From Verrucomicrobia bacterium LW23 (GTDB taxonomy: Bacteria > Verrucomicrobiota > Verrucomicrobiia > Methylacidiphilales > UBA1321): 64,000 nt of DNA. Location: assembly GCA_003054695.1 (NCBI GenBank), contig QAZA01000030.1:1-64000 (forward strand). Reading direction: 5' to 3'. The notes under the pieces are model-generated. The model was not told the origin of the DNA and made no database searches. It was given only the letters and a program-made list of their open reading frames with translations. Below are positions 1 to 64,000 of this stretch, in pieces (positions within the stretch are counted from its first letter, which is position 1; every line of letters starts with the position of its first letter). Both the position numbers and the translations under genes were made by a program.

Positions 1-1
1 T

Positions 2-712
2 GCGCTGGGGCTGGCGGCCGTACAGGCGGACGAACGGGTGGCGCATCTTGTTCTGCCGACGTCTGTTATCGAGGATGTGTACGCGGGGCGCATGTGGACG
101 CGCAGCATTTTTAGCGCGGTGCCCAGCACCGTCAGCTCCACTATTATTCTTTCGAATAACATCACTGTCGCCTTCTGGTGCTTCATCGGGGGGATGAGCT
201 GCGGCATCGTCACGACGCTTATCCTGGTGCTGAACGGCTTTATCCTGGGCGCCGCCTTTAAGCTGTGCGCGCAGCACGGGCTGCTGGTGGATCTGCTGGA
301 ATTCATTGCCAGCCATGCACTTGTGGAGATAAGTACCATTGTGCTGGCGGGCGCCTCCGGCTATGTGCTGGCCAGCGCGCTGCTCAGCCCGGGCAACCTC
401 TCGCGGGTGGATGCCCTGAGCGTTCGCGGCAAGGACGCGCTGTGCCTGGCGCTGGCCTGCGTGCCGCCCCTTTTTGCCATTGGCATTGTGGAGGGCTTTA
501 TCTCGCCGTCCAGTCGCATCCCCATGTGGTTCAAGATCTTGCTGGGCGCCTCGCTATTCCTGGCCTTTTGGAGTTACCTGCTGCTGAGCGGCAAGAAGAA
601 GGCCGTCGACACCCCGCGCGAGCGTGTCAAACCGGCGGAGCAAAGTACGGATACGAGCCTGGAAGAAGAGCTGCGCCGCCTGCACGGTGAGGAGAAGACG
701 GAAAAAGCGTAA
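2..712 (+). CDS. SpoIIM/DUF95-family membrane protein, 5' end outside window
   Basis: The reading frame is open to the window edge, so the N-terminus is missing; a GTG at 38 is an internal possibility only. About 236 residues are visible, with four or five hydrophobic segments (for example around GGMSCGIVTTLILVLNGF and FIASHALVEISTIVLAGASG) and a charged tail ending EEELRRLHGEEKTEKA. The motif with His-Ala-Leu-Val-Glu in a membrane helix is typical of the stage II sporulation protein M family, which in non-sporulating bacteria is an integral membrane protein of unknown role, often near RDD-domain and MoxR genes. Those partners, if present, lie upstream of the window. Family assignment is from motif recognition; a function here is not known. 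Confidence 0.8.
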   Translation, partial: ALGLAAVQADERVAHLVLPTSVIEDVYAGRMWTRSIFSAVPSTVSSTIILSNNITVAFWCFIGGMSCGIVTTLILVLNGFILGAAFKLCAQHGLLVDLLEFIASHALVEISTIVLAGASGYVLASALLSPGNLSRVDALSVRGKDALCLALACVPPLFAIGIVEGFISPSSRIPMWFKILLGASLFLAFWSYLLLSGKKKAVDTPRERVKPAEQSTDTSLEEELRRLHGEEKTEKA

Positions 713-766
713 GACCACTTCCAAACGTTGCTCGGTACAGGTGCGGGCCACTCTTGGAAGTGGTCT
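712..766. terminator. 13-bp inverted repeat starting at a stop codon
   Basis: Perfect 13-bp arms (712-724 AGACCACTTCCAA and 754-766) enclose a 29-nt loop. The left arm begins on the last base of the TAA stop of the SpoIIM-like gene. No T-run follows, so it is not a classic intrinsic terminator. It lies between two convergent genes and could stop transcription from both sides, or be a remnant of a palindromic repeat whose ends read AGACCA, like those at 35569 and 39530. Confidence 0.45.
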
Positions 767-787
767 AACCTGTTCTCGCGGTTTACT

Positions 788-1621
788 TTACGGTGCATCC
801 ATTGCCTGCGAGGCCTTGCCCAGCGCGGTGATATAGCGCATCAGGTGGCGGAAGTTCATTTCGGTAACCCAGATCATGCGCAGTCGCTTGCCGCGCCAGG
901 GTAGCAGGCGGGTGGCCACGGTGAGGGTGACGGGGCGCCGAACGGGGGCGCCTGCGTTGGCGGGTGGATGGGAAACGCGGGCATAGTAACCGCTTATCGT
1001 CCAAATGGTTGGGCTGATCTGCGCGCCGGACTCGGGCAGCAGTTCAGCGCGCGGCACCGGTCGGCCAGTCGCCAGGTCCATCGGCATGGGCGGCGAGCTC
1101 TGACGGACCTCGGCAAGGCCGGGCACCTGGTCCAGCAGGGCGCGAAATGTTTGCTCCGGGGGGCTTTCGCTCGCATTTTTGCCCGGAGCCTCGTCGCTCA
1201 GCCTGCCCAGTTGCAGGATGACCCAGTCGCTGCCATCCGGACCGCACAGCACAAGCTCCTCGCACTTGCCGGCAGGGAAACGCAATGGCGGCACGGTACC
1301 CGCCGGCGCCGGCGAAGGGACGCCCTGGCGAAAGGGCTGGAAGCAGAAGATGGCCTGTTGCAGCAGGGCGAGGCGGGGGGAATCGAAGCCACCTGACGTT
1401 GGGGGGGAGGGAGGTTTCTCGTCGGCGGCGTGGGAGAGGCTGAGCACAAGGGCGCCCGTCAGGCCCGCCACCAGGGCCAGGGTTGTCGATAAAGCAACAA
1501 ATGCCAGAAGGGAATGGGGCGCCCTGAGCGCGGAGCCTTCTCCGCCGCGCGCTGCAGCCTCTCGCCAATAAACCCCTGTGGTTGCAACGCCCTGCACGGG
1601 CGTGTTGTCCTTGCCTCTCAT
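788..1621 (-). CDS. Hypothetical protein with one N-terminal membrane anchor
   Basis: Predicted 277 residues from the ATG at 1621; an in-frame start six codons upstream at 1639 also exists. A positively charged N-terminus is followed by one hydrophobic helix (about residues 38-64, LLAFVALSTTLALVAGL and onward), then a proline-rich soluble part with motifs such as CEELVLCGPDGSDWVILQLG and a C-terminal basic region. This suggests a single-pass protein with its bulk outside the cytoplasm. It is convergent with the SpoIIM-like gene and divergent from the small membrane protein at 1785. I recognise no family. Codon use matches the neighbours, which supports it being a real gene. Confidence 0.6.
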   Translation of the reverse strand: MRGKDNTPVQGVATTGVYWREAAARGGEGSALRAPHSLLAFVALSTTLALVAGLTGALVLSLSHAADEKPPSPPTSGGFDSPRLALLQQAIFCFQPFRQGVPSPAPAGTVPPLRFPAGKCEELVLCGPDGSDWVILQLGRLSDEAPGKNASESPPEQTFRALLDQVPGLAEVRQSSPPMPMDLATGRPVPRAELLPESGAQISPTIWTISGYYARVSHPPANAGAPVRRPVTLTVATRLLPWRGKRLRMIWVTEMNFRHLMRYITALGKASQAMDAP

Positions 1622-1784
1622 TATACAATGGACTACCACCTACTGCATTATACGGCCAGACAATTGTGACTAAGAGGTGGTTACTTTCATTCCCTATTGA
1701 TAAACGACATATAAAGTGCCATCATCCACGTGCCGTTAGTTCTCTTGTTCCCAGACGTACCAACCTGTAACAGAAGGAATACCA

Positions 1785-2000
1785 ATGATGCTGAAATATG
1801 CCTTAGTCGTTCTCAGCCAGGCGGATCCTCAGAAGCTCGATAAAGTCGAGGTAGTTGCGAATGAGGCGGAAACTGCGAGTAACGCGTTTTTCTACTTCTC
1901 CGGCGCGGCATTCTTCACGATTCTTGCCGCAGTGCTCGTCGCCGCCGCTATATACTTCCACCTCAAGAAGAAGCGCGCGGGGGCCGCACCGACGGAGTAG
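1785..2000 (+). CDS. Small single-pass membrane protein (71 aa)
   Basis: A short gene preceded by an AGAAGGAA ribosome-binding site about six bases before ATGATG, so either of two adjacent starts may be used. Residues 1-32 are soluble and acidic (KLDKVEVVANEAETASN), residues about 36-59 form a membrane helix (FFYFSGAAFFTILAAVLVAAAIYF), and the end is basic (HLKKKRAGAAPTE). The basic tail predicts a cytoplasmic C-terminus. A strong terminator follows, indicating a single-gene transcript. No family recognised. Confidence 0.6.
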   Translation: MMLKYALVVLSQADPQKLDKVEVVANEAETASNAFFYFSGAAFFTILAAVLVAAAIYFHLKKKRAGAAPTE

Positions 2001-2064
2001 TTGTCACCTGGCCGATATTGCGCCATCCCCTTCCCGCTTCGTCAGCAATCCCAACCCGTCGCTC

Positions 2065-2130
2065 CCGGGCACTTCCTCATTCCCGCACCGCAGGACTTGG
2101 TGTGAGGAGAGTGCCCGGCGGCGGTTTTTT
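2065..2130 (+). terminator. Rho-independent terminator after the small membrane protein
   Basis: Arms 2065-2079 and 2103-2118 (CCGGGCACT / AGTGCCCGG at the base, with one bulged base higher up) form a stem of about 15 bp, followed by six T residues at 2125-2130. The position suits the gene ending at 2000. Confidence 0.78.
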
Positions 2131-2176
2131 GTGTGCGCGCCGTTGGCGCTGCGGATCGCGCTGCACGAGGGCGGCG

Positions 2177-2983
2177 CTATATGCCCTTGAACAGGCGGTC
2201 GCCCAGGGGCGGCGGCAGGCCGGCATCGAGAATTTTTTTGCGGGTGGCTTCGATGTCGTAGGTGACGCGGCGGAAATCGATGCTCTCGGAGTCGACGTTG
2301 TAGATGGCGTAGCAGGCGCGGCTGTCGCCGTCGCGGGGCTGGCCTACGCTGCCGACGTTGACGACGCAACGGGGCAGTTTGCCAATCTTCATGTGCGATT
2401 GCAGGTCCACGTCGACGACCTGCATGTTTTCGTCGATGGCGAAGATGCGCGGCACGTGGGTGTGGCCGACGAAGCAAACTTTGGTGGGCTGGATGTCGAG
2501 GTGCAGGCAGGCTTCCTCGTAGCTGTCCAGGTAGTAGAACTCCTCCGGCTGGCAGAGGCTGGCATGGACGACGAGGAAATCGCGCACCTGACCCACGTAG
2601 GGGCGGGAGCGCAGGAATGTCTTTTGCTCGCGCGATAACGCGTTGCGGCTGAACTCCATGCCAATGCGCGCCACTTCGCGGTAGTGCGTCAGCGAGTTGT
2701 TGCTGGCGGCCTCCTCATCGTGGTTGCCCTTGATGATGTTGATGTTAAGCTCGCGCAGGCGCTCCAGGCACTCCACGGGATTGGCGTTGTAGCCGACGAC
2801 GTCGCCCAGGCACACGCGGGCGGTCACCTTCTGCTTGTCCATATCGGCAAGCACGGCCTCCAGCGCCTCCAGGTTGCTGTGCACATCGCTAAACAGGGCG
2901 ATTTTACGCTCCACAGGCGATGTGCCGCGAGCCGACGCTTTGCGGGGCTTGGTGGCACTGCTTGGGGGGCGCGCTTTGGACAT
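2177..2983 (-). CDS. Calcineurin-like metallophosphoesterase
   Basis: A 268-residue protein from the ATG at 2983; a TTG-started extension to 3058 is proline-rich and unlikely. A basic, probably disordered N-terminus of about 26 residues precedes the catalytic fold. Metal-binding motifs appear in the expected order: SDVHSN, CLGDVVGY, KGNHDEE, a histidine in VVHASL, and GHTHVP, followed by NVGSVGQPRDGD. This arrangement matches the YfcE/DR1281-like or symmetrical-Ap4A-hydrolase-like phosphodiesterases, which use two divalent metals. The substrate cannot be told from sequence; small phosphodiester or nucleotide hydrolysis in the cytoplasm is the general expectation. Confidence 0.88.
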   Translation of the reverse strand: MSKARPPSSATKPRKASARGTSPVERKIALFSDVHSNLEALEAVLADMDKQKVTARVCLGDVVGYNANPVECLERLRELNINIIKGNHDEEAASNNSLTHYREVARIGMEFSRNALSREQKTFLRSRPYVGQVRDFLVVHASLCQPEEFYYLDSYEEACLHLDIQPTKVCFVGHTHVPRIFAIDENMQVVDVDLQSHMKIGKLPRCVVNVGSVGQPRDGDSRACYAIYNVDSESIDFRRVTYDIEATRKKILDAGLPPPLGDRLFKGI

Positions 2984-3124
2984 GGCGGGAGGGCGGAGGT
3001 TGGGAGACGGGAAAGGGATTCGCGCAGGCAGCGCAGGGCCGGGTTGCGCGGCTAACAACCTGCGAATCCGGCATTTAAGTTCGATCTTCGACCGCTGACA
3101 ACACCAAATAAGGGTTGCCTGCCG

Positions 3125-3163
3125 AAAAAGCGGATGCCGCGTTTACACGGGGGCAAACGCGGC
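3125..3163 (-). terminator. Intrinsic terminator closing the ribosomal protein cluster
   Basis: Read on the minus strand, arms GCCGCGTTT and AAACGCGGC (3155-3163 and 3136-3144) form a perfect 9-bp stem with a 10-nt loop, followed by ATCCGC and a T5 tract (complement of 3125-3129). It lies about 95 bases after the rplQ stop, where the alpha operon should end. Confidence 0.78.
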
Positions 3164-3258
3164 AACCAGGAAGTCAGGAATGCGCTCCTCGCGCGTGCCG
3201 CCGTCCCGATACGGGCGCGGCGGCTGGGGGGGAGCGTAAGCTTTTGCTGTGCTGAGGC

Positions 3259-3783
3259 TTAGCTCTGCTTGGGCTGCTCGCCTTCGGTGGGGGCGGGCGC
3301 GGGCGCCGGCGTTTCGGCAACGGGCGTTTCGGCAACGGGCTCAGCCTTCACTTCGATGGGCTCGGCGGCAGCGGCGGGGGCGGCGGCCTTTGCCTCGGCG
3401 ACGGGGGCCTTCTCGGCGGAGGCGGGGGTGGATTCCACCCACTCCAGCACGGCCATCAGGGAGGAGTCGCTCTGGCGTGGCCCGAGCTTGGTGATGCGGG
3501 TGTAACCGCCGTTACGGCCGGTGTAGCGGGGGGCGATATCCTTGAAGAGGGTCGCCACGGCGTCGATGGAGCGGATCTTGGCGATCGCGAGGCGGCGCTG
3601 GTGCAGGCCGCCCTTCTTGCCCAGGGTGACGAGCTTTTCGGCATAAGGAGCCACAACCTTGGCCTTGGCCAGGGTGGTGAGCACGCGGCCGTTGGTGATG
3701 AGGCCGATGGCAAGGTTGGCGACGAGCGCGTCGCGGTGGGCGGACATACGCCCGAGTTTACGTCTGGCTTTCTGGTGTCGCAT
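3259..3783 (-). CDS. rplQ: 50S ribosomal protein L17
   Basis: Residues 1-115 carry the L17 core, starting MRHQKARRKLGRMSAHRDAL and including NLAIGLITNGRVLTTLAKAK; L17 packs around the exit-tunnel face of the large subunit. The remaining 60 residues are an alanine-, proline- and glutamate-rich tail (EAKAAAPAAAAEPIEVKAEP and onward) absent from the standard protein of roughly 116-127 residues. It is the last gene of the alpha operon, 127 bp after rpoA, and is followed by the intrinsic terminator at 3125. The tail is probably disordered and surface exposed. Confidence 0.97.
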   Translation of the reverse strand: MRHQKARRKLGRMSAHRDALVANLAIGLITNGRVLTTLAKAKVVAPYAEKLVTLGKKGGLHQRRLAIAKIRSIDAVATLFKDIAPRYTGRNGGYTRITKLGPRQSDSSLMAVLEWVESTPASAEKAPVAEAKAAAPAAAAEPIEVKAEPVAETPVAETPAPAPAPTEGEQPKQS

Positions 3784-3910
3784 GGGTGCGGGTATGTTGC
3801 GAATCAGCGTGACCTTATGACCCCTCGACCGCAGGCCCCGGCTTCATCGGCGAAGGTGGGCTGCGGACAGGCGTTCAGCATCACGCTGTTCAAGGTTCTT
3901 ATCTACTGCG

Positions 3911-4921
3911 TTATTCTTTCAGCGGGTCAACGGGCGAGTCGAGCAGGTTGCTGTCGATCTTCATGCCCAGGGAGAGGCCGAGCTGGCTCAGCTTATCCTT
4001 AATCTCGTTCAGCGACTTCTTGCCGAAGTTGCGGTACTTCAGCATTTCGCCTTCCGTCTTCATGGCCAGCTGGCCGACGGTGGTGATGTTTGCGTTGTTG
4101 AGGCAGTTGGCGGCGCGCACGGAGAGCTCGATCTCGTTGACGCTCATGTTGAGCAGCTTCTTGAGCTTCGTGTTCTCGGGGCTGGTGGACGGCGTCACGG
4201 CCTCAAACACCACGGGCTCCTTGTCAAAGTCGACGAAGAGATCGAGGTGGTGACGCAGGATGGCGCTGGACTGCAGGAGCGCTTCGTCCGGGGTCAGGCG
4301 GCCGTCGGTCCAGATCTCGAGGTTGAGCTTGTCGTAGTCGGTGCGCTGGCCAACGCGGGTGTTCTCCACGCTGTACTTGACCTTGCGCACGGGCGAGAAG
4401 AGGGAGTCGATCGGGATAACACCGATAGACTGCTCGGGGCGCTTGTTGTTGTCCGCGCTAACGTAGCCGCGGCCAACTTTAATCTCAAACTCGGCCTCAA
4501 AGCGCTGCTTCTTGTCGAGCGTGGCGATAACCTGGTCGGGGTTCAGTACTTCCACCCCGGCATCCAAGCGGATGTCGCCGGCGGTGACAGCGCCTTCCTT
4601 GGTAACGTTGAGGAAAAGGGTGCGGGGCTCGCGGTTAGGCACCTTGAAAAGGATCTTCTTCAGGTTCAGCACGATTTCGGTGACGTCTTCGACGACGCCG
4701 GGGAGCGTGCAAAACTCGTGCTGCGCGCCTTCGATCTTGGCGGAGGCAATGGCGGCGCCTTCCAGCGAGGAGAGGAGCACGCGGCGCAGTGAGTTGCCGA
4801 GGGTGTGGCCGTAGCCCATTTCAAAGGGCTCCGCGATGAACTTAGCGTAGACGGGGGTTGCCGACTCCTCGATTTTGGCGAGGCGGTTGGGCATTTCGAA
4901 GCGACCAAGACGGATTGGCAT
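3911..4921 (-). CDS. rpoA: DNA-directed RNA polymerase alpha subunit
   Basis: A 336-residue subunit of the RNA polymerase core. Residues to about 235 are the N-terminal dimerisation domain (GYGHTLGNSLRRVLLSSLEG is the hallmark of the assembly surface). After a linker, residues about 260-325 form the C-terminal domain with two helix-hairpin-helix parts (ELSVRAANCLNNANITTVGQ and FGKKSLNEIKDKLSQLGLSL), which contacts UP elements and activators. Length is standard. The gene follows rpsD after an unusually long structured spacer of 313 bp and precedes rplQ. Confidence 0.98.
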   Translation of the reverse strand: MPIRLGRFEMPNRLAKIEESATPVYAKFIAEPFEMGYGHTLGNSLRRVLLSSLEGAAIASAKIEGAQHEFCTLPGVVEDVTEIVLNLKKILFKVPNREPRTLFLNVTKEGAVTAGDIRLDAGVEVLNPDQVIATLDKKQRFEAEFEIKVGRGYVSADNNKRPEQSIGVIPIDSLFSPVRKVKYSVENTRVGQRTDYDKLNLEIWTDGRLTPDEALLQSSAILRHHLDLFVDFDKEPVVFEAVTPSTSPENTKLKKLLNMSVNEIELSVRAANCLNNANITTVGQLAMKTEGEMLKYRNFGKKSLNEIKDKLSQLGLSLGMKIDSNLLDSPVDPLKE

Positions 4922-5106
4922 GGGTGGTGTCCTTGGACTGGGTTTCCCGCCCGGCGTCTATGCCGAGGCGCAGGCGGACCGACAGTCGCGAGTTGTTTCG
5001 ATCGGGTTTGTGTTGGGTTGGCTGACGAGCAGAGTTACCTGGCGGGCAATCTCTGCATAAGACTGCGAAAGTGGGGTGCGCCGGCATTACTGCCTGGAAA
5101 CGGCGC

Positions 5107-5234
5107 AACCCTCCGCGCCTGCGAGAGGCGCGAAGGGTTAAATCCGAACCGCGTAAAGCGTTGGAGCGCTGAGACTTCCCCGGCGACGGCGCCCATAGCG
5201 CCGTCAGCAACAGGGGTCCAGCGCCCCGCGCTGG
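5107..5234 (-). promoter_or_regulatory. Structured rpsD-rpoA spacer with three hairpins
   Basis: The 313-bp gap 4922-5234 holds three stem-loops: 5218-5234 (CCAGCGC / GCGCTGG, ending at the rpsD stop), 5185-5205 (GACGGCGC / GCGCCGTC, 5-nt loop), and 5107-5139 (13-bp arms AACCCTCCGCGCC with one mismatch, 7-nt loop). None is followed by a T-run. They may be processing sites, attenuators, or a control site separating polymerase alpha subunit expression from the ribosomal proteins. The remaining part of the gap nearer rpoA shows nothing I recognise. Confidence 0.5.
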
Positions 5235-5843
5235 TTAGCGGGAGTAGAACTCGACGATCAGCTGCTCGTTGACGATCGGGGCGATCTCGTCGCGGCTGGG
5301 TACGCGCTTGATTTCGCCTTTCAGCGTCTCCTTGTTGATCTGCAGCCAGTCCGGGGTCGGGGTGACCTGCGTGGCTTCCAGGCCCTTGCTGGCGAGCTGG
5401 CGGCTCACGGCGTTCTCACGCACGGAGATCACTTCGCCCACGCGGGTAAGGTAGCTGGCGATGGTGACCTTGCGGCCGTTCACCGTCACGTGGCCGTGGC
5501 TCACCATCTGGCGGGCGGCGCGGCGGGTGGAGGCGAAGCCGAGGCGATACACCTGGTTGTCCAGGCGGCTCTCCAGGAGCTGGAGCATGGTCTCGCCGGT
5601 GATGCCGCGGCGGCTCAGGGCGATCTCATAGTAGCGGCGGAACTGCTTCTCCTGCAGGCCGTACATCAGGCGGAGCTTCTGCTTCTCGGCCAGGCCGAGA
5701 GCGAAGTCGGTCTGCTTGCGGCGGCCTTTTTCGCCGTGCACGCCGGGAGGATAATTTTTACGCTCGAACGACTTGCTCGGGCCGTACAGAAGGACGCCAT
5801 AGCGGCGGCTCTTCTTTGTGCGGGGACCAGTATAACGGGACAT
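5235..5843 (-). CDS. rpsD: 30S ribosomal protein S4, cysteine-free type
   Basis: A 202-residue primary binder of 16S rRNA. The start MSRYTGPRTKKSRRYGVLL and the central S4 RNA-binding domain (LLESRLDNQVYRLGFASTRR and VNGRKVTIASYL) are clear. The region where zinc-type S4 has its cysteine cluster reads YGPSKSFERKNYPPGVHG with no cysteine, so this is the zinc-independent form. In many bacteria S4 represses the alpha operon through a leader structure; whether the downstream spacer hairpins serve that here is open. The gene sits between rpsK and rpoA in conserved order. Confidence 0.97.
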   Translation of the reverse strand: MSRYTGPRTKKSRRYGVLLYGPSKSFERKNYPPGVHGEKGRRKQTDFALGLAEKQKLRLMYGLQEKQFRRYYEIALSRRGITGETMLQLLESRLDNQVYRLGFASTRRAARQMVSHGHVTVNGRKVTIASYLTRVGEVISVRENAVSRQLASKGLEATQVTPTPDWLQINKETLKGEIKRVPSRDEIAPIVNEQLIVEFYSR

Positions 5844-5894
5844 GGTAGGTGGTCTTAAGAAAAAAAGGTTAGAACAAAGGGCACCGGGGCACCA

Positions 5895-6428
5895 TTACAC
5901 GCGGCGCTGCTTGCGGGGGCGGCAGCCGTTGTGGGGTACGGGGGTGACGTCGGTGATCGAGGTGACGTCCAGACCGATGGCCTGGAGGGCGCGGATAGCG
6001 GACTCACGGCCGGTGCCGGGACCGCTGACGCGCACGACCACTTCCTTAAGACCATGACCCATGGCCTGACGGCAGGCATCCTGCGCCACAACCTGGGCGA
6101 CATACGCGGTGCTCTTTTTAGAGCCGCGGTAACCGCACTTACCGGCGGAGGACCAGCCGATCGAGTTGCCGTTGAGGTCGGTGATCGTAACGATCGTGTT
6201 GTTGAAAGTCGCCAGAATGTTGGCGATACCGCTGGTGATGTTCTTCGAGCCCTTGGCCTTAATGATCTTGGGCTTTTCGATCTCGTTCGGATCGAGGGAG
6301 AGGCTCAGCGAGGTGCTCTCTACGGGAGCGGAAGCTTCGGCCTTTTTGGCGGGAGCTTTGCCGGCGCCCTTGGGGGCCTTGGAGGCGGACGCAGCGGGCT
6401 TGGCCGCCGCTTTGGGAGTTTCGGACAT
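5895..6428 (-). CDS. rpsK: 30S ribosomal protein S11 with N-terminal extension
   Basis: Residues about 58-177 are the standard S11 of the platform near the Shine-Dalgarno helix ([37 protein letters not shown], ending [12 protein letters not shown]). The first 55 or so residues are an alanine-, lysine- and proline-rich extension ([20 protein letters not shown]), making the protein about 50 residues longer than usual. The ATG at 6428 is the likely start, since the frame stays open and compositionally even to it. It lies 72 bp after rpsM and 51 bp before rpsD. Confidence 0.96.
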
Positions 6429-6500
6429 ACAGATAAATCCAGTAAAGGTAATGTACTAGGGTGACGGAAAGAGAAGGTCGTCGCGTTGTAGCGCGATGCC

Positions 6501-6884
6501 TTACTTCTTGTCCTTGTTGCGCTGCACACCCACCGTCTTGCGGGGGCCCTTGCGGGTACGTGCGTTGGTACCGGTGCGCTGACCGCGAACGGGGAGGCTG
6601 CGACGGTGGCGGATGCCACGGTAGCTGTTGATAGCCTGCAGACGCTTGAGGTTCTGCTGGAGTTCCCGGCGCAGGTCACCTTCGATCACATATTTGCTGT
6701 CCTGGATGATCTGGATGATGCGGTTGAGCTGCTGGTCGGAGAGATTCTTGGCGCGGGTATTAGGGTCAATTTCCGCTTGCTCCAGGATGAGCTTGGCGCG
6801 GGAGAGGCCGATGCCGTAGATGTACGGCAGGGAGTACTCAATCCGCTTGTCTCCGGGAATGTCGATACCGAGGAGGCGAGGCAT
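6501..6884 (-). CDS. rpsM: 30S ribosomal protein S13
   Basis: A 127-residue protein of the small-subunit head that contacts L5 and the P-site tRNA. It begins [19 protein letters not shown] and has the helix-two-turn-helix segment ([18 protein letters not shown]) and the basic tail ([20 protein letters not shown]) that reaches the tRNA. Length is normal. It heads the alpha-type group after rpmJ, with a 143-bp gap between them that shows nothing I recognise. Confidence 0.97.
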
Positions 6885-7027
6885 AGGAATTTAGATAGGG
6901 TAATGCGAGAAGAAGAACTGGGGATGCGGGCTGGATTGAGGAGGATGATCGATAGATGTACTCTTATCGTACTGCACTGCAACGCGTTATCGCAACGCTC
7001 AGCAGTTCCCTCACCCGGCCTGATGCT

Positions 7028-7144
7028 TTAGCCCTGGCGCTGCTTCAGACGGGGGTTCTTCTTGTTGATGATGTAGATACGGCCTTTGCGCCGCACTACC
7101 TGACAGTCGGCGGTTCGCCGCTTGACGGATGCTCTTACTTTCAT
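7028..7144 (-). CDS. rpmJ: 50S ribosomal protein L36, cysteine-poor form
   Basis: A 38-residue protein starting [20 protein letters not shown] and ending [12 protein letters not shown], the standard L36 length. Zinc-type L36 has Cys11, Cys14, Cys27 and His33; here these positions are Thr, Cys, Asn and Leu, so the ribbon cannot bind zinc. The start at 7144 is chosen because the upstream in-frame sequence to 7270 has no L36 character. It lies between infA and rpsM; the 285-bp gap to infA holds no gene I can support. Confidence 0.95.
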
Positions 7145-7429
7145 AAGCCTGTGCCTGCCTGGCGTTGGCTTGCCCGAGGTGCCCTCACTTCGCAGAAGCG
7201 GGGTTTGGTTTGGTGCGACTGGCGGATGAGTCGTTCTTCCGCCGCGCAATAATCGCAAAGGCAGGGGCAAGTCTGCGTCTTCGCGAAAAGTTTTTTGAGG
7301 AAAGTGTGCCGAAACTCGGCGGACCGATGCTGGATTCTAAGCCCGGCGATCTGGATAAAACCGCCGCTGCCGGGAACGCATGGCAACGCTAAGTAAGCCG
7401 TTGCGCTATCGCAAGTTACATATAATGCG

Positions 7430-7663
7430 TCAGGACGACTTGGCGTCTTCGTTACGCACGATAATGCGGCCTCGCGAGAGGTCGTAAGGGGAGAACTCTA
7501 CCAAAACTTTGTCGCCTGGCAAGATCCGAATGAAATTTAATCGCAATTCACTGGAAACCCGGGCCAAAGCGCGGTGGCCGCTCTTGAGTTCTACCCGAAA
7601 CACGGTGTTCGGCAGCTCCTCAATTACGGTTCCTTCAACTTCGATTCGGTTGTGGTCAAACAT
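7430..7663 (-). CDS. infA: Translation initiation factor IF-1
   Basis: A 77-residue single OB-fold protein that blocks the ribosomal A site during initiation. Recognisable motifs are [49 protein letters not shown] and GRIIVRNE. It is slightly longer than the usual 72 residues because of an N-terminal MFDHNR and a short tail. Its start lies inside the 3' end of map: the genes overlap by 40 bp in different frames, suggesting translational coupling. If the start were an internal one the overlap would shrink, but no later ATG fits the family's N-terminus. Confidence 0.95.
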
Positions 7664-8403
7664 GTCAGAATTTCGGGTTCCCCTTCCGTCACCAGGACGG
7701 TGTGCTCAAAATGCGCGGATGGCTTGCCGTCCAGCGTTACCGCCGTCCAGTTATCGGCCAGCAGGCGAACCTCGGGCCGGCCCATATTCACCATGGGCTC
7801 GATAGCAAGAGTCATGCCGGGTTTGAGCTCCGGTCCGTCGCTGGGCCGCCCATAATTAGGGATATGCGGCTCCTCATGCAAGCGGCGACCGACGCCGTGA
7901 CCGACAAAATCTTTGACAATAGCGTACCCATACTTGTGCACGCAGCGCTCGATGGCGTTGGAAATATGGCCGACGCGCTTGCCGGGCCGCGCCTGGGCAA
8001 TGCCGGCGGCAAGGGCCTCCTGCGTCGCGTCCAGCAGGCGCATGATGTCGGGCCGAACTTCGCCGACGGGGATCGTCGTGGCGCCGTCGCCGACCCAGCC
8101 GTTGAGGATGATGCCGCAGTCGACCGTGACGATGTCGCCAAACTGGATACGGCGTGAGCCGCCGATGCCGTGCACCACTTCCTCGTTAACGCTAATGCAG
8201 ATGTGGCCTGGAAAACCCTTGTAGTTCAAAAACGGGCTTTTGCCCCCGCGCTCAGCTATCAGCCGGCCGGCCAGCAAGTCCACTTCGCGCGTCGTAACCC
8301 CGGGTTGCACAAAGGCTTTGAGATGCTCAAGAATCTCGGCAACCGCGCGGCAGCTTTGCCGCATGTGTTCGGCGTCACGAGCACTTTTGATGGGAATCGC
8401 CAT
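7624..8403 (-). CDS. map: Methionine aminopeptidase, type I
   Basis: A 259-residue cytosolic enzyme that removes the initiator methionine from nascent proteins. The five metal ligands can be placed: Asp in [12 protein letters not shown], Asp in VGDGATTI, His in [18 protein letters not shown], Glu in [10 protein letters not shown] and Glu in [16 protein letters not shown]. The region containing [11 protein letters not shown] supplies the conserved active-site histidine. There is no N-terminal zinc-finger extension. It sits directly after secY (125-bp gap), in the place where adk-map is common, but adk is missing. Confidence 0.97.
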
Positions 8404-8528
8404 GGTCAGTCAGTGAGAGGAGAAAAGCTGGAAACGAATGAGAAAGGAGCGGCGCGCAGGCACAGCAACGCCCGGAGCGGATGGCTGCCGGGCGTGCGTG
8501 CCTGCGTGAATTCTCTATATAGTACACA

Positions 8529-10025
8529 TCAACCGGCCAGATATGCCACACGAATAATTCCGGCCAAGATGACCAGGACCGCGATGCCGACATAGAGCCA
8601 GATCATCAGCGGGTGCTCCTGGTAGGTGGCGGAGGGGTGCATCGCGGCCGCGGAGCGGTTGCGGACGCGGCCCTTCTTCAGGAATCCGTCGTAGTGGCGC
8701 TGCAGCAGGTAGGTTTCCATCTGCCGCATGGTATCCAGCATCACACCCACAATAATCAGCAGCGAGGTGCCGCCGAAAAACTGCGCGGTGTTCATGGGGA
8801 TGTTGAGGAAAGACTGCACGGCGCTGGGCAGCACGGCCAGCACGGTAAGGAAGATGGCGCCAGCCAGCGTGAGGCGGGTCATCACGTAATCCAGATGCTT
8901 GGCGGTATCGGGGCCGGGGCGATGGCCGGGGATGAGACCGTTGTGCTTTTTCAGGTCCTCGGCAATCTGCGTGGGGTTAAACTGCGTGGCCACCCAGAAG
9001 TAGCTGAAGAACAGGATCATGACCACGAACGCCACGTAATGGCTGACACCGTGCGCCAGGTCCTGCGCAAAGGCGGCGGCCCACGGCACGTTGGGGATCA
9101 GGTTGATGATCAGCGTCGGGAAGATAAGGATCGACTGCGCAAAGATGATCGGCATAACGCCGGCGTAATTCACCTTCAGCGGCAGGAACTGGGTCTGGCC
9201 CTGGAACATCTTGTTGCCACGCTTTTGCATGGCGTACTGCACGGGTAGCTTGCGTACCGCCTGGGTAATCGCAATGGTGGATGCAATCACCACCAGGAGG
9301 AAGAATATCATGACGACCAGCAACAGCGGACTGGCGTAACCGGCGTTGGTCTCCGAGCCGGGCATGAGGATCTGAAACGCCGAGTAGAGCGCGGATGGCA
9401 GGCGTGCGACAATACCGACCGTAATGACGACCGAGATACCGTTGCCGATACCTTTATCCGTAATCTGCTCGCCCAGCCACATCAGAAGCATGGTGCCTGA
9501 GGTCAGCGCGATCACCGTGGTGATCTCGAAGAGAATGCCTTTATCCGGCACAAGCGCAGTGCCTAGCTTTTTCGTCACGTCCTCCACGCCGGCCAGCAGG
9601 CCGATGCTGTGCGGGTTTTGAAACGCCAGCGCCAGCATGTAACCCTGCAGGATGCAAAGCACGATGGTGAAGTAGCGCGTGTACTGGGTAATCTTCTGCC
9701 GGCCGCCGTCCTCGCGCGCCATCTTGCTGAGGCTCGGCACCACGGCCGTCATCAGCTGGATCATGATGCTCGCACTGATGTACGGCATGATGGAGAGCGA
9801 AAACAGCGCGCAGTTTTCCAGCGCGCCGCCGGTGAAGATGTTCAGAAGGCCGACGAAGCCGTTCTTGGACTCTTCCAGCTTGAAGAACTCCGCGAGAACA
9901 TTGGTGTTGATGCCCGGGCAGGGAATCGCGGCGCCGAGGCGCACGATGAAAATCATCGCGAGGGTAAACAGGATGCGCTTCCTGAGCTCCTCTATTTTAA
10001 AGGCGTTGGTAAAAGCGGAGAGCAT
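8529..10025 (-). CDS. secY: Preprotein translocase subunit SecY
   Basis: The 498-residue central channel of the Sec machinery in the inner membrane. Ten membrane helices are visible. Family signatures include IFTGGALENCALFSLSIMPY in the helix 2 region, the cytoplasmic loop with GHRPGPDTAKHLDYVMTRLT, and the paired KLPVQYA motif. It is about 50 residues longer than the E. coli protein, mostly through loops and a C-terminal helix (LMIWLYVGIAVLVILAGII). It lies between rplO and map; a hairpin with a T-run in the preceding gap may set its level relative to the ribosomal proteins. Confidence 0.97.
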   Translation of the reverse strand: MLSAFTNAFKIEELRKRILFTLAMIFIVRLGAAIPCPGINTNVLAEFFKLEESKNGFVGLLNIFTGGALENCALFSLSIMPYISASIMIQLMTAVVPSLSKMAREDGGRQKITQYTRYFTIVLCILQGYMLALAFQNPHSIGLLAGVEDVTKKLGTALVPDKGILFEITTVIALTSGTMLLMWLGEQITDKGIGNGISVVITVGIVARLPSALYSAFQILMPGSETNAGYASPLLLVVMIFFLLVVIASTIAITQAVRKLPVQYAMQKRGNKMFQGQTQFLPLKVNYAGVMPIIFAQSILIFPTLIINLIPNVPWAAAFAQDLAHGVSHYVAFVVMILFFSYFWVATQFNPTQIAEDLKKHNGLIPGHRPGPDTAKHLDYVMTRLTLAGAIFLTVLAVLPSAVQSFLNIPMNTAQFFGGTSLLIIVGVMLDTMRQMETYLLQRHYDGFLKKGRVRNRSAAAMHPSATYQEHPLMIWLYVGIAVLVILAGIIRVAYLAG

Positions 10026-10205
10026 GGAGGTGGTGTTTCGACAAACAAAGGCTCTTCAGCGGAGCGGGGGCACATGCGCGAAACCGCCCGCCCGTTTTCG
10101 CCCGGTGTCACCCTCGTTCCAAAGCCTGGAAGTAAAGGGGTGACTGTGCGAAATGAGCTGGGCGGCTGTCAAGCAGATCTGACTTATCTTCCCGTGTTAA
10201 CCGGC

Positions 10206-10240
10206 AAAAGCCCTTCCGCTGCAAGGCAAGCGGTAAGGGC
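10206..10240 (-). terminator. Hairpin with T-run between rplO and secY
   Basis: On the minus strand the arms (10229-10240 and 10210-10220) pair over 11 bp with one bulged base and an 8-nt loop, followed by TTTT. This has the form of an intrinsic terminator within the spc cluster. As secY must be expressed, it more likely attenuates transcription or protects the upstream mRNA. The rest of the 237-bp gap (10026-10262) shows no gene; a second promoter for secY could lie there. Confidence 0.5.
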
Positions 10241-10262
10241 TTCGCACAGTTACGTTGCCATG

Positions 10263-10748
10263 TCAGGCAGCAACGGGGGCTTTCTTGGGAGCCTTGGGCA
10301 CGATCTCTACGGTGCCGCCGGCCTTCTCGATCTTTTCCTTGGCCGCCGCGCTGATGGCGTTGACCTTGACGGTGAGCTTTTTGGTGATGTCACCGGTGGC
10401 AAGCACCTTGATGCCATCCCAGTTGCCGTTCACCAGGCCGGAGGCGCGCAGCGAAGCCTCGTCGACGAGGTCGTTGGCGAAGGTGGCCTTCTCCAGGGAG
10501 GAGAGGTTGACCGGGGCGTAGTTGATGTGGAAGGACGCGTTGTTGAAACCGCGCTTGGGGATACGGCGGATAAGGGGCATCTGGCCGCCTTCAAAGCCCA
10601 GGCGGATGGAACCGCCGGAGCGGGCCTTCTGACCCTTGTGGCCCTTGCCGCTGGTCTTGCCGTGGCCGGAGCTCTCGCCGCAGCCCAGGCGCTTGACGCG
10701 ATGCCGGGAGCCGGGACGCGGCTTGGAGTTGTGAAGTCGAATACTCAT
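10263..10748 (-). CDS. rplO: 50S ribosomal protein L15
   Basis: A 161-residue large-subunit assembly protein. The N-terminal glycine- and arginine-rich extended part (GCGESSGHGKTSGKGHKGQK) that threads into 23S rRNA is clear, followed by GFEGGQMPLIRRIPKRGF and the globular C-terminal domain with VLATGDITKKLTVKVNAISA. A short alanine/lysine-rich tail (PKKAPVAA) extends it by about 12 residues. In most bacteria rpmD (L30) lies between rpsE and this gene; here the 95-bp gap leaves no room for it. Confidence 0.97.
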   Translation of the reverse strand: MSIRLHNSKPRPGSRHRVKRLGCGESSGHGKTSGKGHKGQKARSGGSIRLGFEGGQMPLIRRIPKRGFNNASFHINYAPVNLSSLEKATFANDLVDEASLRASGLVNGNWDGIKVLATGDITKKLTVKVNAISAAAKEKIEKAGGTVEIVPKAPKKAPVAA

Positions 10749-10843
10749 GGGAGTGGGGAAGTCGTTACGTGTTGAAAGGGAAATCAGCCCCGCCCCGTGT
10801 TAACCGTGGGCGGGACCGTCATGCAATGCGTGCGTGCGCCTTA

Positions 10844-11578
10844 TTAGCTGGCGGCCGCGGGCTCAGCGGGGGCGGCTGCCACCACCGAGGGCTCCACAGG
10901 CGTGCCGACGAGGGGCTTGGCCTTTACCGTCTTGCCGCGCAGGCGGAAGATGGTCTCCTTGGGGCGGAGCTGGCGCAGCGCCTCCAGGGTAGCCTTGACA
11001 ACGTTGGCGGGGTTGCCGGAGCCCAGGGACTTCGCAAGGACGTCCTTGATGCCGGCCGCCTCTACCACCGCGCGGACACCGCCGCCGGCGATGAGGCCGG
11101 TACCGGGGGATGCGGGGCGCAGGAGAACCTTGCCGCCGCCGAACTCGCCAAACACCTGGTGGGGGATGGTCGACTCGCGCAGGGCCACGGGCTCGAGCTG
11201 CTTTTTCGCGGAGTCAGTCGCCTTGCGGATCGCCTCGGAGACCTCATTGGCCTTGCCGAAGCCGATACCCACGCGGCCCTTGCGGTCGCCGACGACCAGC
11301 AGTGCGGAGAAGGAGAAGCGGCGGCCGCCCTTAACGACCTTGGCGCATCGGTTGATGAACACCACTTTCTCCATCAGCTCGTTCTTGTTGTCGTCGCCGC
11401 CGCGATCTTGACGCGGTCCACGACGGCCGCCAGGGCCGCCGCGACGAGGGCCACGCCCGTCGCCGCCGGGGCCGCGACCTTCACGATTGCCGCCACCCTG
11501 GGAAGCGTCACCGCCGGGGGTGCCGCCGGATCCAAATCCAGTACGATTTTGTCTATTTTCAGCCACAGATACCGCCAA
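10844..11578 (-). CDS. rpsE: 30S ribosomal protein S5 with long N-terminal extension
   Basis: The S5 core begins near residue 65 ([20 protein letters not shown], then [20 protein letters not shown]) and runs through the C-terminal domain ([20 protein letters not shown]). S5 sits at the mRNA entry tunnel and influences fidelity. The first 64 or so residues are rich in glycine and arginine ([20 protein letters not shown]), resembling RGG-type disordered RNA-binding tails, and the C-terminus has an alanine-rich addition. At 244 residues it is about 75 longer than the E. coli protein. Whether the early ATG at 11578 is used could be settled by N-terminal peptides. Confidence 0.95.
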
Positions 11579-11613
11579 AGTTGAGTGTTAGGGGGAATTC
11601 CGTTGTACGGAGG

Positions 11614-11976
11614 TTAGAATTGAAGACCACCGGAACGAGCGGCGTCGGCCAGAGCCTTCACCTTGCCGTGGAACGTAAAACCGCCCCGGTCGAACACCAC
11701 GGAGGTGATGTCTTTGGCCAGAGCCCGCTCGGCCACCAGCTTGCCCACCTGCTCGGCGCCGGCAACGTTGGGGCGAAGTTTGGAATCGGCCAGGGCCTTT
11801 TCGGTCGTGGAAACACCAACGAGCGTCTTGCCGACGGTATCGTCGATAACCTGAACGTAGATGTGCTGGCCGGAGAAATTGACAGCGAGACGAGGGCGGG
11901 ACGTGGTGCCCGAGACCTTTTTGCGAATGCGCGCGTGAAGGCGCTGACGGATCGCTTTGCGAGTTTGGATTGCCAT
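11614..11976 (-). CDS. rplR: 50S ribosomal protein L18
   Basis: A 120-residue protein that binds 5S rRNA together with L5. It shows the basic N-terminus (TRKAIRQRLHARIRKKVSGT), RPRLAVNFSGQHIYVQVIDD, VGKLVAERALAKDITSVVFD and the closing GKVKALADAARSGGLQF. Length is typical. It lies 35 bp upstream of rpsE and about 100 bp after rplF in the normal spc order. Confidence 0.97.
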   Translation of the reverse strand: MAIQTRKAIRQRLHARIRKKVSGTTSRPRLAVNFSGQHIYVQVIDDTVGKTLVGVSTTEKALADSKLRPNVAGAEQVGKLVAERALAKDITSVVFDRGGFTFHGKVKALADAARSGGLQF

Positions 11977-12075
11977 TGTGGTGTGGAGTTTTGCCAGCCC
12001 TGCCCGGGAGCCGGCGCCGCGGGGAGCCCCGAAGGGAGCCCCATGCGCCGACCGCGCGGGCCACTGGCGGTTGCG

Positions 12076-12621
12076 TTACTTGCCTTGAGCGGTCTTGCCT
12101 TCCTTGCGGATAATCTTTTCGCCCGCGTAGCGAACGCCCTTGCCCTTGTAGGGCTCCGGCGGGTAGTAGCGGCGGATATCGGCCGCCACGGCGCCTACGC
12201 GCTGCTTGTCAAAGCCCTCCACCGACACGTTGACGTTATCCGTCACCGTGATCTTGATGTCGGCGGGAATATCATAAAGAACGGGGTGCGAGAAGCCGAG
12301 GGACAGGTTGAGCTGGGAGCCCTGTACGGCGGCCTTAAATCCGACGCCCTGGATCTCGAGCTTCGTCTGGAAGCCTTTGCTCACGCCTTCCACCATGTTG
12401 GCCACCAGGCTGCGGCTGAGGCCGTGCAGGGCCTTGCTCTTTTTCTGCCCGGCGGCGTTGTTCTTGACAGTGAGAACGCCCTTGTCGAGAGAGGCGGAGA
12501 TGACGGACGGCAGCGTGTGCTCCATCTTGCCACGGGGGCCTTCCACCTTCACGACAGAACCGTCTACGGTCACTTTAACTTTTTCCGGGATGGTAATCGG
12601 CCGGAGTCCAATACGAGACAT
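12076..12621 (-). CDS. rplF: 50S ribosomal protein L6
   Basis: A 181-residue protein with two repeated alpha/beta domains near the sarcin-ricin loop and the GTPase centre. Signatures are MSRIGLRPITIPEKVKVTV, VEGPRGKMEHTLP, the domain-2 start GVGFKAAVQGSQLNLSLGFS, and the conserved end RRYYPPEPYKGKGVRYAGEK. Length is typical. It follows rpsH by 18 bp. Confidence 0.97.
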   Translation of the reverse strand: MSRIGLRPITIPEKVKVTVDGSVVKVEGPRGKMEHTLPSVISASLDKGVLTVKNNAAGQKKSKALHGLSRSLVANMVEGVSKGFQTKLEIQGVGFKAAVQGSQLNLSLGFSHPVLYDIPADIKITVTDNVNVSVEGFDKQRVGAVAADIRRYYPPEPYKGKGVRYAGEKIIRKEGKTAQGK

Positions 12622-12639
12622 ATGCGAGTGAAGTGGAGG

Positions 12640-13032
12640 TTAGTAGATGGTGCAGAGCAGCTCGCCGCCAAGGCGCAGCTTGCGGGCGGTGTGGCCCGCC
12701 ATCACGCCCTGAGACGTGGAGACAACGGAGACGCCGAGGCCGCCGAGAACGCTGGGGATCTCGTCGGAGCCGACGTACTGGCGCAGGCCGGGCTTGCTCA
12801 CGCGCTTGATGGCGGTGATGGCGCGGCTTTTGCCGCGGCCGCGAATGGCGACCGTGAGGGTGGGCTTCTTCGTGCTCAGATCCGGCGTCACCTCGGCGAG
12901 ATAGCCTTCCTTTTTGAGGATGGTGGCTACGTCGGCCTTGAGCCGGGAGTAATTGACCACAACTTCGGCCTTGCCGGCGCGAGATGCATTGCGGATCGAA
13001 GAAAGAAAATCACCAAGGGGATCGGTTTGCAT
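12640..13032 (-). CDS. rpsH: 30S ribosomal protein S8
   Basis: A 130-residue primary 16S rRNA-binding protein. It begins MQTDPLGDFLSSIRNASRAG and ends with the RNA-binding C-terminal half: VSKPGLRQYVGSDEIPSVLG, then GVSVVSTSQGVMAGHTARK and GGELLCTIY. In E. coli S8 represses the spc operon by binding near the L5 start; no comparable site was checked in detail here. Length and order are standard. Confidence 0.97.
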   Translation of the reverse strand: MQTDPLGDFLSSIRNASRAGKAEVVVNYSRLKADVATILKKEGYLAEVTPDLSTKKPTLTVAIRGRGKSRAITAIKRVSKPGLRQYVGSDEIPSVLGGLGVSVVSTSQGVMAGHTARKLRLGGELLCTIY

Positions 13033-13081
13033 GGGAGTCGAAGTCCTGTAAAGAGGGTGGCGTTGTTACGGCAGGCCGGGG

Positions 13082-13267
13082 TTACCAGCTGGCCTTGGTT
13101 ACGCCGGGGATCTCCCCACGCAGCGCCATTTCACGGAACTGGATGCGGCTGACGCCGAATTTGCGCATGTAGGCGCGGCGGCGGCCGGAGAGCTTGCAGC
13201 GGTTATAGCCACGAACCTTGAACTTCGGTTCCTGCTGTTGTTTCACGATCCAGCATGTTTTAGCCAT
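13082..13267 (-). CDS. rpsN: 30S ribosomal protein S14, short form without zinc site
   Basis: A 61-residue protein of the small-subunit head. The length and ends ([20 protein letters not shown] to [11 protein letters not shown]) match the short, usually zinc-binding S14. However, the four expected cysteines at 24, 27, 40 and 43 read Cys, Ser, Ser and Gln (RCKLSGR and GVSRIQFRE), as in the long cysteine-free S14 proteins. It is therefore a short, zinc-free S14. It lies between rplE and rpsH; the flanking gaps are about 50 bp each. A second rpsN elsewhere in the genome cannot be excluded. Confidence 0.96.
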
Positions 13268-13319
13268 AGGGATGGTGCGTTAAAGTGGGGGTCGGATGGA
13301 TTGAGAGGGTTGGATGAAA

Positions 13320-13901
13320 TCAGGCGTTGGCCTGCTTGCGGTCGGAGAAGGGCATACCCAGGAGGCTGAGCAGCTCCTTGGCGTCTTCGTTCTTTTCGGC
13401 GGACGTCACGATGGTGATGTCCATACCCAGGTTGCGCTTGATCTTATCCAGCTCAATTTCCGGGAAAATGGTTTGATCCTTGACGCCGAGCGTGTAGTTG
13501 CCGCGGCCGTCAAAGGCGCGGGCGTTAACGCCGCGAAAGTCGCGGATACGGGGCAGCGCGGTGCAGATGAGGCGCTCGAGGAACTCGTACATGATGCGCC
13601 CGCGCAGGGTGACTTTGCAGCCGATGTCCTGGCCTTCGCGCAGCTTGAAGTTGGAGATGCTCTTGGTCGCCGTGGTCTTCACGGGCTTCTGGCCGGTGAT
13701 CGTGCGGAGCTCGTTAACCGCGTCTTCGAGCGCCTGCTTGGTGTCCTGCGTGGACCCGATGCAGCAGTTGACGGTCACTTTCTTGATCTTGGGAACCTGA
13801 TGGGGGTTCTTGTAGCCGCGGTTCTTGATCAGCGCGGGAATCACCTGCTCCAGATACTGGCGGTGCAGGAGGGCCTTCGGGGCCTGTTCAGTGGTGCTCA
13901 T
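13320..13901 (-). CDS. rplE: 50S ribosomal protein L5
   Basis: A 193-residue protein that binds 5S rRNA and bridges to S13 and the P-site tRNA. It has NRGYKNPHQVPKIKKVTVNC, ITGQKPVKTTATKSISNFKL, REGQDIGCKVTLRGRIMYEF and the closing LGMDITIVTSAEKNEDAKEL. It carries a short N-terminal addition (about 14 residues) over the usual 179. Standard place between rplX and rpsN. Confidence 0.97.
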   Translation of the reverse strand: MSTTEQAPKALLHRQYLEQVIPALIKNRGYKNPHQVPKIKKVTVNCCIGSTQDTKQALEDAVNELRTITGQKPVKTTATKSISNFKLREGQDIGCKVTLRGRIMYEFLERLICTALPRIRDFRGVNARAFDGRGNYTLGVKDQTIFPEIELDKIKRNLGMDITIVTSAEKNEDAKELLSLLGMPFSDRKQANA

Positions 13902-13947
13902 GGTGGGCTTTCCTGATTAAAAGGGGTGGATGCTTGTAAAGAAGGGG

Positions 13948-14253
13948 TTAGCTGGCGGAGCTGCCGGCCTTCTGGCTGCGGCGCGCTGCGCGGGCTTCAA
14001 ACTCGGCAACGGTCATCACATTGCTGATGTGGATGGTGCCTTCGCGCTCGATGAGGCCGCCCTGGGGGTTGGCTTCGCTGCGGCGCGTGGCCTTCTTGAT
14101 CATGTTCACGCCTTCCACCACCACGCGATTTTTATCGCGCAGCACCTGGAGAATCTTACCGCGCTTGGTGCGGTGCGCGCCCGAGATAACCACCACGAGA
14201 TCGTTCTTCTTTACGTGGAACGATTTCTGGGGAGCGACAGTTTTGGTCTTCAT
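13948..14253 (-). CDS. rplX: 50S ribosomal protein L24
   Basis: A 101-residue assembly initiator of the large subunit with a KOW motif (HVKKNDLVVVISGAHRTKRG KILQV region). It continues RVVVEGVNMIKKATRRSEAN and PQGGLIEREGTIHISNVMTV, as usual for the family. No zinc site is expected or seen in the C-terminus. It lies between rplN and rplE. Confidence 0.97.
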   Translation of the reverse strand: MKTKTVAPQKSFHVKKNDLVVVISGAHRTKRGKILQVLRDKNRVVVEGVNMIKKATRRSEANPQGGLIEREGTIHISNVMTVAEFEARAARRSQKAGSSAS

Positions 14254-14330
14254 TGAATTCAGTCGAAAGTCAGAGGTTGGGAAACAGGGAAACTAGAGGT
14301 AACTGACAGAGACGGACGAGGTTACGCTTG

Positions 14331-14696
14331 TTAGATAACCTCGGGGGCGAGCGAAATGATCTTCATGAAGTTTTTCTCACGAAGCTCACGGGCAACCGGC
14401 CCGAAGATGCGGGTGCCGCGGGGGTTTTGATCCTTGTCGATGATGACGACCGCGTTGTTGTCAAAGCGGAGGTAGGATCCATCGGTGCGGCGGATCGGGG
14501 CGCGGGTGCGCACCACTACGGCGCGGACGACTTCGCTCTTCTTCACCGTGCCGTCCGGAGCGGCTTCCTTCACGTTGGCGGTGATCACGTCACCCACGGA
14601 GGCGTAGAGCGTCTTTTTGCCGATGACGCCGATCATTGTGGCACGACGGGCGCCGGTGTTATCGGCGACATCAACCCAGCTGCGAATTTGAATCAT
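14331..14696 (-). CDS. rplN: 50S ribosomal protein L14
   Basis: A 121-residue protein at the subunit interface, contacting L19 and 16S helix 14, and the docking surface for silencing factor RsfS. It begins [20 protein letters not shown] and has [40 protein letters not shown] and [20 protein letters not shown]. Length is typical. Gap to rpsQ is 130 bp. Confidence 0.97.
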
Positions 14697-14826
14697 ATGC
14701 GTGTGTGGCCCAGGGTAAACCGGGCGGCGTTATGTGTTGTCGGGTGGTTTCCGGTCCTGAAAGCCTTTACCTGCTCGACATTGCTGCGGCCGCGGGCTTC
14801 CTGAAAGCGGAGTTGGGTTGATCAGA

Positions 14827-15126
14827 TCAGTGCTTGAGGATTTCCGCCAGCTCCCACCGCTTGAGCTTGCTCATCGGGCGGGTTTCGCGAATCAGCACGC
14901 GATCGCCAGTCTTGGCTTCGCCCTTTTCGTCGTGCGCGTAAAAGCGCTCGCTGACCTTGACAATCTTCTTGTAGCGGGGGTGCGGCACGCGGCGCACAAC
15001 CTTCACAACGATCGTCTTCTGCATCTTGGTGGACACGACCTCACCGGTGCGCTCTTTGCGCGACGGGGGACGTTGTACCGGCGCGGCGGGGGCGCTGCTC
15101 TCCGGCGTGGTTTGCTGTTCGCTCAT
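14827..15126 (-). CDS. rpsQ: 30S ribosomal protein S17
   Basis: A 99-residue OB-fold protein that binds 16S rRNA early in assembly. The core starts near residue 25 (RTGEVVSTKMQKTIVVKVVR) and includes RRVPHPRYKKIVKVSERFYA and GDRVLIRETRPMSKLKRWEL. The first 24 residues (SEQQTTPESSAPAAPVQRPP) are a low-complexity extension over the usual 80-85 residue form. It lies between rpmC and rplN. Confidence 0.97.
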   Translation of the reverse strand: MSEQQTTPESSAPAAPVQRPPSRKERTGEVVSTKMQKTIVVKVVRRVPHPRYKKIVKVSERFYAHDEKGEAKTGDRVLIRETRPMSKLKRWELAEILKH

Positions 15127-15229
15127 GGCTGGAATGGGAAAGTAGGGAGTCGGATTCTAGAGGTTTGTGTATAATCCTGCTTGGGAAAAAGGGCCGGCCC
15201 GGATGTTGCCGGGCCGGGGCGCCGCCTGA

Positions 15230-15460
15230 TTACTTGGCGGCCTTCTCCTTGCGCACGATGGTGAGGCCCTTGGCCTTCTCGGAAAGGGCGGTCTGGATGC
15301 GGGCGCGCTCTTTACGGAGCTCGCGCAGGCGGCTGGGCTTTTCCAGCACACCGGTCGCCTGCTGCAGACGCAGGTTGAACGCTTCTTCCCGCGCTTCGCG
15401 GTCCTTGACGTTCAGCTCGTCCACGGTCAAAGCGCGGAATTCTATGATATCGGTAGGCAT
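15230..15460 (-). CDS. rpmC: 50S ribosomal protein L29
   Basis: A 76-residue two-helix protein at the exit tunnel, near the docking site of SRP and trigger factor. The family motif is EEAFNLRLQQATGVLEKPSR followed by LRELRKERARIQTALSEKAK. A short lysine-rich tail is present. It lies 64 bp after rplP and 104 bp before rpsQ. Confidence 0.95.
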   Translation of the reverse strand: MPTDIIEFRALTVDELNVKDREAREEAFNLRLQQATGVLEKPSRLRELRKERARIQTALSEKAKGLTIVRKEKAAK

Positions 15461-15523
15461 GTGCAGAGTGAATGGTAGATGTTACGGAGGCGATGCGCCT
15501 TGTGTTACCAGGCGGCCCTTTGG

Positions 15524-15958
15524 TTAGGCCGCCTTGGCCGCTACCGGCACCGCACGCTTGATGAAGCGGACGCGGATGGGGAGCTTGTTCGCCGCCAGGC
15601 GCATGGACTCACGGGCAATCGACTCGGGAATGCCATCCAGCTCGAACAAAATGTTACCCGGCTTGACGACGGCTACCCAATACTCGGGGGCGCCCTTACC
15701 TTTACCCATTCGGGTTTCCGGCGGGCGGGCAGTGACCGACTTGTCGGGGAAAATGCGGATCCAGGTTTTGCCTTTACGCTTCATGTTATTGGAGATAACA
15801 CGGCGGCAGGCTTCAATCTGGGTGTTGGTAATCCACGCACGCTCCAGGGCCTGAAGGGCGTAGGCGCCAAACGCAATGTACGTGTTGCGCGTTGCAAAGC
15901 CCTTGCGGCTGCCGCGCTGCGTCTTGCGGTATTTGACTCGTTTCGGAAGAAGAGGCAT
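15524..15958 (-). CDS. rplP: 50S ribosomal protein L16
   Basis: A 144-residue protein between the A-site tRNA and the GTPase centre. It shows [60 protein letters not shown] and [20 protein letters not shown]. The conserved [12 protein letters not shown]-like segment reads [17 protein letters not shown]. Length and order are standard. Confidence 0.97.
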
Positions 15959-16014
15959 AAAGTCCTAATCGTTAAAGAATTACGTTGAGTGAGAAGGGAT
16001 CAGCCGCGCGCTGG

Positions 16015-16653
16015 TTAGCGCACGTCCTCGGTGGGGCGGCAGACCCAGACTTTAATGCCGATCTTGCCGGCAACCGTCATCGCTTCGGCAAAGCCGTAGT
16101 CGATATCCGCACGCAGCGTATGCAGCGGCACCTTGCCCTCACGGTACTCCTCCGAGCGGGCGATTTCCGCACCGCCGAGACGGCCGGAGCACTTGATACG
16201 AACACCGAGCGCACCCATGTCCATGGTGGTCTGCAGCGTCTTCTTCATCGCGCGGCGGAAGGAGATACGGCGCTCGATCTGCAGCGCGATGTTCTCGGCA
16301 ACCAGCTGGGCGTTCAGCTCAGGGTTCTTGACTTCCTTGACGTCGATCAGAACCTCGCGGTCCTTTGTCGTCAGGCCACGAATCTCGTCCTTGAGCTTGT
16401 CCAGCTCGGAGGCCTTGCGGCCGATGACGACACCCGGACGGGCGGTGTGGATGTTGACGCGAACGCGGTTGGAGGCGCGCTCAATGACAACCTGGGAAAC
16501 CGCGGCGCCCTCAAGGCGCTTCTTGATGAAGTTGCGGATCTTGCGATCTTCGCACAGATAAACCGGGAAATCCTTCTTGCTGGCGTACCACATGGAGCGC
16601 CAGTTGCGGTTGACCGCAAGACGGAAGCCGATAGGATTAACTTTTTGGCCCAT
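16015..16653 (-). CDS. rpsC: 30S ribosomal protein S3
   Basis: A 212-residue protein of the head with a KH type II domain at the mRNA entry tunnel. It starts [20 protein letters not shown]; the KH GxxG-like loop is [15 protein letters not shown], and the C-terminal domain has [20 protein letters not shown] and [20 protein letters not shown]. It is a compact S3 without the long tail seen in some groups. Order rplV-rpsC-rplP is conserved. Confidence 0.97.
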
Positions 16654-16712
16654 AGCGTTGGAATTAGAGGGGTGAAATCGAGGCGAACAGGGTTGCTGTA
16701 GTGCTGCGTCGC

Positions 16713-17054
16713 TTAGGCCTGCTCAACTTCGGCGAGAGTGATCTTGATGTGGCTGGTGCGCTTGCGGATGGGGCCGGCGCTGCCGCGAGCCTTGGGCTGA
16801 AAACGCTTGAGCGTCGGGCCCTCGCCTACCACAGCTTCCTTCACCACTAGGTTCTGGACACGCAGGTTGTTGTTGTTCTCCGCGTTGGCAATCGCGCTCT
16901 TGAGAGTGCGACCGACGAGCTCCGCGGCCTTCTTGGGGGAAAACGTCACCACGTCGATAGCCTGGAGAGCAGGAAGCCCCTGGATGGCGCGTGTTACTTC
17001 TCTTGCCTTAAAGGCACTGATCCGCGCGAAGCGCGTGAGCGATTGAACTTCCAT
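16713..17054 (-). CDS. rplV: 50S ribosomal protein L22
   Basis: A 113-residue protein whose beta-hairpin lines the exit tunnel constriction. The helical part ([20 protein letters not shown]), [20 protein letters not shown] and the hairpin region ([20 protein letters not shown]) are all recognisable. Normally it follows rpsS directly; here a 1.6-kb gene and two gaps separate them. Confidence 0.97.
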
Positions 17055-17378
17055 ATACGATGCGGGTGAGTTATCTGGTGCGGGTTAGATGCAGTGTCGG
17101 CGGCGCAGTACGGTGTAAGGGCCGCGAACAGAGGTGACAGAGGCCGGGTGATATACCGGCTTGCCGCCGGGTAGCTTTTGCGTGCGATTCGATTTTTTTT
17201 GCCGTGGCGATGCATCATCTGCGGCGCCGGAAGCAGTGGAAACGAACGGATTGATCTGAAATAATAGGCTGATGTGAAGGATGAAAATGCTGTAAGTAAT
17301 TGAGCGACAACGCTATAGTCGAAACGACACCAAGAGAATCGCGAGAGCCAGAAAGGATGCCCAAAATGGAGGCAACCG
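17055..17378 (-). other. 324-bp spacer between the inserted gene and rplV
   Basis: No gene is visible. On the minus strand there is an AT-rich stretch near 17210-17300 and a small stem-loop at 17155-17174 (TACCCGGC pairing with GCCGGTA). No intrinsic terminator follows the upstream gene. Since rplV and all genes after it need transcription, the gap may hold an added promoter; the AT-rich block would be the place, but no clear -35/-10 pair is seen. Confidence 0.4.
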
Positions 17379-19010
17379 TCAAGGAGAATTCTTATCCGTC
17401 GCCACTGTCGCCGTATCTCCCACCACGATATCCATGCGCTGACCGTCGCTGTCGATAAGCGCGGCGCTGACCTGGTCGTAGCAGAGAAAGACTTTGACCT
17501 GCGCAATGCGCAGAGCGTTGCGGAAGATGAGGAACGGCATCCCCTCACGCACGCCAATGCGGCGGCCTGCGTTGATGATGATGACGCCTCTTCCCTTATC
17601 GACGTCGACGACCTGAGCACTGGAGAGACCATCCGCGAGCGGAACGTTGGAGCGACCACGGCCGGAAAGGTAATCCTGGGCCTGGCGCACCGCGACTTCG
17701 TACTCGGCGCGGACAGAGGCTGCGGCGCCCTCGTTGGACTGGAGGGCGGATTGAGACGTGGAGATCAGCTTCTCGATCAGCACCACACCCTGCTTGCGCT
17801 GCTGCTCGGACTGGTACCACCCGGCCACCGCCTTGAGGAGGCGATCGCTGATGGCGCCCATGTCGCCGGTGAGGGCGTCGATGCCGAGGGCGGCGTGGAT
17901 CGTCTCTTTCTCACGCACTTTCGCGCGGAGGATGGCGATCTGTTCGTTGGCGTAGGCTAAGTCTTTGGTGAGCTGTCGGTTGCGAACTTCCAGCTCGGTG
18001 ATCTTGACGGCGCGCTCGCGAGGAATTTCGCCTTCGCCCTGGCCTCCGCTGCTGGCGGAGTTGTCGGGCGATGTTGCGGAATCCTTACGGCTACCGGCCT
18101 GCGGGGCAAGTTCCGGTCCCACAAAGTTGTCGTCGCCCGAGTCCGGCCCGATGGGTATCGGGCCCTGGCTGCTGCGCATGCTGGAGTTGTTCAGCGGCTG
18201 CGGAAGCAGCTCGTCCTCCCCGGGGGAGGCGGGCTGGTAGGGGCGCGTGTTGCCCGTGCTTTTGTCGTCGTTGGCGATCTCGCTGAGCGAGGGGCCGATA
18301 GGCTCCTGCTCGGTGCCGGTGCTTGCCGGTTCGAGGTCGGTCGTCGGTTGCTTGCGCGGGGCGGCAGGCTGGGCGGGCTTGCGGGGGCGCTCTTTGGCGA
18401 TGACGGGGGTCACCGGCCGGGGAGCGGGCTTCGCTGCGGTCGCGCCAGGGGCTGCGGTTTGTGGGGAGTCGGAAGGTGCCGCGGATGCGGGCGCCGGAGG
18501 TGTTGGGGAGCGCGTGGCCGTGCTGCCGCCGTGGCTGTGCTTGCTGTAAGTTCCAGCAGGCGCGGCGGGCGATGACGGAGCGTTGTTACCCGGGGCGGTG
18601 GTGGTGGTGGGGTTGGCGGAGGAGAGCTCTTCGCTCTTGTCGCTTGTCTCACCCTTGTCCGGCGTCGCGGGCTTATCCTTGTCTTTATCGGGCGTTTTGG
18701 CGGCGGCGGATGCTTTCGCATTCGCGGCCGTTGGCAGGTCGGCAGGTTTTTTCCTGTCCTTTTCCTTATCCTTGTCTCTGTCTTTGGTGTCCTTTATTTC
18801 AGGGGACGTCGACGATTTTGTCGTCTTTTCCTGGGCCTGTTCCGGTGCTTCGGGCGCGTTGGTGCCCTGGGCCGTCGGTTCGGCTTTATTCAAAGAACGA
18901 TTCCCACCCGGCAGCTTCTGGTTGGAAGTGCTGGTGGAGGAGGCCTGCGCAAGGCTGGCCCCCGGCTGAAAGTGGAGCGCTAACAGGAGCAGGGCGATGT
19001 ACTGGAGCAT
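17379..19010 (-). CDS. Predicted secreted coiled-coil protein inside the S10 cluster
   Basis: A 543-residue protein from the ATG at 19010 (a frame extension to 19055 weakens the signal peptide). Residues 1-22 (MLQYIALLLLALHFQPGASL AQ cleavage region) form a signal peptide. Residues about 25-330 are low complexity, rich in Lys, Asp, Pro, Thr and Ala (KDTKDRDKDKEKDRKK). Residues 332-375 are a coiled coil, 376-465 helical, and 467-540 a beta-rich domain (VDKGRGVIIINAGRRIGVRE, GDTATVAT) of the type seen in periplasmic FlgT-C-like and similar modules. A periplasmic or envelope role is inferred. The gene lies on the same strand between rpsS (126 bp) and rplV (324 bp), where normally there is no gene. 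Function unknown. Confidence 0.8.
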   Translation of the reverse strand: MLQYIALLLLALHFQPGASLAQASSTSTSNQKLPGGNRSLNKAEPTAQGTNAPEAPEQAQEKTTKSSTSPEIKDTKDRDKDKEKDRKKPADLPTAANAKASAAAKTPDKDKDKPATPDKGETSDKSEELSSANPTTTTAPGNNAPSSPAAPAGTYSKHSHGGSTATRSPTPPAPASAAPSDSPQTAAPGATAAKPAPRPVTPVIAKERPRKPAQPAAPRKQPTTDLEPASTGTEQEPIGPSLSEIANDDKSTGNTRPYQPASPGEDELLPQPLNNSSMRSSQGPIPIGPDSGDDNFVGPELAPQAGSRKDSATSPDNSASSGGQGEGEIPRERAVKITELEVRNRQLTKDLAYANEQIAILRAKVREKETIHAALGIDALTGDMGAISDRLLKAVAGWYQSEQQRKQGVVLIEKLISTSQSALQSNEGAAASVRAEYEVAVRQAQDYLSGRGRSNVPLADGLSSAQVVDVDKGRGVIIINAGRRIGVREGMPFLIFRNALRIAQVKVFLCYDQVSAALIDSDGQRMDIVVGDTATVATDKNSP

Positions 19011-19136
19011 GTGGCGTATGCCGCGGCAATGTTTGTATACATGGTGCCGAAACATTTTTTACATATCCAGTATAAAATCGCCCTTTCTGTGAGATGTGTA
19101 CCCGGGCGCCATGCGACATCCGGATACACGTGCTGA

Positions 19137-19415
19137 TTACTTGCTGACCTTCTCGGTGTGGTTGCCGTGACGGCGGAAGGTGCGCGTCAGGGAGAACTCA
19201 CCCAGGCGATGGCCGACCATGTTTTCCGTGACGAACACGGAATTGAAGATCTTGCCATTGTGCACCAGGAAGGTGTGCCCGACGAAGTCGGGGGTAATCA
19301 GGGAGCGGCGCGACCAGGTTTTGATCGGACGCTTGACCCGTTCGCCGTTCATCTTGTCGATCTTGTCGAGAAGATGATCATCAACAAAGGGTCCTTTTTT
19401 AAGGCTTCTGCCCAT
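19137..19415 (-). CDS. rpsS: 30S ribosomal protein S19
   Basis: A 92-residue protein of the small-subunit head that pairs with S13. It starts [20 protein letters not shown] and has [40 protein letters not shown] and [20 protein letters not shown]. Length is standard. It follows rplB by 65 bp, and the inserted secreted-protein gene comes next. Confidence 0.97.
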
Positions 19416-19480
19416 GGGATCGTGTAGGTTCGATGGTTAAGAGAGAATGTAGAGAAGAGAGGAAGGTCGGTCTTTGGCGA

Positions 19481-20323
19481 TTACTTCTTCTTCTTGCGGC
19501 GCTGCACGATGAACTTGTTCGTCGGCTTGTACTTGGCGCGAGTCTTGAAACCCTTGGCAGGCTGGCCCCACGGGGAGACCGGATGCTGGCGACCGCCACC
19601 GCCCTTGCTCTTGCCCTGACCGCCACCCATCGGGTGATCGACCGGGTTCATCACCATACCGCGGACCTTCGGACGGCGTCCGAGCCAGCGGTTGCGACCG
19701 GCTTTGCCGAGCGAGATGTTCTCGTGCTCGAGGTTGCCGACCTGGCCGATGGTGGCGTAGCACTTGGCGTGGATCTTGCGGATTTCGCCAGAGGGCAGGC
19801 GGATCTGGGCGTAGCCCTGGTCCACCGACATGATGGTGGCGGAGCCGCCGGCGGTGCGGACGAGCTGGCCGCCTTTGCCGGCCTGCAGCTCGATGTTGTG
19901 GATCGGCGCGGCGAGCGGGATGCGATCGAGCGGCATGGCGTTGCCGATGTTCGGCTCGATCTCCACGCCGGCCTGCACATACATGCCGACCTTGAGGCCG
20001 TTGGGGGCGAGGATATACCGCTTCTCACCGTCGTCGTACTTCAGCAGGGCGATGCGGGCTGTGCGGATCGGATCATACTCGATCGTCTCCACAATGGCGG
20101 GCATGTTCAGCTTGTTGCGCTTGAAGTCGATGATGCGATAGCGCTGCTTGTGGCCGCCGCCGATGTGGCGGGAGGTCACGCGACCGTTGGCGTTGCGGCC
20201 GCCGGTCTTTTTGATGGGCTCGGTGAGGCTCTTCTCGGGCTTGGACGCAGTGATGTCGTCGAAGCCGGACAGCACGGTGTAGCGCTGGGAGGGCGTCAGC
20301 GGGCGGAAGTGTTTAAGGGCCAT
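19481..20323 (-). CDS. rplB: 50S ribosomal protein L2
   Basis: A 280-residue protein close to the peptidyl transferase centre and needed for subunit joining. Clear segments are [60 protein letters not shown] and the C-terminal [20 protein letters not shown] with the conserved active histidine region, ending in a lysine-rich tail. Length is typical. Confidence 0.98.
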
Positions 20324-20437
20324 AAGTTTAGGCTCAGGTGAAGGGCTGGGTGAGGAGGGGCGAAATGGCGGCTTGTTATGCTGTTTTCAGGCCAAGTTAA
20401 GACCGCCGGTTGTCGTATATTTCGCTCGGCTGCGGGC

Positions 20438-20719
20438 TTAGACGAAGTCGATCTTCTCGCCTTCCTTCAGCGTAACGATGGCCTTTTTCCAGTCGGAAGT
20501 CTTTCCGGCGTGGATGGTACGGGAGCGGCGTTTTTTGCCGCGCACGTTGAGGGTGTTGACGCCGGCGACGTCTTTCTTGAAGATCGTCTTGACGGCGTAC
20601 TTGATCTCCTGCTTGGTGGCGTCGGACGCCACGCGGAACACGTACTGGCCCAGGCTGGAGAGCGCGGTGGCCTTCTCGGTGATGCGAGGAGTTTTGATGA
20701 TAAAGAACGGATCGCGCAT
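20438..20719 (-). CDS. rplW: 50S ribosomal protein L23
   Basis: A 93-residue protein at the tunnel exit, the docking point for trigger factor. It shows FFIIKTPRITEKATALSSLG, YVFRVASDATKQEIKYAVKT, IFKKDVAGVNTLNVRGKKRR and TSDWKKAIVTLKEGEKIDFV. It follows rplD by only 6 bp, which suggests translational coupling; the 114-bp gap to rplB shows nothing notable. Confidence 0.97.
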   Translation of the reverse strand: MRDPFFIIKTPRITEKATALSSLGQYVFRVASDATKQEIKYAVKTIFKKDVAGVNTLNVRGKKRRSRTIHAGKTSDWKKAIVTLKEGEKIDFV

Positions 20720-20725
20720 GGGAGT

Positions 20726-21343
20726 TTAGGCCTTCAGGCGGTTGGAGATTTTGGCGAAGGCGGCCTCCACGATGACGATCTTGTCCGAGCGGACGAGGTC
20801 TTCGGCATTGAGGAAGTCGGCCGTGGTAACGGCAACGCGCGGGTGATTGCGGGCGGCCTGCAGGATCTGCTGGTTAACGCCTTCAAGCACGAGGAGCACG
20901 GTGTTGTCGACCGTAAGGACGGGGGCGAGCGCCGCGACGAAATCCTTCGTCTTGCCGCTGGTGACGTCGAACGCGGGCTCGACAAACACGTCGCCGGCGG
21001 CAACGCGGGAGCTGAGCGCCTTCTTCAGGGCCAGCTTCTTCACCTTCTTGTTGGTGTCCTTGGAGTAGTCGCGCGGCTTGGGGCCGAAGACTACGCCGCC
21101 GCCACGCCACACGGGCGAGGAGGCGTAACCGGCGCGGGCGTTGCCGGTGCCCTTCTGGCGCCAGGGCTTTTTACCGCTGCGGTTGACTTCCGCTTTCGTT
21201 TTGGTGCTGTGCGTGCCGGCGCGGCGATTGGCGCGGTAGGCCACGATGGTCTCGTGGAGCGCCTGGGTGCCGATACCGTTGAGGATGAGCTCAACCTGCA
21301 GCTTTTCCTTGGCCGCTTCGACAGTAATAGGGGTGCTGTTCAT
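20726..21343 (-). CDS. rplD: 50S ribosomal protein L4
   Basis: A 205-residue protein that lines the exit tunnel through a long loop ([24 protein letters not shown] region). In enteric bacteria it represses the S10 operon. Further family segments are [40 protein letters not shown] and the C-terminal [20 protein letters not shown]. Length is typical; 18 bp separate it from rplC. Confidence 0.97.
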
Positions 21344-21361
21344 GTTCAGTTCCTCCTGGTG

Positions 21362-22060
21362 TTATTTCTTACCGGCTTTACCCGGATTCTTGGCCTTCAC
21401 CACGGTCTGAACGACAGGAGGCTTCGGCTGACCCTTAATTGCCGTGCGGACAACCACGTACCCGCCCTTGGCGCCAGGCACCGCACCGCTAACCAGCAGG
21501 GCGTTGTCGGACTCGCGGACCTGGATGATGCGCAGGTTCTGCACGGTGATGCGTTCATCACCCATGTGGCCCGGCATGCCGTGGTTCTTGTAGATGCGAC
21601 CCGGAGTGGAGCGCTCACCGATGGCACCGTTACGGCGGTGCGTCTTGGAGCCGTGAGCGGCGCCCTGGCCGGAGAAATTGTGCTTCTTCATAACGCCCGC
21701 AAAGCCTTTGCCCTTGCTGACGCCGATGACGTCGACGTACTGGCCAACCTTGAAGTTGGTGACGTTGACGGACTCACCGACCTTGGGGGCCGTCTCGCCC
21801 TTGCCGGGGATGAATTCGCGGATGAACTTCTTGGGAGTAACCGCGGCTTTCTTGAAGTGACCCAGCAGGGGCTTGGTCACACGGTGCTCCTTCTGATCGA
21901 ACACGCCGACCTGGACGGCTTCGTAACCGTCGTTCTCTTTGGTCTTGACCTGCAGGACCGCGTTGGGCTCGGCCAGGATAACGGTAACGGGCGTAATCAC
22001 CCCGTTCGCGTCGTACACGCGGGTCATTCCGACTTTTTGACCTAAAATTCCGATGCTCAT
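21362..22060 (-). CDS. rplC: 50S ribosomal protein L3
   Basis: A 232-residue assembly protein reaching toward the peptidyl transferase centre. It starts MSIGILGQKVGMTRVYDANG and has KGKGFAGVMKKHNFSGQGAA, HGSKTHRRNGAIGERSTPGR (the tip with the conserved glutamine equivalent in GQGA), and GHMGDERITVQNLRIIQVRE. A short basic tail extends the C-terminus. The gap to rpsJ is 184 bp. Confidence 0.98.
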   Translation of the reverse strand: MSIGILGQKVGMTRVYDANGVITPVTVILAEPNAVLQVKTKENDGYEAVQVGVFDQKEHRVTKPLLGHFKKAAVTPKKFIREFIPGKGETAPKVGESVNVTNFKVGQYVDVIGVSKGKGFAGVMKKHNFSGQGAAHGSKTHRRNGAIGERSTPGRIYKNHGMPGHMGDERITVQNLRIIQVRESDNALLVSGAVPGAKGGYVVVRTAIKGQPKPPVVQTVVKAKNPGKAGKK

Positions 22061-22244
22061 GTTATGCGATGACCTGCGACACTGTCGTTGTAGCGTAACC
22101 TGCCGGCCCGTTGCGGGCGGCGGCCAGAGGACAGTTGCCGCGGTTTCCTAAGCTAAATTGTGAAGAGAGAGATTCGAGAGAACTTCCTGCGCGTGCCGGG
22201 TGCTGCAGGGCTGTTTTCAGCCTGGCCCCACCCGGCGCGCCTCG

Positions 22245-22553
22245 TCAGATCTTGATGTTGATATCCACGCCGGCGGGCAGGTTGAGCTTTTTGAGCTCGT
22301 CCACCGTTTTGGCGGTAGGATGGATGATGTCGATCAGGCGCTTGTGCGTCCGAATCTCGAACTGGTCCATGCTCTTTTTGTCGACGTGCGGGGAACGGTT
22401 TACCGTGTAGCGCTCGATCTTGGTGGGGAGCGGAATGGGACCCGCTACGGAGGAACCGGTACGGGAAGCAGTCTCCGCGATTTCCGTGGCGGCACGGTCC
22501 AGGAGACGATAGTCGAAGCCTTTGAGGCGGATGCGAATACGCGTTTCGGCCAT
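22245..22553 (-). CDS. rpsJ: 30S ribosomal protein S10 / NusE
   Basis: A 102-residue protein of the head that also acts as NusE in antitermination and couples transcription to translation through NusG. It has [40 protein letters not shown] and [20 protein letters not shown]. It begins 6 bp after the fusA stop, so the str and S10 clusters look fused, with tuf missing between them. Confidence 0.98.
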
Positions 22554-22559
22554 AAAATG

Positions 22560-24734
22560 TTATCCTTTCTTCTGTTCAGTAATCTGGGCCACGATATTCG
22601 CGGGCACTTGTTCAAAGTGAGAGGGCTCCATGGAGTACGCGGCACGGCCCTTGGAGACGGTGCGGATCGCGTTCACGTAGCCAAACATCTCAGACAGGGG
22701 TACTTCGGCATTCACGACCGAGGAGTTACCCTTGGCGTTGACATTCATGATCTTGCCGCGGCGGCGGTTCAGATCGCCCAGAATGTCGCCCTGGAACTCG
22801 TCCGGCGTGGACACTTCGACCTTCATCATCGGCTCGAGCAGGATCGGAGCCGCCTTCTTCATGACTTCCTTGACAGCGAAGATTGCCGCCATCTTGAAGG
22901 CCAGTTCGTTGGAGTCGACTTCGTGGTAGGAGCCGTCGGTGATGTTCACCGTAACGTCGATAACCTGGGAGCCGTTGATGATACCGTTTAGGAGAGCTTC
23001 TTCCACACCCTTCTTACAGGCGGGGATATACTCCTTGGGGATGTTACCACCGACAACCTTGGACTCGACGACGATACCCTTGCCGCGCTCGTTCGGGATC
23101 ATCTCCAGAACGACGTGACCGTACTGACCGCGACCACCGGACTGCTTGACCAGCTTGCCTTCGCCGCTGGCCGTCTTCGTGATGGTTTCGCGATACGCGA
23201 TCTGCGGGGCGCCGGCGTTGGTCTGCACGTTGAACTCGCGGCGCATGCGGTCCATGATGATGTCGAGGTGAAGCTCGCCCATGCCGGCAATGATGGTCTG
23301 GCCCGTCTCTTCGTCAGTTTTCACGACGAAGGTCGGATCTTCTTCCATCAGGCGGCCCAGGGCGTCGCCCATCTTCTCACGGTCGCCCTTGCTCTTCGGC
23401 TCAATGGCCATGGAGATAACGGGCTCGGGGAAGGACGGCGGCTCGAGGGAAATGTCGTTGCCTTCGATAACCAGCGTGTCACCGGTCTTGACATCCTTGA
23501 TGCCGACGATGGCGGCGATGTCACCAGCGTACACCACATCAAGCTCGGCCTTTTTGTCGGCCTGCAGCTGGATGAGGCGCGAGATGCGCTCGCGCTTGCC
23601 GGTGCGGGTGTTCACGACGGTCTCACCCTTGTTCAGCATGCCGGAGTAGACACGGAAGAACACGAGCTTACCGATGAACGGATCGGCCCAGAGCTTGAAC
23701 GCCAGCGCGCAGAACTTGGCGCTGTCGTCGGCGGGAGCGTACGCGGGCTCGCCGTTGTCCGGGTTAATACCCTTGGCGGGCGGAATGTCCAGCGGGCCGG
23801 GGAGGTAATCGACAACGGCGTCGATGAGGAACTGCACACCCTTGTTGCGGTATGCGGAGCCACCGGCCACAGGCACGAGCTGGTTGCTCACGGTGAGGCG
23901 GCGGATAGCGGCTTTGAGCTCCATGGCGGAGGGGGTCTTCTCCTCCAGGAACATTTCGCCGATCACTTCATCCTTGTCGGCCACGGCCTCAATGAGGTCG
24001 CGAAGGGCCTGCTCGGCCATCTCTTTCTTGTCGGCCGGGATGTCGGTCACCTCGTAGGTGGAGCCGATGCGATCGTTATCAGAGTAAACGATGGCACGCT
24101 GATTGACGACGTCAATCTGACCCTGCAGCTGATCTTCAGCACCCAGGGGGATGAGCACGGGCCAGGCGTTGGCGCCCAGCTTGGTGCGCATGTCGTTAAG
24201 CGCGTTGTTAAAGTTGGCGCCGGTACGGTCCATCTTGTTGACGAACGCGATGCGGGGCACGTTGTACTTGTTGGCCTGGCGCCATACAGTCTCGGACTGC
24301 GGCTGCACGCCGGCTACGCCGCAGAACACCGCGATGGCACCGTCGAGCACGCGGAGCGAGCGCTCCACCTCGGCCGTAAAGTCGACGTGACCAGGGGTGT
24401 CGATGATGTTGACGCGGAACTTCTGGCCGTCGTACACCTTGGTAATACCCTCTTCCGTGCGGACCGGCCAGAAGCAGGTCGTCGCCGCGGAAGTGATGGT
24501 GATGCCGCGCTCGCGCTCCTGCTCCATCCAGTCAGTCACGGCGGTGCCTTCATGCACTTCACCGATCTTGTGAATGGCACCCGTGTAGAAGAGGATACGC
24601 TCGGTGAGCGTCGTCTTGCCGGCGTCGATGTGCGCGCAAATACCGATGTTGCGCGTGCGCTCCAGCGGATAGGAACGCTTGGGGTTGTTGGGGTTGGCAG
24701 CCTTTGTTGAGGCAGCAGGTGCGGCGGTGGACAT
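22560..24734 (-). CDS. fusA: Elongation factor G
   Basis: A 724-residue GTPase that drives translocation on the ribosome. The G domain has [20 protein letters not shown] (G1), a switch region with [18 protein letters not shown] (G3) and [10 protein letters not shown] (G4). Domains II-V follow, with [20 protein letters not shown] in domain III and the domain IV/V segments ([40 protein letters not shown]). A 20-residue alanine/asparagine-rich N-terminal addition precedes the usual start. It lies 2 bp after rpsG and 6 bp before rpsJ, and is expected to be co-transcribed with both. Confidence 0.98.
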
Positions 24735-24736
24735 AA

Positions 24737-25210
24737 TTAGAAGCGGAAGTGCGCGAATGCGCGGTTGGCCTGTGCCATCTTATGAACGTCATCGCGTTTT
24801 TTGACGGCGTTTCCCTGACCATTGGAGGCATCGCGAACTTCGCTCGCGAGGGCCTTTACCATGGTAACACCTTTGCGCTTGGATGCATACTGCACCAGCC
24901 AGCGCATTGCCAGGGAGATCTGACGCTCCGGCGGCACTTCCATGGGCACCTGGTAGGTGGCGCCACCCACGCGGCGGCTCTTCACTTCCAGGCGGGGCTT
25001 TACGTTGTCGATAGCCTTGGTGAGGATATCGAGCGGGTTGCCATCCTTGTTCGCCTGATTGACTTCGTCAATCGCGCCATACACCACGCGCTGGGCGGTG
25101 GCCATCTTGCCATCGCGCATCACGGTGCTGATGAGGCGGCCCACTACGGGGGACTCGTACTTGGAGTCCTCGGCCATCTCGCGCTTATCGGCTCTGCGAC
25201 GTCTTGCCAT
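24737..25210 (-). CDS. rpsG: 30S ribosomal protein S7
   Basis: A 157-residue primary binder of the 16S 3' major domain, at the E-site. It starts [20 protein letters not shown] and has [40 protein letters not shown] and [20 protein letters not shown]. In E. coli S7 represses the str operon at the rpsL-rpsG gap; here that gap is 68 bp with no structure I can define. Confidence 0.97.
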
Positions 25211-25278
25211 ATGTTCTTCTTCGTTGAGGTAAAATCGGTGGAAGCAATGAAACTAAGCTTTAACTTAAAAGGATCAGC

Positions 25279-25716
25279 TTATTTCTTCTTGCCCTTGACG
25301 GGAGCCGCCGCGGCCTGACCAGGCTTGGGCTTCTTGACGCCGTACTTACTACGGGACACGTTACGGTTGAGCTTGTTGGAGTTGCTCGGCCCAATGGCGC
25401 CGAGGGCGTCCAGCGTACCGCGGACGATGTGGTAGCGAACGCCAGGAAGATCCTTCACACGGCCGCCGCGCACCAGCACAATGGAGTGCTCCTGCAGGTT
25501 GTGGTTTTCGCCGGGGATGTACGCGATGACTTCGTCACCGTTGGTGAGGCGCACTTTGGCGACCTTGCGCAGAGCCGAGTTCGGCTTCTTGGGCGTACGG
25601 GTCATCACCTGGACGCAGACGCCACGGCGCTGCGGCGCACCTTTAAGGGCCGGGGCCTTCGTCTTGACGACCACTTTTTTGCGGCCTTTTCTTACGAGCT
25701 GGTTGATCGTGGGCAT
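25279..25716 (-). CDS. rpsL: 30S ribosomal protein S12
   Basis: A 145-residue decoding-centre protein, first gene of the cluster. It starts [20 protein letters not shown]; the fidelity loops [20 protein letters not shown] and [20 protein letters not shown] are intact. The lysine in TPKKPNS that is altered in classic streptomycin-resistant mutants has the sensitive residue, and the conserved proline-lysine pair is present. A tail ([15 protein letters not shown]) adds about 15 residues. It is preceded by about 550 bp without a gene, where the main promoter of the cluster should lie. Confidence 0.98.
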
Positions 25717-26269
25717 GACTATCTGGAAATGGATCTTTGCAAATCAGCGGAGCGGGATTTCTTCTCTCCAGCATCGCGCTGGGTCGAACCGACGAACGTC
25801 GATGAGAGCTGAAACATGGGGCATCCAACAGCCTCTCGCGGAAAAAGAGAAACACGCCTCCGATCGTTGCAAAGATTTTTGCAGTGTCGCGGAGCGTGCC
25901 TTGATCCGTAGAAGCCGCATGGAGGACAGCCAAACTGTCGCATGCTCGCTATCTCGATGTCAGCCGCAGAGGAAGCGATATCGCCTGAAACAACCTCCCT
26001 TCACTCTATCCAAACCCTGTTTAGCGGGAGGTGAGAACGGGAGCTGCCCTGACGGAAAGCTCATCTGACGGCGCGCTTACAAAGAAGTCGCGGGACATAG
26101 ATAATGACAGAAGCGCCAAATCACACAACACTTTTTTCAGAAAATTTTGCACACGGACCGGCGGAGTGGCGCGGGAAATGCGTAAGAGGCTGATTATCAG
26201 AGGGAAAGCGTGAAAAAGGGTACGCAATGGAAAAGGCGGCACACGCGGGGTACTTGCCTTAGCGTAGCT
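25717..26269. other. Gene-free leader region upstream of rpsL
   Basis: No convincing gene in any frame. On the minus strand, which leads into rpsL, an AT-rich block at about 26095-26150 (including GTCATTATCTATG) is a possible promoter area, but no -35/-10 pair with good spacing could be fixed. A long 5' leader for the ribosomal cluster would be consistent with this region. Confidence 0.4.
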
Positions 26270-26564
26270 TAGAGGCTGTCGACATTTGGCCTCCTCCCCC
26301 ATTATCCCCTGCGTAGAGGCTTATATCCCCCTTATAGCGAGACATCTGTGAAGCCGTACTGCAATACGGAGGAGAATGTCTCGCGCTAAGGGGGATATAA
26401 GCCTCTAAGCAGGGGATAAAGGGGGGAACGTAAAAAAGGTTGAACATCGTGGAAGCATCCCTCTTGGCGAAACTTTACGCCCTTGGCGATGTTATCTGAA
26501 GGTCCGTAGCTCCAAGGCAGATAGTATCGCCAAGGGGATGCAGCGGAAATGTCGACAGCCTCTA
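26270..26564. mobile_element. Composite 295-bp palindromic element with 18-bp terminal inverted repeats
   Basis: Ends 26270-26287 and 26547-26564 are perfect inverted repeats TAGAGGCTGTCGACATTT. Inside lie a 44-bp inverted repeat (26302-26345 and 26376-26419, three mismatches, 30-nt loop with its own CCGTA/TACGG hairpin) and an 18-bp inverted repeat (26481-26498 and 26518-26535, two mismatches, starting CCTTGGCGAT). No transposase is encoded, so it is MITE-like. Much of it recurs inverted at 46966-47125. The right end supplies the TAG stop of the gene ending at 26562. Confidence 0.7.
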
Positions 26565-27029
26565 GCTCATCGCCAGCAGTGCAATTCTGTCCGCCGGCAA
26601 ATCCGTCAGCGCCTGACGGAGATTCGCGAGCGATTCCTCCACCCAGATCCTGGTATCCTCGACGCTTTTCTGTGTGGTGGGCTCTCCCGTAAACTCCAGG
26701 CACAGTTTGGCAAAGGCCTTTGTGTCTGTAATCGTGGCAAGCTTCTCCGCCAGTTCCCTCGCCTCGTCGCCGCCGTTGATGAGGTGAGCACCCATTTCCC
26801 AGCAGCGTAGCAGCGGCGTTTCCAGGTCTTGGGGCGATTTGGGAAAATTGATGTCGTAATCCAGCATCAGCACGCCCTGCATCGTGGCAAATCCAAAGCC
26901 GCCCAGCTCTATGTCCTCACGTTTCAGCGCAATTTCGTCCAGCCACTCGTGCGTAACCGACTTCTTCGCCTTGATCTTCGCGGGGAAGGTCGCTTTGTCG
27001 AACTGGTACCAGAAGGTAATGAGGGACAT
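26562..27029 (-). CDS. Hypothetical cytoplasmic protein (155 aa)
   Basis: A soluble protein with no signal peptide or membrane segment. It begins MSLITFWYQFDKATFPAKIK and contains an acidic, leucine-rich C-terminal half (DTRIWVEESLANLRQALTDL). I recognise no family or catalytic motif. Its stop codon TAG lies in the terminal repeat of the composite element, so the element's insertion may have set the present C-terminus. It is divergent from the membrane protein at 27171. Confidence 0.65.
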   Translation of the reverse strand: MSLITFWYQFDKATFPAKIKAKKSVTHEWLDEIALKREDIELGGFGFATMQGVLMLDYDINFPKSPQDLETPLLRCWEMGAHLINGGDEARELAEKLATITDTKAFAKLCLEFTGEPTTQKSVEDTRIWVEESLANLRQALTDLPADRIALLAMS

Positions 27030-27170
27030 GGGCTTGTGGGGAATGGGAGCTACGGGGACGATATGAATGTGTGTTACACGCTTGCAGAATGTTTAGTCAG
27101 AGAATAAGGTGGACGCAATACAAGAAATAGCTCCGAATAGCTTTTTGGCAGCCCTAACCACGCTCCCGCG

Positions 27171-27656
27171 ATGTTCGTTTTCCGCAATGATCGCTTTCGC
27201 CGCTTCGCTCTGGGGCTGTGCTTTGGCACCCTGCTCACAGCACAAAATCTCGAATTTGCGGAGCCCCGTATCCGCATTTTGACGACAGGGGGAGGCCTTC
27301 CAGCGGAACTGGATTCACTGATCTGGCTGATAGTGCTGCTTGCGCTGATTCTCTTCGTACTGTCATGCACCGTCTGCGCGGGCGTGCTGTGGATGAGAGC
27401 CTCTGCGGAATCGGCACTCGTGGCCCGCCTAAGGTTTGGGAGCAGCCTGCTCTATACAATCGGTTTTTTCGCCGGGATGGCCGGTGGTATTGTCCTTTGC
27501 CTTTACGTATTCCCTTCCCTCTTTCGCAGGTTATTCGAAGCTCTGATGCCTTCCATTGCGGCTATCATCTTAGTCATCGATATCGTCAGACGCCACAATG
27601 AGGAAGCGGCCAAGACGCCGCCTCCGCTTCCGCCAACACCCCACGCCGCGACATGA
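27171..27656 (+). CDS. Hypothetical multi-pass membrane protein (161 aa)
   Basis: Three or four hydrophobic segments are visible: FALGLCFGTLLTAQ (or a signal-like anchor), LIWLIVLLALILFVLSCTVC, LLYTIGFFAGMAGGIVLCLY and ALMPSIAAIILVIDIV, then a proline-rich cytoplasmic tail (KTPPPLPPTPHAAT). The stop overlaps the start of the next gene (ATGA), so the two are translated together. No family recognised. Confidence 0.6.
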   Translation: MFVFRNDRFRRFALGLCFGTLLTAQNLEFAEPRIRILTTGGGLPAELDSLIWLIVLLALILFVLSCTVCAGVLWMRASAESALVARLRFGSSLLYTIGFFAGMAGGIVLCLYVFPSLFRRLFEALMPSIAAIILVIDIVRRHNEEAAKTPPPLPPTPHAAT

Positions 27657-28219
27657 GTGCCATGGCTTTCGAGGTTCCCAGCTCGCGGCCCACTTCCTTG
27701 CCATTCCTGGCCTGGAAGTTTCTTGTCGGCGCAGGTCTCGGCGCGGCGCAAACGATGCCACATGCCTGCGGAATGCTCGAAACGATCGGCAAAAAAGTGC
27801 TGGGTGGAATGCCCTTGCTGACCGCTATTGAGACGACAGCGGGGGGCTACTTTATCTGTTTTCTGGCAGCCCTCGTTCCGTTCCATATCGTTGTACTTCT
27901 CTGGCTTGCAGCGAGGGGCGACTACCGGGGCGGGGCCGATATCGAATCGGAGTGGAGGCAGCACCACTTCTTTTCCGTCGCGGCAAGGGCTCCAGGCTTA
28001 GTGGCGGGTATGATTTTTGCCTATGCTGCCTATCAGCTCACTATCTTGTCGGGCCTTCCGGAAATTCTGGGGCCTCTCGGAGGATTGTCATTGCTGGGTG
28101 TCCCCGCTATGGGTGGCCTTTTCATGATCTATGACTGCCTCCTTGAGCAACAAAGGCACGAGAAGTACCAGAAGCTGATCGCCATTCAGCGGCTTAGCGC
28201 AGGTAGCGCCCCTTCCTAA
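27653..28219 (+). CDS. Hypothetical multi-pass membrane protein (188 aa)
   Basis: Its start overlaps the previous stop by 4 bp. Hydrophobic segments lie around residues 62-85 (GYFICFLAALVPFHIVVLLW), 113-130 (PGLVAGMIFAYAAYQLTIL) and 140-160 (GLSLLGVPAMGGLFMIYDCL), followed by a charged cytoplasmic tail (EQQRHEKYQKLIAIQRL). It shares the general form of its partner but no clear sequence identity. The stop codon overlaps the stop of the convergent gene at 28216 (shared CTAA). Possibly a two-component membrane complex; function unknown. Confidence 0.6.
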   Translation: MSAMAFEVPSSRPTSLPFLAWKFLVGAGLGAAQTMPHACGMLETIGKKVLGGMPLLTAIETTAGGYFICFLAALVPFHIVVLLWLAARGDYRGGADIESEWRQHHFFSVAARAPGLVAGMIFAYAAYQLTILSGLPEILGPLGGLSLLGVPAMGGLFMIYDCLLEQQRHEKYQKLIAIQRLSAGSAPS

Positions 28220-28725
28220 TCCGCAATCCCCCCGCCTTCGTTCAGAGTCTGGATGGTGCGGCGCAGTTGCAGGGCGCGGTCGCGGGTGAGTTCCATGACG
28301 CGGTTGTCGCCGACTTGCAGCCACATGGTGCCGTCCATGAGGTAGATGCTGTTTTTGATGACTTCGATCTCGGCGTCGCGGAATTTGATCCATTGGAGCT
28401 GGGCGGCTTTGAGGGCATCCTTGCCGGCGGGTTTAAGCATGCCACCCAGCTCCTTGTAGGCGGCGTTAAGCTCGGCGTCCCACTTGGCCAGCGCTTGTTG
28501 GGTAACGGAGCGGAACTCGTGGGTGGAGCTGGCTTTGTCCATTGCGGCGTCGTACCACTTGTCGATAGCGTGCTTTTCCTTGCTGTCCTGCGCAAGGGCG
28601 GGTGCGGCGGGCAGGGCAAGCAGGAGCGCGGCGGTGCAAAGGAGTGCCAGCACCGCCGCGGCAAGGCGGCGTGAGAAGAAGGGGAGAGCGACGGGGTCAG
28701 AGGCGATAGCGACTGTGTGCTTCAT
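28216..28725 (-). CDS. LprI/DUF1311-like secreted protein
   Basis: A 169-residue protein with an N-terminal signal or anchor (residues about 18-45, RRLAAAVLALLCTAALLLAL then PAAPALAQ). The mature part is helical and carries the family pattern ALAKWDAELNAAYKELGGML and LKAAQLQWIKFRDAEIEVIK. Related proteins bind lysozyme or act in the periplasm. The cysteines common in LprI are absent here, so the disulfide-linked fold is probably a variant. It is convergent with the membrane pair and lies downstream of the NIF3-like gene. Confidence 0.75.
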   Translation of the reverse strand: MKHTVAIASDPVALPFFSRRLAAAVLALLCTAALLLALPAAPALAQDSKEKHAIDKWYDAAMDKASSTHEFRSVTQQALAKWDAELNAAYKELGGMLKPAGKDALKAAQLQWIKFRDAEIEVIKNSIYLMDGTMWLQVGDNRVMELTRDRALQLRRTIQTLNEGGGIAD

Positions 28726-28840
28726 GAACGCCCACTATGGCGAGGGGCCGCCGCCGATGCAACTGCTATTGCCCTGCGAAAAAGGTGCGGATGCGCTGAG
28801 ACGGCTACGCGTAGCCAGCCAGGCCGCGCGGTTCCGCGCG

Positions 28841-29743
28841 CTACAACCCGCTGGGCACGTCCACAAACTCCCACGGCAGGCCGAAGCGCTCGGCCACGTG
28901 CTCCGCAAGGGCTTTGACGCCAAAGGTTTCCGTGGCGTAGTGGCCGCCGTACAGGAGGGTGACGCCGAGCTCGACCGCTGTGCCGAAGCTGTCGTGGCGG
29001 CCTTCGCCGGTGACGAAGGTGTCGATACCTTCAGCCGCGACTTCGCGCAGGCTGTTGCCGGCGCCGCCGGTGATGATGCCGATGCGGCGCACGCGGGTGG
29101 CGGCGATCGATTCCTCCAGGGTGTCGCCGGGGCCGGAGGCGTGGACGATGAGGGGCTCGCCGCCCAGGGCAATGCCGAGGCGGTCCAGGAGTTCGTCCAG
29201 CGACCAGTCCACCTCCGCGCGGCGGCCGATTGGCGTGCCCTTCTCCACAAAAAACGGCTGGGGCGAGGGCAGCCCGATGGCGCGGGCCAGCAGGGCGTTG
29301 TTGCCCAGCTGGTCGTGGGCGTCCAGCGGCAGGTGGCTGCTAAAGACGGCGAGGTTGGCGTCCAGGCAAGTGCGGGCTTTGCGGAAGGCCGCGCCGGTGC
29401 ACGGGCCGCCGGCGCTCCACAGCATACCGTGGTGGACGAGGAGCAGATCCGCCCCCGTGGAGGCGGTGCGTTGCAGCACGCGCTCGTGGCTGTCCACGGC
29501 GGCGGCAATGCGGGTGACGGTGCCGGTGCGATTCTCCATCTGCAACCCGTTGTGCGCGCCGGGGTAATCGCCAATCTCCCTGTGCTTCAGCAGGTGCGAC
29601 ATGTAGTCGGCGATCTCCTCCAGCGGCACGGTGTGCGGCACGGAGACGCCGGCGGGGGCGGGAGCAAGACTGTCCGAAGCGGCGACGACGGGCGCGTCGG
29701 CTGCTGCTGGTGCGTCAGGCGGGGAAAGCAGGGTGGCGTTCAT
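28841..29743 (-). CDS. NIF3-like dinuclear metal centre protein (YbgI type)
   Basis: A 300-residue protein from the ATG at 29743 (an ORF extension to 29776 has no family character). Metal-ligand motifs of the family are visible: the start-domain AHNGLQMENRTGTVTRIAAA, LLLVHHGMLWSAGG, FSSHLPLDAHDQLGNNALLA and TGEGRHDSFGTAVELGVTLL with GGHYATETFGVKAL. NIF3-like proteins are conserved metal-binding hydrolase candidates of uncertain substrate. The first 40 residues are proline/alanine-rich and probably disordered. Confidence 0.92.
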   Translation of the reverse strand: MNATLLSPPDAPAAADAPVVAASDSLAPAPAGVSVPHTVPLEEIADYMSHLLKHREIGDYPGAHNGLQMENRTGTVTRIAAAVDSHERVLQRTASTGADLLLVHHGMLWSAGGPCTGAAFRKARTCLDANLAVFSSHLPLDAHDQLGNNALLARAIGLPSPQPFFVEKGTPIGRRAEVDWSLDELLDRLGIALGGEPLIVHASGPGDTLEESIAATRVRRIGIITGGAGNSLREVAAEGIDTFVTGEGRHDSFGTAVELGVTLLYGGHYATETFGVKALAEHVAERFGLPWEFVDVPSGL

Positions 29744-30090
29744 GGACGGCGGAAAAGGGCGGCGTTGAAGGGACAATGCGACTGGAGAGAAACAGGACGG
29801 CGGCGCCGGGCCGCGCGGTGCTGAGCTGTGCTGTGCTGTGCGGCGTTCGCTATGCTTGCGGCACTTTAACTACAGCACATAACATACAGCATTGCCGTTG
29901 GCGACGCCACACGGGAATTTCATATCTGGAAGCAGGAGCAACGGCTGGGAAAGCGGTCGGTAATGAAGTGATCGCGCAATCGCATGGCCTTGCAACTTTC
30001 CACTGGCGGGACGGACAAAAAGCAGTAAACTCACAAGGTGAACCAGTGATCCCTCCCCATCCCCTCCCCCGCCCTTTCCTCCTCTCCATC
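29744..30090. promoter_or_regulatory. Divergent NIF3-like/dinB intergenic region
   Basis: The 347-bp gap separates two divergent genes and must hold promoters for both. It has a short CTGTG tandem near 29823-29840 and an AT-rich patch with ATAACATACAGC near 29880. I see no LexA-type operator that would link dinB to an SOS response, though a divergent verrucomicrobial box would be hard to recognise. Confidence 0.4.
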
Positions 30091-31170
30091 ATGCGCAAAA
30101 TCATCCACCTGGATATGGATTGCTTCTACGCCGCGGTGGAGATGCGCGAGCGGCCGGAGCTGGCGGGGCTGCCCATCGCGGTGGGCGGCGGCAGCAAGCG
30201 CGGCGTCATTTGCACGTGCAATTACAAGGCGCGCCAGTATGGGGTGCGCAGCGCCATGCCCGGCTTTATGGCGCGGCAGCGGTGTCCGGACCTCGTTTTT
30301 CTGCCCGTGCGGTTCGATCTCTACCGGGCGACATCGCAGGTTATCCGCGCCATCTTTCACCAGTACACACCGCTGGTGGAGCCGCTTTCCCTGGACGAAG
30401 CGTACCTGGATGTGACCGACGCGGGGCGCTACGCGTGGGACATCGCGCGGGAGATCCGCGCGCGCATCCTCAGCGAGACGCAGCTAACCGCCTCGGCCGG
30501 TATCGCCCCCAACAAGATGCTGGCCAAAATTGCCAGCGACTGGCGCAAGCCCAACGGGCAATTTGCCGTGCTGCCGGAGCAAGTGCACGCCTTTATGGCG
30601 GCGCTGCCCGTGCGCAAAATCTGGGGTGTGGGCCCCAAAAGCGCGGAGCGGTTTGCAGCGCGCGGCATCAACACGTGCGGGGATTTACAGAAGCTGACGC
30701 TGCCGGAGATGGCCGCTCAGTTTGGCAAGTGGGGCGAGGAGCTCTATCACCTGTGCCGGGGCGAGGACAACCGCGCCGTGCGCCCGCACCGCATCCGCAA
30801 ATCGCTCAGCACAGAGAACACGTTCTTCGACAACCTCACCACCCTGGCGGAGTGCCAGGAGGCGATCGACAAGCTGGGCCGGGAGGTGCTGGACGACCTG
30901 CGCGCCAAGGTGCCCGAGCGGCGCATCCGCAACGCCTACGTTACCGTCAAGTTCTCCGACTTTACGCGCACCACGCGGCAGTGCGTGTGCACCACGCCTA
31001 CGCTGGAGATATGGCGCACCCTCCTGGCCGAGGCCTGGCAGCGCAAGCCGCTCCCCGTGCGCCTTCTCGGCACCGGCGTGCAGTTTGCGGATGATGACAG
31101 CGATGAAGATGACGACCACGACAGTGCGCAGGAGCGACAGGCAGAGTTATTCGCGGCGGACGAAGCTTAG
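30091..31170 (+). CDS. dinB: DNA polymerase IV (Y family)
   Basis: A 359-residue translesion polymerase; the ATG at 30091 gives the canonical MRKIIHLDMDCFYAAVEMRE. The catalytic carboxylates lie in HLDMDCFYAAVE and SLDEAYLDVT. The palm-fingers segment GVICTCNYKARQYGVRSAMP, the thumb (VRKIWGVGPKSAERFAARGI) and the little-finger domain (KSLSTENTFFDNLTTLAECQ) are in order. The last 25 residues are acidic (DDDSDEDDDHDSAQE) and do not end with a typical beta-clamp-binding QLxLF motif, though QAELFAADEA may serve. Its TAG stop begins a sequence resembling the terminal repeat of the 26.3-kb element. Confidence 0.96.
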   Translation: MRKIIHLDMDCFYAAVEMRERPELAGLPIAVGGGSKRGVICTCNYKARQYGVRSAMPGFMARQRCPDLVFLPVRFDLYRATSQVIRAIFHQYTPLVEPLSLDEAYLDVTDAGRYAWDIAREIRARILSETQLTASAGIAPNKMLAKIASDWRKPNGQFAVLPEQVHAFMAALPVRKIWGVGPKSAERFAARGINTCGDLQKLTLPEMAAQFGKWGEELYHLCRGEDNRAVRPHRIRKSLSTENTFFDNLTTLAECQEAIDKLGREVLDDLRAKVPERRIRNAYVTVKFSDFTRTTRQCVCTTPTLEIWRTLLAEAWQRKPLPVRLLGTGVQFADDDSDEDDDHDSAQERQAELFAADEA

Positions 31171-31255
31171 AGATTGCTGTCGACATGCGGCTATCGTGGC
31201 GAAAGCCCCCCTTTGAGCTGAAATGTAACCACGGATTACACGGATTGCACGGAGG
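31168..31255. repeat. Repeat remnants after dinB
   Basis: Directly at the dinB stop the sequence TAGAGATTGCTGTCGACATG resembles the terminal repeat TAGAGGCTGTCGACATTT of the 26.3-kb element. A second dispersed motif, AACCACGGATTACACGGAT, follows at 31227-31250, related in form to the ACCACAAAG repeats at 41.7, 46.8 and 51.3 kb. No hairpin partner is seen nearby, so this may be a decayed copy. Confidence 0.45.
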
Positions 31256-31398
31256 GGATATGGAAAGATAGCTGCGCGCACATCCTCCACGGTATCAATG
31301 GCATAGGAAGGCACAGCCTTAGCAATCTCGCAATCCGGAACATCAACGCCCGGGCCAGCATCCGCAAGCTTCGCGCGAGTCGCCTGTCCGCTGCGCAT
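31256..31398 (-). pseudogene. Possible C-terminal gene remnant
   Basis: A frame starting right after a TAG (31399-31401) encodes a protein-like stretch, MRSGQATRAKLADAGPGVDV and DTVEDVRAAIF, reminiscent of the end of a HAD-type or similar hydrolase. It has no N-terminal part and runs into the ACCACGGATTACACGG repeat. This may be a gene fragment left by repeat insertion, or an accidental frame. The rest of the 310-bp gap between dinB and glmS shows only the glmS leader. Confidence 0.25.
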
Positions 31399-31480
31399 CT
31401 ATACGCCCGCATACTTTCCACAGATTCACCCCTATTTGGGCCTTGAGCTTACCGGGCGGGCGCGGTATCTTCCGCTTTTT

Positions 31481-33325
31481 ATGTGCGGAATCGTTGCTTA
31501 CATCGGTAAAAAAGAGGCGCAACCCCTTCTCCTGGATGGCCTCAGACGCCTGGAATACCGTGGCTACGACAGCAGCGGTCTGGCCATCCTCAACGGCTCC
31601 CTGCACGTCTCCAAAAAGGTCGGCCGCATCTCCAACCTGGAGGAGTGCCTGAGCGGCGCGCCTCTCTCGGGCACCATCGGCATCAGCCACACCCGCTGGG
31701 CCACGCATGGCGAGCCCAACGACACCAATGCCCACCCGCACCTGGACAACCGCAAAAAGCTCGCCCTCGTCCACAACGGCGTTGTGGAAAACTACCAGGC
31801 GCTCAAGCGCAAGCTCGTCGCCGCCGGCCATACGTTCGAGTCCGAGACAGATACCGAGATCCTCGCGCACCTCGTCGGCAGCATGTACGACAGCCTGCCC
31901 GCCTCTACCCCGCACCGGCTGGAGACCGCGCTGAAGCTGGCCCTGAAGCAAGTGCAGGGCACCTACGGCGTGGCCGTGGTGCATGCGGACGAGCCCGACG
32001 TGCTGGTAGGCGCCCGCCGCGGCAGCCCACTGGTCCTCGGCATTGGCCAGGACGAACACTTTCTGGCCAGCGACGTCTCCGCCATCGTGGCCCATACGCA
32101 GAAGGTGGTGTACCTCAAGGACTTCGACCTCATTACCCTTACCGGCAACTCCTTTACCATCAAGTCCATTACGGACAAGCCGTCGGAGTTCCAGATCTCC
32201 GAGGTCGACTACCGCACGGAGGACGCGGAGCTCGGCTCCTTCCCCCACTTCATGCTCAAGGAGATCTTTGAGCAGCCCACGTCCATCCAGAACGCCGTGC
32301 GCGGCCGCCTGAACGCCGAGGAAGCCAGCGCCGTGCTCGGCGGCCTCAACATGTCGCCGCAGGAGCTTCGCGAGGTGGAACGCATTGTCATCACCGCGTG
32401 CGGCACCGCGCTGCACGCCGGCATTGTGGGCGAGCACATTATCGAGAGCCTCGCGCACATCCCCGTGGAGATCGACTTTGCCAGCGAGTTCCGCTACCGC
32501 AACTGCCCGATGGACCGCCGCACCCTGGTCATCGTCGTCAGCCAAAGCGGCGAGACGGCCGACACCCTGGGCGCCCTGCGCGAGGCGCGCCGGCGCGGCT
32601 ACCGCGTGCTGGGCATCTGCAACAACGTCGGCAGCACCATTGCGCGCGAGACGGACGGCGGTGTGTACATGCACGCCGGCCCGGAGATCGGCGTGGCCGC
32701 AACCAAGTCGTTCACCTCGCAGGTCACCATATTTGCGCTGCTGGGTCTGCTGCTCGGACGCATGCGTTTCCTCAGCTTTACCCAGGGCTCGGAGTTCATC
32801 AAGGGGCTGGAGGCGCTGCCGGATCAGATCACCAAGCTGCTGAAGCAGGCCGACAAAATCCGCGCCATTGCGGACAAGTACAAGAGTGTGAAGAGCATGC
32901 TCTACTTTGGCCGCAACGTGCAGTACGGCGTGGCCATGGAAGGCGCGCTTAAGATGAAGGAGATCAGCTACATCCACGCCGAAGGCTACCCGGCCGCGGA
33001 GCTTAAGCACGGCGTCATCGCGATGATCGATCACCATACGCCCAGCATCTTCATCGTCCCCAACGACAGCCTGCGCAACAAAAACATCAGCACCATGCAG
33101 GAGGTGAAAGCGCGCAAGGGCCCCATCATCGCCATCGCCACCGAGGGCGATGAAGATGTCGCCGCCATCGCCGACGACACCATCTTCGTCCCCGCCGCCC
33201 ACGAGTGCCTCCTGCCCATCCTCGCCGTCGTGCCCCTGCAGCTCTTCAGCTACTACACCGCCGTGCTGCTGAATCGCGACGTGGACAAGCCGCGCAACCT
33301 GGCCAAAAGCGTTACGGTGGAGTAG
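31481..33325 (+). CDS. glmS: Glutamine--fructose-6-phosphate aminotransferase
   Basis: The 614-residue enzyme makes glucosamine 6-phosphate, the first step to UDP-GlcNAc for peptidoglycan and lipopolysaccharide. The ATG at 31481 puts the catalytic cysteine at position 2 (MCGIVAYIGKKEAQ), with GLRRLEYRGYDSSGLAI and THGEPNDTNAHPH in the glutaminase domain. Two SIS domains follow: ITACGTALHAGIVGEHIIES and VVSQSGETADTLGALREARR, then YFGRNVQYGVAMEGALKMKE, and the C-terminus ends DKPRNLAKSVTVE with the expected loop. There is no glmS-ribozyme-like leader that I can see in the 310 bp upstream. Confidence 0.98.
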   Translation: MCGIVAYIGKKEAQPLLLDGLRRLEYRGYDSSGLAILNGSLHVSKKVGRISNLEECLSGAPLSGTIGISHTRWATHGEPNDTNAHPHLDNRKKLALVHNGVVENYQALKRKLVAAGHTFESETDTEILAHLVGSMYDSLPASTPHRLETALKLALKQVQGTYGVAVVHADEPDVLVGARRGSPLVLGIGQDEHFLASDVSAIVAHTQKVVYLKDFDLITLTGNSFTIKSITDKPSEFQISEVDYRTEDAELGSFPHFMLKEIFEQPTSIQNAVRGRLNAEEASAVLGGLNMSPQELREVERIVITACGTALHAGIVGEHIIESLAHIPVEIDFASEFRYRNCPMDRRTLVIVVSQSGETADTLGALREARRRGYRVLGICNNVGSTIARETDGGVYMHAGPEIGVAATKSFTSQVTIFALLGLLLGRMRFLSFTQGSEFIKGLEALPDQITKLLKQADKIRAIADKYKSVKSMLYFGRNVQYGVAMEGALKMKEISYIHAEGYPAAELKHGVIAMIDHHTPSIFIVPNDSLRNKNISTMQEVKARKGPIIAIATEGDEDVAAIADDTIFVPAAHECLLPILAVVPLQLFSYYTAVLLNRDVDKPRNLAKSVTVE

Positions 33326-33358
33326 GGGCGGGGAAAGGCCCCCGCTCCCACATCCCAC

Positions 33359-33538
33359 CTACCGGCGCAGATCTCCCTCCGAAAATTCCTGCAGGCTTTG
33401 CTCCACGGATCTATCCGTGGGCAGCACCACAACCTTGCCCGTGCGGCGCAGGACGAAGATGGGGCCGGCGCTGACCTGGTGCTCGGTGGTGCGGGGGCCG
33501 AGGGTGTGGCGGGAGTTGTAGTAGACGACGAAGCCCAT
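33359..33538 (-). CDS. Small hypothetical protein (59 aa)
   Basis: The ATG at 33538 is preceded by GAGGAG at suitable spacing and gives MGFVVYYNSRHTLGPRTTEH, later SAGPIFVLRRTGKVVVLPTD and RSVEQSLQEFSEGDLRR. It overlaps another frame starting at 33647 whose first 35 residues (MARMDLTEARQIASNPLDEW) also look protein-like and then turn into low complexity. Either two overlapping small genes exist, or one gene of about 95 residues carries a frameshift near 33545. No family recognised. Confidence 0.5.
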   Translation of the reverse strand: MGFVVYYNSRHTLGPRTTEHQVSAGPIFVLRRTGKVVVLPTDRSVEQSLQEFSEGDLRR

Positions 33539-33779
33539 GGTGCTCCTCTTCGCCGCCGAGGACAAGCTCGACGAGGCTGTCGCGTTGCCATTCGTCGAGG
33601 GGATTGGACGCGATTTGTCTTGCCTCGGTCAGGTCCATCCGTGCCATTGTACATTATGCTGCAAAACCGTCAACGCATCTATTGATGTGTAAGACACTCT
33701 GCCGCAGAGAGTAACAATTATAAGGCGCGCTACTTTCCCGCTGGATTTCTCCGGCTGGATGCGCTACACTGCTTCTCCA

Positions 33780-35528
33780 ATGAATGAGGTTGCGCTTTCG
33801 CACCTCCCCTTCTCGTTGTGTCCATGGATGGGGTCTGGACACCTGTTGCTTGCCTCAGGGGATAGTGCGGTCGGGCTGACGATCCTGCTGATCTGCATCT
33901 CCGCCGCCGCCGGCCTTGCGCTGGGCGAGTTACGGGTGCTGAGCATCCACCTGGGCATTGCCGGCGCGTTGTTTGCGGGCATTCTGGTGGCGCATTTCGG
34001 CAAGCAGTGGGCGATGGTGGCAGATCCGGCCATCCTTGGGTTTTTGCGGGAGTTTGGGCTGATTCTTTTCGTTTACACTATCGGCATACAGGTCGGCCCC
34101 GGCTTCTTTAACTCGTTGCGCAAGCAAGGGATACAGCTGAATTTGCTGAGTGCGGCGGTTGTTTTGCTGGGCGCCGCGTGCGCGTGGGCGATGAGTGTGC
34201 TGCTCTCCATCGACATGGCGGCGATGGCCGGCATTTTCTCCGGTGCCACCACCAACACGCCGTCGCTGGGTGCGGTGCAGGAGGCGATCAAGACGTTGCC
34301 GACACTGCGCAGCGGACTGACGCCCGAGGTAGCCGCGCTGGGCTATGCGGTGGCGTATCCCTTTGGCATTGTGGGTATTTTGCTGACGATGGTGCTGATT
34401 CGCCAGCTGTTTAAGGTGGACTGCGCCGCAGAGGCCGCCGTGCTGGAGAACGAAAGCAAGGGCAACGCCGATGATCAGGTAGACCGCGTGACGCTGCGCG
34501 TGGCAAACGAGAACCTGGCGGGCCTGCCCGTGGAGAAGATCCCCGGCATCCGCGCGCTTGGCGTCGTCGTGTCGCGCATTCGCCGCAACGGGCAGACGGA
34601 ACAGCACATCGCCACGCCGGAAACCATTCTGCACGAGGGAGATCTGATTGTCGTGGTGGGCAAGAAAGCCGCGCTGCGCGAGATGACCCTGATTGTGGGG
34701 GAGGTGAGCTCCGAGGACCTCTTCACCTCGCCCGGGGAGCTCACCATCCGCCGCCTGGTGGTTACCCGCAAGGAGGTGCTGGGCGACACGCTGGGCGAAC
34801 TGGCTTTGACGCAACGCTTTGGCATTACCGTAACGCGGGTGCTGCGCTCCGAGATTGTGCTGCCCGCCACGCCGGAGCTTGCCGTGCAGTTTGGCGACGT
34901 GCTGCATGTGGTCGGACCGGAAAAGGGCATTGCGGAGGCGTCCGCGCAGGTGGGTAACTCGGCAAAGCTGCTTAACTCCACCAACTTTATCGCCGTGTTT
35001 GTGGGTATTGCGCTGGGTGTCATTATCGGCTCGGTGCCCATTCACCTGCCGGGAATGCCGGCGGCGGTTAAGCTGGGCCTGGCGGGCGGGCCGCTGCTGG
35101 CGGCGATTGTGCTGAGCTGGGTGGGACGCATCGGCCCGCTGGTGTGGTACATGCCCGCCACGGCCAACGCCGCCCTGCGCGAGTTTGGCATTGTGCTCTT
35201 TCTCGCCTGTGTGGGGCTGAAGGCCGGCGACAAGTTCTTTGAGCTGCTGGCCGGCGGCAACGGCCTTCTCTGGATGGCCGCGGGCGCCGTGGTGACGCTG
35301 GTGCCTCTGCTGCTGGTAGGCTTCTTTGCCCGCCTGGTGCTGAAGATGAACTTTATGAACGTGTGCGGCCTGCTGGCGGGCAGCATGACGGACCCGCCCG
35401 CGCTGGCCTTTGCCGGCACGCTCACCGGCTCCAGCACGCCGTCCATCGCCTACGCCACCATCTATCCCCTCACCATGATGCTCCGCATCCTGAGCGCGCA
35501 AATGCTGGTGCTGCTGTTTTGCAGGTGA
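33780..35528 (+). CDS. AspT/YidE/YbjL-type transporter
   Basis: A 582-residue inner-membrane protein from the ATG at 33780. It has the duplicated architecture of the aspartate:alanine exchanger family: an N-terminal block of about five or six helices (GLTILLICISAAAGLALGEL, GLILFVYTIGIQVGPGFFNS, AMAGIFSGATTNTPSLGAVQ), two central TrkA-C/RCK-C domains (GVVVSRIRRNGQTEQHIATP, DLIVVVGKKAALREM and the second around LTQRFGITVTRVLRSEIVLP), and a C-terminal helical block (FGIVLFLACVGLKAGDKFFE, GSMTDPPALAFAGTLTGSST). The repeated G-x-x-T-x-x-P-(A/S)-L motif is characteristic. Substrate unknown; carboxylate exchange is the family precedent. Confidence 0.9.
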   Translation: MNEVALSHLPFSLCPWMGSGHLLLASGDSAVGLTILLICISAAAGLALGELRVLSIHLGIAGALFAGILVAHFGKQWAMVADPAILGFLREFGLILFVYTIGIQVGPGFFNSLRKQGIQLNLLSAAVVLLGAACAWAMSVLLSIDMAAMAGIFSGATTNTPSLGAVQEAIKTLPTLRSGLTPEVAALGYAVAYPFGIVGILLTMVLIRQLFKVDCAAEAAVLENESKGNADDQVDRVTLRVANENLAGLPVEKIPGIRALGVVVSRIRRNGQTEQHIATPETILHEGDLIVVVGKKAALREMTLIVGEVSSEDLFTSPGELTIRRLVVTRKEVLGDTLGELALTQRFGITVTRVLRSEIVLPATPELAVQFGDVLHVVGPEKGIAEASAQVGNSAKLLNSTNFIAVFVGIALGVIIGSVPIHLPGMPAAVKLGLAGGPLLAAIVLSWVGRIGPLVWYMPATANAALREFGIVLFLACVGLKAGDKFFELLAGGNGLLWMAAGAVVTLVPLLLVGFFARLVLKMNFMNVCGLLAGSMTDPPALAFAGTLTGSSTPSIAYATIYPLTMMLRILSAQMLVLLFCR

Positions 35529-35568
35529 ATGGGGGAGCGTATTGCGAACAGATATGCGGCCGCGACTT

Positions 35569-35732
35569 AGACCCATTATCGGAATAAACCGGTACGTTGG
35601 CGGGACGCTTTTGAGCGAGGGCGGCGTTGAGTCTTCGGTCATGCATTTTTCAGATGCACTCCCTCAGCCTCGCCTTGCCCTCATATCAAAATCGCCTCCA
35701 CCAATGTACCGGTTTATTCCGACAATTGGTCT
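35569..35732. repeat. 164-bp palindromic element next to the SDR gene
   Basis: Outer arms of 32 nt (35569-35600 and 35701-35732) match with three mismatches and share the core CGGAATAAACCGGTAC. The pairing continues inward with gaps (TTTTGA...GAGGGC parts). The right end abuts the TAA stop of the SDR gene, so on the minus strand the stop is followed by GACCAATTGTCGG. No gene lies within; MITE-like or a large bidirectional terminator between convergent genes. Confidence 0.6.
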
Positions 35733-36757
35733 TACTCAAACTTCTTGCCGCGATCTTCCGGCACGATGCGGCGCAGCGTGTAGATATCGCCGCGCAGGTC
35801 CTGGCGGAAGGCGGCGAGGTTTTGCCATGGGTCCCACTGGGCGCTGAGGAGTTTGCCCGTGATGCCGTTGCTCTCCGTAGAGGCGAGCCAGGCGCAGAGG
35901 GCGGCGCCTACGGAGGGGTCGGTGGTGCCGCCTTCTTCCATCCAGTGGACGTTTTTGGCGTGGTAGGCTTCGCCGGCTTTCTCGGGGCCGGCGTCGACGA
36001 CTTCCTGCATCATCCGGGTGCGCATGGCGCCGGGAGCCACGGCGTTCACGTCGATGGCGAACTCGCGCAGCTCCTCAGCCATCGTCTCGGTAATGCGCAC
36101 AACGGCCGCCTTGCTTGCCGCGTAGGCGCTGCAGCGCGGCATGGGCGCGGTGGCGCCGCCGCCGGAGAGGCTGATGATTTTGCCTCGCGACGGAGGCGGG
36201 GGCGGGAGTGACGTGGCAGGGGCCGTGCCGGACGGGGGCACGGCTTCCGCCGCCGCGGCTGTGGTGGGCGTGGTGGAGGGCACGGCTCCCACGGCGCCCA
36301 GCACGTCCAGCACATCCCCGGCCGCGGCCTCGGGCGCCGGCTCCAGGGCGTTTTCCTTGAGCAGGGGGATGACTTCGCGGCACATGTTAAGGGTGCCGAA
36401 CAGGTTGATCTCCACGGCGCGCATCCAGGCGCCCAGGTTCACGTCCTCAATCCGGCCGATGGGGCCGAGCGTGCCGGCGTTGTTGATGAGCACGTCCACG
36501 CCGCCCATGGCCAGCGCGGCCTCACTCACAAACTGCCTCACCTCCGCCGGGCTGGAGATATCGCACGGGATGCCAAACAGCACGCTGCCCCATGCCTGCT
36601 CCGCATGCAGTTCCTTCAGCGTGGCTGTCAGCTCCTCCCCATTGCGCGAGCAAATGCTGACGGACGCGCCGCCCCGCAGAAATGTCCGCGCGATTTCCTT
36701 GCCCAGCCCGTGGCTGGCGCCGGTGATGATGACACGCTTGTTGGTGAGGTTGGTCAT
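35732..36757 (-). CDS. Short-chain dehydrogenase/reductase with low-complexity insertion
   Basis: A 341-residue NAD(P)-dependent oxidoreductase. The cofactor motif RVIITGASHGLGKEIA, the structural VLINNAGTLGPIG, the catalytic serine region GKIISLSGGGATAP and the Tyr-Lys pair in AYAASKAAVVRITE are in order, followed by VNAVAPGAMRTRMM. Between the helix ending PLLKENALEP and GKIIS there is an extra segment of about 50 residues rich in Ala, Pro and Thr (GAVPSTTPTTAAAAEAVPPS), making the protein about 70 residues longer than usual. It lies 12 bp downstream of the epimerase gene, so the two likely form an operon in sugar metabolism. Confidence 0.92.
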   Translation of the reverse strand: MTNLTNKRVIITGASHGLGKEIARTFLRGGASVSICSRNGEELTATLKELHAEQAWGSVLFGIPCDISSPAEVRQFVSEAALAMGGVDVLINNAGTLGPIGRIEDVNLGAWMRAVEINLFGTLNMCREVIPLLKENALEPAPEAAAGDVLDVLGAVGAVPSTTPTTAAAAEAVPPSGTAPATSLPPPPPSRGKIISLSGGGATAPMPRCSAYAASKAAVVRITETMAEELREFAIDVNAVAPGAMRTRMMQEVVDAGPEKAGEAYHAKNVHWMEEGGTTDPSVGAALCAWLASTESNGITGKLLSAQWDPWQNLAAFRQDLRGDIYTLRRIVPEDRGKKFE

Positions 36758-36769
36758 GATGCGTCTGGG

Positions 36770-37741
36770 TTAGTCCCGCTTGTCAAAAATCCACGGGTTG
36801 GCCTGCAGCCATTGCAGGGTTTTGCCGATGCCTTGCTGGATGGTGAGCTTCGGCTTCCAGCCGGTGGCCTGCACTTTGGCGGTATCCAGGAAGATGAAGG
36901 GGTTGTCGCCCACCCAGCCGCGTTCGCCGCCGGTAAAGTCCAGGCGCGGGGTAAGGCCGAGGGCGCCGCAGATCCAGCCGATGCTGTCTTTAACCTGGCA
37001 GTACTCCGGCGTGCCGAGGTTGTAGACCTCGCTGCCGTGTTTGGCGCGGGTGGCGGTGGCCTGGTCCATCACGTGCAGGATGGCGTCCACGCAGTCCTGC
37101 ACGTAGAGGTAGCTTTTGCGTTGAGAGCCATCGCCGAGGACGCGGAGGTGGTCCGGGTGGGCAAGGAGCTGCTTGTAGAAGTCGAACACATGGCCGTGGG
37201 TGTAGCGCTCGCCCAGGATGGAGACGAAGCGGAAGATATAGCCCTCCATCTTGTAGCCCTCGCAGTAGGCCTGAATCATCCCCTCGCCCGCCACTTTGCT
37301 GGCGGCGTACAGGCTGGTTTGCACGGGAAAGGGCGCATCCTCGGGCGTGGGGATGGTGGCCGCCTCCCCATACACGCTGCCGGTGCTGCTGAACGCGATG
37401 CGTTTGATGCCGTTGGCGCGCATGGCCTCCAGCACGTTGTGAGTGGCGATGGTATTTTGCTGGAGATCTCGCGCCGGATGGTTCAGACCAAAGCGCACAT
37501 CCGCATTGGCGGCGAGATGGAACACGGTATCGCACCCATGCATCGCCGCCGTAAGGGCCTCGGGCTGAAGGTTATCGCCGGAGACGAGCTGGAAATTGCA
37601 GTTGCCCGTGGCGCCTTGCAGGAACTCGTGCTGGCCGGTGGAGAAGTTGTCCCAGCCGACAACGGTATGTCCATCCGCCAGAAGGCGATCCGCAAGCGTG
37701 CTGCCGATAAATCCGGCCACACCGGTAATAAATGCTTTCAT
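36770..37741 (-). CDS. NAD-dependent nucleotide-sugar epimerase/dehydratase
   Basis: A 323-residue extended SDR from the ATG at 37741 (the frame extends upstream but without family character). The Rossmann motif is ITGVAGFIGSTLADRLLADG, followed by VFHLAANADVRFGLNHP, the active-site serine/threonine in IAFSSTGSVYGEA and the Tyr-x3-Lys pair in SLYAASKVAGEGM. The C-terminal substrate part has GDGSQRKSYLYVQDCVDAI. This is the pattern of UDP-glucose 4-epimerase-like enzymes; the exact sugar is not fixed by sequence. It precedes the SDR gene in the same direction and faces the small membrane-protein group. Confidence 0.92.
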   Translation of the reverse strand: MKAFITGVAGFIGSTLADRLLADGHTVVGWDNFSTGQHEFLQGATGNCNFQLVSGDNLQPEALTAAMHGCDTVFHLAANADVRFGLNHPARDLQQNTIATHNVLEAMRANGIKRIAFSSTGSVYGEAATIPTPEDAPFPVQTSLYAASKVAGEGMIQAYCEGYKMEGYIFRFVSILGERYTHGHVFDFYKQLLAHPDHLRVLGDGSQRKSYLYVQDCVDAILHVMDQATATRAKHGSEVYNLGTPEYCQVKDSIGWICGALGLTPRLDFTGGERGWVGDNPFIFLDTAKVQATGWKPKLTIQQGIGKTLQWLQANPWIFDKRD

Positions 37742-37905
37742 GCAGGGGAGAGGAAAGAGAGATGGAGGGAGAGAAGAGAAGAGCAGGAATGAAAGGAAGG
37801 AAGGGACCGAAGATACGGCGCAAACGGCGCGGATGCGAGGGTTTAAGCCTAAATTCGCCGCAGTTGCAATATCCAACCCGATTTTGCGATGGTGATGGCA
37901 AGCCT

Positions 37906-38292
37906 ATGGATACGGATGAAACACCCGCCTCACCGCAGCAAACCGCGCCCCGCCGTAGCGAGGGCGGCATCAACGGCACCCGGCGGGGTGCGGGCGCTGG
38001 CGGCACGGTGGCGCTGGTGCTGATCTCCCTGGCGCTGCTGTATGTGCTCAGCATTGGGCCCGTGTGCAGGATGGCGGGGGTGCAGGCCATCCATCTCTCG
38101 CGAACAAGCTCCGCGCCAGGCTATTATGTGGAGGGCTTCGATGCCGCCACCACCTTTGTACCGTACATCGATACCGTGTACGAGCCTTTACTCTACGGTG
38201 CCTCCTGCACCAACGTTACCCGTCAGTGGGCGGTGGCGTACCTGCGGCTGTTTGGTATCGACGTCTACGATTTCCGCCCCCGGGCTTTCTGA
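37906..38292 (+). CDS. Small membrane protein, paralogue 1 of 3
   Basis: A 128-residue protein from the ATG at 37906. After a polar N-terminus (PRRSEGGINGTRRGAGAG) comes one membrane helix ending in the signature LLYVLSIGPVCRMAG, then an extracytoplasmic domain with VYEPLLYGASCTN and the end LRLFGIDVYDFRPRAF. Two more copies of the same arrangement lie at 38781 and 39168. The family is not known to me. The shared PVC(R/Q) cysteine just after the helix might be functional, but it is not at a lipobox position. Confidence 0.7.
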   Translation: MDTDETPASPQQTAPRRSEGGINGTRRGAGAGGTVALVLISLALLYVLSIGPVCRMAGVQAIHLSRTSSAPGYYVEGFDAATTFVPYIDTVYEPLLYGASCTNVTRQWAVAYLRLFGIDVYDFRPRAF

Positions 38293-38435
38293 AAGCCCTT
38301 GGTGACCGACGGGGTGGCCGGCGCGCTGGTGCCCAAATCCCCGGCCGCGACCACGGCAAGCCCGCCGCCCGACACACCTCCCTGAGCGCACCAACTCCAG
38401 CCCCAACCACAGCTCCATCCCCATCCCCCGCAGCC

Positions 38436-38777
38436 ATGCCCTCCTCCTCCCGCGAACTCGCTGAGCACATCGCCGACATCCTGCGCCCGCTGGGCCGCGT
38501 GGTGGAGGTGCGCCGCTTCTTCAGCGGCTTCGAGCTGCGCGTGGACGGTGAGCAGTTGCTTATGCTGCACGAGAGCGAGATCTACTTCCGCGTGCCGACC
38601 GACGCCCTGCGCGCGGAGTTGCGCGAAGCCGGCGGCGCGCCCTTTACCTACGCCTCCAGCAAACGCAATGTCACCGTCCAACGCTACTTCGGCGCGCCGG
38701 CGGACTGGATTGAGGACGCCGAGCGCCTGCTGGATTTTGCCCGCCGCAACCTGTCCGCGCTGCGGGAGGAGAAATAA
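38436..38777 (+). CDS. TfoX N-terminal-domain protein
   Basis: A 113-residue protein from the ATG at 38436. It matches the TfoX-N pattern: ELAEHIADILRPLGRVVEVR, RFFSGFELRVDGEQLLMLHE, SEIYFRVPTDALRAELREAG and GAPFTYASSKRNVTVQRYFG. Full-length TfoX/Sxy regulates competence with CRP in gamma-proteobacteria; stand-alone N-domains have unknown roles. It starts 143 bp after paralogue 1 and ends 3 bp before paralogue 2, so it is in the same transcript. Confidence 0.85.
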   Translation: MPSSSRELAEHIADILRPLGRVVEVRRFFSGFELRVDGEQLLMLHESEIYFRVPTDALRAELREAGGAPFTYASSKRNVTVQRYFGAPADWIEDAERLLDFARRNLSALREEK

Positions 38778-38780
38778 GGA

Positions 38781-39095
38781 ATGAGCATGCAACCCACACA
38801 CCCAACCGCTTCGGCGCCGCCGCACGGCAACCGCCTGAGCCCCCCGACAAAGGCGGCCGTGACATTGATTGTGGCCGCTGCACTCTACGTGCTTAGCCTT
38901 GTGCCTGTGTGCCAGATGGCCGGCGCCAACTTTCTAATGGTCCGCGGCCCCCGCCTGGAGATCTACCGCAGCCAACCGGGGGTGCTCAGGCCCGAGATTA
39001 CCGAGATGCCCTGGTTGAGCGCGGCGTACTGGCCGCTGCTGTACCTGGCCGGCAGCACCGACGCTTCGCTGGAATTCACCCGTGCCTGCCTGTAA
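38781..39095 (+). CDS. Small membrane protein, paralogue 2 of 3, apparently truncated
   Basis: A 104-residue protein with the same helix and signature as its neighbours (ALYVLSLVPVCQMAG, then AYWPLLYLAGSTD). It stops at TAA 39093-39095, but the same frame continues for 21 codons to a TGA at 39159-39161 (PAGIFVTPFEIRRIRMNLHV). That stretch aligns with the end of paralogue 1 (AYLRLFGIDVYDFRPR against ACL*PAGIFVTPFEIRR). Read through, it would be 126 residues, close to its siblings at 128 and 120, and would end 6 bp before the next start. So the stop is probably a nonsense mutation, or less likely a read-through site. Confidence 0.65.
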   Translation: MSMQPTHPTASAPPHGNRLSPPTKAAVTLIVAAALYVLSLVPVCQMAGANFLMVRGPRLEIYRSQPGVLRPEITEMPWLSAAYWPLLYLAGSTDASLEFTRACL

Positions 39096-39167
39096 CCTGC
39101 CGGTATCTTCGTAACGCCTTTTGAGATTCGCCGTATCCGCATGAACTTGCACGTCCACTGAACCTCT

Positions 39168-39530
39168 ATGAGCAACGACACGAACGACTCATCCCCTGCG
39201 CACGCCACCCCGCGCGCACGCGACGGCAGGCCCGGCTATCCCGCCACATCGGTCGCCACGGCCCTGCTCGCGGCGCTGCTTTTCTATGTGCTAAGCGTCG
39301 GGCCCGTGTGCCGCTTTTTTGCGACTGGACCGAGCGGAAAGGGGATTATGTGGATCAGCGTCGTCAAGTCGGGGACGGGCAGAACAATGCATATTGCCGA
39401 CCCTGCCCAGTCCGCTTTAATCACCTTCTACTATCCGCTCTTTCTGGCGGGGGTGCAGAAATCCTCCGCATGGGCGCCTGTGCAGTGGTATCTGCTCCAA
39501 TGGGGGGTCTTTGTCCTGATTGATGACTGA
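39168..39530 (+). CDS. Small membrane protein, paralogue 3 of 3
   Basis: A 120-residue protein with polar N-terminus (DSSPAHATPRARDGRPG), one membrane helix ending LLFYVLSVGPVCRFFA, and an extracytoplasmic part with TFYYPLFLAGVQKSS and the end QWYLLQWGVFVLIDD. The shared pattern with paralogues 1 and 2 is the helix plus YVLSxxPVC, an aromatic-rich YxPLxxxAG block, and a hydrophobic end. It is followed immediately by the hairpin at 39530. Confidence 0.68.
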   Translation: MSNDTNDSSPAHATPRARDGRPGYPATSVATALLAALLFYVLSVGPVCRFFATGPSGKGIMWISVVKSGTGRTMHIADPAQSALITFYYPLFLAGVQKSSAWAPVQWYLLQWGVFVLIDD

Positions 39531-39563
39531 GACCAATTCGCAAATAACTGTGCGAATTGGTCT
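39530..39563. terminator. 13-bp hairpin at the stop of paralogue 3
   Basis: Arms 39530-39542 (AGACCAATTCGCA) and 39551-39563 are a perfect inverted repeat with an 8-nt loop. The left arm starts on the last base of the TGA stop. No T-run follows. More palindromic sequence continues to about 39645 (CAGCTGTA near 39578 and its inverse near 39609), so this may be one end of a repeat element related to that at 35569. Confidence 0.5.
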
Positions 39564-39755
39564 GATAGCTCGGGCCAGCTGTACAACACGCGGGGGGCAT
39601 CTCCCTCCTATACAGCTGCGCGAATATTTGAGATAAGACCAAGTCGCACTGGTATTCTCCCCCGCAGGCATTATCTTTCCCCGCGCGCGCCACGCCATCC
39701 TGCTTCCTTTCGCTCCACATCCCCTGCTTTTCTCTCCTGCTTCGCTCTCTCACCT

Positions 39756-40397
39756 ATGTTCGATTCGATTATCAAGTTTGTTGTTGTCGGCGGCGCGTGG
39801 ATGATTCCGATCGGCATCTGCTCCGTGGTCTCCATCGCCATTATTCTGGAGCGCGCGTGGGCGTTGCGGCGCTCGCGCATTATCAATGCGGAGCTGGCCG
39901 AGGCGATCCTCGAGATGCGGCACGGCGGACGCGTGACGGAGATCGAAGAGCTTTCCGCGAATGAGGACTCCACCCTGGCCCGCCTGGTGCGCAGCTGCCT
40001 GCGCCACCTGCCGTGGAGCAAGTACGAGAACAGCGAAGCCCTGCAAACGCGCGCCCGCGCCGAGGTGGGCAAGATGGAGCGCGGCCTGGTGATCCTGGAG
40101 ATCGTCGTCGGCATCGGCCCGCTGCTGGGGCTGCTCGGCACCATCGGCGGCCTCATCCACATCTTTGCCACCGTGGGCGGCGGCGGGGCGGACATGAGCA
40201 CCAAGGGCGTCGAGATTGCCCAGGGCATTGCCGAGGCGCTGCACACCACCGTGGCCGGCCTCGTCGCCGCCATCCCCTCGCTCATCGCCCACAGCTACTA
40301 CCTGCGCCGCATCGACGGCTACTCCATCGAGCTCGAGACGCTGTGCGTCGATCTGCTGGGCAAGATTTACACGGAGCCTAACGAGCTGGATTCGTAG
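39756..40397 (+). CDS. MotA/TolQ/ExbB-type proton channel protein
   Basis: A 213-residue inner-membrane protein. The first helix (VVGGAWMIPIGICSVVSIAI), a long cytoplasmic loop, and the paired helices 2 and 3 (GLVILEIVVGIGPLLGLLGT then IAEALHTTVAGLVAAIPSLI) match ExbB/TolQ, including the conserved GPLLGLLGTIGG and the threonine in the third helix that lines the proton path. Normally an ExbD/TolR gene follows; here the next gene is an unrelated oxidoreductase, so the partner must be elsewhere. It would power outer-membrane transport or cell-envelope work. Confidence 0.9.
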   Translation: MFDSIIKFVVVGGAWMIPIGICSVVSIAIILERAWALRRSRIINAELAEAILEMRHGGRVTEIEELSANEDSTLARLVRSCLRHLPWSKYENSEALQTRARAEVGKMERGLVILEIVVGIGPLLGLLGTIGGLIHIFATVGGGGADMSTKGVEIAQGIAEALHTTVAGLVAAIPSLIAHSYYLRRIDGYSIELETLCVDLLGKIYTEPNELDS

Positions 40398-40557
40398 GGC
40401 GGCCATTCCTCCCCTCAGCCGATCCCTGGTTCCCTCCTGTCGGAAAATGCTCAGGCCCGCTGTTTTGCGTGGCAATCGGCAGCATCGCGGGCAATACTCG
40501 CGGCACTTGCCCCCGCTAACCCCCTCACCCCCCCTCCCTCCTCTGCTACCCCACGCA

Positions 40558-41610
40558 ATGAAGTACGCGATTATTGGCTGCGGCCTCATCGGCAAAAAGC
40601 GCGCGGCGCTGCTGCCGGCGGGCGCGGTGCTGGCCACCTGCGATACCAACGTGGCGCGTGCCGCCACCCTGGCCGCCCAGTGTACCCAGGGCGACTTTGA
40701 CGCGCCGGCCGTTTATGGCGACTTTACCGAAGCCGTGCGCCACCCCGGCGTGGATGCCGTTATCGTCTCCACCACCAACGCGCAGCTGGCGCCCATCGCG
40801 CTCGCGGCCATCGAGGCCGGGCGCCACGTGCTGGTGGAGAAGCCCGGCGCCATCAACGGGCATCAGCTGCAGGAGATGCACGAGGCGGCGCGGCGCTGCG
40901 GCGTAAAGGTGCGCATTGGCTTTAACCACCGCTACCATCCCGCATTTCTCAAAGCGCGCGAGATTTACGAGAGCGGCGCGCTGGGAGACCTGCTGTTTAT
41001 CCGCGCCCGCTACGGCCACGGCGGCCGTGTGGGCTACGACAGGGAATGGCGCGCCGACGCCTCCCTCTCCGGCGGCGGCGAGCTTATTGACCAGGGCGTG
41101 CACCTTATCGACCTGGCCCAATGGTTCCTGGGCAGCTTTGCGGAGATCAGCGGCCACGCCTCCACCCTCTACTGGGACATGCCGGTGGACGACAACGCGT
41201 TTGTGAGCCTGCGTACCGTGTCCGGCCAGACGGCGTGGCTGCAGGTCAGCTGCACGGAGTGGAAGAACCTCTTCTCCTTCGAGATCTACGGCCGTCAGGG
41301 CAAGCTGCACGTCGAGGGCCTCGGCGGCAGCTACGGCATCGAGCGCCTGTACCACTACCGCATGCTGCCCGAGATGGGCCCGCCCGAAACAACCATCTAC
41401 GAGTACCCGCGCGGCGATGCCAGCTGGAAGATTGAGATGGAGCAGTTTGCCCAGGACATTCAGCACAACCGCGAACCCAGCCCCGGCCTGTCGGAAGCCA
41501 TTGCCATCCTGCACGTTGTGGAGACGGTGTACGAACGCAGCGGCTACGTCAAAGGCGCCAACCCGGAGTTTGGAAAGGATAAGGAGCCCCAGAATGGTGA
41601 AAAGGAATAG
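40558..41610 (+). CDS. Gfo/Idh/MocA-family oxidoreductase
   Basis: A 350-residue NAD(P)-dependent enzyme from the ATG at 40558. The Rossmann motif is MKYAIIGCGLIGKKRAALLP, the conserved HVLVEKPGAI supplies the catalytic lysine, and the second domain contains GFNHRYHPAFLKAREIYESG and GGELIDQGVHLIDLAQWFLG, where the His/Asp active-site residues lie. Such enzymes oxidise or reduce sugars and inositols, often in nucleotide-sugar pathways. It stands just upstream of the heptose-kinase-like and nucleotidyltransferase genes and is probably part of the same surface-sugar set. Confidence 0.92.
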   Translation: MKYAIIGCGLIGKKRAALLPAGAVLATCDTNVARAATLAAQCTQGDFDAPAVYGDFTEAVRHPGVDAVIVSTTNAQLAPIALAAIEAGRHVLVEKPGAINGHQLQEMHEAARRCGVKVRIGFNHRYHPAFLKAREIYESGALGDLLFIRARYGHGGRVGYDREWRADASLSGGGELIDQGVHLIDLAQWFLGSFAEISGHASTLYWDMPVDDNAFVSLRTVSGQTAWLQVSCTEWKNLFSFEIYGRQGKLHVEGLGGSYGIERLYHYRMLPEMGPPETTIYEYPRGDASWKIEMEQFAQDIQHNREPSPGLSEAIAILHVVETVYERSGYVKGANPEFGKDKEPQNGEKE

Positions 41611-41686
41611 CTCGCAATCAGACCTACTCTCTCATCCCTAAATCCCCTCTCCCCCTCTGCGAACGGCAGGAGAACCAGGGGAATTA

Positions 41687-41716
41687 TTAACCACAAAGTC
41701 ACGAAGACACAAAGGT
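41687..41716. repeat. Single arm of the ACCACAAAG repeat
   Basis: The sequence TTAACCACAAAGTCACGAAG, with CAGGGGAAT just upstream, matches the right arm of the inverted repeat at 46811-46939 (CAGGGGAATATTTACCACAA). No inverted partner is visible here, so this is a half or decayed copy. Confidence 0.5.
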
Positions 41717-41795
41717 GGAGAATGGGGATATGCCGAATGTACGACTCCTCCCCCGCGATTGCCCTGTCTAAGTCCCTCCACTCACTTCTCATGCC

Positions 41796-42779
41796 ATGAT
41801 TATCGCTCGATCCCCCCTGCGCATCTCCCTCGGCGGAGGCGGCACTGACCTGCCCAGCTACTACCAGAACTACGGCGGCTTCCTCATCGCGGCGGCTATC
41901 GACAAGTATGTGTATATCACGCTGTTACGCACGTTTGCGGAGGAGCTGATCATCAAGTACTCGCGCATGGAGCGCGTCAAGTCGATCGACGAGGTCGAGC
42001 ACCCGATCATCCGCGAGTGTCTGCGCTACGTGGGCATCGACCGCAACGCGCTGGAGCTGGCCTCCATGGCCGACATCCCCGCCGGCACCGGCCTGGGCAG
42101 CAGCGGCAGCTTCACCACCGCCCTCCTGAAAGTGCTGCACGCGCATAAGCGCAACCTGCTGCACCCCAGCGATTTAGCCGAGCAGGCCTGCCACATTGAG
42201 CTGGACGTGCTGAAGGAGCCCATTGGCAAGCAGGACCAGTACATCGCGGCCTACGGCGGCATCACCTGCTTCGAGTTTCACCCCAACGGCAAAGTCTCCG
42301 CCTGCCCGTTGCGCCTGCGCGAGGACACCATGTTTGAGCTGGAAGACAACCTGCTCCTGTTCTTCACCGGCTACTCACGCTCCGCCTCGCACATTCTCAA
42401 GGAGCAGGACGTGAAGAGCAAAAGCAACGATTCGTCGATGATCGACAACCTGCACTTTGTGAAGGAGCTGGGCCACAAAAGCAAGGAGGCCCTCGAGAGC
42501 GGCAACCTGGCCGAATTCGCCGCGCTGATGGACGTGCACTGGCAAAACAAAAAGAAACGCAGCGGCGGCATGAGCAACGAGAAGATTAACGAGTGGTACG
42601 ACTACGCCATGGCCAACGGCGCCCTCGGCGGCAAACTCATCGGCGCCGGCGGCGGCGGCTTCCTCATGTTCTACGCCCAGGACCGCGCCCGCCTGCGCAC
42701 CGCGATGGCCGAGAAAGGGCTGACCGAAGTGCGCTTTCGCTTCGACTTTGAGGGGACGAAGATTGTGGCGCTGGAGTAA
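41796..42779 (+). CDS. hddA: GHMP kinase, D-glycero-D-manno-heptose 7-phosphate kinase type
   Basis: A 327-residue sugar kinase. It starts MIIARSPLRISLGGGGTDLP, the hallmark of HddA-type kinases; the GHMP phosphate-binding motif is PAGTGLGSSGSFTTALLKVL, with the catalytic Asp/Lys region in EPIGKQDQYIAAYGGI, and the third motif is NGALGGKLIGAGGGGFLMFY. In known pathways it phosphorylates heptose 7-phosphate at C1 for GDP-heptose, used in S-layer glycans or capsule. The following gene encodes a matching nucleotidyltransferase. GmhA and GmhB homologues are not in the window, so another related sugar is possible. Confidence 0.87.
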   Translation: MIIARSPLRISLGGGGTDLPSYYQNYGGFLIAAAIDKYVYITLLRTFAEELIIKYSRMERVKSIDEVEHPIIRECLRYVGIDRNALELASMADIPAGTGLGSSGSFTTALLKVLHAHKRNLLHPSDLAEQACHIELDVLKEPIGKQDQYIAAYGGITCFEFHPNGKVSACPLRLREDTMFELEDNLLLFFTGYSRSASHILKEQDVKSKSNDSSMIDNLHFVKELGHKSKEALESGNLAEFAALMDVHWQNKKKRSGGMSNEKINEWYDYAMANGALGGKLIGAGGGGFLMFYAQDRARLRTAMAEKGLTEVRFRFDFEGTKIVALE

Positions 42780-42803
42780 AAGGAAGGCAAAAGCACCAAT
42801 CGC

Positions 42804-43508
42804 ATGCAAACCGTAGCCATCCTTGCCGGCGGCCTGGCCACGCGCCTGCGGCCGATTACGGAGAAAATCCCCAAGGCGCTTGTCGACGTGGCCGGACGGC
42901 CGTTCCTGGCGCATCAGATCGAACTGCTTCGCGCCCAGGGCGTTACGCGGCTGGTGCTGTGCGTCGGCTACCTGGGCGGGATGATTCGCGACCAGTTTGG
43001 CGACGGCAGCGCCCACGGCGTGGAGCTGCTGTACAGCGAGGACGGCCCCACCCTGCTGGGCACCGGCGGCGCCCTGCGTAAAGCCCTGCCGCTGCTAGGG
43101 GATGCATTTTTTGTGCTTTATGGCGACTCCTACCTGCCCATCGACTACCAGGCCGTCGCCGCCGCCTACACCGCCGCCGCGCAGCCCGGCCTGATGACCG
43201 TCTACCACAACCAGGGCCGCTGGGATACGAGCAACGTGTGGTTTGAAGGCGGCACGCTGCGCGTCTACGACAAAAAGAACCGCACCCCGCAGATGCGCCA
43301 CATCGACTACGGCCTGAGCATCCTGCACCGCGACACCCTCGCCCGCCGCCCCGCCGACATCCCCTTCGACCTCGCCGAAGTCCTCACCGATCTCTCCCAC
43401 CAGGGCCGCCTTGCCGGCTACGAAGTGCACCAGCGCTTCTACGAAGTCGGCTCCCACTCCGGCCTGGCAGAGCTGAATGCACTGCTGGGCGGGGCGCCGG
43501 CCTCTTAG
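42804..43508 (+). CDS. hddC: Sugar-1-phosphate nucleotidyltransferase, HddC-like
   Basis: A 234-residue enzyme that activates a sugar phosphate with a nucleotide. The signature ILAGGLATRLRPITEKIPKA LVDV region, followed by GRPFLAHQIELL and the metal-site FVLYGDSYLPID, identifies the NTP_transferase family. It lies 24 bp after the kinase, consistent with consecutive steps. HddC (heptose 1-phosphate guanylyltransferase) is the natural call from context; a mannose or other sugar cannot be excluded. Confidence 0.82.
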   Translation: MQTVAILAGGLATRLRPITEKIPKALVDVAGRPFLAHQIELLRAQGVTRLVLCVGYLGGMIRDQFGDGSAHGVELLYSEDGPTLLGTGGALRKALPLLGDAFFVLYGDSYLPIDYQAVAAAYTAAAQPGLMTVYHNQGRWDTSNVWFEGGTLRVYDKKNRTPQMRHIDYGLSILHRDTLARRPADIPFDLAEVLTDLSHQGRLAGYEVHQRFYEVGSHSGLAELNALLGGAPAS

Positions 43509-43553
43509 CCGGAACGATTCAGATGTGAGCAGTTCAGTGGGGCAAAAGCTCCG

Positions 43554-43572
43554 AGAACCTCGAAGAGGTTCT
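43554..43572. terminator. Hairpin between convergent genes
   Basis: AGAACCTC (43554-43561) and GAGGTTCT (43565-43572) pair perfectly around a GAA loop, in the 135-bp gap between the nucleotidyltransferase and the convergent secreted-protein gene. No T-run follows. A near-direct repeat GCGACAAGCT / GCGACAGCTT lies further on. Confidence 0.35.
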
Positions 43573-43643
43573 ATAACCTAGTGCTACGCGACAAGCTATC
43601 TGGAAAATCCTCTAGCCCTGCGACAGCTTGAGTGGGCTTTGCT

Positions 43644-45404
43644 CTAGCGGCGGACGCGGAAGACGGGCTGGTTGATGGGGCCGCCTTCTTCCATCAGGAG
43701 GGCATCTTCGCCTTCGCCATCGCCATCGCCATCCTCGCTGGTGGTGGCGCTGGGGATGTTGGCGCCGCCGGCGGGTTCGGGGCCGAAGCGCAGGAGTTTG
43801 ACGGCGTGGGGGAGGATGGAGATGTTGCCCATGCTGGGGCCGGTGCCGGTGAGTTTGTCGGCCTCCCACTTGTCCAGCTTGATGGTAATGCGGCCTCGGC
43901 CGACGAGGTGCACGCCTACCTCGCCGGGCTGGCGTGTGGCGGGGGCGCCGGTGGAGGTGGCGGAGGGGATGGGTTTGGGGGTGCCGTCTCCTTCGGGCTG
44001 GGCGGGGGCGTCGGGTTGCGGGGCTTCGGCGGCTTCGGGTTGCTTCTTTTTGCCTTCGGCGTCGGCGCCCTCCTTTTCTTTTTCCTTTTCTTTCTCTTTG
44101 TCCTTGGCTGCGGCCGCGGCTGCTTCGGGCGTTGCAAAGGTCAGCACATCAATGCGTTGCATGGGGATGGAGAGGGTGGCGTAGGGGCTCTCCAGCATGA
44201 CTTTACCGTCCTTGATGGCGGTGAGTTTGCCGGTGATTTTATCCTGGTTGGCGAGGATAAGCGTGTCCTCGGGCACGCCTTTGGCGGTGGCGGAGGGGGA
44301 TTCCTCGGTCACGCGGCCGTCCCATTTGCTGACGCGGAGGCGGCGGATGCGGATGAGGCCCTGGCTTTGGTTGTAGAAGGAGATGCCGGTGCCGCCGCCG
44401 GCAAAGTTGCCGGTATCCTTAAAGGTGCGGATGAGGGCGTCGTCCACGTACAGGGAGATGGCTTTTTGCTCCTTGTTGGTTTGCAGGCGGATGCGGGCGC
44501 TGTTTTTGCGCTGCATGCTTTCCACCTGGGCCTGGCCCAGTTGATTCTGGCCGCCGTTGCGGCTCATGCGGCTGACGTAGATGTAGCCGTTGCCTATCTG
44601 CGCCATGTAGGAGTTACCGCCGTAGCCTTTCAGCTCGTCGGTATAGATGCTGACGCCGAGGGAGAACTGGCCGGTCCAGGAGACATCGAACTCGATGGTC
44701 GACATGTCGGGCAGTTTGAAGTCGCGCCCGGTAAAGCCGCTGCGGGTGCTGATGAGGGCGCCGTCCTTGTAGCGCCAGGTGTTGCGGGCGCCTTGCTGGG
44801 TTTCCCAGCCTTCCATGTCCTTGGGGCCCTCAAACAGCAGGTTGCCGGCGCCGCGGATGGGCACCATGCCGGCCAGGGCGTCGCGGTTGATTTTGAGGGT
44901 GCCTGCATAGACGGTGTCCAGCACCAGGGTTTTGTCGTCCAGGGTGACGACGGTGCCAGGGAGTTCGTCGCCGTTTTTCAGGGTGACGACGTAGCTGCCT
45001 TCCGCCAGGGCGGGGGCGGTTTTGCCGGGGGATTCACCGAGCAGGACCTCCTTGAGGCCGGGGAGCATAAAGCTGATGTCCTGCTTGGCTTCGGTGGAGT
45101 TCCAGCGCAGGGTGTTATCGGCGGCGACGGCTTGCAGCAGTTTGCCGCGCAGTTTGTCGCCGTTGAGGAAGAAGAGGACATCCGGTGTGGCCGCGGTGGC
45201 GGCGGCGGGCTGGGCGCCGGAGGTATCGGACGGGCCGCCGGTGGCGCCGGGCACGACAATGGTGTTGGGGCGGCCGGGCGGCGGTGCAACGTCCACGGGC
45301 ACACGCAGTTCCGCGTACAGGCTTGCTGTGGCGGGGATCAGGGCCATGGCGGCCAGGGCGGCGACGGAGAGGGGGCGGCGGAGCGTGGCGTGGCGGGAGG
45401 GCAT
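43644..45404 (-). CDS. Secreted ConA-like protein with four beta-repeat modules
   Basis: A 586-residue protein with a signal peptide (residues 1-31, LSVAALAAMALIPATASLYA). Two modules of about 45 residues (75-124, FFLNGDKLRGKLL; 136-183, VTLKNGDELPGTVV) precede a beta-rich ConA/DUF1080-like region (about 190-365: WRYKDGALISTRSGF, GLIRIRRLRV). A third module (377-421, ILANQDKITGKLTAIKDGKV), a Lys/Glu-rich linker and a fourth module (503-546, GNISILPHAVKLLRF) follow. The modules share a pattern of a polar-residue turn, short strands and a hydrophobic end. It is 83 bp downstream of the prenyltransferase-like gene. An extracellular or periplasmic binding role is inferred; no catalytic residues are evident. 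Confidence 0.78.
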   Translation of the reverse strand: MPSRHATLRRPLSVAALAAMALIPATASLYAELRVPVDVAPPPGRPNTIVVPGATGGPSDTSGAQPAAATAATPDVLFFLNGDKLRGKLLQAVAADNTLRWNSTEAKQDISFMLPGLKEVLLGESPGKTAPALAEGSYVVTLKNGDELPGTVVTLDDKTLVLDTVYAGTLKINRDALAGMVPIRGAGNLLFEGPKDMEGWETQQGARNTWRYKDGALISTRSGFTGRDFKLPDMSTIEFDVSWTGQFSLGVSIYTDELKGYGGNSYMAQIGNGYIYVSRMSRNGGQNQLGQAQVESMQRKNSARIRLQTNKEQKAISLYVDDALIRTFKDTGNFAGGGTGISFYNQSQGLIRIRRLRVSKWDGRVTEESPSATAKGVPEDTLILANQDKITGKLTAIKDGKVMLESPYATLSIPMQRIDVLTFATPEAAAAAAKDKEKEKEKEKEGADAEGKKKQPEAAEAPQPDAPAQPEGDGTPKPIPSATSTGAPATRQPGEVGVHLVGRGRITIKLDKWEADKLTGTGPSMGNISILPHAVKLLRFGPEPAGGANIPSATTSEDGDGDGEGEDALLMEEGGPINQPVFRVRR

Positions 45405-45486
45405 AGGGAGGAAGGGCGCTGGGCTTGGGGATGTGACGTCAAAGCTTCACGTGGATATCGCAATTGGCGCGGCGTTTCTTAAAGCA

Positions 45487-46515
45487 TCAGCGCTCGTAAA
45501 TGGGTAAAAAGCCGTAATTGAGGGCCAGGGAGAGCAGGGAGCAGGAGGTGCCGAAGACGGGGCCGAACGAGCCGTCCCAGCTGCCGTCATTGGTTTGGCT
45601 TTCGCGTAAAGTCTTGATATTGGCGGCGTTCCATTCCTTCCAGCCCTCGTTGCTGTTTTGGTACAGCGCCTGCGCGGCATAATAGAGGTAGTACTGGAGG
45701 TAGGAGGTATCGTTCTCCGGCCGGGTGCGCAGAAACTGCGTGGCGGAGCGGGCCTCGCGGCTTTTTTGCTTTTTGTCCAGGGCAAAGACGAGAGCCGCGA
45801 TGGCCGTGCGGGGGCCGTTGCCGCCCCCGGCGCTGGTGTAGCCGATGCCGCCGTCCGCGTCCTGGCAGCGTTTGAGGTACTCGATGCCTTTTTGCACGGC
45901 CTCCTCCGGCACGGCAAAGCCGGCGTTGCGCGCGGCGTAGAGGGCCACGAGCTGGGCGCCGCTGACGGTGGTGTCGGCGTCGCGGGCCTCCGGCGAGTAG
46001 CGCCAGCCGCCCTGCGGATTGACGGACTGGGCGTACAGGATGAGATCGACGGCGCGCTTGAGGGCCTCGCCCAGGCGCGGATCCTCCACAACGCCATAGG
46101 CTTCCGCAAGGACAAGCGTGCAGAAGCCGTGGTTGTACATGCTGCTGCCAATGTAGCCGGTGCTGCTGTTTTGCGCGGAAAGAATGTAGTCCAGCCCGCG
46201 CTGGATGACCTTGGCGTAGGGGCCGGAATTCGGGTCCTCCCCGTGCGCCAGAAAGGCCAGGATGGCGAAGCCGACGACGGCGGGCTCCTGCCCCATGTTT
46301 TGCGGCCAGCTGCCGTTCTCGGACTGCGTACGGGCCAGGTAGGCCAGGCCGCGCGTGTACATCTCCTCCAGCTCAGGGGAGATGGGATCGCCGCGCCGCA
46401 CAAACAGATCCTGCTGGGCAAGGGCGGGGGCGGCGATGGCGAGCACCAGGGCAATGACGGCCGCCAGGAGGCAAAGACTGCGGACTTGCCCGCCATGGTT
46501 ACGCGCCGTGCACAT
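45487..46515 (-). CDS. Secreted prenyltransferase/squalene-cyclase-repeat protein
   Basis: A 342-residue protein with a signal peptide (residues about 12-34, LCLLAAVIALVLAIAAPALA). The mature part is an alpha/alpha toroid: repeated units such as GLAYLARTQSENGSWPQNMG, GLDYILSAQNSSTGYIGSSM, NPQGGWRYSPEARDADTTVS, RCQDADGGIGYTS and LRESQTNDGSWDGSFGPVFG carry the QxxxGxW-like core. Squalene-hopene cyclases have a DXDD catalytic motif; here RDADTTVS sits in its place, so cyclase activity is doubtful. Proteins of this type are common and uncharacterised in Planctomycetes and Verrucomicrobia. First gene of a two-gene operon with the ConA-like protein. Confidence 0.85.
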   Translation of the reverse strand: MCTARNHGGQVRSLCLLAAVIALVLAIAAPALAQQDLFVRRGDPISPELEEMYTRGLAYLARTQSENGSWPQNMGQEPAVVGFAILAFLAHGEDPNSGPYAKVIQRGLDYILSAQNSSTGYIGSSMYNHGFCTLVLAEAYGVVEDPRLGEALKRAVDLILYAQSVNPQGGWRYSPEARDADTTVSGAQLVALYAARNAGFAVPEEAVQKGIEYLKRCQDADGGIGYTSAGGGNGPRTAIAALVFALDKKQKSREARSATQFLRTRPENDTSYLQYYLYYAAQALYQNSNEGWKEWNAANIKTLRESQTNDGSWDGSFGPVFGTSCSLLSLALNYGFLPIYER

Positions 46516-46810
46516 GGCGTCAAGGCTGCACGATGCCGCTCAAGGAATCAATGAGGAAAGTCAAAAGTGCAATATAACGAACATATTGTTTGTGTCCGGC
46601 TTGTACTTCGCGATCTCACCTTCGCGTACTTTGCATGAGTATGCGTGAATTTGGGCAAGGGTATGGACAGACGAGAGTCGTGTAGCGACGTCCCCGCGCC
46701 CTTTTCGCGCAGAGGGCGCGAAGGACGCAAAGAACGCGAAGGGGGGGATTTATGGTAGGGAACTTCTGAGGGCGACTGATTCTGCCTTAAAGCGCAGGTA
46801 CAATCCCCCT
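46516..46810. other. Gene-free upstream region of the prenyltransferase-like gene
   Basis: No gene is supported. A promoter for the minus-strand operon is expected near 46520-46640, which is AT-richer than the surroundings (ATAACGAACATATTG). The rest has short direct repeats of GCGAAGG/CGCAAAG form near 46700-46745. Confidence 0.35.
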
Positions 46811-46939
46811 CTGTATCCGACCTTTGTGCCTTCGTGTCTTTGTGGTAAAATATTCTTCTGGTTCCCCTGGTTTGTTCCGATCGACGGGTACAGGGGAATA
46901 TTTACCACAAAGGCACGAAGGCACAAAGGTCGGATACAG
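46811..46939. repeat. Long inverted repeat of the ACCACAAAG/CACGAAG family
   Basis: Arms 46811-46855 and 46896-46939 (start CTGTATCCGACCTTTGTGCC) match over 44-45 nt with one mismatch and one indel, and an inner TTCCCCTG / CAGGGGAA pair extends the structure. Half or variant copies occur at 41687, 51243 and 48468/48831. Confidence 0.65.
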
Positions 46940-46965
46940 CGCGGGAATCATCCATTTTGCGTCCC

Positions 46966-47125
46966 CCCTTGGCGATACTGTTTGTCTTGAATCTCCAGAT
47001 AGCATCGCCAAGGACGGAAGGTTTCGCCAAGGGGGATGCTTCCACGCTAATCAACCTTCCATTCCGGTCCCCCATTTTTCCCGTGCTTAGAGGCTTCTGT
47101 TCCCCTTGCGAGACATTCCCCTCGT
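46966..47125. mobile_element. Second, inverted copy of part of the 26.3-kb element
   Basis: Reverse-complemented, this segment aligns with 26376-26540: both contain ATGTCTCGC, AAGCCTCTAAGCA, CGTGGAAGCATCCC, CTTGGCGAAAC, CCTTGGCGATG and the partner ATCGCCAAGG in the same order and spacing. It lacks the flanking TAGAGGCTGTCGACATTT ends. It lies between the CACAAAG repeat and the TetR gene, and shows that the element moved or spread through this genome. Confidence 0.65.
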
Positions 47126-47149
47126 TAGCCCAGCCTCTGGGGCCGACGG

Positions 47150-47737
47150 CTACGCCTTCACGGCTGTGATGACGTGACAGACGGCGGGGAGGATCGACTC
47201 GGCGAGCACCTCCGGCGTGACGGGGCGGGGCTCGGGGGTTTTGCTCCACTCCAGGGCGGCGCCGGCGATGGCCCAGCTCATCATGGTGGCTTGCAGGTCC
47301 GGCTGGGCAACGCCGTGGCGGAGCAGGGCGGGCATGAGGAACTCGCGGATGATGGCTTTGACCTGGGACTCGACAATCGGCTCGAACTGGCGCTGGTTGC
47401 GCTTGCAGCCTGCGGCGATTTCCGAGAGGAAATCGCATGCGGCCAGAATGAGGGCGCGCAGGCGCTTGTCGCACGCCACCGGCGGGGGATCGCCCAGGCG
47501 GGTGGCGATGTAGTTGCGGAAGCGCTCGGCTATCATGGCCTCCAGAAGCGCGTACTTGTCGGTAAAGTGATCGTAAAAGGTGGCGCGGTTGAGCGTGGAG
47601 TGCTCCGTAATATCCTGCACGGTAATGAGATCGAACGCCTTCTCGCCAAGCAGCGCGTGAAAGGACTGGAAGAGCATCTGCCGGGTGCGGCGGATGCGTG
47701 GATCGATCCGCTGGGCGGCTGGGATATCGGTGCTCAT
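47150..47737 (-). CDS. TetR/AcrR-family transcriptional regulator
   Basis: A 195-residue protein from the ATG at 47737 (upstream frame is signal-like but without family character). The N-terminal helix-turn-helix domain is clear: RIRRTRQMLFQSFHALLGEK, FDLITVQDITEHSTLNRATF and YDHFTDKYALLEAMIAERF. The C-terminal ligand/dimerisation domain is not conserved enough to name a ligand. It is divergent from the DUF5069 gene, with palindromes in the shared 197-bp gap, so it may regulate itself and that gene. Confidence 0.9.
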   Translation of the reverse strand: MSTDIPAAQRIDPRIRRTRQMLFQSFHALLGEKAFDLITVQDITEHSTLNRATFYDHFTDKYALLEAMIAERFRNYIATRLGDPPPVACDKRLRALILAACDFLSEIAAGCKRNQRQFEPIVESQVKAIIREFLMPALLRHGVAQPDLQATMMSWAIAGAALEWSKTPEPRPVTPEVLAESILPAVCHVITAVKA

Positions 47738-47821
47738 GGCTGTGGCGAGGAGAAAAATCTCGGAAAAAAAAGTGGCGGGCGGGCAGCCCGCAGAGGGGTG
47801 CCGGGCGAAAAAAGCTATCAC

Positions 47822-47889
47822 TTGACAACCGATTCGTCGAATGCTTCATTACAAAACAACGGATGTCGTTTAGTCATCTGGTGATGACT
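47822..47889. promoter_or_regulatory. Promoter-like and operator-like palindromes between TetR and DUF5069 genes
   Basis: TTGACA at 47822-47827 is a good -35 candidate toward the DUF5069 gene. Near it lie the palindromes ATTCGTCGAAT (47832-47842) and AGTCATC-TGGT-GATGACT (47872-47889), sizes typical of TetR-family operators. A -10 at suitable spacing is not clear (TTCATT at 17 bp is weak). Confidence 0.4.
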
Positions 47890-47934
47890 TTGCAGCATCT
47901 GTCGGTCATAACCCAACTTAACTCACATTCTCTC

Positions 47935-48396
47935 ATGAGCAACATCATTCAGGCCCGCGACCTCTCCCAGCAGCCTCCCCGCAGTCCCCGCGTTAAAATC
48001 GGGGGCTATCCGCTACTTGCCCGCGCTCTAGACAAAGGCCGCGCCGACCTGGCCGGTACCGTTGGCGAGTACCATTTCGATTGCCCGCTGGACAACTACC
48101 TGTTCGACTTCAAGCAGGTAAAAGGCGCGGACGTGAAGGATCTGCTGGCCAAAGGCGCCACGGACGAGGAAGTGGCCAAGTGGCTCGACACCCACGGCAC
48201 CCCGCGCACCGCCGAGGAGATTGCCGGCTTTGCCGCCCAGGTGGAAGCCGCCCGCCCGTACGATATGCCGGAGAAAAAGCAGTGGTTCATCGACAACTGC
48301 GCCACGGTGGGCATCGACCCCGCCAAGAGCACCCTGTTCGACTTCCTGGAAGCCGACGACGCCGCCGTCGCCCGCCAGCACGCGGTTGCCTCGTAA
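47935..48396 (+). CDS. DUF5069-family protein
   Basis: A 153-residue soluble protein from the ATG at 47935. The pattern RDLSQQPPRSPRVKIGGYPL, LARALDKGRADLAGTVGEYH, DNYLFDFKQVKGADVKDLLA and AARPYDMPEKKQWFIDNCAT, then TLFDFLEADD, is that of DUF5069, small proteins found mainly in Verrucomicrobiota and relatives. No catalytic motif is known. Divergent from a TetR regulator, which may control it. Confidence 0.82.
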   Translation: MSNIIQARDLSQQPPRSPRVKIGGYPLLARALDKGRADLAGTVGEYHFDCPLDNYLFDFKQVKGADVKDLLAKGATDEEVAKWLDTHGTPRTAEEIAGFAAQVEAARPYDMPEKKQWFIDNCATVGIDPAKSTLFDFLEADDAAVARQHAVAS

Positions 48397-48467
48397 GGCA
48401 GAGCCGCTACCCCTGTGCACACCCGGCCGCGGCCGCGCCGGGCTTGTGCGGGGGAGGGGGGGAGGCT

Positions 48468-48500
48468 TAACCACGAAGCTCACGACATTTACGTAGGGGA
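48468..48500. repeat. ACCACGAAG half-repeat, left flank
   Basis: TTAACCACGAAGCTCACGAC at 48468 onward has an inverted partner TTCGTGGTTAA at 48831-48841, the two lying on either side of the palindrome at 48601. They belong to the ACCACAAAG-type repeats. Confidence 0.45.
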
Positions 48501-48600
48501 CGAAAGGGGAGTCAGAAACAGGCATCAATGGAATTCAATCTTTCCGTTCCCCTCTTTCTATCCTCGTGCTGAAGGAGATGGAGAGCACGGGCTATATCCT

Positions 48601-48718
48601 CTCTATCCCCACTTAGCGGCTTTGTACCCCTTCGTGCGAAACTGTCCCCTTCTGCCATCCGATGCGGAGGGGGATAGTTTCGCACGAAGGGGTACAAAGC
48701 CGCTAAGTGGGGATAGAG
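48601..48718. mobile_element. Palindromic element with perfect 43-bp arms
   Basis: Arms 48601-48643 and 48676-48718 (CTCTATCCCCACTTAGCGGC onward) are perfectly complementary, with a 32-nt loop in which 4-5 more pairs form around TCCCC/GGGGA. A close copy lies at 63292-63424, and the 44-bp palindrome at 26302-26419 has the same layout with diverged sequence. No coding capacity. The remaining gap from 48397 to 48932 shows only flanking half-repeats and the leader of the permease gene. Confidence 0.7.
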
Positions 48719-48932
48719 GGGGATGGGGAAACTGTTCGAGTGCATATTCTTGCCCAGACAACCTGCTTCCCACCTGACTTTCTTCGCCCTGTCCTTCTCC
48801 CCATTCCTCTCCTCTGCTATATTTGTGCTATTCGTGGTTAATTATTCCCCATCCCATCGCTAAAGCGATTTTTGGGGTGCAGGGGCGCGGGGTTGCGTGT
48901 AAAGTGCTGGCCGCACGCCTGCTCCTTTACTC

Positions 48933-49925
48933 GTGACGACCTACATCCTACGACGCCTGCTTTTGATGATCCCCACCCTGCTGGGGATTTCCCTCATCAC
49001 CTTTATGGTGATGAAGATGATGCCGGGCGACCCCGCGGTGATAAAGGCGCGCATGGCGGCCGGCGGCAATATGCAGGAGGTGCCGCCCGAGACGCTGGAG
49101 CGCATTCGCAAAACGTACGGCCTCGACAAATCCCTGGGCGAGCAATATGTGCTGTGGCTGGGCCGCATGGTAACGCTCGATTTCGGCGAATCGCTGGTCG
49201 ATCGCGAGCCGGTAACCAAGCGCATTCTGGAGCGGCTGCCGACGTCGCTGCAGCTCTCTGTGGGCTCGCTGCTACTGGCGTACATGATTTCCGTGCCGAT
49301 CGGGGTGATGTCCGCCGTGAAGAAGGATTCGTTCCTCGATCAGGCCACAACGTTCGGCTTGTTTGTGCTGTACTCGCTGCCTGGCTTTTGGCTGGCCACG
49401 CTGGCGCTGGTCTTCCTGTGCGGCGGCGATTACTTTAAGCTGTTCCCCTCCAGCGGGTTATCCAGCATGGGTGCGGAGAATCTGCCGTTTGGCTCGTGGG
49501 TGATGGACCGCATCTGGCACCTGGCGCTGCCGCTGGCCGTGCTGACGTACCCGAGTCTGGCCGCTCTGTCGCGCTACTCTCGCTCCGGCATGCTGGAGGT
49601 GATTCAGCAGGATTACATCCGCACCGCGCGCGCCAAGGGGCTGCGGGAGAACGCGGTGATTTTTGTGCACGGCCTGCGTAACTCGCTCATCCCCATCATT
49701 ACGCTGCTGGCCTTTGAGCTGCCGAGCCTGCTGGGCGGCAGCATGATTATCGAGACGATTTTCTCCATCAGCGGCATGGGCGAGCTGACGCTGACCAGCA
49801 TTACCTCGCGCGATTACACGATGATCATGGGCATCTTCACCATCTCCGCGTTCCTTACGCTGGCGGGCTTTTTGCTGGGCGATATCCTGTACTGCGTGGC
49901 CGATCCGCGCATACGCCTGCAGTAA
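48933..49925 (+). CDS. ABC transporter permease, DppB/OppB type
   Basis: A 330-residue inner-membrane permease starting at a GTG at 48933. It opens with the family's MTTYILRRLLLMIPTLLGIS and MPGDPAV, has six helices, and the cytoplasmic EAA-like coupling loop (YIRTARAKGLRENAVIFVHG) near the C-terminal side, ending LGDILYCVADPRIRLQ. It pairs with the next gene to form a peptide or nickel-type importer channel. No ATPase or binding protein follows within the window. Confidence 0.93.
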   Translation: MTTYILRRLLLMIPTLLGISLITFMVMKMMPGDPAVIKARMAAGGNMQEVPPETLERIRKTYGLDKSLGEQYVLWLGRMVTLDFGESLVDREPVTKRILERLPTSLQLSVGSLLLAYMISVPIGVMSAVKKDSFLDQATTFGLFVLYSLPGFWLATLALVFLCGGDYFKLFPSSGLSSMGAENLPFGSWVMDRIWHLALPLAVLTYPSLAALSRYSRSGMLEVIQQDYIRTARAKGLRENAVIFVHGLRNSLIPIITLLAFELPSLLGGSMIIETIFSISGMGELTLTSITSRDYTMIMGIFTISAFLTLAGFLLGDILYCVADPRIRLQ

Positions 49926-49962
49926 CCCCCGGCATCAGCACCATCTCTCCGGCCCTCCTCGC

Positions 49963-51213
49963 ATGACTTCCGAACCGCCCCCCAGCATCAGCTCCGCGCC
50001 AACCGCGGCCGCTGCGACAGTGCCGGGCGAGGCCTCGCTGGCGTCGGAATCGTGGACGAGGTTTCGCAGCAACCGCATGGCCATGGCGGGGTTGTGGATT
50101 GTGGGACTGATGTTTGCGGTGGCGATTTTTGCCCCGTTTATCGCCAGCAACCGGCCCTATTATATGGTGGCCCTCAAGCGCTCGCTGGCGCCCGCCGCCG
50201 CCCCGGCGGAGCCCGGCAAGCCGGAGCCGCCGCGCACCGTCGTCATGACAAAGGTGGCGAGCTTTCCGCTGCTGCACGGGCTGACGAAGGAAGATTTGCG
50301 CTGGCTGATGTACCCCGCCGCCGGGCTGGCCGTATGGCTGTTTCGCCGCCGGCTTACGGCGCGTACCGGATTTATTGCCGTAACGGCCGCGGTGGCGATT
50401 ATCGAGATTACCGTGGCGCAGCACAAAGAGGTGATGGACTGGACGAACTACCGCGCCATCGCCGCGCAAACCAAGTGGATGCCGCCCATCCCCTACGGCC
50501 CGCTGGAGCAGGAGAGCCCGCAATACGAGCCACCCGGCAACACCAACTGGATGGGCACCGACGATCTGGGCCGCGACATCCTGAGCCGGCTGATCCACGC
50601 CACGCGAATCTCCATGACGGTGGGGTTTGTAGCCACCAGCATCTCCATCACGCTGGGCGTGCTGGTGGGCGCGCTGGCGGGGTACTACCGGGGGTGGGTG
50701 GATATTGGCCTCTCGCGGGTGATAGAGGTGATGGAGTGTTTCCCCACCATGTTTCTCATCCTGGCCGTGCTGGCGTTCCTCACCCCCAGCCTGTTTACGC
50801 TGATGGCCGTGATGGGCCTGACGAGCTGGACGGGCACGGCCCGGCTGGTGCGCGGCGAGTTCCTGCGCCTTTCGGAGCTACCCTTTGCGCTGGCCGCCCG
50901 AGCGCTGGGGGCGGGGGATCGCCGCATCATCCTGGGTCACATCCTGCCCAACGCGATGGGCCCCGTGCTGGTGGCCGCCACGTTCGGCATCGCATCGGCC
51001 ATCCTGGTGGAGAGCTCGCTAAGCTTTCTGGGCATGGGCGTGCAACCGCCCACCCCCACGTGGGGCGACATGCTCAGCAAAGCGCGCAGCGGCGTCATCA
51101 GCACATGGTGGCTGGCCGTCTTCCCCGGCATCATGATCTTCATCAGCATCACCGCCTACAACCTGGTAGGCCAGGGGATACGGGATGCGACTGATCCCCG
51201 GTTGCGAGAGTGA
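49963..51213 (+). CDS. ABC transporter permease, DppC/OppC type, with extra membrane segment
   Basis: A 416-residue permease. The first helix ([20 protein letters not shown]) and the standard core ([40 protein letters not shown], the coupling loop [20 protein letters not shown], ending [14 protein letters not shown]) are clear. Between them, about residues 65-185, lies an insertion with one or two extra hydrophobic stretches ([13 protein letters not shown] and [17 protein letters not shown]), making it over 100 residues longer than usual. It starts 37 bp after the first permease. Confidence 0.92.
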
Positions 51214-51242
51214 GGGGAGTGGGGAGGAGGAGTTTTACCCAT

Positions 51243-51355
51243 TCTGAAACTTGGTGCCTTTGTGCCTTGGTGGTTAATCCCCTTTGCACCCCGCTTTCCT
51301 GCGAGTTGATTGATGAAATTCTAACCACCAAGTCACCAAGACACCAAGTTTCAGA
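51243..51355. repeat. Inverted repeat of the ACCACCAAG type
   Basis: Arms 51243-51276 and 51322-51355 (TCTGAAACTTGGTGCCTTTG onward) match over 34 nt with three mismatches. It is a variant of the ACCACAAAG family, placed between the permease and ThuA genes. The rest of the 305-bp gap shows only the ThuA-gene leader. Confidence 0.6.
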
Positions 51356-51518
51356 GGGGAAACGGGACTCGACGGATCATCAAGAAATCTCCTCCCCTTT
51401 CTCCCCCGCCCCCAGTCAACAGTTGTGTCGCAATGAGGCCACGATTTGCGGGGGATTCGGCCATTTATTGCATCGCCACCGTGGTACCGGCCTGCTACTA
51501 TCGCCAACTTTACTTCCT

Positions 51519-52271
51519 ATGAACCCTTTGAAAGTTACGGTGTGGGGCGAAAACGTCCACGAACGGCAGTCGGAACTTATTCGCGGAATCTATCCGCAGG
51601 GCATGCATAACTGCATTGCAGACGGCCTCAACGAGGCGCCGGACATCCAGGCCACCACGGCCACGCTGCAGGAGGAGGAGCACGGCCTTACCGTCGAGAA
51701 GCTGGCGGAGACCGACGTGCTGACCTGGTGGGGCCACCGCGCGCACGGCGACGTTTCCGACGAAATTGTCGAGCGCGTGGCCAGGCGCGTCAACGAAGGC
51801 ATGGGCCTCATCGTCCTGCACAGCGGCCACTACGCCAAAATCTTCAAGCGCCTGCTGGGCACCACCTGCTCCCTCACCTGGCGCGAGGCCGGCGAGAAAG
51901 AGCGCCTGTGGGTCTGCAACCCCGGCCACGCCATCGTGCAGGGCCTGGGCCCCTACTTTGAGCTGGAACATGAGGAGATGTACGGCGAGCCCTTCGGCAT
52001 CCCCACCCCCGACGAGCAGATCTTCATCAGCTGGTTTGCCGGCGGCGAAGTCTTCCGCAGTGGTGCCACTTGGCGTCGCGGCGCCGGCAAGATCTTCTAC
52101 TTCCGCCCCGGCCACGAGAGCTACCCCACCTACTACGACGCCAACGTCAAACTCGTCATCAAAAACGCCGTCCGCTGGGCCCGCCCCGAAGCCCCCGCCT
52201 GGAAGGACGCCGCCCCGAACATCCCCGTCGACAAGGCCCCGGAGAAAATCACCGCCTGGGTCCGCCCGTAG
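51519..52271 (+). CDS. ThuA-domain protein
   Basis: A 250-residue protein from the ATG at 51519. It matches the trehalose-utilisation (ThuA) family with its class-I-glutamine-amidotransferase-like fold: [60 protein letters not shown], and [20 protein letters not shown] with [20 protein letters not shown]. The catalytic role is not established for the family; some members act on sugars. It may belong with the transporter before it (a trehalose or other solute uptake set), but this is only by position. Confidence 0.9.
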
Positions 52272-52377
52272 GAAGGCGCCCAGCGGTGTCCACTGCGCAG
52301 GGTGCAAGCCCCGCACTCGCTCACGCCCACGATAGAGCATCTCTTCTCGCAGATAGCCTATCGCGTACCCGCCCGCC

Positions 52378-52510
52378 TCCGGGAACGGTGGAGCCGGGCG
52401 CTCGGGCAAAGCGCTTAAAGCGCTTTGCCCGAGCGCAGGACCCTGTAGCTGAGCGAGCCGGAGTCGCTTTCGCAAACGTCCCGCTCCCGCCGTTCCCGGA
52501 GCACCTCGCT
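52378..52510. repeat. Nested palindromic element
   Basis: A perfect 19-bp inverted repeat with a 1-nt centre (52398-52436, arm GCGCTCGGGCAAAGCGCTT) lies within outer arms 52378-52398 and 52490-52510 (TCCGGGAACGG and inverse, with a few mismatches). It may be a MITE-like element or strong bidirectional hairpin. No gene is seen in the 306-bp gap. Confidence 0.6.
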
Positions 52511-52577
52511 CGCGCCATACATATTGTGTTGCGAACGGTCTGGCTTACCGCCGTACTTCGGGTGCTGCTGAAACCGA

Positions 52578-53609
52578 TCAGGGGCTTTTGGTGGCAGGTT
52601 CCGGCTTTTTCGCTTTCGCCTCGTCTTCGGTTTTCATCTGTTGCAGGGCGGCGGCGGAGAGGAGGCGCTCGACGGCTTTTTGTTGCCTGGTGGCCAGCGC
52701 TTTCTGGAAGTAGGTGCGGGCGGAGTCGCGTTTGCCGGCAATCATCTCCCGGGCGCCGATATAAAAGTAGGCTTCGCACAGGGCTCGGGCCAATGTGTCC
52801 GCGGGCGCGGCTTCCACCTGGGAGAGGTACTCGTCCTTGCTGATCTCATCGACCAGGTAGCGACCGATGCGCAGGTCTTTTTTGTCGGGCTTGCCTTTGG
52901 TCTCGGCCCCTTTGCTTTTGGCGAGAGCATGGGCGCCCGTGTCTACCAGTGCCTTCAGGTTGGGCTTAATCTGCTCGTGGCGGCCGTTGCGGGCGTGCAG
53001 GTACCACATGTAGTAGGCGGCATACAGCTTGTCGTCGTCGTCGGGCAGCTGATGAAAAGCCATCATCATCGTGTTGAGCGTACGGGTATCGTCCTTGCCT
53101 TCGCGCGCCAGGGCAATGGCGTAGTACAGGATTTCGATGCCGGTTCCACTGTACTGGCCGCCGTGGATGTCGTAGCCTTCGCCCACGGTAATGCCCAGGT
53201 ACTTCTGGAAGTCGCGCACCGCGTCGCTGTAGTTGCCGGCATCCATGTTAAGCAGGGCGCGGACGCGGAGGCTTCGGGAGCCCTCTTCGTTCAGGGCGCT
53301 GCATTTGTTGATGTCGGCGAGGGCGCCCTGGTAGTCGCCCTGCTGGCCTTTGGCCAGGGCGCGGACGTAGTAGGCCAGCTCGAATGCGGGATCCGCCGCC
53401 AGAAGCTGATCCATCATGGCGATAGCCTGCTTGTCGTTGCTGTCCAGCAATTTATATGCCTCCTCGATCTTCGCCTTTTGCACCGGCGTGGGCGACGCCG
53501 GTGCGACCGGCTGCGGTTGCTGTGCCAGCGCGGACGCTGCCAGCGGGCCGATTAACAGGGCGCCCAGCACACAAATGTAAAGATAGGAGAGCAGATTGCT
53601 ACGAGGCAT
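52578..53609 (-). CDS. Secreted TPR-repeat protein
   Basis: A 343-residue protein from the ATG at 53609, chosen because it gives a normal signal peptide (LLSYLYICVLGALLIGPLAA then SALAQ); an upstream frame to 53702 would bury the hairpin at 53637 in coding. TPR-like units follow: QKAKIEEAYKLLDSNDKQAI, PAFELAYYVRALAKGQQGDY, ALADINKCSALNEEGSRSLR, EILYYAIALAREGKDDTRTL and ALCEAYFYIGAREMIAGKRD, with a lysine-rich C-terminus (AKAKKPEPATKSP). A periplasmic scaffold role is likely; partners unknown. Confidence 0.8.
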   Translation of the reverse strand: MPRSNLLSYLYICVLGALLIGPLAASALAQQPQPVAPASPTPVQKAKIEEAYKLLDSNDKQAIAMMDQLLAADPAFELAYYVRALAKGQQGDYQGALADINKCSALNEEGSRSLRVRALLNMDAGNYSDAVRDFQKYLGITVGEGYDIHGGQYSGTGIEILYYAIALAREGKDDTRTLNTMMMAFHQLPDDDDKLYAAYYMWYLHARNGRHEQIKPNLKALVDTGAHALAKSKGAETKGKPDKKDLRIGRYLVDEISKDEYLSQVEAAPADTLARALCEAYFYIGAREMIAGKRDSARTYFQKALATRQQKAVERLLSAAALQQMKTEDEAKAKKPEPATKSP

Positions 53610-53636
53610 GCCGCACAATAACACCGTTGCGAAACA

Positions 53637-53671
53637 CAATCCAGCGACAACGCTGTGTTGTCGCTGGATTG
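53637..53671. promoter_or_regulatory. 15-bp hairpin upstream of the TPR gene
   Basis: CAATCCAGCGACAAC (53637-53651) and its exact inverse (53657-53671) enclose a 5-nt loop. It lies 28 to 62 bases upstream of the TPR-protein start and would form in its 5' leader. No T-run follows on either strand. Confidence 0.5.
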
Positions 53672-53702
53672 CGCCGATGCATGGCACAAGTAGTTTTATC
53701 AC

Positions 53703-54170
53703 AATGGTTTATAACTTTTCTTCCACCCTCGTGGTCGGATACACGCAGTGGGGTGGAGATGTCAAGGGAAGGGGAAAAGCAAGGCGGGGGACGGTGAAGC
53801 GTTTCAACCCTTCCTAAGTCCTCAGCCCGGCAACCGCATTTTGTGAAGATCAGCGGCAAATTGGGTCATTTACCGACCGTAATGGTGAATATGCGGCAGG
53901 TTGCGCGGATAGCCTCCTGTATAACTCGGGAGAGCTCTCCTCTGGCGGCGAGCGCTTTTCCGCCCGCGGAGGCCCGCGCGAAATGTCGGTAAAAGACACA
54001 TTCACGGTCAGAGATCCGCTAACCAGCACGGTATTTTTGCCGTTATGCTTAGTATTGACGCAGTTCACATGAATGCACCGGGCAGAGCGTGCGCCGAGGC
54101 GCGACTGCCGCCCCTTTCCCCCCACCCCTCCCACCTCACCCGACAGAGACACACCCGACCGAATATCGCC
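53703..54170. other. Gene-free region before the beta-glucosidase
   Basis: No gene is supported. Inverted segments TTTACCGAC (53869-53877) and GTCGGTAAA (53985-53993) frame a GC-rich stretch and may be a decayed palindromic element. A promoter for the glucosidase could lie near 54030-54060 (TTATGC, ATTGACG), weakly. Confidence 0.35.
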
Positions 54171-55664
54171 ATGAGTTTTCCTAAAAACTTTACCTGGGGC
54201 GCAGCCGCTGCGTCGTATCAAATTGAAGGGGCCTGGGACGCCGACGGCAAAGGCCTGAGCGTGTGGGACATGCTGTGCCGCCAGCCCGGCCGCGTGTGGG
54301 AGGGCAACTCCGGCCAGGTCGCGTGCGATCACTACAACCGCAGTGCCGAGGACGTGGCGCTGATGAAACAGGTGGGCCTGCAGGCGTACCGCCTCTCCGT
54401 CTCCTGGCCGCGCGTGATCCCCACCGGCGCCGGCGCCGTGAACGAGAAGGGCCTGGCCTTTTACGACAAACTCGTCGACCAGCTGCTGGGCGCGGGCATC
54501 GAGCCCTGGGTGACGCTGTTCCACTGGGACTTTCCCTACGACCTGTTTGTACGCGGCGGCTGGATGAATCCCGACAGCCCCAGGTGGTTTGCGGACTACA
54601 CGCAAATCATCGTCGACAAGCTGGGCGACCGCGTGGCGCACTGGATGACGCTCAACGAGCCGCAGTGCTTCATCGGCATGGGCCACCTTACCGGCGAGCA
54701 CGGCCCCGGCCTCAAGCTCGGCATGACCGAAGTGCTGCTTGCCGGCCATCACTGCCTGCTGGCCCACGGCCTGGGCACCCAGGTTATCCGCGCCCGCGCC
54801 AAAAAGAAGCCGATCATCGGCTGGGCGCCCGTCGGCATCGTCTCCTTCCCCGCCGGCGACCGCCCCGAGGACGGCAAGGCCGCCTTTAAGGCGATGGAAG
54901 CCGTGTGGGGCGACAACCTCTGGAACAACGCCTGGTGGGGCGACCCCGTTGTGCTTGGTCACTACCCCGAGAACGGCCTGAAGGCCTACGGCAAGCACGC
55001 GCCCAGGTTCACGGACGCCGAGATGAAAACCATCTCGCAGCCGCTCGACTTCTACGGCTGTAACATCTACAGCGGCGCGCCCACCCTCATGGGCGACAAC
55101 GGCGAGCCCATCGGCGCCACCTACGAGCCCGGCCACCCCCACACCCACTTTCTGTGGAAGCGCCACGCGGAAGCGCTGCGCTGGGGCCCGAAGTTCCTGG
55201 CCGACCGCTACAAGCTTCCCATCGTCATTACCGAAAACGGCCTGAGCTGCAACGACTGGGTGGCCCTGGACGGCAAGGTGCACGACGCCGGCCGCATCGA
55301 CTTCCTGCACCGCTACCTGCTGGAGCTGCACCACGCTATTCAGGAAGGCGTCGACGTTCGCGGCTACTTCCAGTGGTCCATTATGGACAACTTTGAGTGG
55401 GCGGAAGGCTACAAGCACCGCTTCGGCCTGGTGCACGTGGACTACACCACCCAAAAGCGCACCCTCAAGGACAGCGCCTACTGGTACTCCAGCGTCATCA
55501 AAAGCAACGGCGAAACCCTGCTGGAAGGACGCACCTGCCCCGCCCTGGAGATCGCCACCGCAGCCGCCACGGCCGAGAGCGAGCCCGCCACGGCCGGCTC
55601 CCCCGCCACCAACGGCGCCCACGCCCCCAGCCCCAACGCGGCCTCCGCGCTGGCCGGTGTGTAA
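54171..55664 (+). CDS. GH1 family beta-glucosidase
   Basis: A 497-residue retaining glycosidase from the ATG at 54171 (upstream in-frame sequence lacks family character). The start is MSFPKNFTWGAAAASYQIEG. The general acid/base is Glu163 in TLNEP and the nucleophile Glu355 in ITENG; the GH1 substrate-site elements DHYNRSAEDVALMKQVGLQA, HWDFPYDLFVRGGWMNPDSP and YFQWSIMDNFEWAEGYKHRF are present. The last 45 residues are Ala/Pro-rich (AATAESEPATAGSPATNGAH) beyond the usual end. No signal peptide, so it acts in the cytoplasm on imported beta-glucosides such as cellobiose. Confidence 0.96.
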   Translation: MSFPKNFTWGAAAASYQIEGAWDADGKGLSVWDMLCRQPGRVWEGNSGQVACDHYNRSAEDVALMKQVGLQAYRLSVSWPRVIPTGAGAVNEKGLAFYDKLVDQLLGAGIEPWVTLFHWDFPYDLFVRGGWMNPDSPRWFADYTQIIVDKLGDRVAHWMTLNEPQCFIGMGHLTGEHGPGLKLGMTEVLLAGHHCLLAHGLGTQVIRARAKKKPIIGWAPVGIVSFPAGDRPEDGKAAFKAMEAVWGDNLWNNAWWGDPVVLGHYPENGLKAYGKHAPRFTDAEMKTISQPLDFYGCNIYSGAPTLMGDNGEPIGATYEPGHPHTHFLWKRHAEALRWGPKFLADRYKLPIVITENGLSCNDWVALDGKVHDAGRIDFLHRYLLELHHAIQEGVDVRGYFQWSIMDNFEWAEGYKHRFGLVHVDYTTQKRTLKDSAYWYSSVIKSNGETLLEGRTCPALEIATAAATAESEPATAGSPATNGAHAPSPNAASALAGV

Positions 55665-55764
55665 GCGCGGGAGATCTGTCGGAGAACGAAGCTGGCGACG
55701 CTCACCGCTTCCCGGGGTAGTCCCCTGGGCAAAGCGAGGGCCCACTGACGCATCAAAACCCTCT

Positions 55765-58700
55765 CTACTCCGCCCGCGCCTCCCCCGCGGGAGCCGCCGC
55801 CGGCTTGCGCGGGCCGCCGGACGTAGCGCCACCCGACGGATTGCGCCGCGGCTTGAAGTAAACCGCGCGCTTGCCGTACGCCACGCGCGCCTGGATGGAC
55901 TGCCCCACCAGGCGCACCGCCTCATGCATTGTCGATCCGGGCGGAATCGTTACTGTCACGCGCGGTGCGGGCGGGTCGTTTTCGCCCCGATCAAAAATAA
56001 CGCGCACGCTCCGCATCGGGCCGTCGAATTTGCTCTCCTTCAGCACCCGCGCGCTCGCCTCCTCCAGCGTCACCACAACCTTGGTCATGCCGCTGTTCTC
56101 AAACGTCAGCCCGTTTTGCAGCCGCACAAACCTCGCCAGATCCTCCAGGCTGTCCGAAGCGGGGCGATCAGGCACCGCCTCCTCCGCCATCGCAACCGGC
56201 TGCGCCACAGGCACCTGCGCAGGGGCGGGCGCCGCAGTCGGAGCATCAACGGCCGGCACCTTTGCGGGAGCAGGCGCAGGCGCGGGTGACGGGCCAGGCG
56301 CCGCGGGCGAAGGTGAGGAAAGCGCGGGCGCGTTCGCGTCCAGAGTCGGCGCGCCCGGCAGCGTTTGCAACGCCGGCGCAGCCGTATCCACCGCAAGCGC
56401 GCCGGTCGGCACCGTCACGGGCGGGGCGCCGGACGCCATCATGTCGGGCAGCACGCCCGGGTCGGCAGGCGTCTCCAGCGCGAGGCTGTGCTGCGACTCA
56501 AACGGCGCCAGCAGCTCGATCGGCGCCGCCAGCACATCCTCCACCGCCTGGTTGCGCGGCACGCCCAGTACCACGGCCTGCGCGTAAAAGGGCCGCGCCT
56601 CCAGCATTGCCGGCGGCTGGCGGCGCAGCAATAGCAACGCCAGCTGCATCGACGCCTCCGGATACTGCGGCCGAAGCTCCAGTGCGCGCCGGCACTCGTC
56701 AATGCCCCGCTCCAGCTTGCCGCTGCCGGCCAGCGCCAATCCCAGGTACAGCCGCGTCCTCGCGTCCCGCGGCTCCAGGCGCGCCGCGCGAGTCAGCGCC
56801 GACGCCGCCTCCGCCATGCAGCCGGCGCGGTGCAAAATCAGGCCCAGCGAAGACATCGCAAAGGCATCGCGCGCAGCAAGTTCCTCCGCTTTCGCGAGCA
56901 GCGCGCGGCCCTCGTCCGCACGCCCCATCTGCAGGCGCAACGCGCCCAGGTTGCCCATAGCCAGCAGGCTTGTCGGGTGCTTGCGCAAAATCTCCTCAAA
57001 GCGCGCCGCCGCCTCGTCCAGCCGCTTCTCGTCCCACAACCGCCGCGCCTCCGCCGCCAGCGCATGCGAGGCGGCGTCCGGCAACTGCACGCTTGGGGCC
57101 GGCTCGCTGTCCAGCGTAGTGCCCACCGGGCCGCCGGCGGAGGGCGCGTTGGTGGCGCCCGGCACGGCCGTACCGCCGCCAATTTGCGTAACTGCCGCCT
57201 TCATCGCCAACGTGTCCAGACGCCCCGCTTTCCACGCCAGGTCGCCTCTGGTTACGGAGTTAAAGCGCACGTCCGCCAGCCCCAGGCCGGAACTGACATC
57301 TACCGTAAACCGCACAGGCGCAAGGGAATACTCCACGCCACCATCGCGTCCCATCAGCCGCACCGTGCCCCGCGCCGTGCCCTGGCCGGTGACAGGATCG
57401 ATGTCAAAATAGTCCGCAAAAAGATGCAACCCGCCTCCGCGCACCTCCACGTCGCGCACGCCCAAAATCCTCGGCACCGACCCAGCCGGCTTGCCGGTAA
57501 GTAGCTCCATCTTAATATCTTGCGCACGAAACAGCAGGATCGACCCAGGCGTGGGAGCCCCCATCGAAATGGGTGGTGCAGAGGGCGGCCCCTGCGGCTC
57601 CACCTCCAAAGTAGAGGCAGCTGCAAGAGATTGCGCATCAGTAACATCCGTAGTGCCCGACAACGGAGCGGAAGGCGCTATCGACGAAGCGCCAGGCTGC
57701 ACGTAGCCAGTGTAAGCTTCTGCTGCAGAAGGGCTTGCAGACACATTCGGCAACGGCGCAGGCTCCAGCCGCACAGGCGGCGAAGCCGGTTCCACGCGGC
57801 CGGACTCCGCAACCGGCAGGCGGATAATGAGTTGCGCACAGCCCAGCTTCTGCTGCCCGCGCGCGTCAAGGATACGGACCGAGCCCTCCGCCTCAAGCAA
57901 CGTCGAGCGCACAGGTTCCTGCTCTTTTGCGGCGTCAGCAGCGGGAGCCTGACTTTCCAGCGTCGCAAACACCTCCGGCTCAACGGGTACCGCAGGCGCT
58001 GAAGCAGCATCGCCTTCCGTGGCAACCGGCGGCGCAACAGGTATTGCGGTCGGATCGACTTCCGACGCCTGTCCGGCAACGGGCTTCGGCGCTTTGGACG
58101 GCGCCGAATCGACGCGCTTCTCCCGCTGCCGCTGAGCGGATGGGCGCCCGGCGGGCGACGACGGCGCGACGGCCGAGGTGGGCCTGGGGGCGGACGGATT
58201 GAGCGATGGAGGCACCTGGATTACAGTAAACTCCTGCGGTTGAGCTAGTTGCACAGGCGGTACATTATCCGGCGGTTTGGGCACGGGGTCCGGCGTCCAC
58301 GTCATCGATTCCGCCTCCACAAACTCGCACGTGGCCGAGGGCGTCATGGAGGAGCTGACACGCGCCCGCACAAAAACGAGGCGCCCGAACGCCGCCAACG
58401 CCTCCGGCCGCAGCTGCAGGCGGTATCCCGGCACTCGCTCGGGCATGGTGAGTTTGCCTGAGAGACCGCGTTGCCAGACCGAGGTGCGCAGCGCGTCGGC
58501 CCCCTCCAACAAGGCGTTGGACGCGGGCTCCACCACCACGCGGTCCTCGGTGTAGCGAAAGCGCAGGTCCAGCTGCGCGGCCAGGGTGCGCAGCGCCGTG
58601 TGCAGCGTGCCCGGTGCAATCTCCACCGCGGCGCCCTGCGGAAGGCGGGCCTCGGCCGGGCCGGCCCACACCAGCGGCAAAGGGTCCGCGCCCTGCCCGG

Positions 58701-59499
58701 CGACGAGCGCGCTGAGCGAGGCGAGGACGTCAGCCATCGACATGCCCGGGGGCGCGGATGGATCGGGCGATCCGCTGGGGCCCGCCAGACGCAACTCGTT
58801 GGGAAGCATTAGCTTATCCGCACGTATGCGAGTGGGTGCGGCATCCGCGCCTTCGCCCCCAAGCGTCACGCGAATCTCGCCAGTCGCCACCTCCTGCCCG
58901 GCCGGGGACAGCAAATGTCCCTGCCTGGGGGCGTACAGCGTCGCCGTCTCGGGGTCGTACTCCACCTCCGGCGCGGAGAGAATCCACTCCGGCGTACGGA
59001 TCACCACATCGCCTTCAAAATTGAGCTTCTGGTACTCCACGCCGGCCCCGCCTGTCAGAGCAATGCGTTCGCGACGCAGCAAAGGGGCGGGAGCTGAGCG
59101 GGGAGGTTCCGCCGCCGAATCTTCTGTCGCGGAAGTATCTGGAGCCGTGATAGTTGTGGCTGCATTTGTGGATGGCGCAGCAGGGACATGCAATGTCTCT
59201 TCCGGAACCTGAGGGACATCATTTGTCCCTGGCACATCCATGGATGGAGCCGGGGCAGGGACATGCGATGTCCCTGAATCCTGAGCGGGCGCTGCCTGCG
59301 TGGTATTTTCTACGGCCTCGCCACGAAGAAAACCGGGGAGCAAAGCTGTCGGCATTGCGAGCATAGCCGCACTGAGAGCAGCCAGGGCACTGCGCGTTCC
59401 CGGCAAAACCCGGCGCACGCAACTTGCTGATTGCGTGGCGGTTAGAGTTTCGCCTCCCCTGCATTTTTCGCGCCCTTTACTGTAATGTCGCCAGATCAT
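55765..59499 (-). CDS. Large envelope protein with OstA-like, STN-like and TPR parts
   Basis: A 1244-residue protein from the ATG at 59499; the frame extends to a TTG at 59604. A basic N-terminus and hydrophobic stretch (SALAALSAAMLAMPTALLPG) suggest export. Residues about 150-215 resemble LptA/OstA beta-jelly-roll repeats (YQKLNFEGDVVIRTPEWILS). About 293-330 resemble a secretin/TonB N-terminal domain (LHTALRTLAAQLDLRFRYTE). About 811-970 are TPRs (RRLWDEKRLDEAAARFEEIL, LGLALAGSGKLERGIDECRR). The end (1120-1225) has another STN-like region (RVTVTIPPGSTMHEAVRLVG). Pro/Ala-rich linkers separate them. An outer-membrane or LPS/secretion-linked role is inferred; no known gene matches the whole. 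Confidence 0.78.
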   Translation of the reverse strand: MIWRHYSKGREKCRGGETLTATQSASCVRRVLPGTRSALAALSAAMLAMPTALLPGFLRGEAVENTTQAAPAQDSGTSHVPAPAPSMDVPGTNDVPQVPEETLHVPAAPSTNAATTITAPDTSATEDSAAEPPRSAPAPLLRRERIALTGGAGVEYQKLNFEGDVVIRTPEWILSAPEVEYDPETATLYAPRQGHLLSPAGQEVATGEIRVTLGGEGADAAPTRIRADKLMLPNELRLAGPSGSPDPSAPPGMSMADVLASLSALVAGQGADPLPLVWAGPAEARLPQGAAVEIAPGTLHTALRTLAAQLDLRFRYTEDRVVVEPASNALLEGADALRTSVWQRGLSGKLTMPERVPGYRLQLRPEALAAFGRLVFVRARVSSSMTPSATCEFVEAESMTWTPDPVPKPPDNVPPVQLAQPQEFTVIQVPPSLNPSAPRPTSAVAPSSPAGRPSAQRQREKRVDSAPSKAPKPVAGQASEVDPTAIPVAPPVATEGDAASAPAVPVEPEVFATLESQAPAADAAKEQEPVRSTLLEAEGSVRILDARGQQKLGCAQLIIRLPVAESGRVEPASPPVRLEPAPLPNVSASPSAAEAYTGYVQPGASSIAPSAPLSGTTDVTDAQSLAAASTLEVEPQGPPSAPPISMGAPTPGSILLFRAQDIKMELLTGKPAGSVPRILGVRDVEVRGGGLHLFADYFDIDPVTGQGTARGTVRLMGRDGGVEYSLAPVRFTVDVSSGLGLADVRFNSVTRGDLAWKAGRLDTLAMKAAVTQIGGGTAVPGATNAPSAGGPVGTTLDSEPAPSVQLPDAASHALAAEARRLWDEKRLDEAAARFEEILRKHPTSLLAMGNLGALRLQMGRADEGRALLAKAEELAARDAFAMSSLGLILHRAGCMAEAASALTRAARLEPRDARTRLYLGLALAGSGKLERGIDECRRALELRPQYPEASMQLALLLLRRQPPAMLEARPFYAQAVVLGVPRNQAVEDVLAAPIELLAPFESQHSLALETPADPGVLPDMMASGAPPVTVPTGALAVDTAAPALQTLPGAPTLDANAPALSSPSPAAPGPSPAPAPAPAKVPAVDAPTAAPAPAQVPVAQPVAMAEEAVPDRPASDSLEDLARFVRLQNGLTFENSGMTKVVVTLEEASARVLKESKFDGPMRSVRVIFDRGENDPPAPRVTVTIPPGSTMHEAVRLVGQSIQARVAYGKRAVYFKPRRNPSGGATSGGPRKPAAAPAGEARAE
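59182..59275. repeat. Three small palindromes within coding sequence
   Basis: AGGGACATGCAATGTCTCT (59182-59200), AGGGACATCATTTGTCCCT (59212-59230) and AGGGACATGCGATGTCCCT (59257-59275) are near-perfect palindromes with a shared AGGGACA start. They lie in the OstA-like gene and encode related peptide steps (GTSHVP, GTNDVP, ETLHVP) in a probably disordered linker. Confidence 0.6.
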
Positions 59500-59790
59500 T
59501 CCGATACCGCCGGGGGTGCGCGCAGAGATAGCAGCGGGCACCCGGGTTTCTGCTTTTGTATAACGGCCTATAGTGCAGCCTCTTCGCGCAAGCGCCAGCC
59601 TCAAATTGGGCGTTTTTGCACGGGAATGTGACAGACGGGCTATATACGCCGCAAACTATCGTAAAAAGTGCGCATTACAGGCTGGATTTTATGCGGCGCG
59701 GTGCTTGAATCAGCGGACATCCATATAACTCGATCGCGCAGAACAACCTCGGTGCCTCCCGGAGAGCCCGCCTTGCCCTCTTCCCTCCCC

Positions 59791-60924
59791 ATGACTCGTC
59801 CCCCGACCGCCCTTGGCCTGGCCCAGGCGCCCGTGCCCACAGCGTCGCAGCAGATGCTGGAGCAACTGCGCGCCGCCACCTGCGCCCAGTTTGGGTGGGA
59901 CAACCCGGAAACCCTTGCGCTACAGCAAATTATGCAGGGCGGATCGGACCGATCCTTCTATCGCGTGCTGCACCGCAACGGGGCCTCCGCGGAGGGCGAC
60001 AAGGCGGCCGGCTTCATCCTGGTGCGCTATACGGACGAGCGCCCGGAGAACGCCTTTTATGCGCCGATGGCCGGCTTTTTGGCCCGCGCCGGCGTGCGCG
60101 GCCCCTCCGTGCTGGCGCACGATGCGGCCGCCCGCCTGATCTGGATGGAAGATCTTGGAGCTGCAGATATTTACGCACTTCGCCACCTGCCCTGGGCGGA
60201 GCGGGAGCCCTTTTACCGCACCGCCCTGCGCGAGGTGCGCCGCCTGCACGCCGCCCTTCCCGCGCTGGAGGCCGAGGCGATGGCCACGATGGAGCCTTTT
60301 TCGCCCTCCCTGTACGCGTGGGAGCACGACTATTTTCTGCAGCGCTTTGTGGGCGAGGTGTGCGGTCTGGAGCCCGATCGTTCGGCGCAATCACCTCTCG
60401 GCAAAGAGCTTACGGAGCTGGGTGAGCGGCTGAGCTCGGCCCCCGCAGGGCTTGTGCATCGCGATTTTCAATCGCAAAACGTGATGATTTGTCGTGATCA
60501 GGCATGCCTTATCGACTTTCAGGGCATGCGCCGCGGCACACCGGCGTACGATCTGGGATCGCTGCTGTACGATCCCTACGTGGAAATCCCTCATGCAGAA
60601 CGCGTTAAGCTTGTGGACTATTATCACGGCCTTACGCCGCAGGGCGAGGAAACCAGCGCCTGTGCGCCCGCCTCCGCCTCCGAAGCCGCTTCTGCCCGGC
60701 ACGAGCTATTTCACGAAGCCGCGTGCCAGCGGCTGATGCAAGCGCTTGGCGCTTATGGCTTTCTGAGCCTGCACAAAGGCAAGCCGCAGTTTCTGCGACA
60801 CATCGCACCTGCGCTCAACAACATCTCCCTGGCCCTTCGCGGCGCGCCGCGTCTGGCACAGGTGCGTCAGCTGGTGGCGCAGTGCGCGGCCATCCAGGGC
60901 GTGGATCTGGAACGGGTGCCTTGA
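59791..60924 (+). CDS. Aminoglycoside-phosphotransferase-fold sugar kinase (AmgK-like)
   Basis: A 377-residue kinase from the ATG at 59791. The catalytic loop is GLVHRDFQSQNVMICRDQAC with the metal Asp in LIDFQGMRRGTPAYDLGSLL, the signature of the anomeric MurNAc/GlcNAc kinases (AmgK) involved in cell-wall recycling. The N-terminal lobe has GGSDRSFYRVLHRN and MEDLGAADIYALRHLPW. The usual partner, a MurU-type nucleotidyltransferase, is not adjacent. The substrate is inferred. Confidence 0.88.
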   Translation: MTRPPTALGLAQAPVPTASQQMLEQLRAATCAQFGWDNPETLALQQIMQGGSDRSFYRVLHRNGASAEGDKAAGFILVRYTDERPENAFYAPMAGFLARAGVRGPSVLAHDAAARLIWMEDLGAADIYALRHLPWAEREPFYRTALREVRRLHAALPALEAEAMATMEPFSPSLYAWEHDYFLQRFVGEVCGLEPDRSAQSPLGKELTELGERLSSAPAGLVHRDFQSQNVMICRDQACLIDFQGMRRGTPAYDLGSLLYDPYVEIPHAERVKLVDYYHGLTPQGEETSACAPASASEAASARHELFHEAACQRLMQALGAYGFLSLHKGKPQFLRHIAPALNNISLALRGAPRLAQVRQLVAQCAAIQGVDLERVP

Positions 60925-61075
60925 TGCAATCACCCCTGCCTGTACCGGAACGTTCGGCGGCCGGTCTCGGAGTAGTTCGCAGGGGGTGAAAATTGGTCGG
61001 GAAAATGCTAATAATAGCGTCGATGCAGCGTTGAGAGATAAGGGAGCACGAGCGGTTGCTCTGTTAACGCGCACT

Positions 61076-61771
61076 ATGAACTTCCTAACCTATTCAGCTG
61101 CAGTTAATTCCAACGCCTCTACGTCCAGCGCCATTTCCCCCCGGCGCATCCTGGGGCTCACCATCTGCATTATTGTCGCCGTAGCGGCCCTTGTGGCTGT
61201 TCCATGGCTGCGGGAGAATTATTTTGGCGGTTACGAGCCGAGTGAAGGCGACATCGTCTTCCACTCCATGCCGCTCAACCCATTAACCGTTGCTATAGAG
61301 GGTGTTACGCAATCGCGCATATCGCATTGCGGCGTAGTGTTGCGCGAGGGAGGGCGCTGGATGGTTATCGAGGCGATGGGGCCCGGTGTTATTAAGGTGC
61401 CGCTTTGGATGTGGATATGGCGCGGCCGAGAGCGCCACTTGCTGGTCATGCGCCTGGATCCTCTCTGGAGTCCACGCATTCCGCAGTTTGTTTCCGCGCT
61501 GCAGAGGCATCTGGGCAAGCCGTACGATTTGCGCTATCGCATGGATGACGAGGCCATCTATTGCTCGGAGCTTGTGTACAAGGGCTTTCGTGAAGTCACA
61601 GGGGAAGGGCTGGGTCGACTCGAACGGCTTGGCGATCTGAACTGGAAGCCGCACGAGGACTTTATCGCCCGAGTGGAGAACGGCCCCGTGCCCGTGGATC
61701 GTGAGATGATCACCCCGGTCTCGCTGTCGCGGGCGCCCGAGCTTCGCCTGGTGTTTAATCGCGGCTACTGA
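61076..61771 (+). CDS. YiiX/YebB-type permuted papain-fold membrane protein
   Basis: A 231-residue protein from the ATG at 61076 (frame open to 60986). One N-terminal membrane helix (ILGLTICIIVAVAALVAVPW) is followed by the permuted NlpC/P60-like fold: SEGDIVFHSMPLN, the catalytic His in SRISHCGVVLREGGRWMVIE and the catalytic Cys in EAIYCSELVYKGF. Members are amidase or lipase-like enzymes on lipids or peptides outside the cytoplasm. It begins 151 bp after the kinase, perhaps in the same transcript. Confidence 0.87.
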   Translation: MNFLTYSAAVNSNASTSSAISPRRILGLTICIIVAVAALVAVPWLRENYFGGYEPSEGDIVFHSMPLNPLTVAIEGVTQSRISHCGVVLREGGRWMVIEAMGPGVIKVPLWMWIWRGRERHLLVMRLDPLWSPRIPQFVSALQRHLGKPYDLRYRMDDEAIYCSELVYKGFREVTGEGLGRLERLGDLNWKPHEDFIARVENGPVPVDREMITPVSLSRAPELRLVFNRGY

Positions 61772-61806
61772 GCCGGCAGTGCCGGCACGGGGCTGCTTGC
61801 CGCTCA
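61768..61806. terminator. Shared hairpin spanning two convergent stop codons
   Basis: CTGAGCCGGCAG near 61768-61779 pairs, with bulges, with CTTGCCGCTCAG near 61795-61806, and GCCGGC (61772-61777) also pairs with its own inverse at 61781-61786. Both stop codons, TGA at 61769-61771 and the TGA of the minus-strand gene at 61804-61806, lie in the stem. It probably ends transcription from both sides. Confidence 0.5.
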
Positions 61807-62508
61807 GTCGTCCCAGTACACAAAGCGGCCGCAGTTTTCGCAGTTTTGGAGGCTGTCGCGGGTTTTGATGCGTAGCGACGTGTTCATCGTCAGCTTCATG
61901 TGGCAGCCGCTGCAAACGCCGTGGGGGGCGGGGACGATGGCGGTGTCCTTTTTGCTGGTGAGGATGCGGCGGTATTTGGTCAGCACTTCCTCCGGGATGG
62001 GTTGCTCGGCGGCTGTGCGTTGGGCGCGGGCTTCGGCTAACTCCTTCTCTACGTAGGCTTTGCGGGTGACGAGATCGGCGCGTTGTTTGGCGATTTTGGC
62101 TTCGAATTCGGCGAGCCGGCCTTTTTCGGCGGCCAGGGCGGCCTGCCCGGTTTCGATTTTTTCCATCAGCTCCAGCTCCTGATCCTCAATCTCGCTTATC
62201 TCCTTCTCGGCGTGAGAGATAGACTGGGTGAGCGCGGCAAACTCCTCGTTCTTGCGGGTTTGCAGTTGCTGCTGTTTGTAGCGGGCGATGAGGCCGCGGC
62301 GGCTGGCGGCTTCCAAGTCCAGCTTTTTGCGCTCGGCCTCGGCGGCCATGGTGTCCTGGCGCAGTTTGGCCAGGGCGGCGGAGCGGTCCGCCAGGGATTT
62401 TTGCAGGGCGGCATCCTGCGCGGGGATGCGGACAAGTTCGCGCTCCAGCTCGGTTACCCGGGTATCGCGATGCTGGAGGACGAGGAGGGCCTCGTTGAGT
62501 TCAAACAT
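61804..62508 (-). CDS. C4-type zinc ribbon coiled-coil protein
   Basis: A 234-residue protein. Residues about 10-170 are a long antiparallel coiled coil (LERELVRIPAQDAALQKSLA, QTRKNEEFAALTQSISHAEK), and the C-terminus holds two CxxC pairs, GVCSGCHMKL and QNCENCGRFVYW, forming a zinc ribbon. This is the DUF164/CT398 family known from Chlamydia and others, with suspected links to secretion and gene control. It lies 14 bp after riboflavin synthase, so probably in an operon. Confidence 0.9.
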   Translation of the reverse strand: MFELNEALLVLQHRDTRVTELERELVRIPAQDAALQKSLADRSAALAKLRQDTMAAEAERKKLDLEAASRRGLIARYKQQQLQTRKNEEFAALTQSISHAEKEISEIEDQELELMEKIETGQAALAAEKGRLAEFEAKIAKQRADLVTRKAYVEKELAEARAQRTAAEQPIPEEVLTKYRRILTSKKDTAIVPAPHGVCSGCHMKLTMNTSLRIKTRDSLQNCENCGRFVYWDD

Positions 62509-62522
62509 GGTAACCCGGAAGG

Positions 62523-63161
62523 TTACATTGATGTGGCGCGCCCGGCGAGGATTTTTTCCGTGTACTTGGCAATAAGGTCAAACTCCAGATTCACTTCGTC
62601 GCCTGTGGAGCGCTCGCGCAGGGCGGTAACCTCGCGGGTGTGGGGGATGATCCACACCGTAAAGGAGTCGGCGGCGACCTCCGCGACGGTGAGGCTGATG
62701 CCGTCCACCGCAATGCAGCCTTTGGGCACCAGGTAGCGGGTGCCGGGTAGGCCGCCCACGGGGGGGACGGCAACGCGCAGCTCAACGTCCTGGCCCACGC
62801 GGGCAAAGCGGACGACGGAGCCGGTGCAGTCCACGTGCCCGGTGACGAAGTGGCCGCCGAGGCGGGCATCGGCGCGCAGGGAGCGCTCGAGGTTGACGGC
62901 GCTGCCCTCGCGCAGGGCCTTGAGGTTGGTGACGGCCTCCGTTTCGGCCAGCAGATCGAAGCTGAGGAGGGTGTGGTGCTGGCCGTGGCCGGATATTTTG
63001 ACGACGGTGAGGCAGCAGCCGTTGGTGGAGATGCTGTCGCCAATGGCCACGCCCTGAGCAATCGCCCCGGCGTCGATAACCAGCCGCGTGCCGCCGCCGG
63101 GGACGCCGTTGGGGGTGCGAGAGATGACGGTGCCTGTGCCTTCAACCAATCCGGTAAACAT
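62523..63161 (-). CDS. ribE: Riboflavin synthase alpha chain
   Basis: A 212-residue enzyme that dismutates two molecules of 6,7-dimethyl-8-ribityllumazine into riboflavin. Two lumazine-binding domains are visible: MFTGLVEGTGTV with GDSISTNGCCLTVV and GGHFVTGHVDCTG, then the second copy around KGCIAVDGISLTVAEV and GDEVNLEFDLIAKYTEKIL. Length is standard. The first gene of the pair with the zinc-ribbon protein; other rib genes are not in the window. Confidence 0.96.
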   Translation of the reverse strand: MFTGLVEGTGTVISRTPNGVPGGGTRLVIDAGAIAQGVAIGDSISTNGCCLTVVKISGHGQHHTLLSFDLLAETEAVTNLKALREGSAVNLERSLRADARLGGHFVTGHVDCTGSVVRFARVGQDVELRVAVPPVGGLPGTRYLVPKGCIAVDGISLTVAEVAADSFTVWIIPHTREVTALRERSTGDEVNLEFDLIAKYTEKILAGRATSM

Positions 63162-63291
63162 AGAGGGTAGTATAAGGCAGGAGGAGACGCGAGGAAAGGG
63201 AAGGGAGGGAGGCGGGGGATGATTTAGCCACGACTATTGCGGAATGGGGAGAGCGGATAAAGGATGAAGCAGGTCAGGTCTTGCGAAAATC

Positions 63292-63424
63292 CCCCCCTTT
63301 CTCCCCACTTAGCGGCTTTGTCCCCCTTCGTGCGAAACTCCCTTCTGCTGCCATTCCATTCGGAGACGGAGGGGATTATTTCGCACGAAGGGGGACAACT
63401 CCGCTAAGTGGGGAGAAAGGGGGG
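63292..63424. mobile_element. Palindromic element, second copy of the 48.6-kb family
   Basis: Arms 63292-63337 and 63379-63424 match over 46 nt with two mismatches and share CCCCACTTAGCGGC and CCTTCGTGCGAAA with the copy at 48601-48718. Loop sequences are also related (CCTTCTGC and CGGAG). It lies in the 358-bp gap between ribE and def, which otherwise shows only leader sequence of ribE. Confidence 0.7.
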
Positions 63425-63519
63425 AGCCTGTGGGAGCAAACCAGCGCCGTGCTTAGCGATTCCTTACCCGGAAAACCTGTCTTCTCCCGCCAAATACTCC
63501 CCTTCCCCTACGCCCGGCG

Positions 63520-64000
63520 TTACTCCGGGTACTCGGTCTTCAGGTCTTCGATTTCCTGGCGGCGTTCGCGGCGTTCGGCCTGGGGCATGTGGTCGATGAA
63601 GAGTTTGCCGTGGAGGTGATCATGCTCGTGCTGAACGGCGCGGCCGAGGAGACCGGCGGCTTCGAACTCGAAGTCCTTGCCATCCAGCATTTTAGCCTTT
63701 ACGCGCACGCGCTGGCTGCGGCTGATGTCGGCGGCCAGGCCGGGGAAGCTCAGGCAGCCTTCGGGGCCGATGTCCTTGCTTTTGGTGCCGGAGATTTCCG
63801 GGTTGATCAGCACCATCGGCATGTACTCCTCTGGCACAACAACCTTGCCGCCGATCCACATTTTGCTTTCGCGGTCCTTGATGCCCGTGACGTCGATGAC
63901 GCAGATTTGCAGCGCCTGGCCGATTTGCTGCGCGGCCAGGCCGACGCCGTGCGCATTGCGCATCGTCTCCAGCATGTCCTTGGCCAACTGGTGAATCTCC
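63520..64000 (-). CDS. def: Peptide deformylase, N-terminus outside window
   Basis: The frame runs off the right edge, so about the first 20-30 residues are missing; visible residues begin EIHQLAKDMLETMRNAHGVG. All three family motifs are intact: HGVGLAAQQIG, EGCLSFPG (with the metal cysteine) and QHEHDHLHGKLF (two metal histidines and the catalytic Glu). It removes the formyl group from nascent N-termini, the step before Map acts. The C-terminus ends DLKTEYPE with normal length. Confidence 0.95.
   Translation of the reverse strand, partial: EIHQLAKDMLETMRNAHGVGLAAQQIGQALQICVIDVTGIKDRESKMWIGGKVVVPEEYMPMVLINPEISGTKSKDIGPEGCLSFPGLAADISRSQRVRVKAKMLDGKDFEFEAAGLLGRAVQHEHDHLHGKLFIDHMPQAERRERRQEIEDLKTEYPE

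Follow-up and report, generated by a model that had tools for sequence, protein, structure and literature searches.

Single-helix membrane modules carrying the motif YxLSxGP very probably constitute one undescribed family of PVC bacteria that is linked to protein kinases, and three tandem genes in the window (the whole stretch of 64,000 nucleotides that was analyzed), P0001, P0002, and P0003, encode members of it. In the family plan, a polar N-terminus leads into a single membrane helix that closes with YxLSxGPx; a variable linker then connects it to YxP(L/V) and to a short helix with Y..xW at its end. The residues Y, S, P, Y, and P are near-invariant among family sequences at 25-30% identity. 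The trio and two neighboring genes are arranged as follows:

37906..38292, + strand: P0001, family member, 128 aa (open reading frame; independent profile, 25.7 bits)
38436..38777, + strand: TfoX_N-domain protein, 113 aa (PF04993, 53 bits)
38781..39095, + strand: P0002, family member, 104 aa, truncated copy (open reading frame; pairs with P0001 in the tree)
39168..39530, + strand: P0003, family member, 120 aa (open reading frame; independent profile, 30.3 bits)
39756..40397, + strand: ExbB/TolQ-type protein, 213 aa, downstream of the trio (MotA_ExbB, PF01618, 87.6 bits)

The original prediction of three tandem paralogues was borne out, as the open reading frames lie exactly where it had placed them, in agreement with the profile scores and with a codon-usage gene caller trained on the window genome, which called all three as genes. 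All three proteins combine a polar N-terminus with a single membrane helix and a later YxPL. In P0001, the helix ends in LYVLSIGPVCR and is followed by a variable insert, predicted to be extracytoplasmic, YEPL, and a C-terminal helix with YLRLFGI (no W), while P0003 has a helix ending in FYVLSVGPVCR, then YYPL and a C-terminal YLLQWGV. P0002 retains both the helix, ending in LYVLSLVPVCQ, and YWPL, and its C-terminal helix is cut by a TAA. The predicted shared ending (F/L)YVLSx(G/V)PVC(R/Q) was therefore seen in all three proteins. The predicted block YxPLxxxAG held for its YxPL part, but AG is neither common to the trio (P0001 reads YEPLLYGAS) nor a family feature. The C-terminal helix is retained in P0001 and P0003, which carry the helix motif, YxP, and this helix, but is missing in P0002, which has only the first two elements.

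In the P0002 frame (38781-39113), homology resumes beyond the in-frame TAA, where PAGIFVTPFEI lies opposite LRLFGIDVYDF of P0001; because homologous sequence continues after its stop, P0002 is a truncated copy. The aligned parts within the trio show 35-37% pairwise identity to P0001. On the independent small-protein profile, P0002 scored 10.4 bits, with the match confined to the helix region, and it is tied into the family mainly via P0001, with which it pairs in the tree (support 94/90), whereas the position of P0003 lacks resolution. The trio is old, and the claim of old local duplication is supported by this pairing together with the greater similarity of same-locus copies described below.

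The independent profile drew only on small proteins (n=23) of genomes other than the window genome, without kinases, and was controlled with 600 shuffles keeping composition and the hydrophobic block. Its scores for P0001 and P0003 (25.7 and 30.3 bits) compare with a shuffle maximum of 6.8 bits. Searches with 30 members, and with P0001-P0003, found no Pfam or NCBIfam family above the curated cut-off and no PHROGs or PADLOC family, leaving isolated weak matches only, and the PDB gave no sequence match for the family. The prediction of one undescribed family was upheld. Similarly, no description of a YxLSxGP family turned up in the part of the literature that was covered, on kinases of PVC bacteria and on families of paralogous membrane proteins. 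P0001-P0003 were also considered as bacterial lipoproteins and rejected, since the lipobox [LVI][ASTVI][GAS]C is absent from their helix ends, which read S-x-(G/V)-P-V-C with no small residue at -1, and since the helix-end Cys is peculiar to some window-genome copies and not conserved in the family. Moreover, no protein kinase domain was matched by Pfam in the trio, the membrane module being the only part in common with kinases.

The presence of a TfoX-N gene within the group and an ExbB/TolQ-like gene after it was confirmed by Pfam, and the stop codon of the TfoX_N gene lies 3 bases before the P0002 start. This adjacency favors the earlier view that the trio forms a dedicated system with both neighbors. 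However, the genome has a single TfoX_N gene, which thus cannot flank the other ~19 family loci, neither partner lies beside other family members, and the expected recurrence of a TfoX-N neighbor was not observed, no Pfam family appearing more than 2 times among 56 immediate neighbors in the window genome and others. On these grounds the dedicated system is not supported and can hardly be credited. TfoX_N itself (PF04993) has its true match only in the neighbor at 38436-38777 and is unrelated to P0001-P0003. The surroundings in the window are of a sugar-nucleotide type, with an epimerase, a Gfo/Idh/MocA oxidoreductase, a GHMP kinase, and a nucleotidyltransferase. Elsewhere in the window, a short-chain dehydrogenase (35732-36757) has a ~50-residue Ala/Pro/Thr-rich low-complexity insertion inside an otherwise standard fold, matched by Pfam in two stretches, and a 586-residue protein with a Lys/Glu/Pro-rich stretch (43644-45404) has no Pfam match at E <= 0.001.

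The neighbors of family members differ at almost every locus, and some copies adjoin membrane-complex genes, namely a nuoL-like gene (C1) and an RND pump gene (C56). Small accessory subunits typically have a single helix and a short outer cap, as does the family. Together with these two neighborhoods, this architecture would suit stand-alone proteins that serve, each at its own locus, as accessory subunits of membrane-bound enzyme complexes for respiration, transport, or envelope assembly, the kinases described below having borrowed the helix as an anchor. Such subunits usually remain linked to their enzyme, yet the family changes neighbors from locus to locus, and this explanation is considered unlikely.

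In the window genome, a first profile made from the trio matched further members, and better profiles gave 33 matches at E <= 0.01; read as distinct open reading frames, the matches comprise ~32 clear members at 20 loci and three weaker candidates. Seven of the 20 loci are tandem, with three copies each on C30, on C23, and at C45:308 kb, four on C34, and two each on C26, C50, and C21. A match of the 3-sequence profile to a ccsA-like protein in this genome was judged on reading to be due to chance, as were its weak matches in relatives (a LysM protein and antisense frames). Similarity between copies is greater within loci than between them (p = 1.6e-8), indicating that local duplication is the main source of copies. 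Partial or degenerate copies, including C23_c and C34_d, are found among them, and the whole domain is not kept in every copy. A single origin of the copies was also considered, but their tree is too weakly resolved to support it (29/44 inner branches below 80). No copies were found in any of nine same-family relatives in a fully scored search.

Searches of other genomes recovered homologues in Verrucomicrobiota and Planctomycetota. The domain was present in 17/195 genomes of an even sample of the phylum. In a class sample, in which few candidates were scored per genome, 16/286 genomes were matched, several of the weak matches being chance on reading. One strict pattern, run against 84,980 named species genomes, yielded 15 confirmed loci, in Verrucomicrobia, Limisphaerales, Pedosphaera, Opitutae, a Victivallis-labelled MAG, and two Planctomycetota. 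Stand-alone members are sparse across Verrucomicrobiota and also occur in Planctomycetota, often in tandem. The suggested recurrence in other Verrucomicrobiota is supported, with members in many families of the phylum and, in addition, in Planctomycetota. Tandem copies recur as well, with three in a row in the planctomycetotal L109, two each in L100 and L108, three in G188, and two in G159. The L105 record, labelled Proteobacteria, has a member that shares 44% identity with one from Verrucomicrobiales (L104) and is probably a mislabelled MAG. Another extended architecture is seen in a 188-residue member (L165:6114-6680, G420), whose extra ~110-residue C-terminal part has a CPDG...CSCG-like cysteine pattern.

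A viral or mobile origin was rejected, as no relatives were found in viral contigs and no match to plasmid records. The same negative results bear on the possibility that the family consists of toxin/immunity, phage, or defence-related small membrane proteins, for which the small size, hydrophobicity, tandem arrangement, and fast-diverging outer part could speak; the neighbors are, however, housekeeping genes, no PADLOC or PHROGs match was obtained, and the kinase fusion points elsewhere, making this reading highly improbable.

Profile searches of the phylum also placed the domain inside long proteins of other classes, which on reading are Ser/Thr kinases (n=10). Their architecture consists of Pkinase, a double zinc ribbon, a coil, and then the YxLSxGP domain as the only membrane-spanning segment; the domain lies at the C-terminus in G386, G333, G406, and G414 and is followed by a ~400-residue extension in G321, G311, G335, G323, G359, and G361. 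With kinases left out of the training profile to exclude circularity, the independent small-protein profile scored six of them at 52, 42, 32, 29, 28, and 23 bits, against 6.8 for the best of 600 shuffles. A 5-sequence profile of the window genome gave 32 and 29 bits for two kinases (shuffles <= 10.4), the other four being not clearly above chance. As judged from sequence, Ser/Thr kinases of PVC bacteria have the same domain as their membrane part. The conserved double-zinc-ribbon/coil kinase is itself found in several GTDB Verrucomicrobiota families outside the class of the window (L158:8370-10607, L159:6116-7906, and L160-L163).

The module kinases resemble Hanks-type kinases of the PknB/PASTA kind (PMC3145798, PMC6428115) in combining a cytoplasmic kinase, one helix, and an outer part, the module filling the helix-plus-outer position in all ten. 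In PknB-type kinases, the outer domain controls activation or localization (PMC3145798, PMC6428115). Unlike PknB/PASTA kinases, however, the module kinases are without PASTA repeats, have an outer part that is a ~45-residue helical cap, and carry a double zinc ribbon and a coil between kinase and helix; the window proteins differ from Hanks-type kinases in lacking any kinase domain. A further likeness is to the DZR (PF12773) kinases of Kiritimatiellia/Lentisphaeria-type genomes (GTDB Verrucomicrobiota), whose only membrane segment is the same YxLSxGP...YxP...W domain. In contrast to the window family, these kinases are single per genome and always fused, and the multicopy stand-alone form was found only in genomes in which the kinase was not.

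The zinc-ribbon kinase was present in 7/22 genomes tested, one per genome, apart from a weak partial zinc-ribbon match in G386, and none was found in the 15 genomes with stand-alone copies (the window genome and 14 others). As such, the stand-alone proteins cannot regulate it in the window genome, and the idea that they serve this kinase in trans there was discarded. Although the stand-alone and kinase-fused forms look complementary, they also track taxonomy, belonging to different classes, and the pattern is therefore no evidence of a functional swap.

Structure predictions are in keeping with the family plan. The AF2 model of the L100 member (87 aa, pLDDT 87) is all-helical, with a membrane helix at 13-31, further helices at 33-42, 44-56, 58-66, and 70-86, and breaks near SxGP and YxP. 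The P0001 model (pLDDT 74), with a helix at 31-56, strands at 61-80, and helices at 86-115, follows the L100 plan with a strand pair added in the variable linker. Foldseek comparison of the two models with the PDB returned nothing significant.

An N-in/C-out topology of the module is supported, though indirectly, by two kinds of fusion. In the kinase fusions, the helix comes after the kinase domain. On C45 of the window genome, a 788-residue protein (C45:132990; L171:5844-8210; ~132,846-135,210, minus strand) has a long Pro/Ala/Glu-rich N-terminal part, one family domain, and then a tail (SPYARYSGKIDARGHKRGTLLRCPYTNRIFVLP) with the pattern SPYA...G.(V/I)D.RG...GT..RCPYTN(K/R)IF.(V/L)P. The same tail otherwise ends short proteins that on reading are lipoprotein-like, with a signal-peptide-and-Cys start, in 29/30 related genomes. 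In addition, the N-side of the helix carries slightly more positive charge. The short tail-bearing proteins (L214-L224; e.g., the C-terminal 40 residues of L222) are ~140 residues long, end in SPYA...VDVRG.PPGT.VRCPYT.KIF.VP, occur in 29/30 genomes of the order without a Pfam match, and apparently represent a conserved envelope protein that lacks a family model.

Selection was uneven along the module. Pooled over six close pairs, dN/dS was 0.28 in the helix plus motif, compared with 0.58 in the linker and 0.47 in the cap. The helix is conserved while the outer part changes rapidly, which may reflect either relaxed constraint or diversification, both fitting the data. For a syntenic orthologue pair in congeneric genomes (L042/L044), dN/dS was ~0.87 over 80 codons, an imprecise value owing to few changes, compared with 0.01 to 0.46 in twelve neighboring genes, and could mean weak function. 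The main rival explanation builds on this pair: the module would be a generic membrane anchor, and the stand-alone copies would be weakly selected, arise in tandem, and decay in place, leaving an expansion that is mostly neutral. The stop in P0002, the partial or degenerate C23_c and C34_d, and the absence from nine same-family relatives agree with such turnover. A generic anchor, however, would not need YxLSxGP and YxPL to be kept together across phyla, and both the near-invariant motif residues and the low dN/dS of the helix plus motif argue against it; it is rated as possible but rather doubtful. It is very unlikely that the stand-alone copies form a diversified membrane receptor-like repertoire, with a conserved helix docking to common partners and a fast-diverging cap for different ligands, that stems from the input module of a PVC-specific Ser/Thr kinase through gene fission (or is ancestral to that module, with gene fusion).

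Beyond the family unity, kinase fusion, tandem expansion, and relative constraint of helix versus cap, which are documented at the sequence level, we propose with some reserve a role in signal input or partner binding for the module, by analogy with the PknB-type kinases above, and a function as small membrane subunits for its stand-alone copies. The polar, disordered N-terminus would lie in the cytoplasm, and the membrane helix, capped by YxLSxGPx as the best conserved and most constrained part, would be followed after the variable linker by a short helical extracytoplasmic cap (YxPL..., ending in Y..xW). The module would anchor the protein or complex in the inner membrane, and the rapidly diverging outer cap may bind envelope ligands or other copies. 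In kinases, it would act as a signal-input or dimerization element. The stand-alone form, which has multiplied by local duplication in the window genome and others, would supply small membrane subunits or modulators that contact other partners through the same helix and cap. The lack of a recurrent neighbor as a visible functional partner, as well as of a PDB fold match, weighs against this mechanism, as do the failure to find the zinc-ribbon kinase in genomes with stand-alone copies, the high dN/dS of the L042/L044 pair, and the copies with an incomplete domain.

In summary, a domain that related classes employ a single time, within one conserved kinase, is present in ~32 copies in one genome. 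The present analysis names a family left blank by annotation pipelines in Verrucomicrobiota and Planctomycetota and offers a testable lead on it, and if the module is a kinase input element, the signal of the kinase and the meaning of the expansion would become directly testable.
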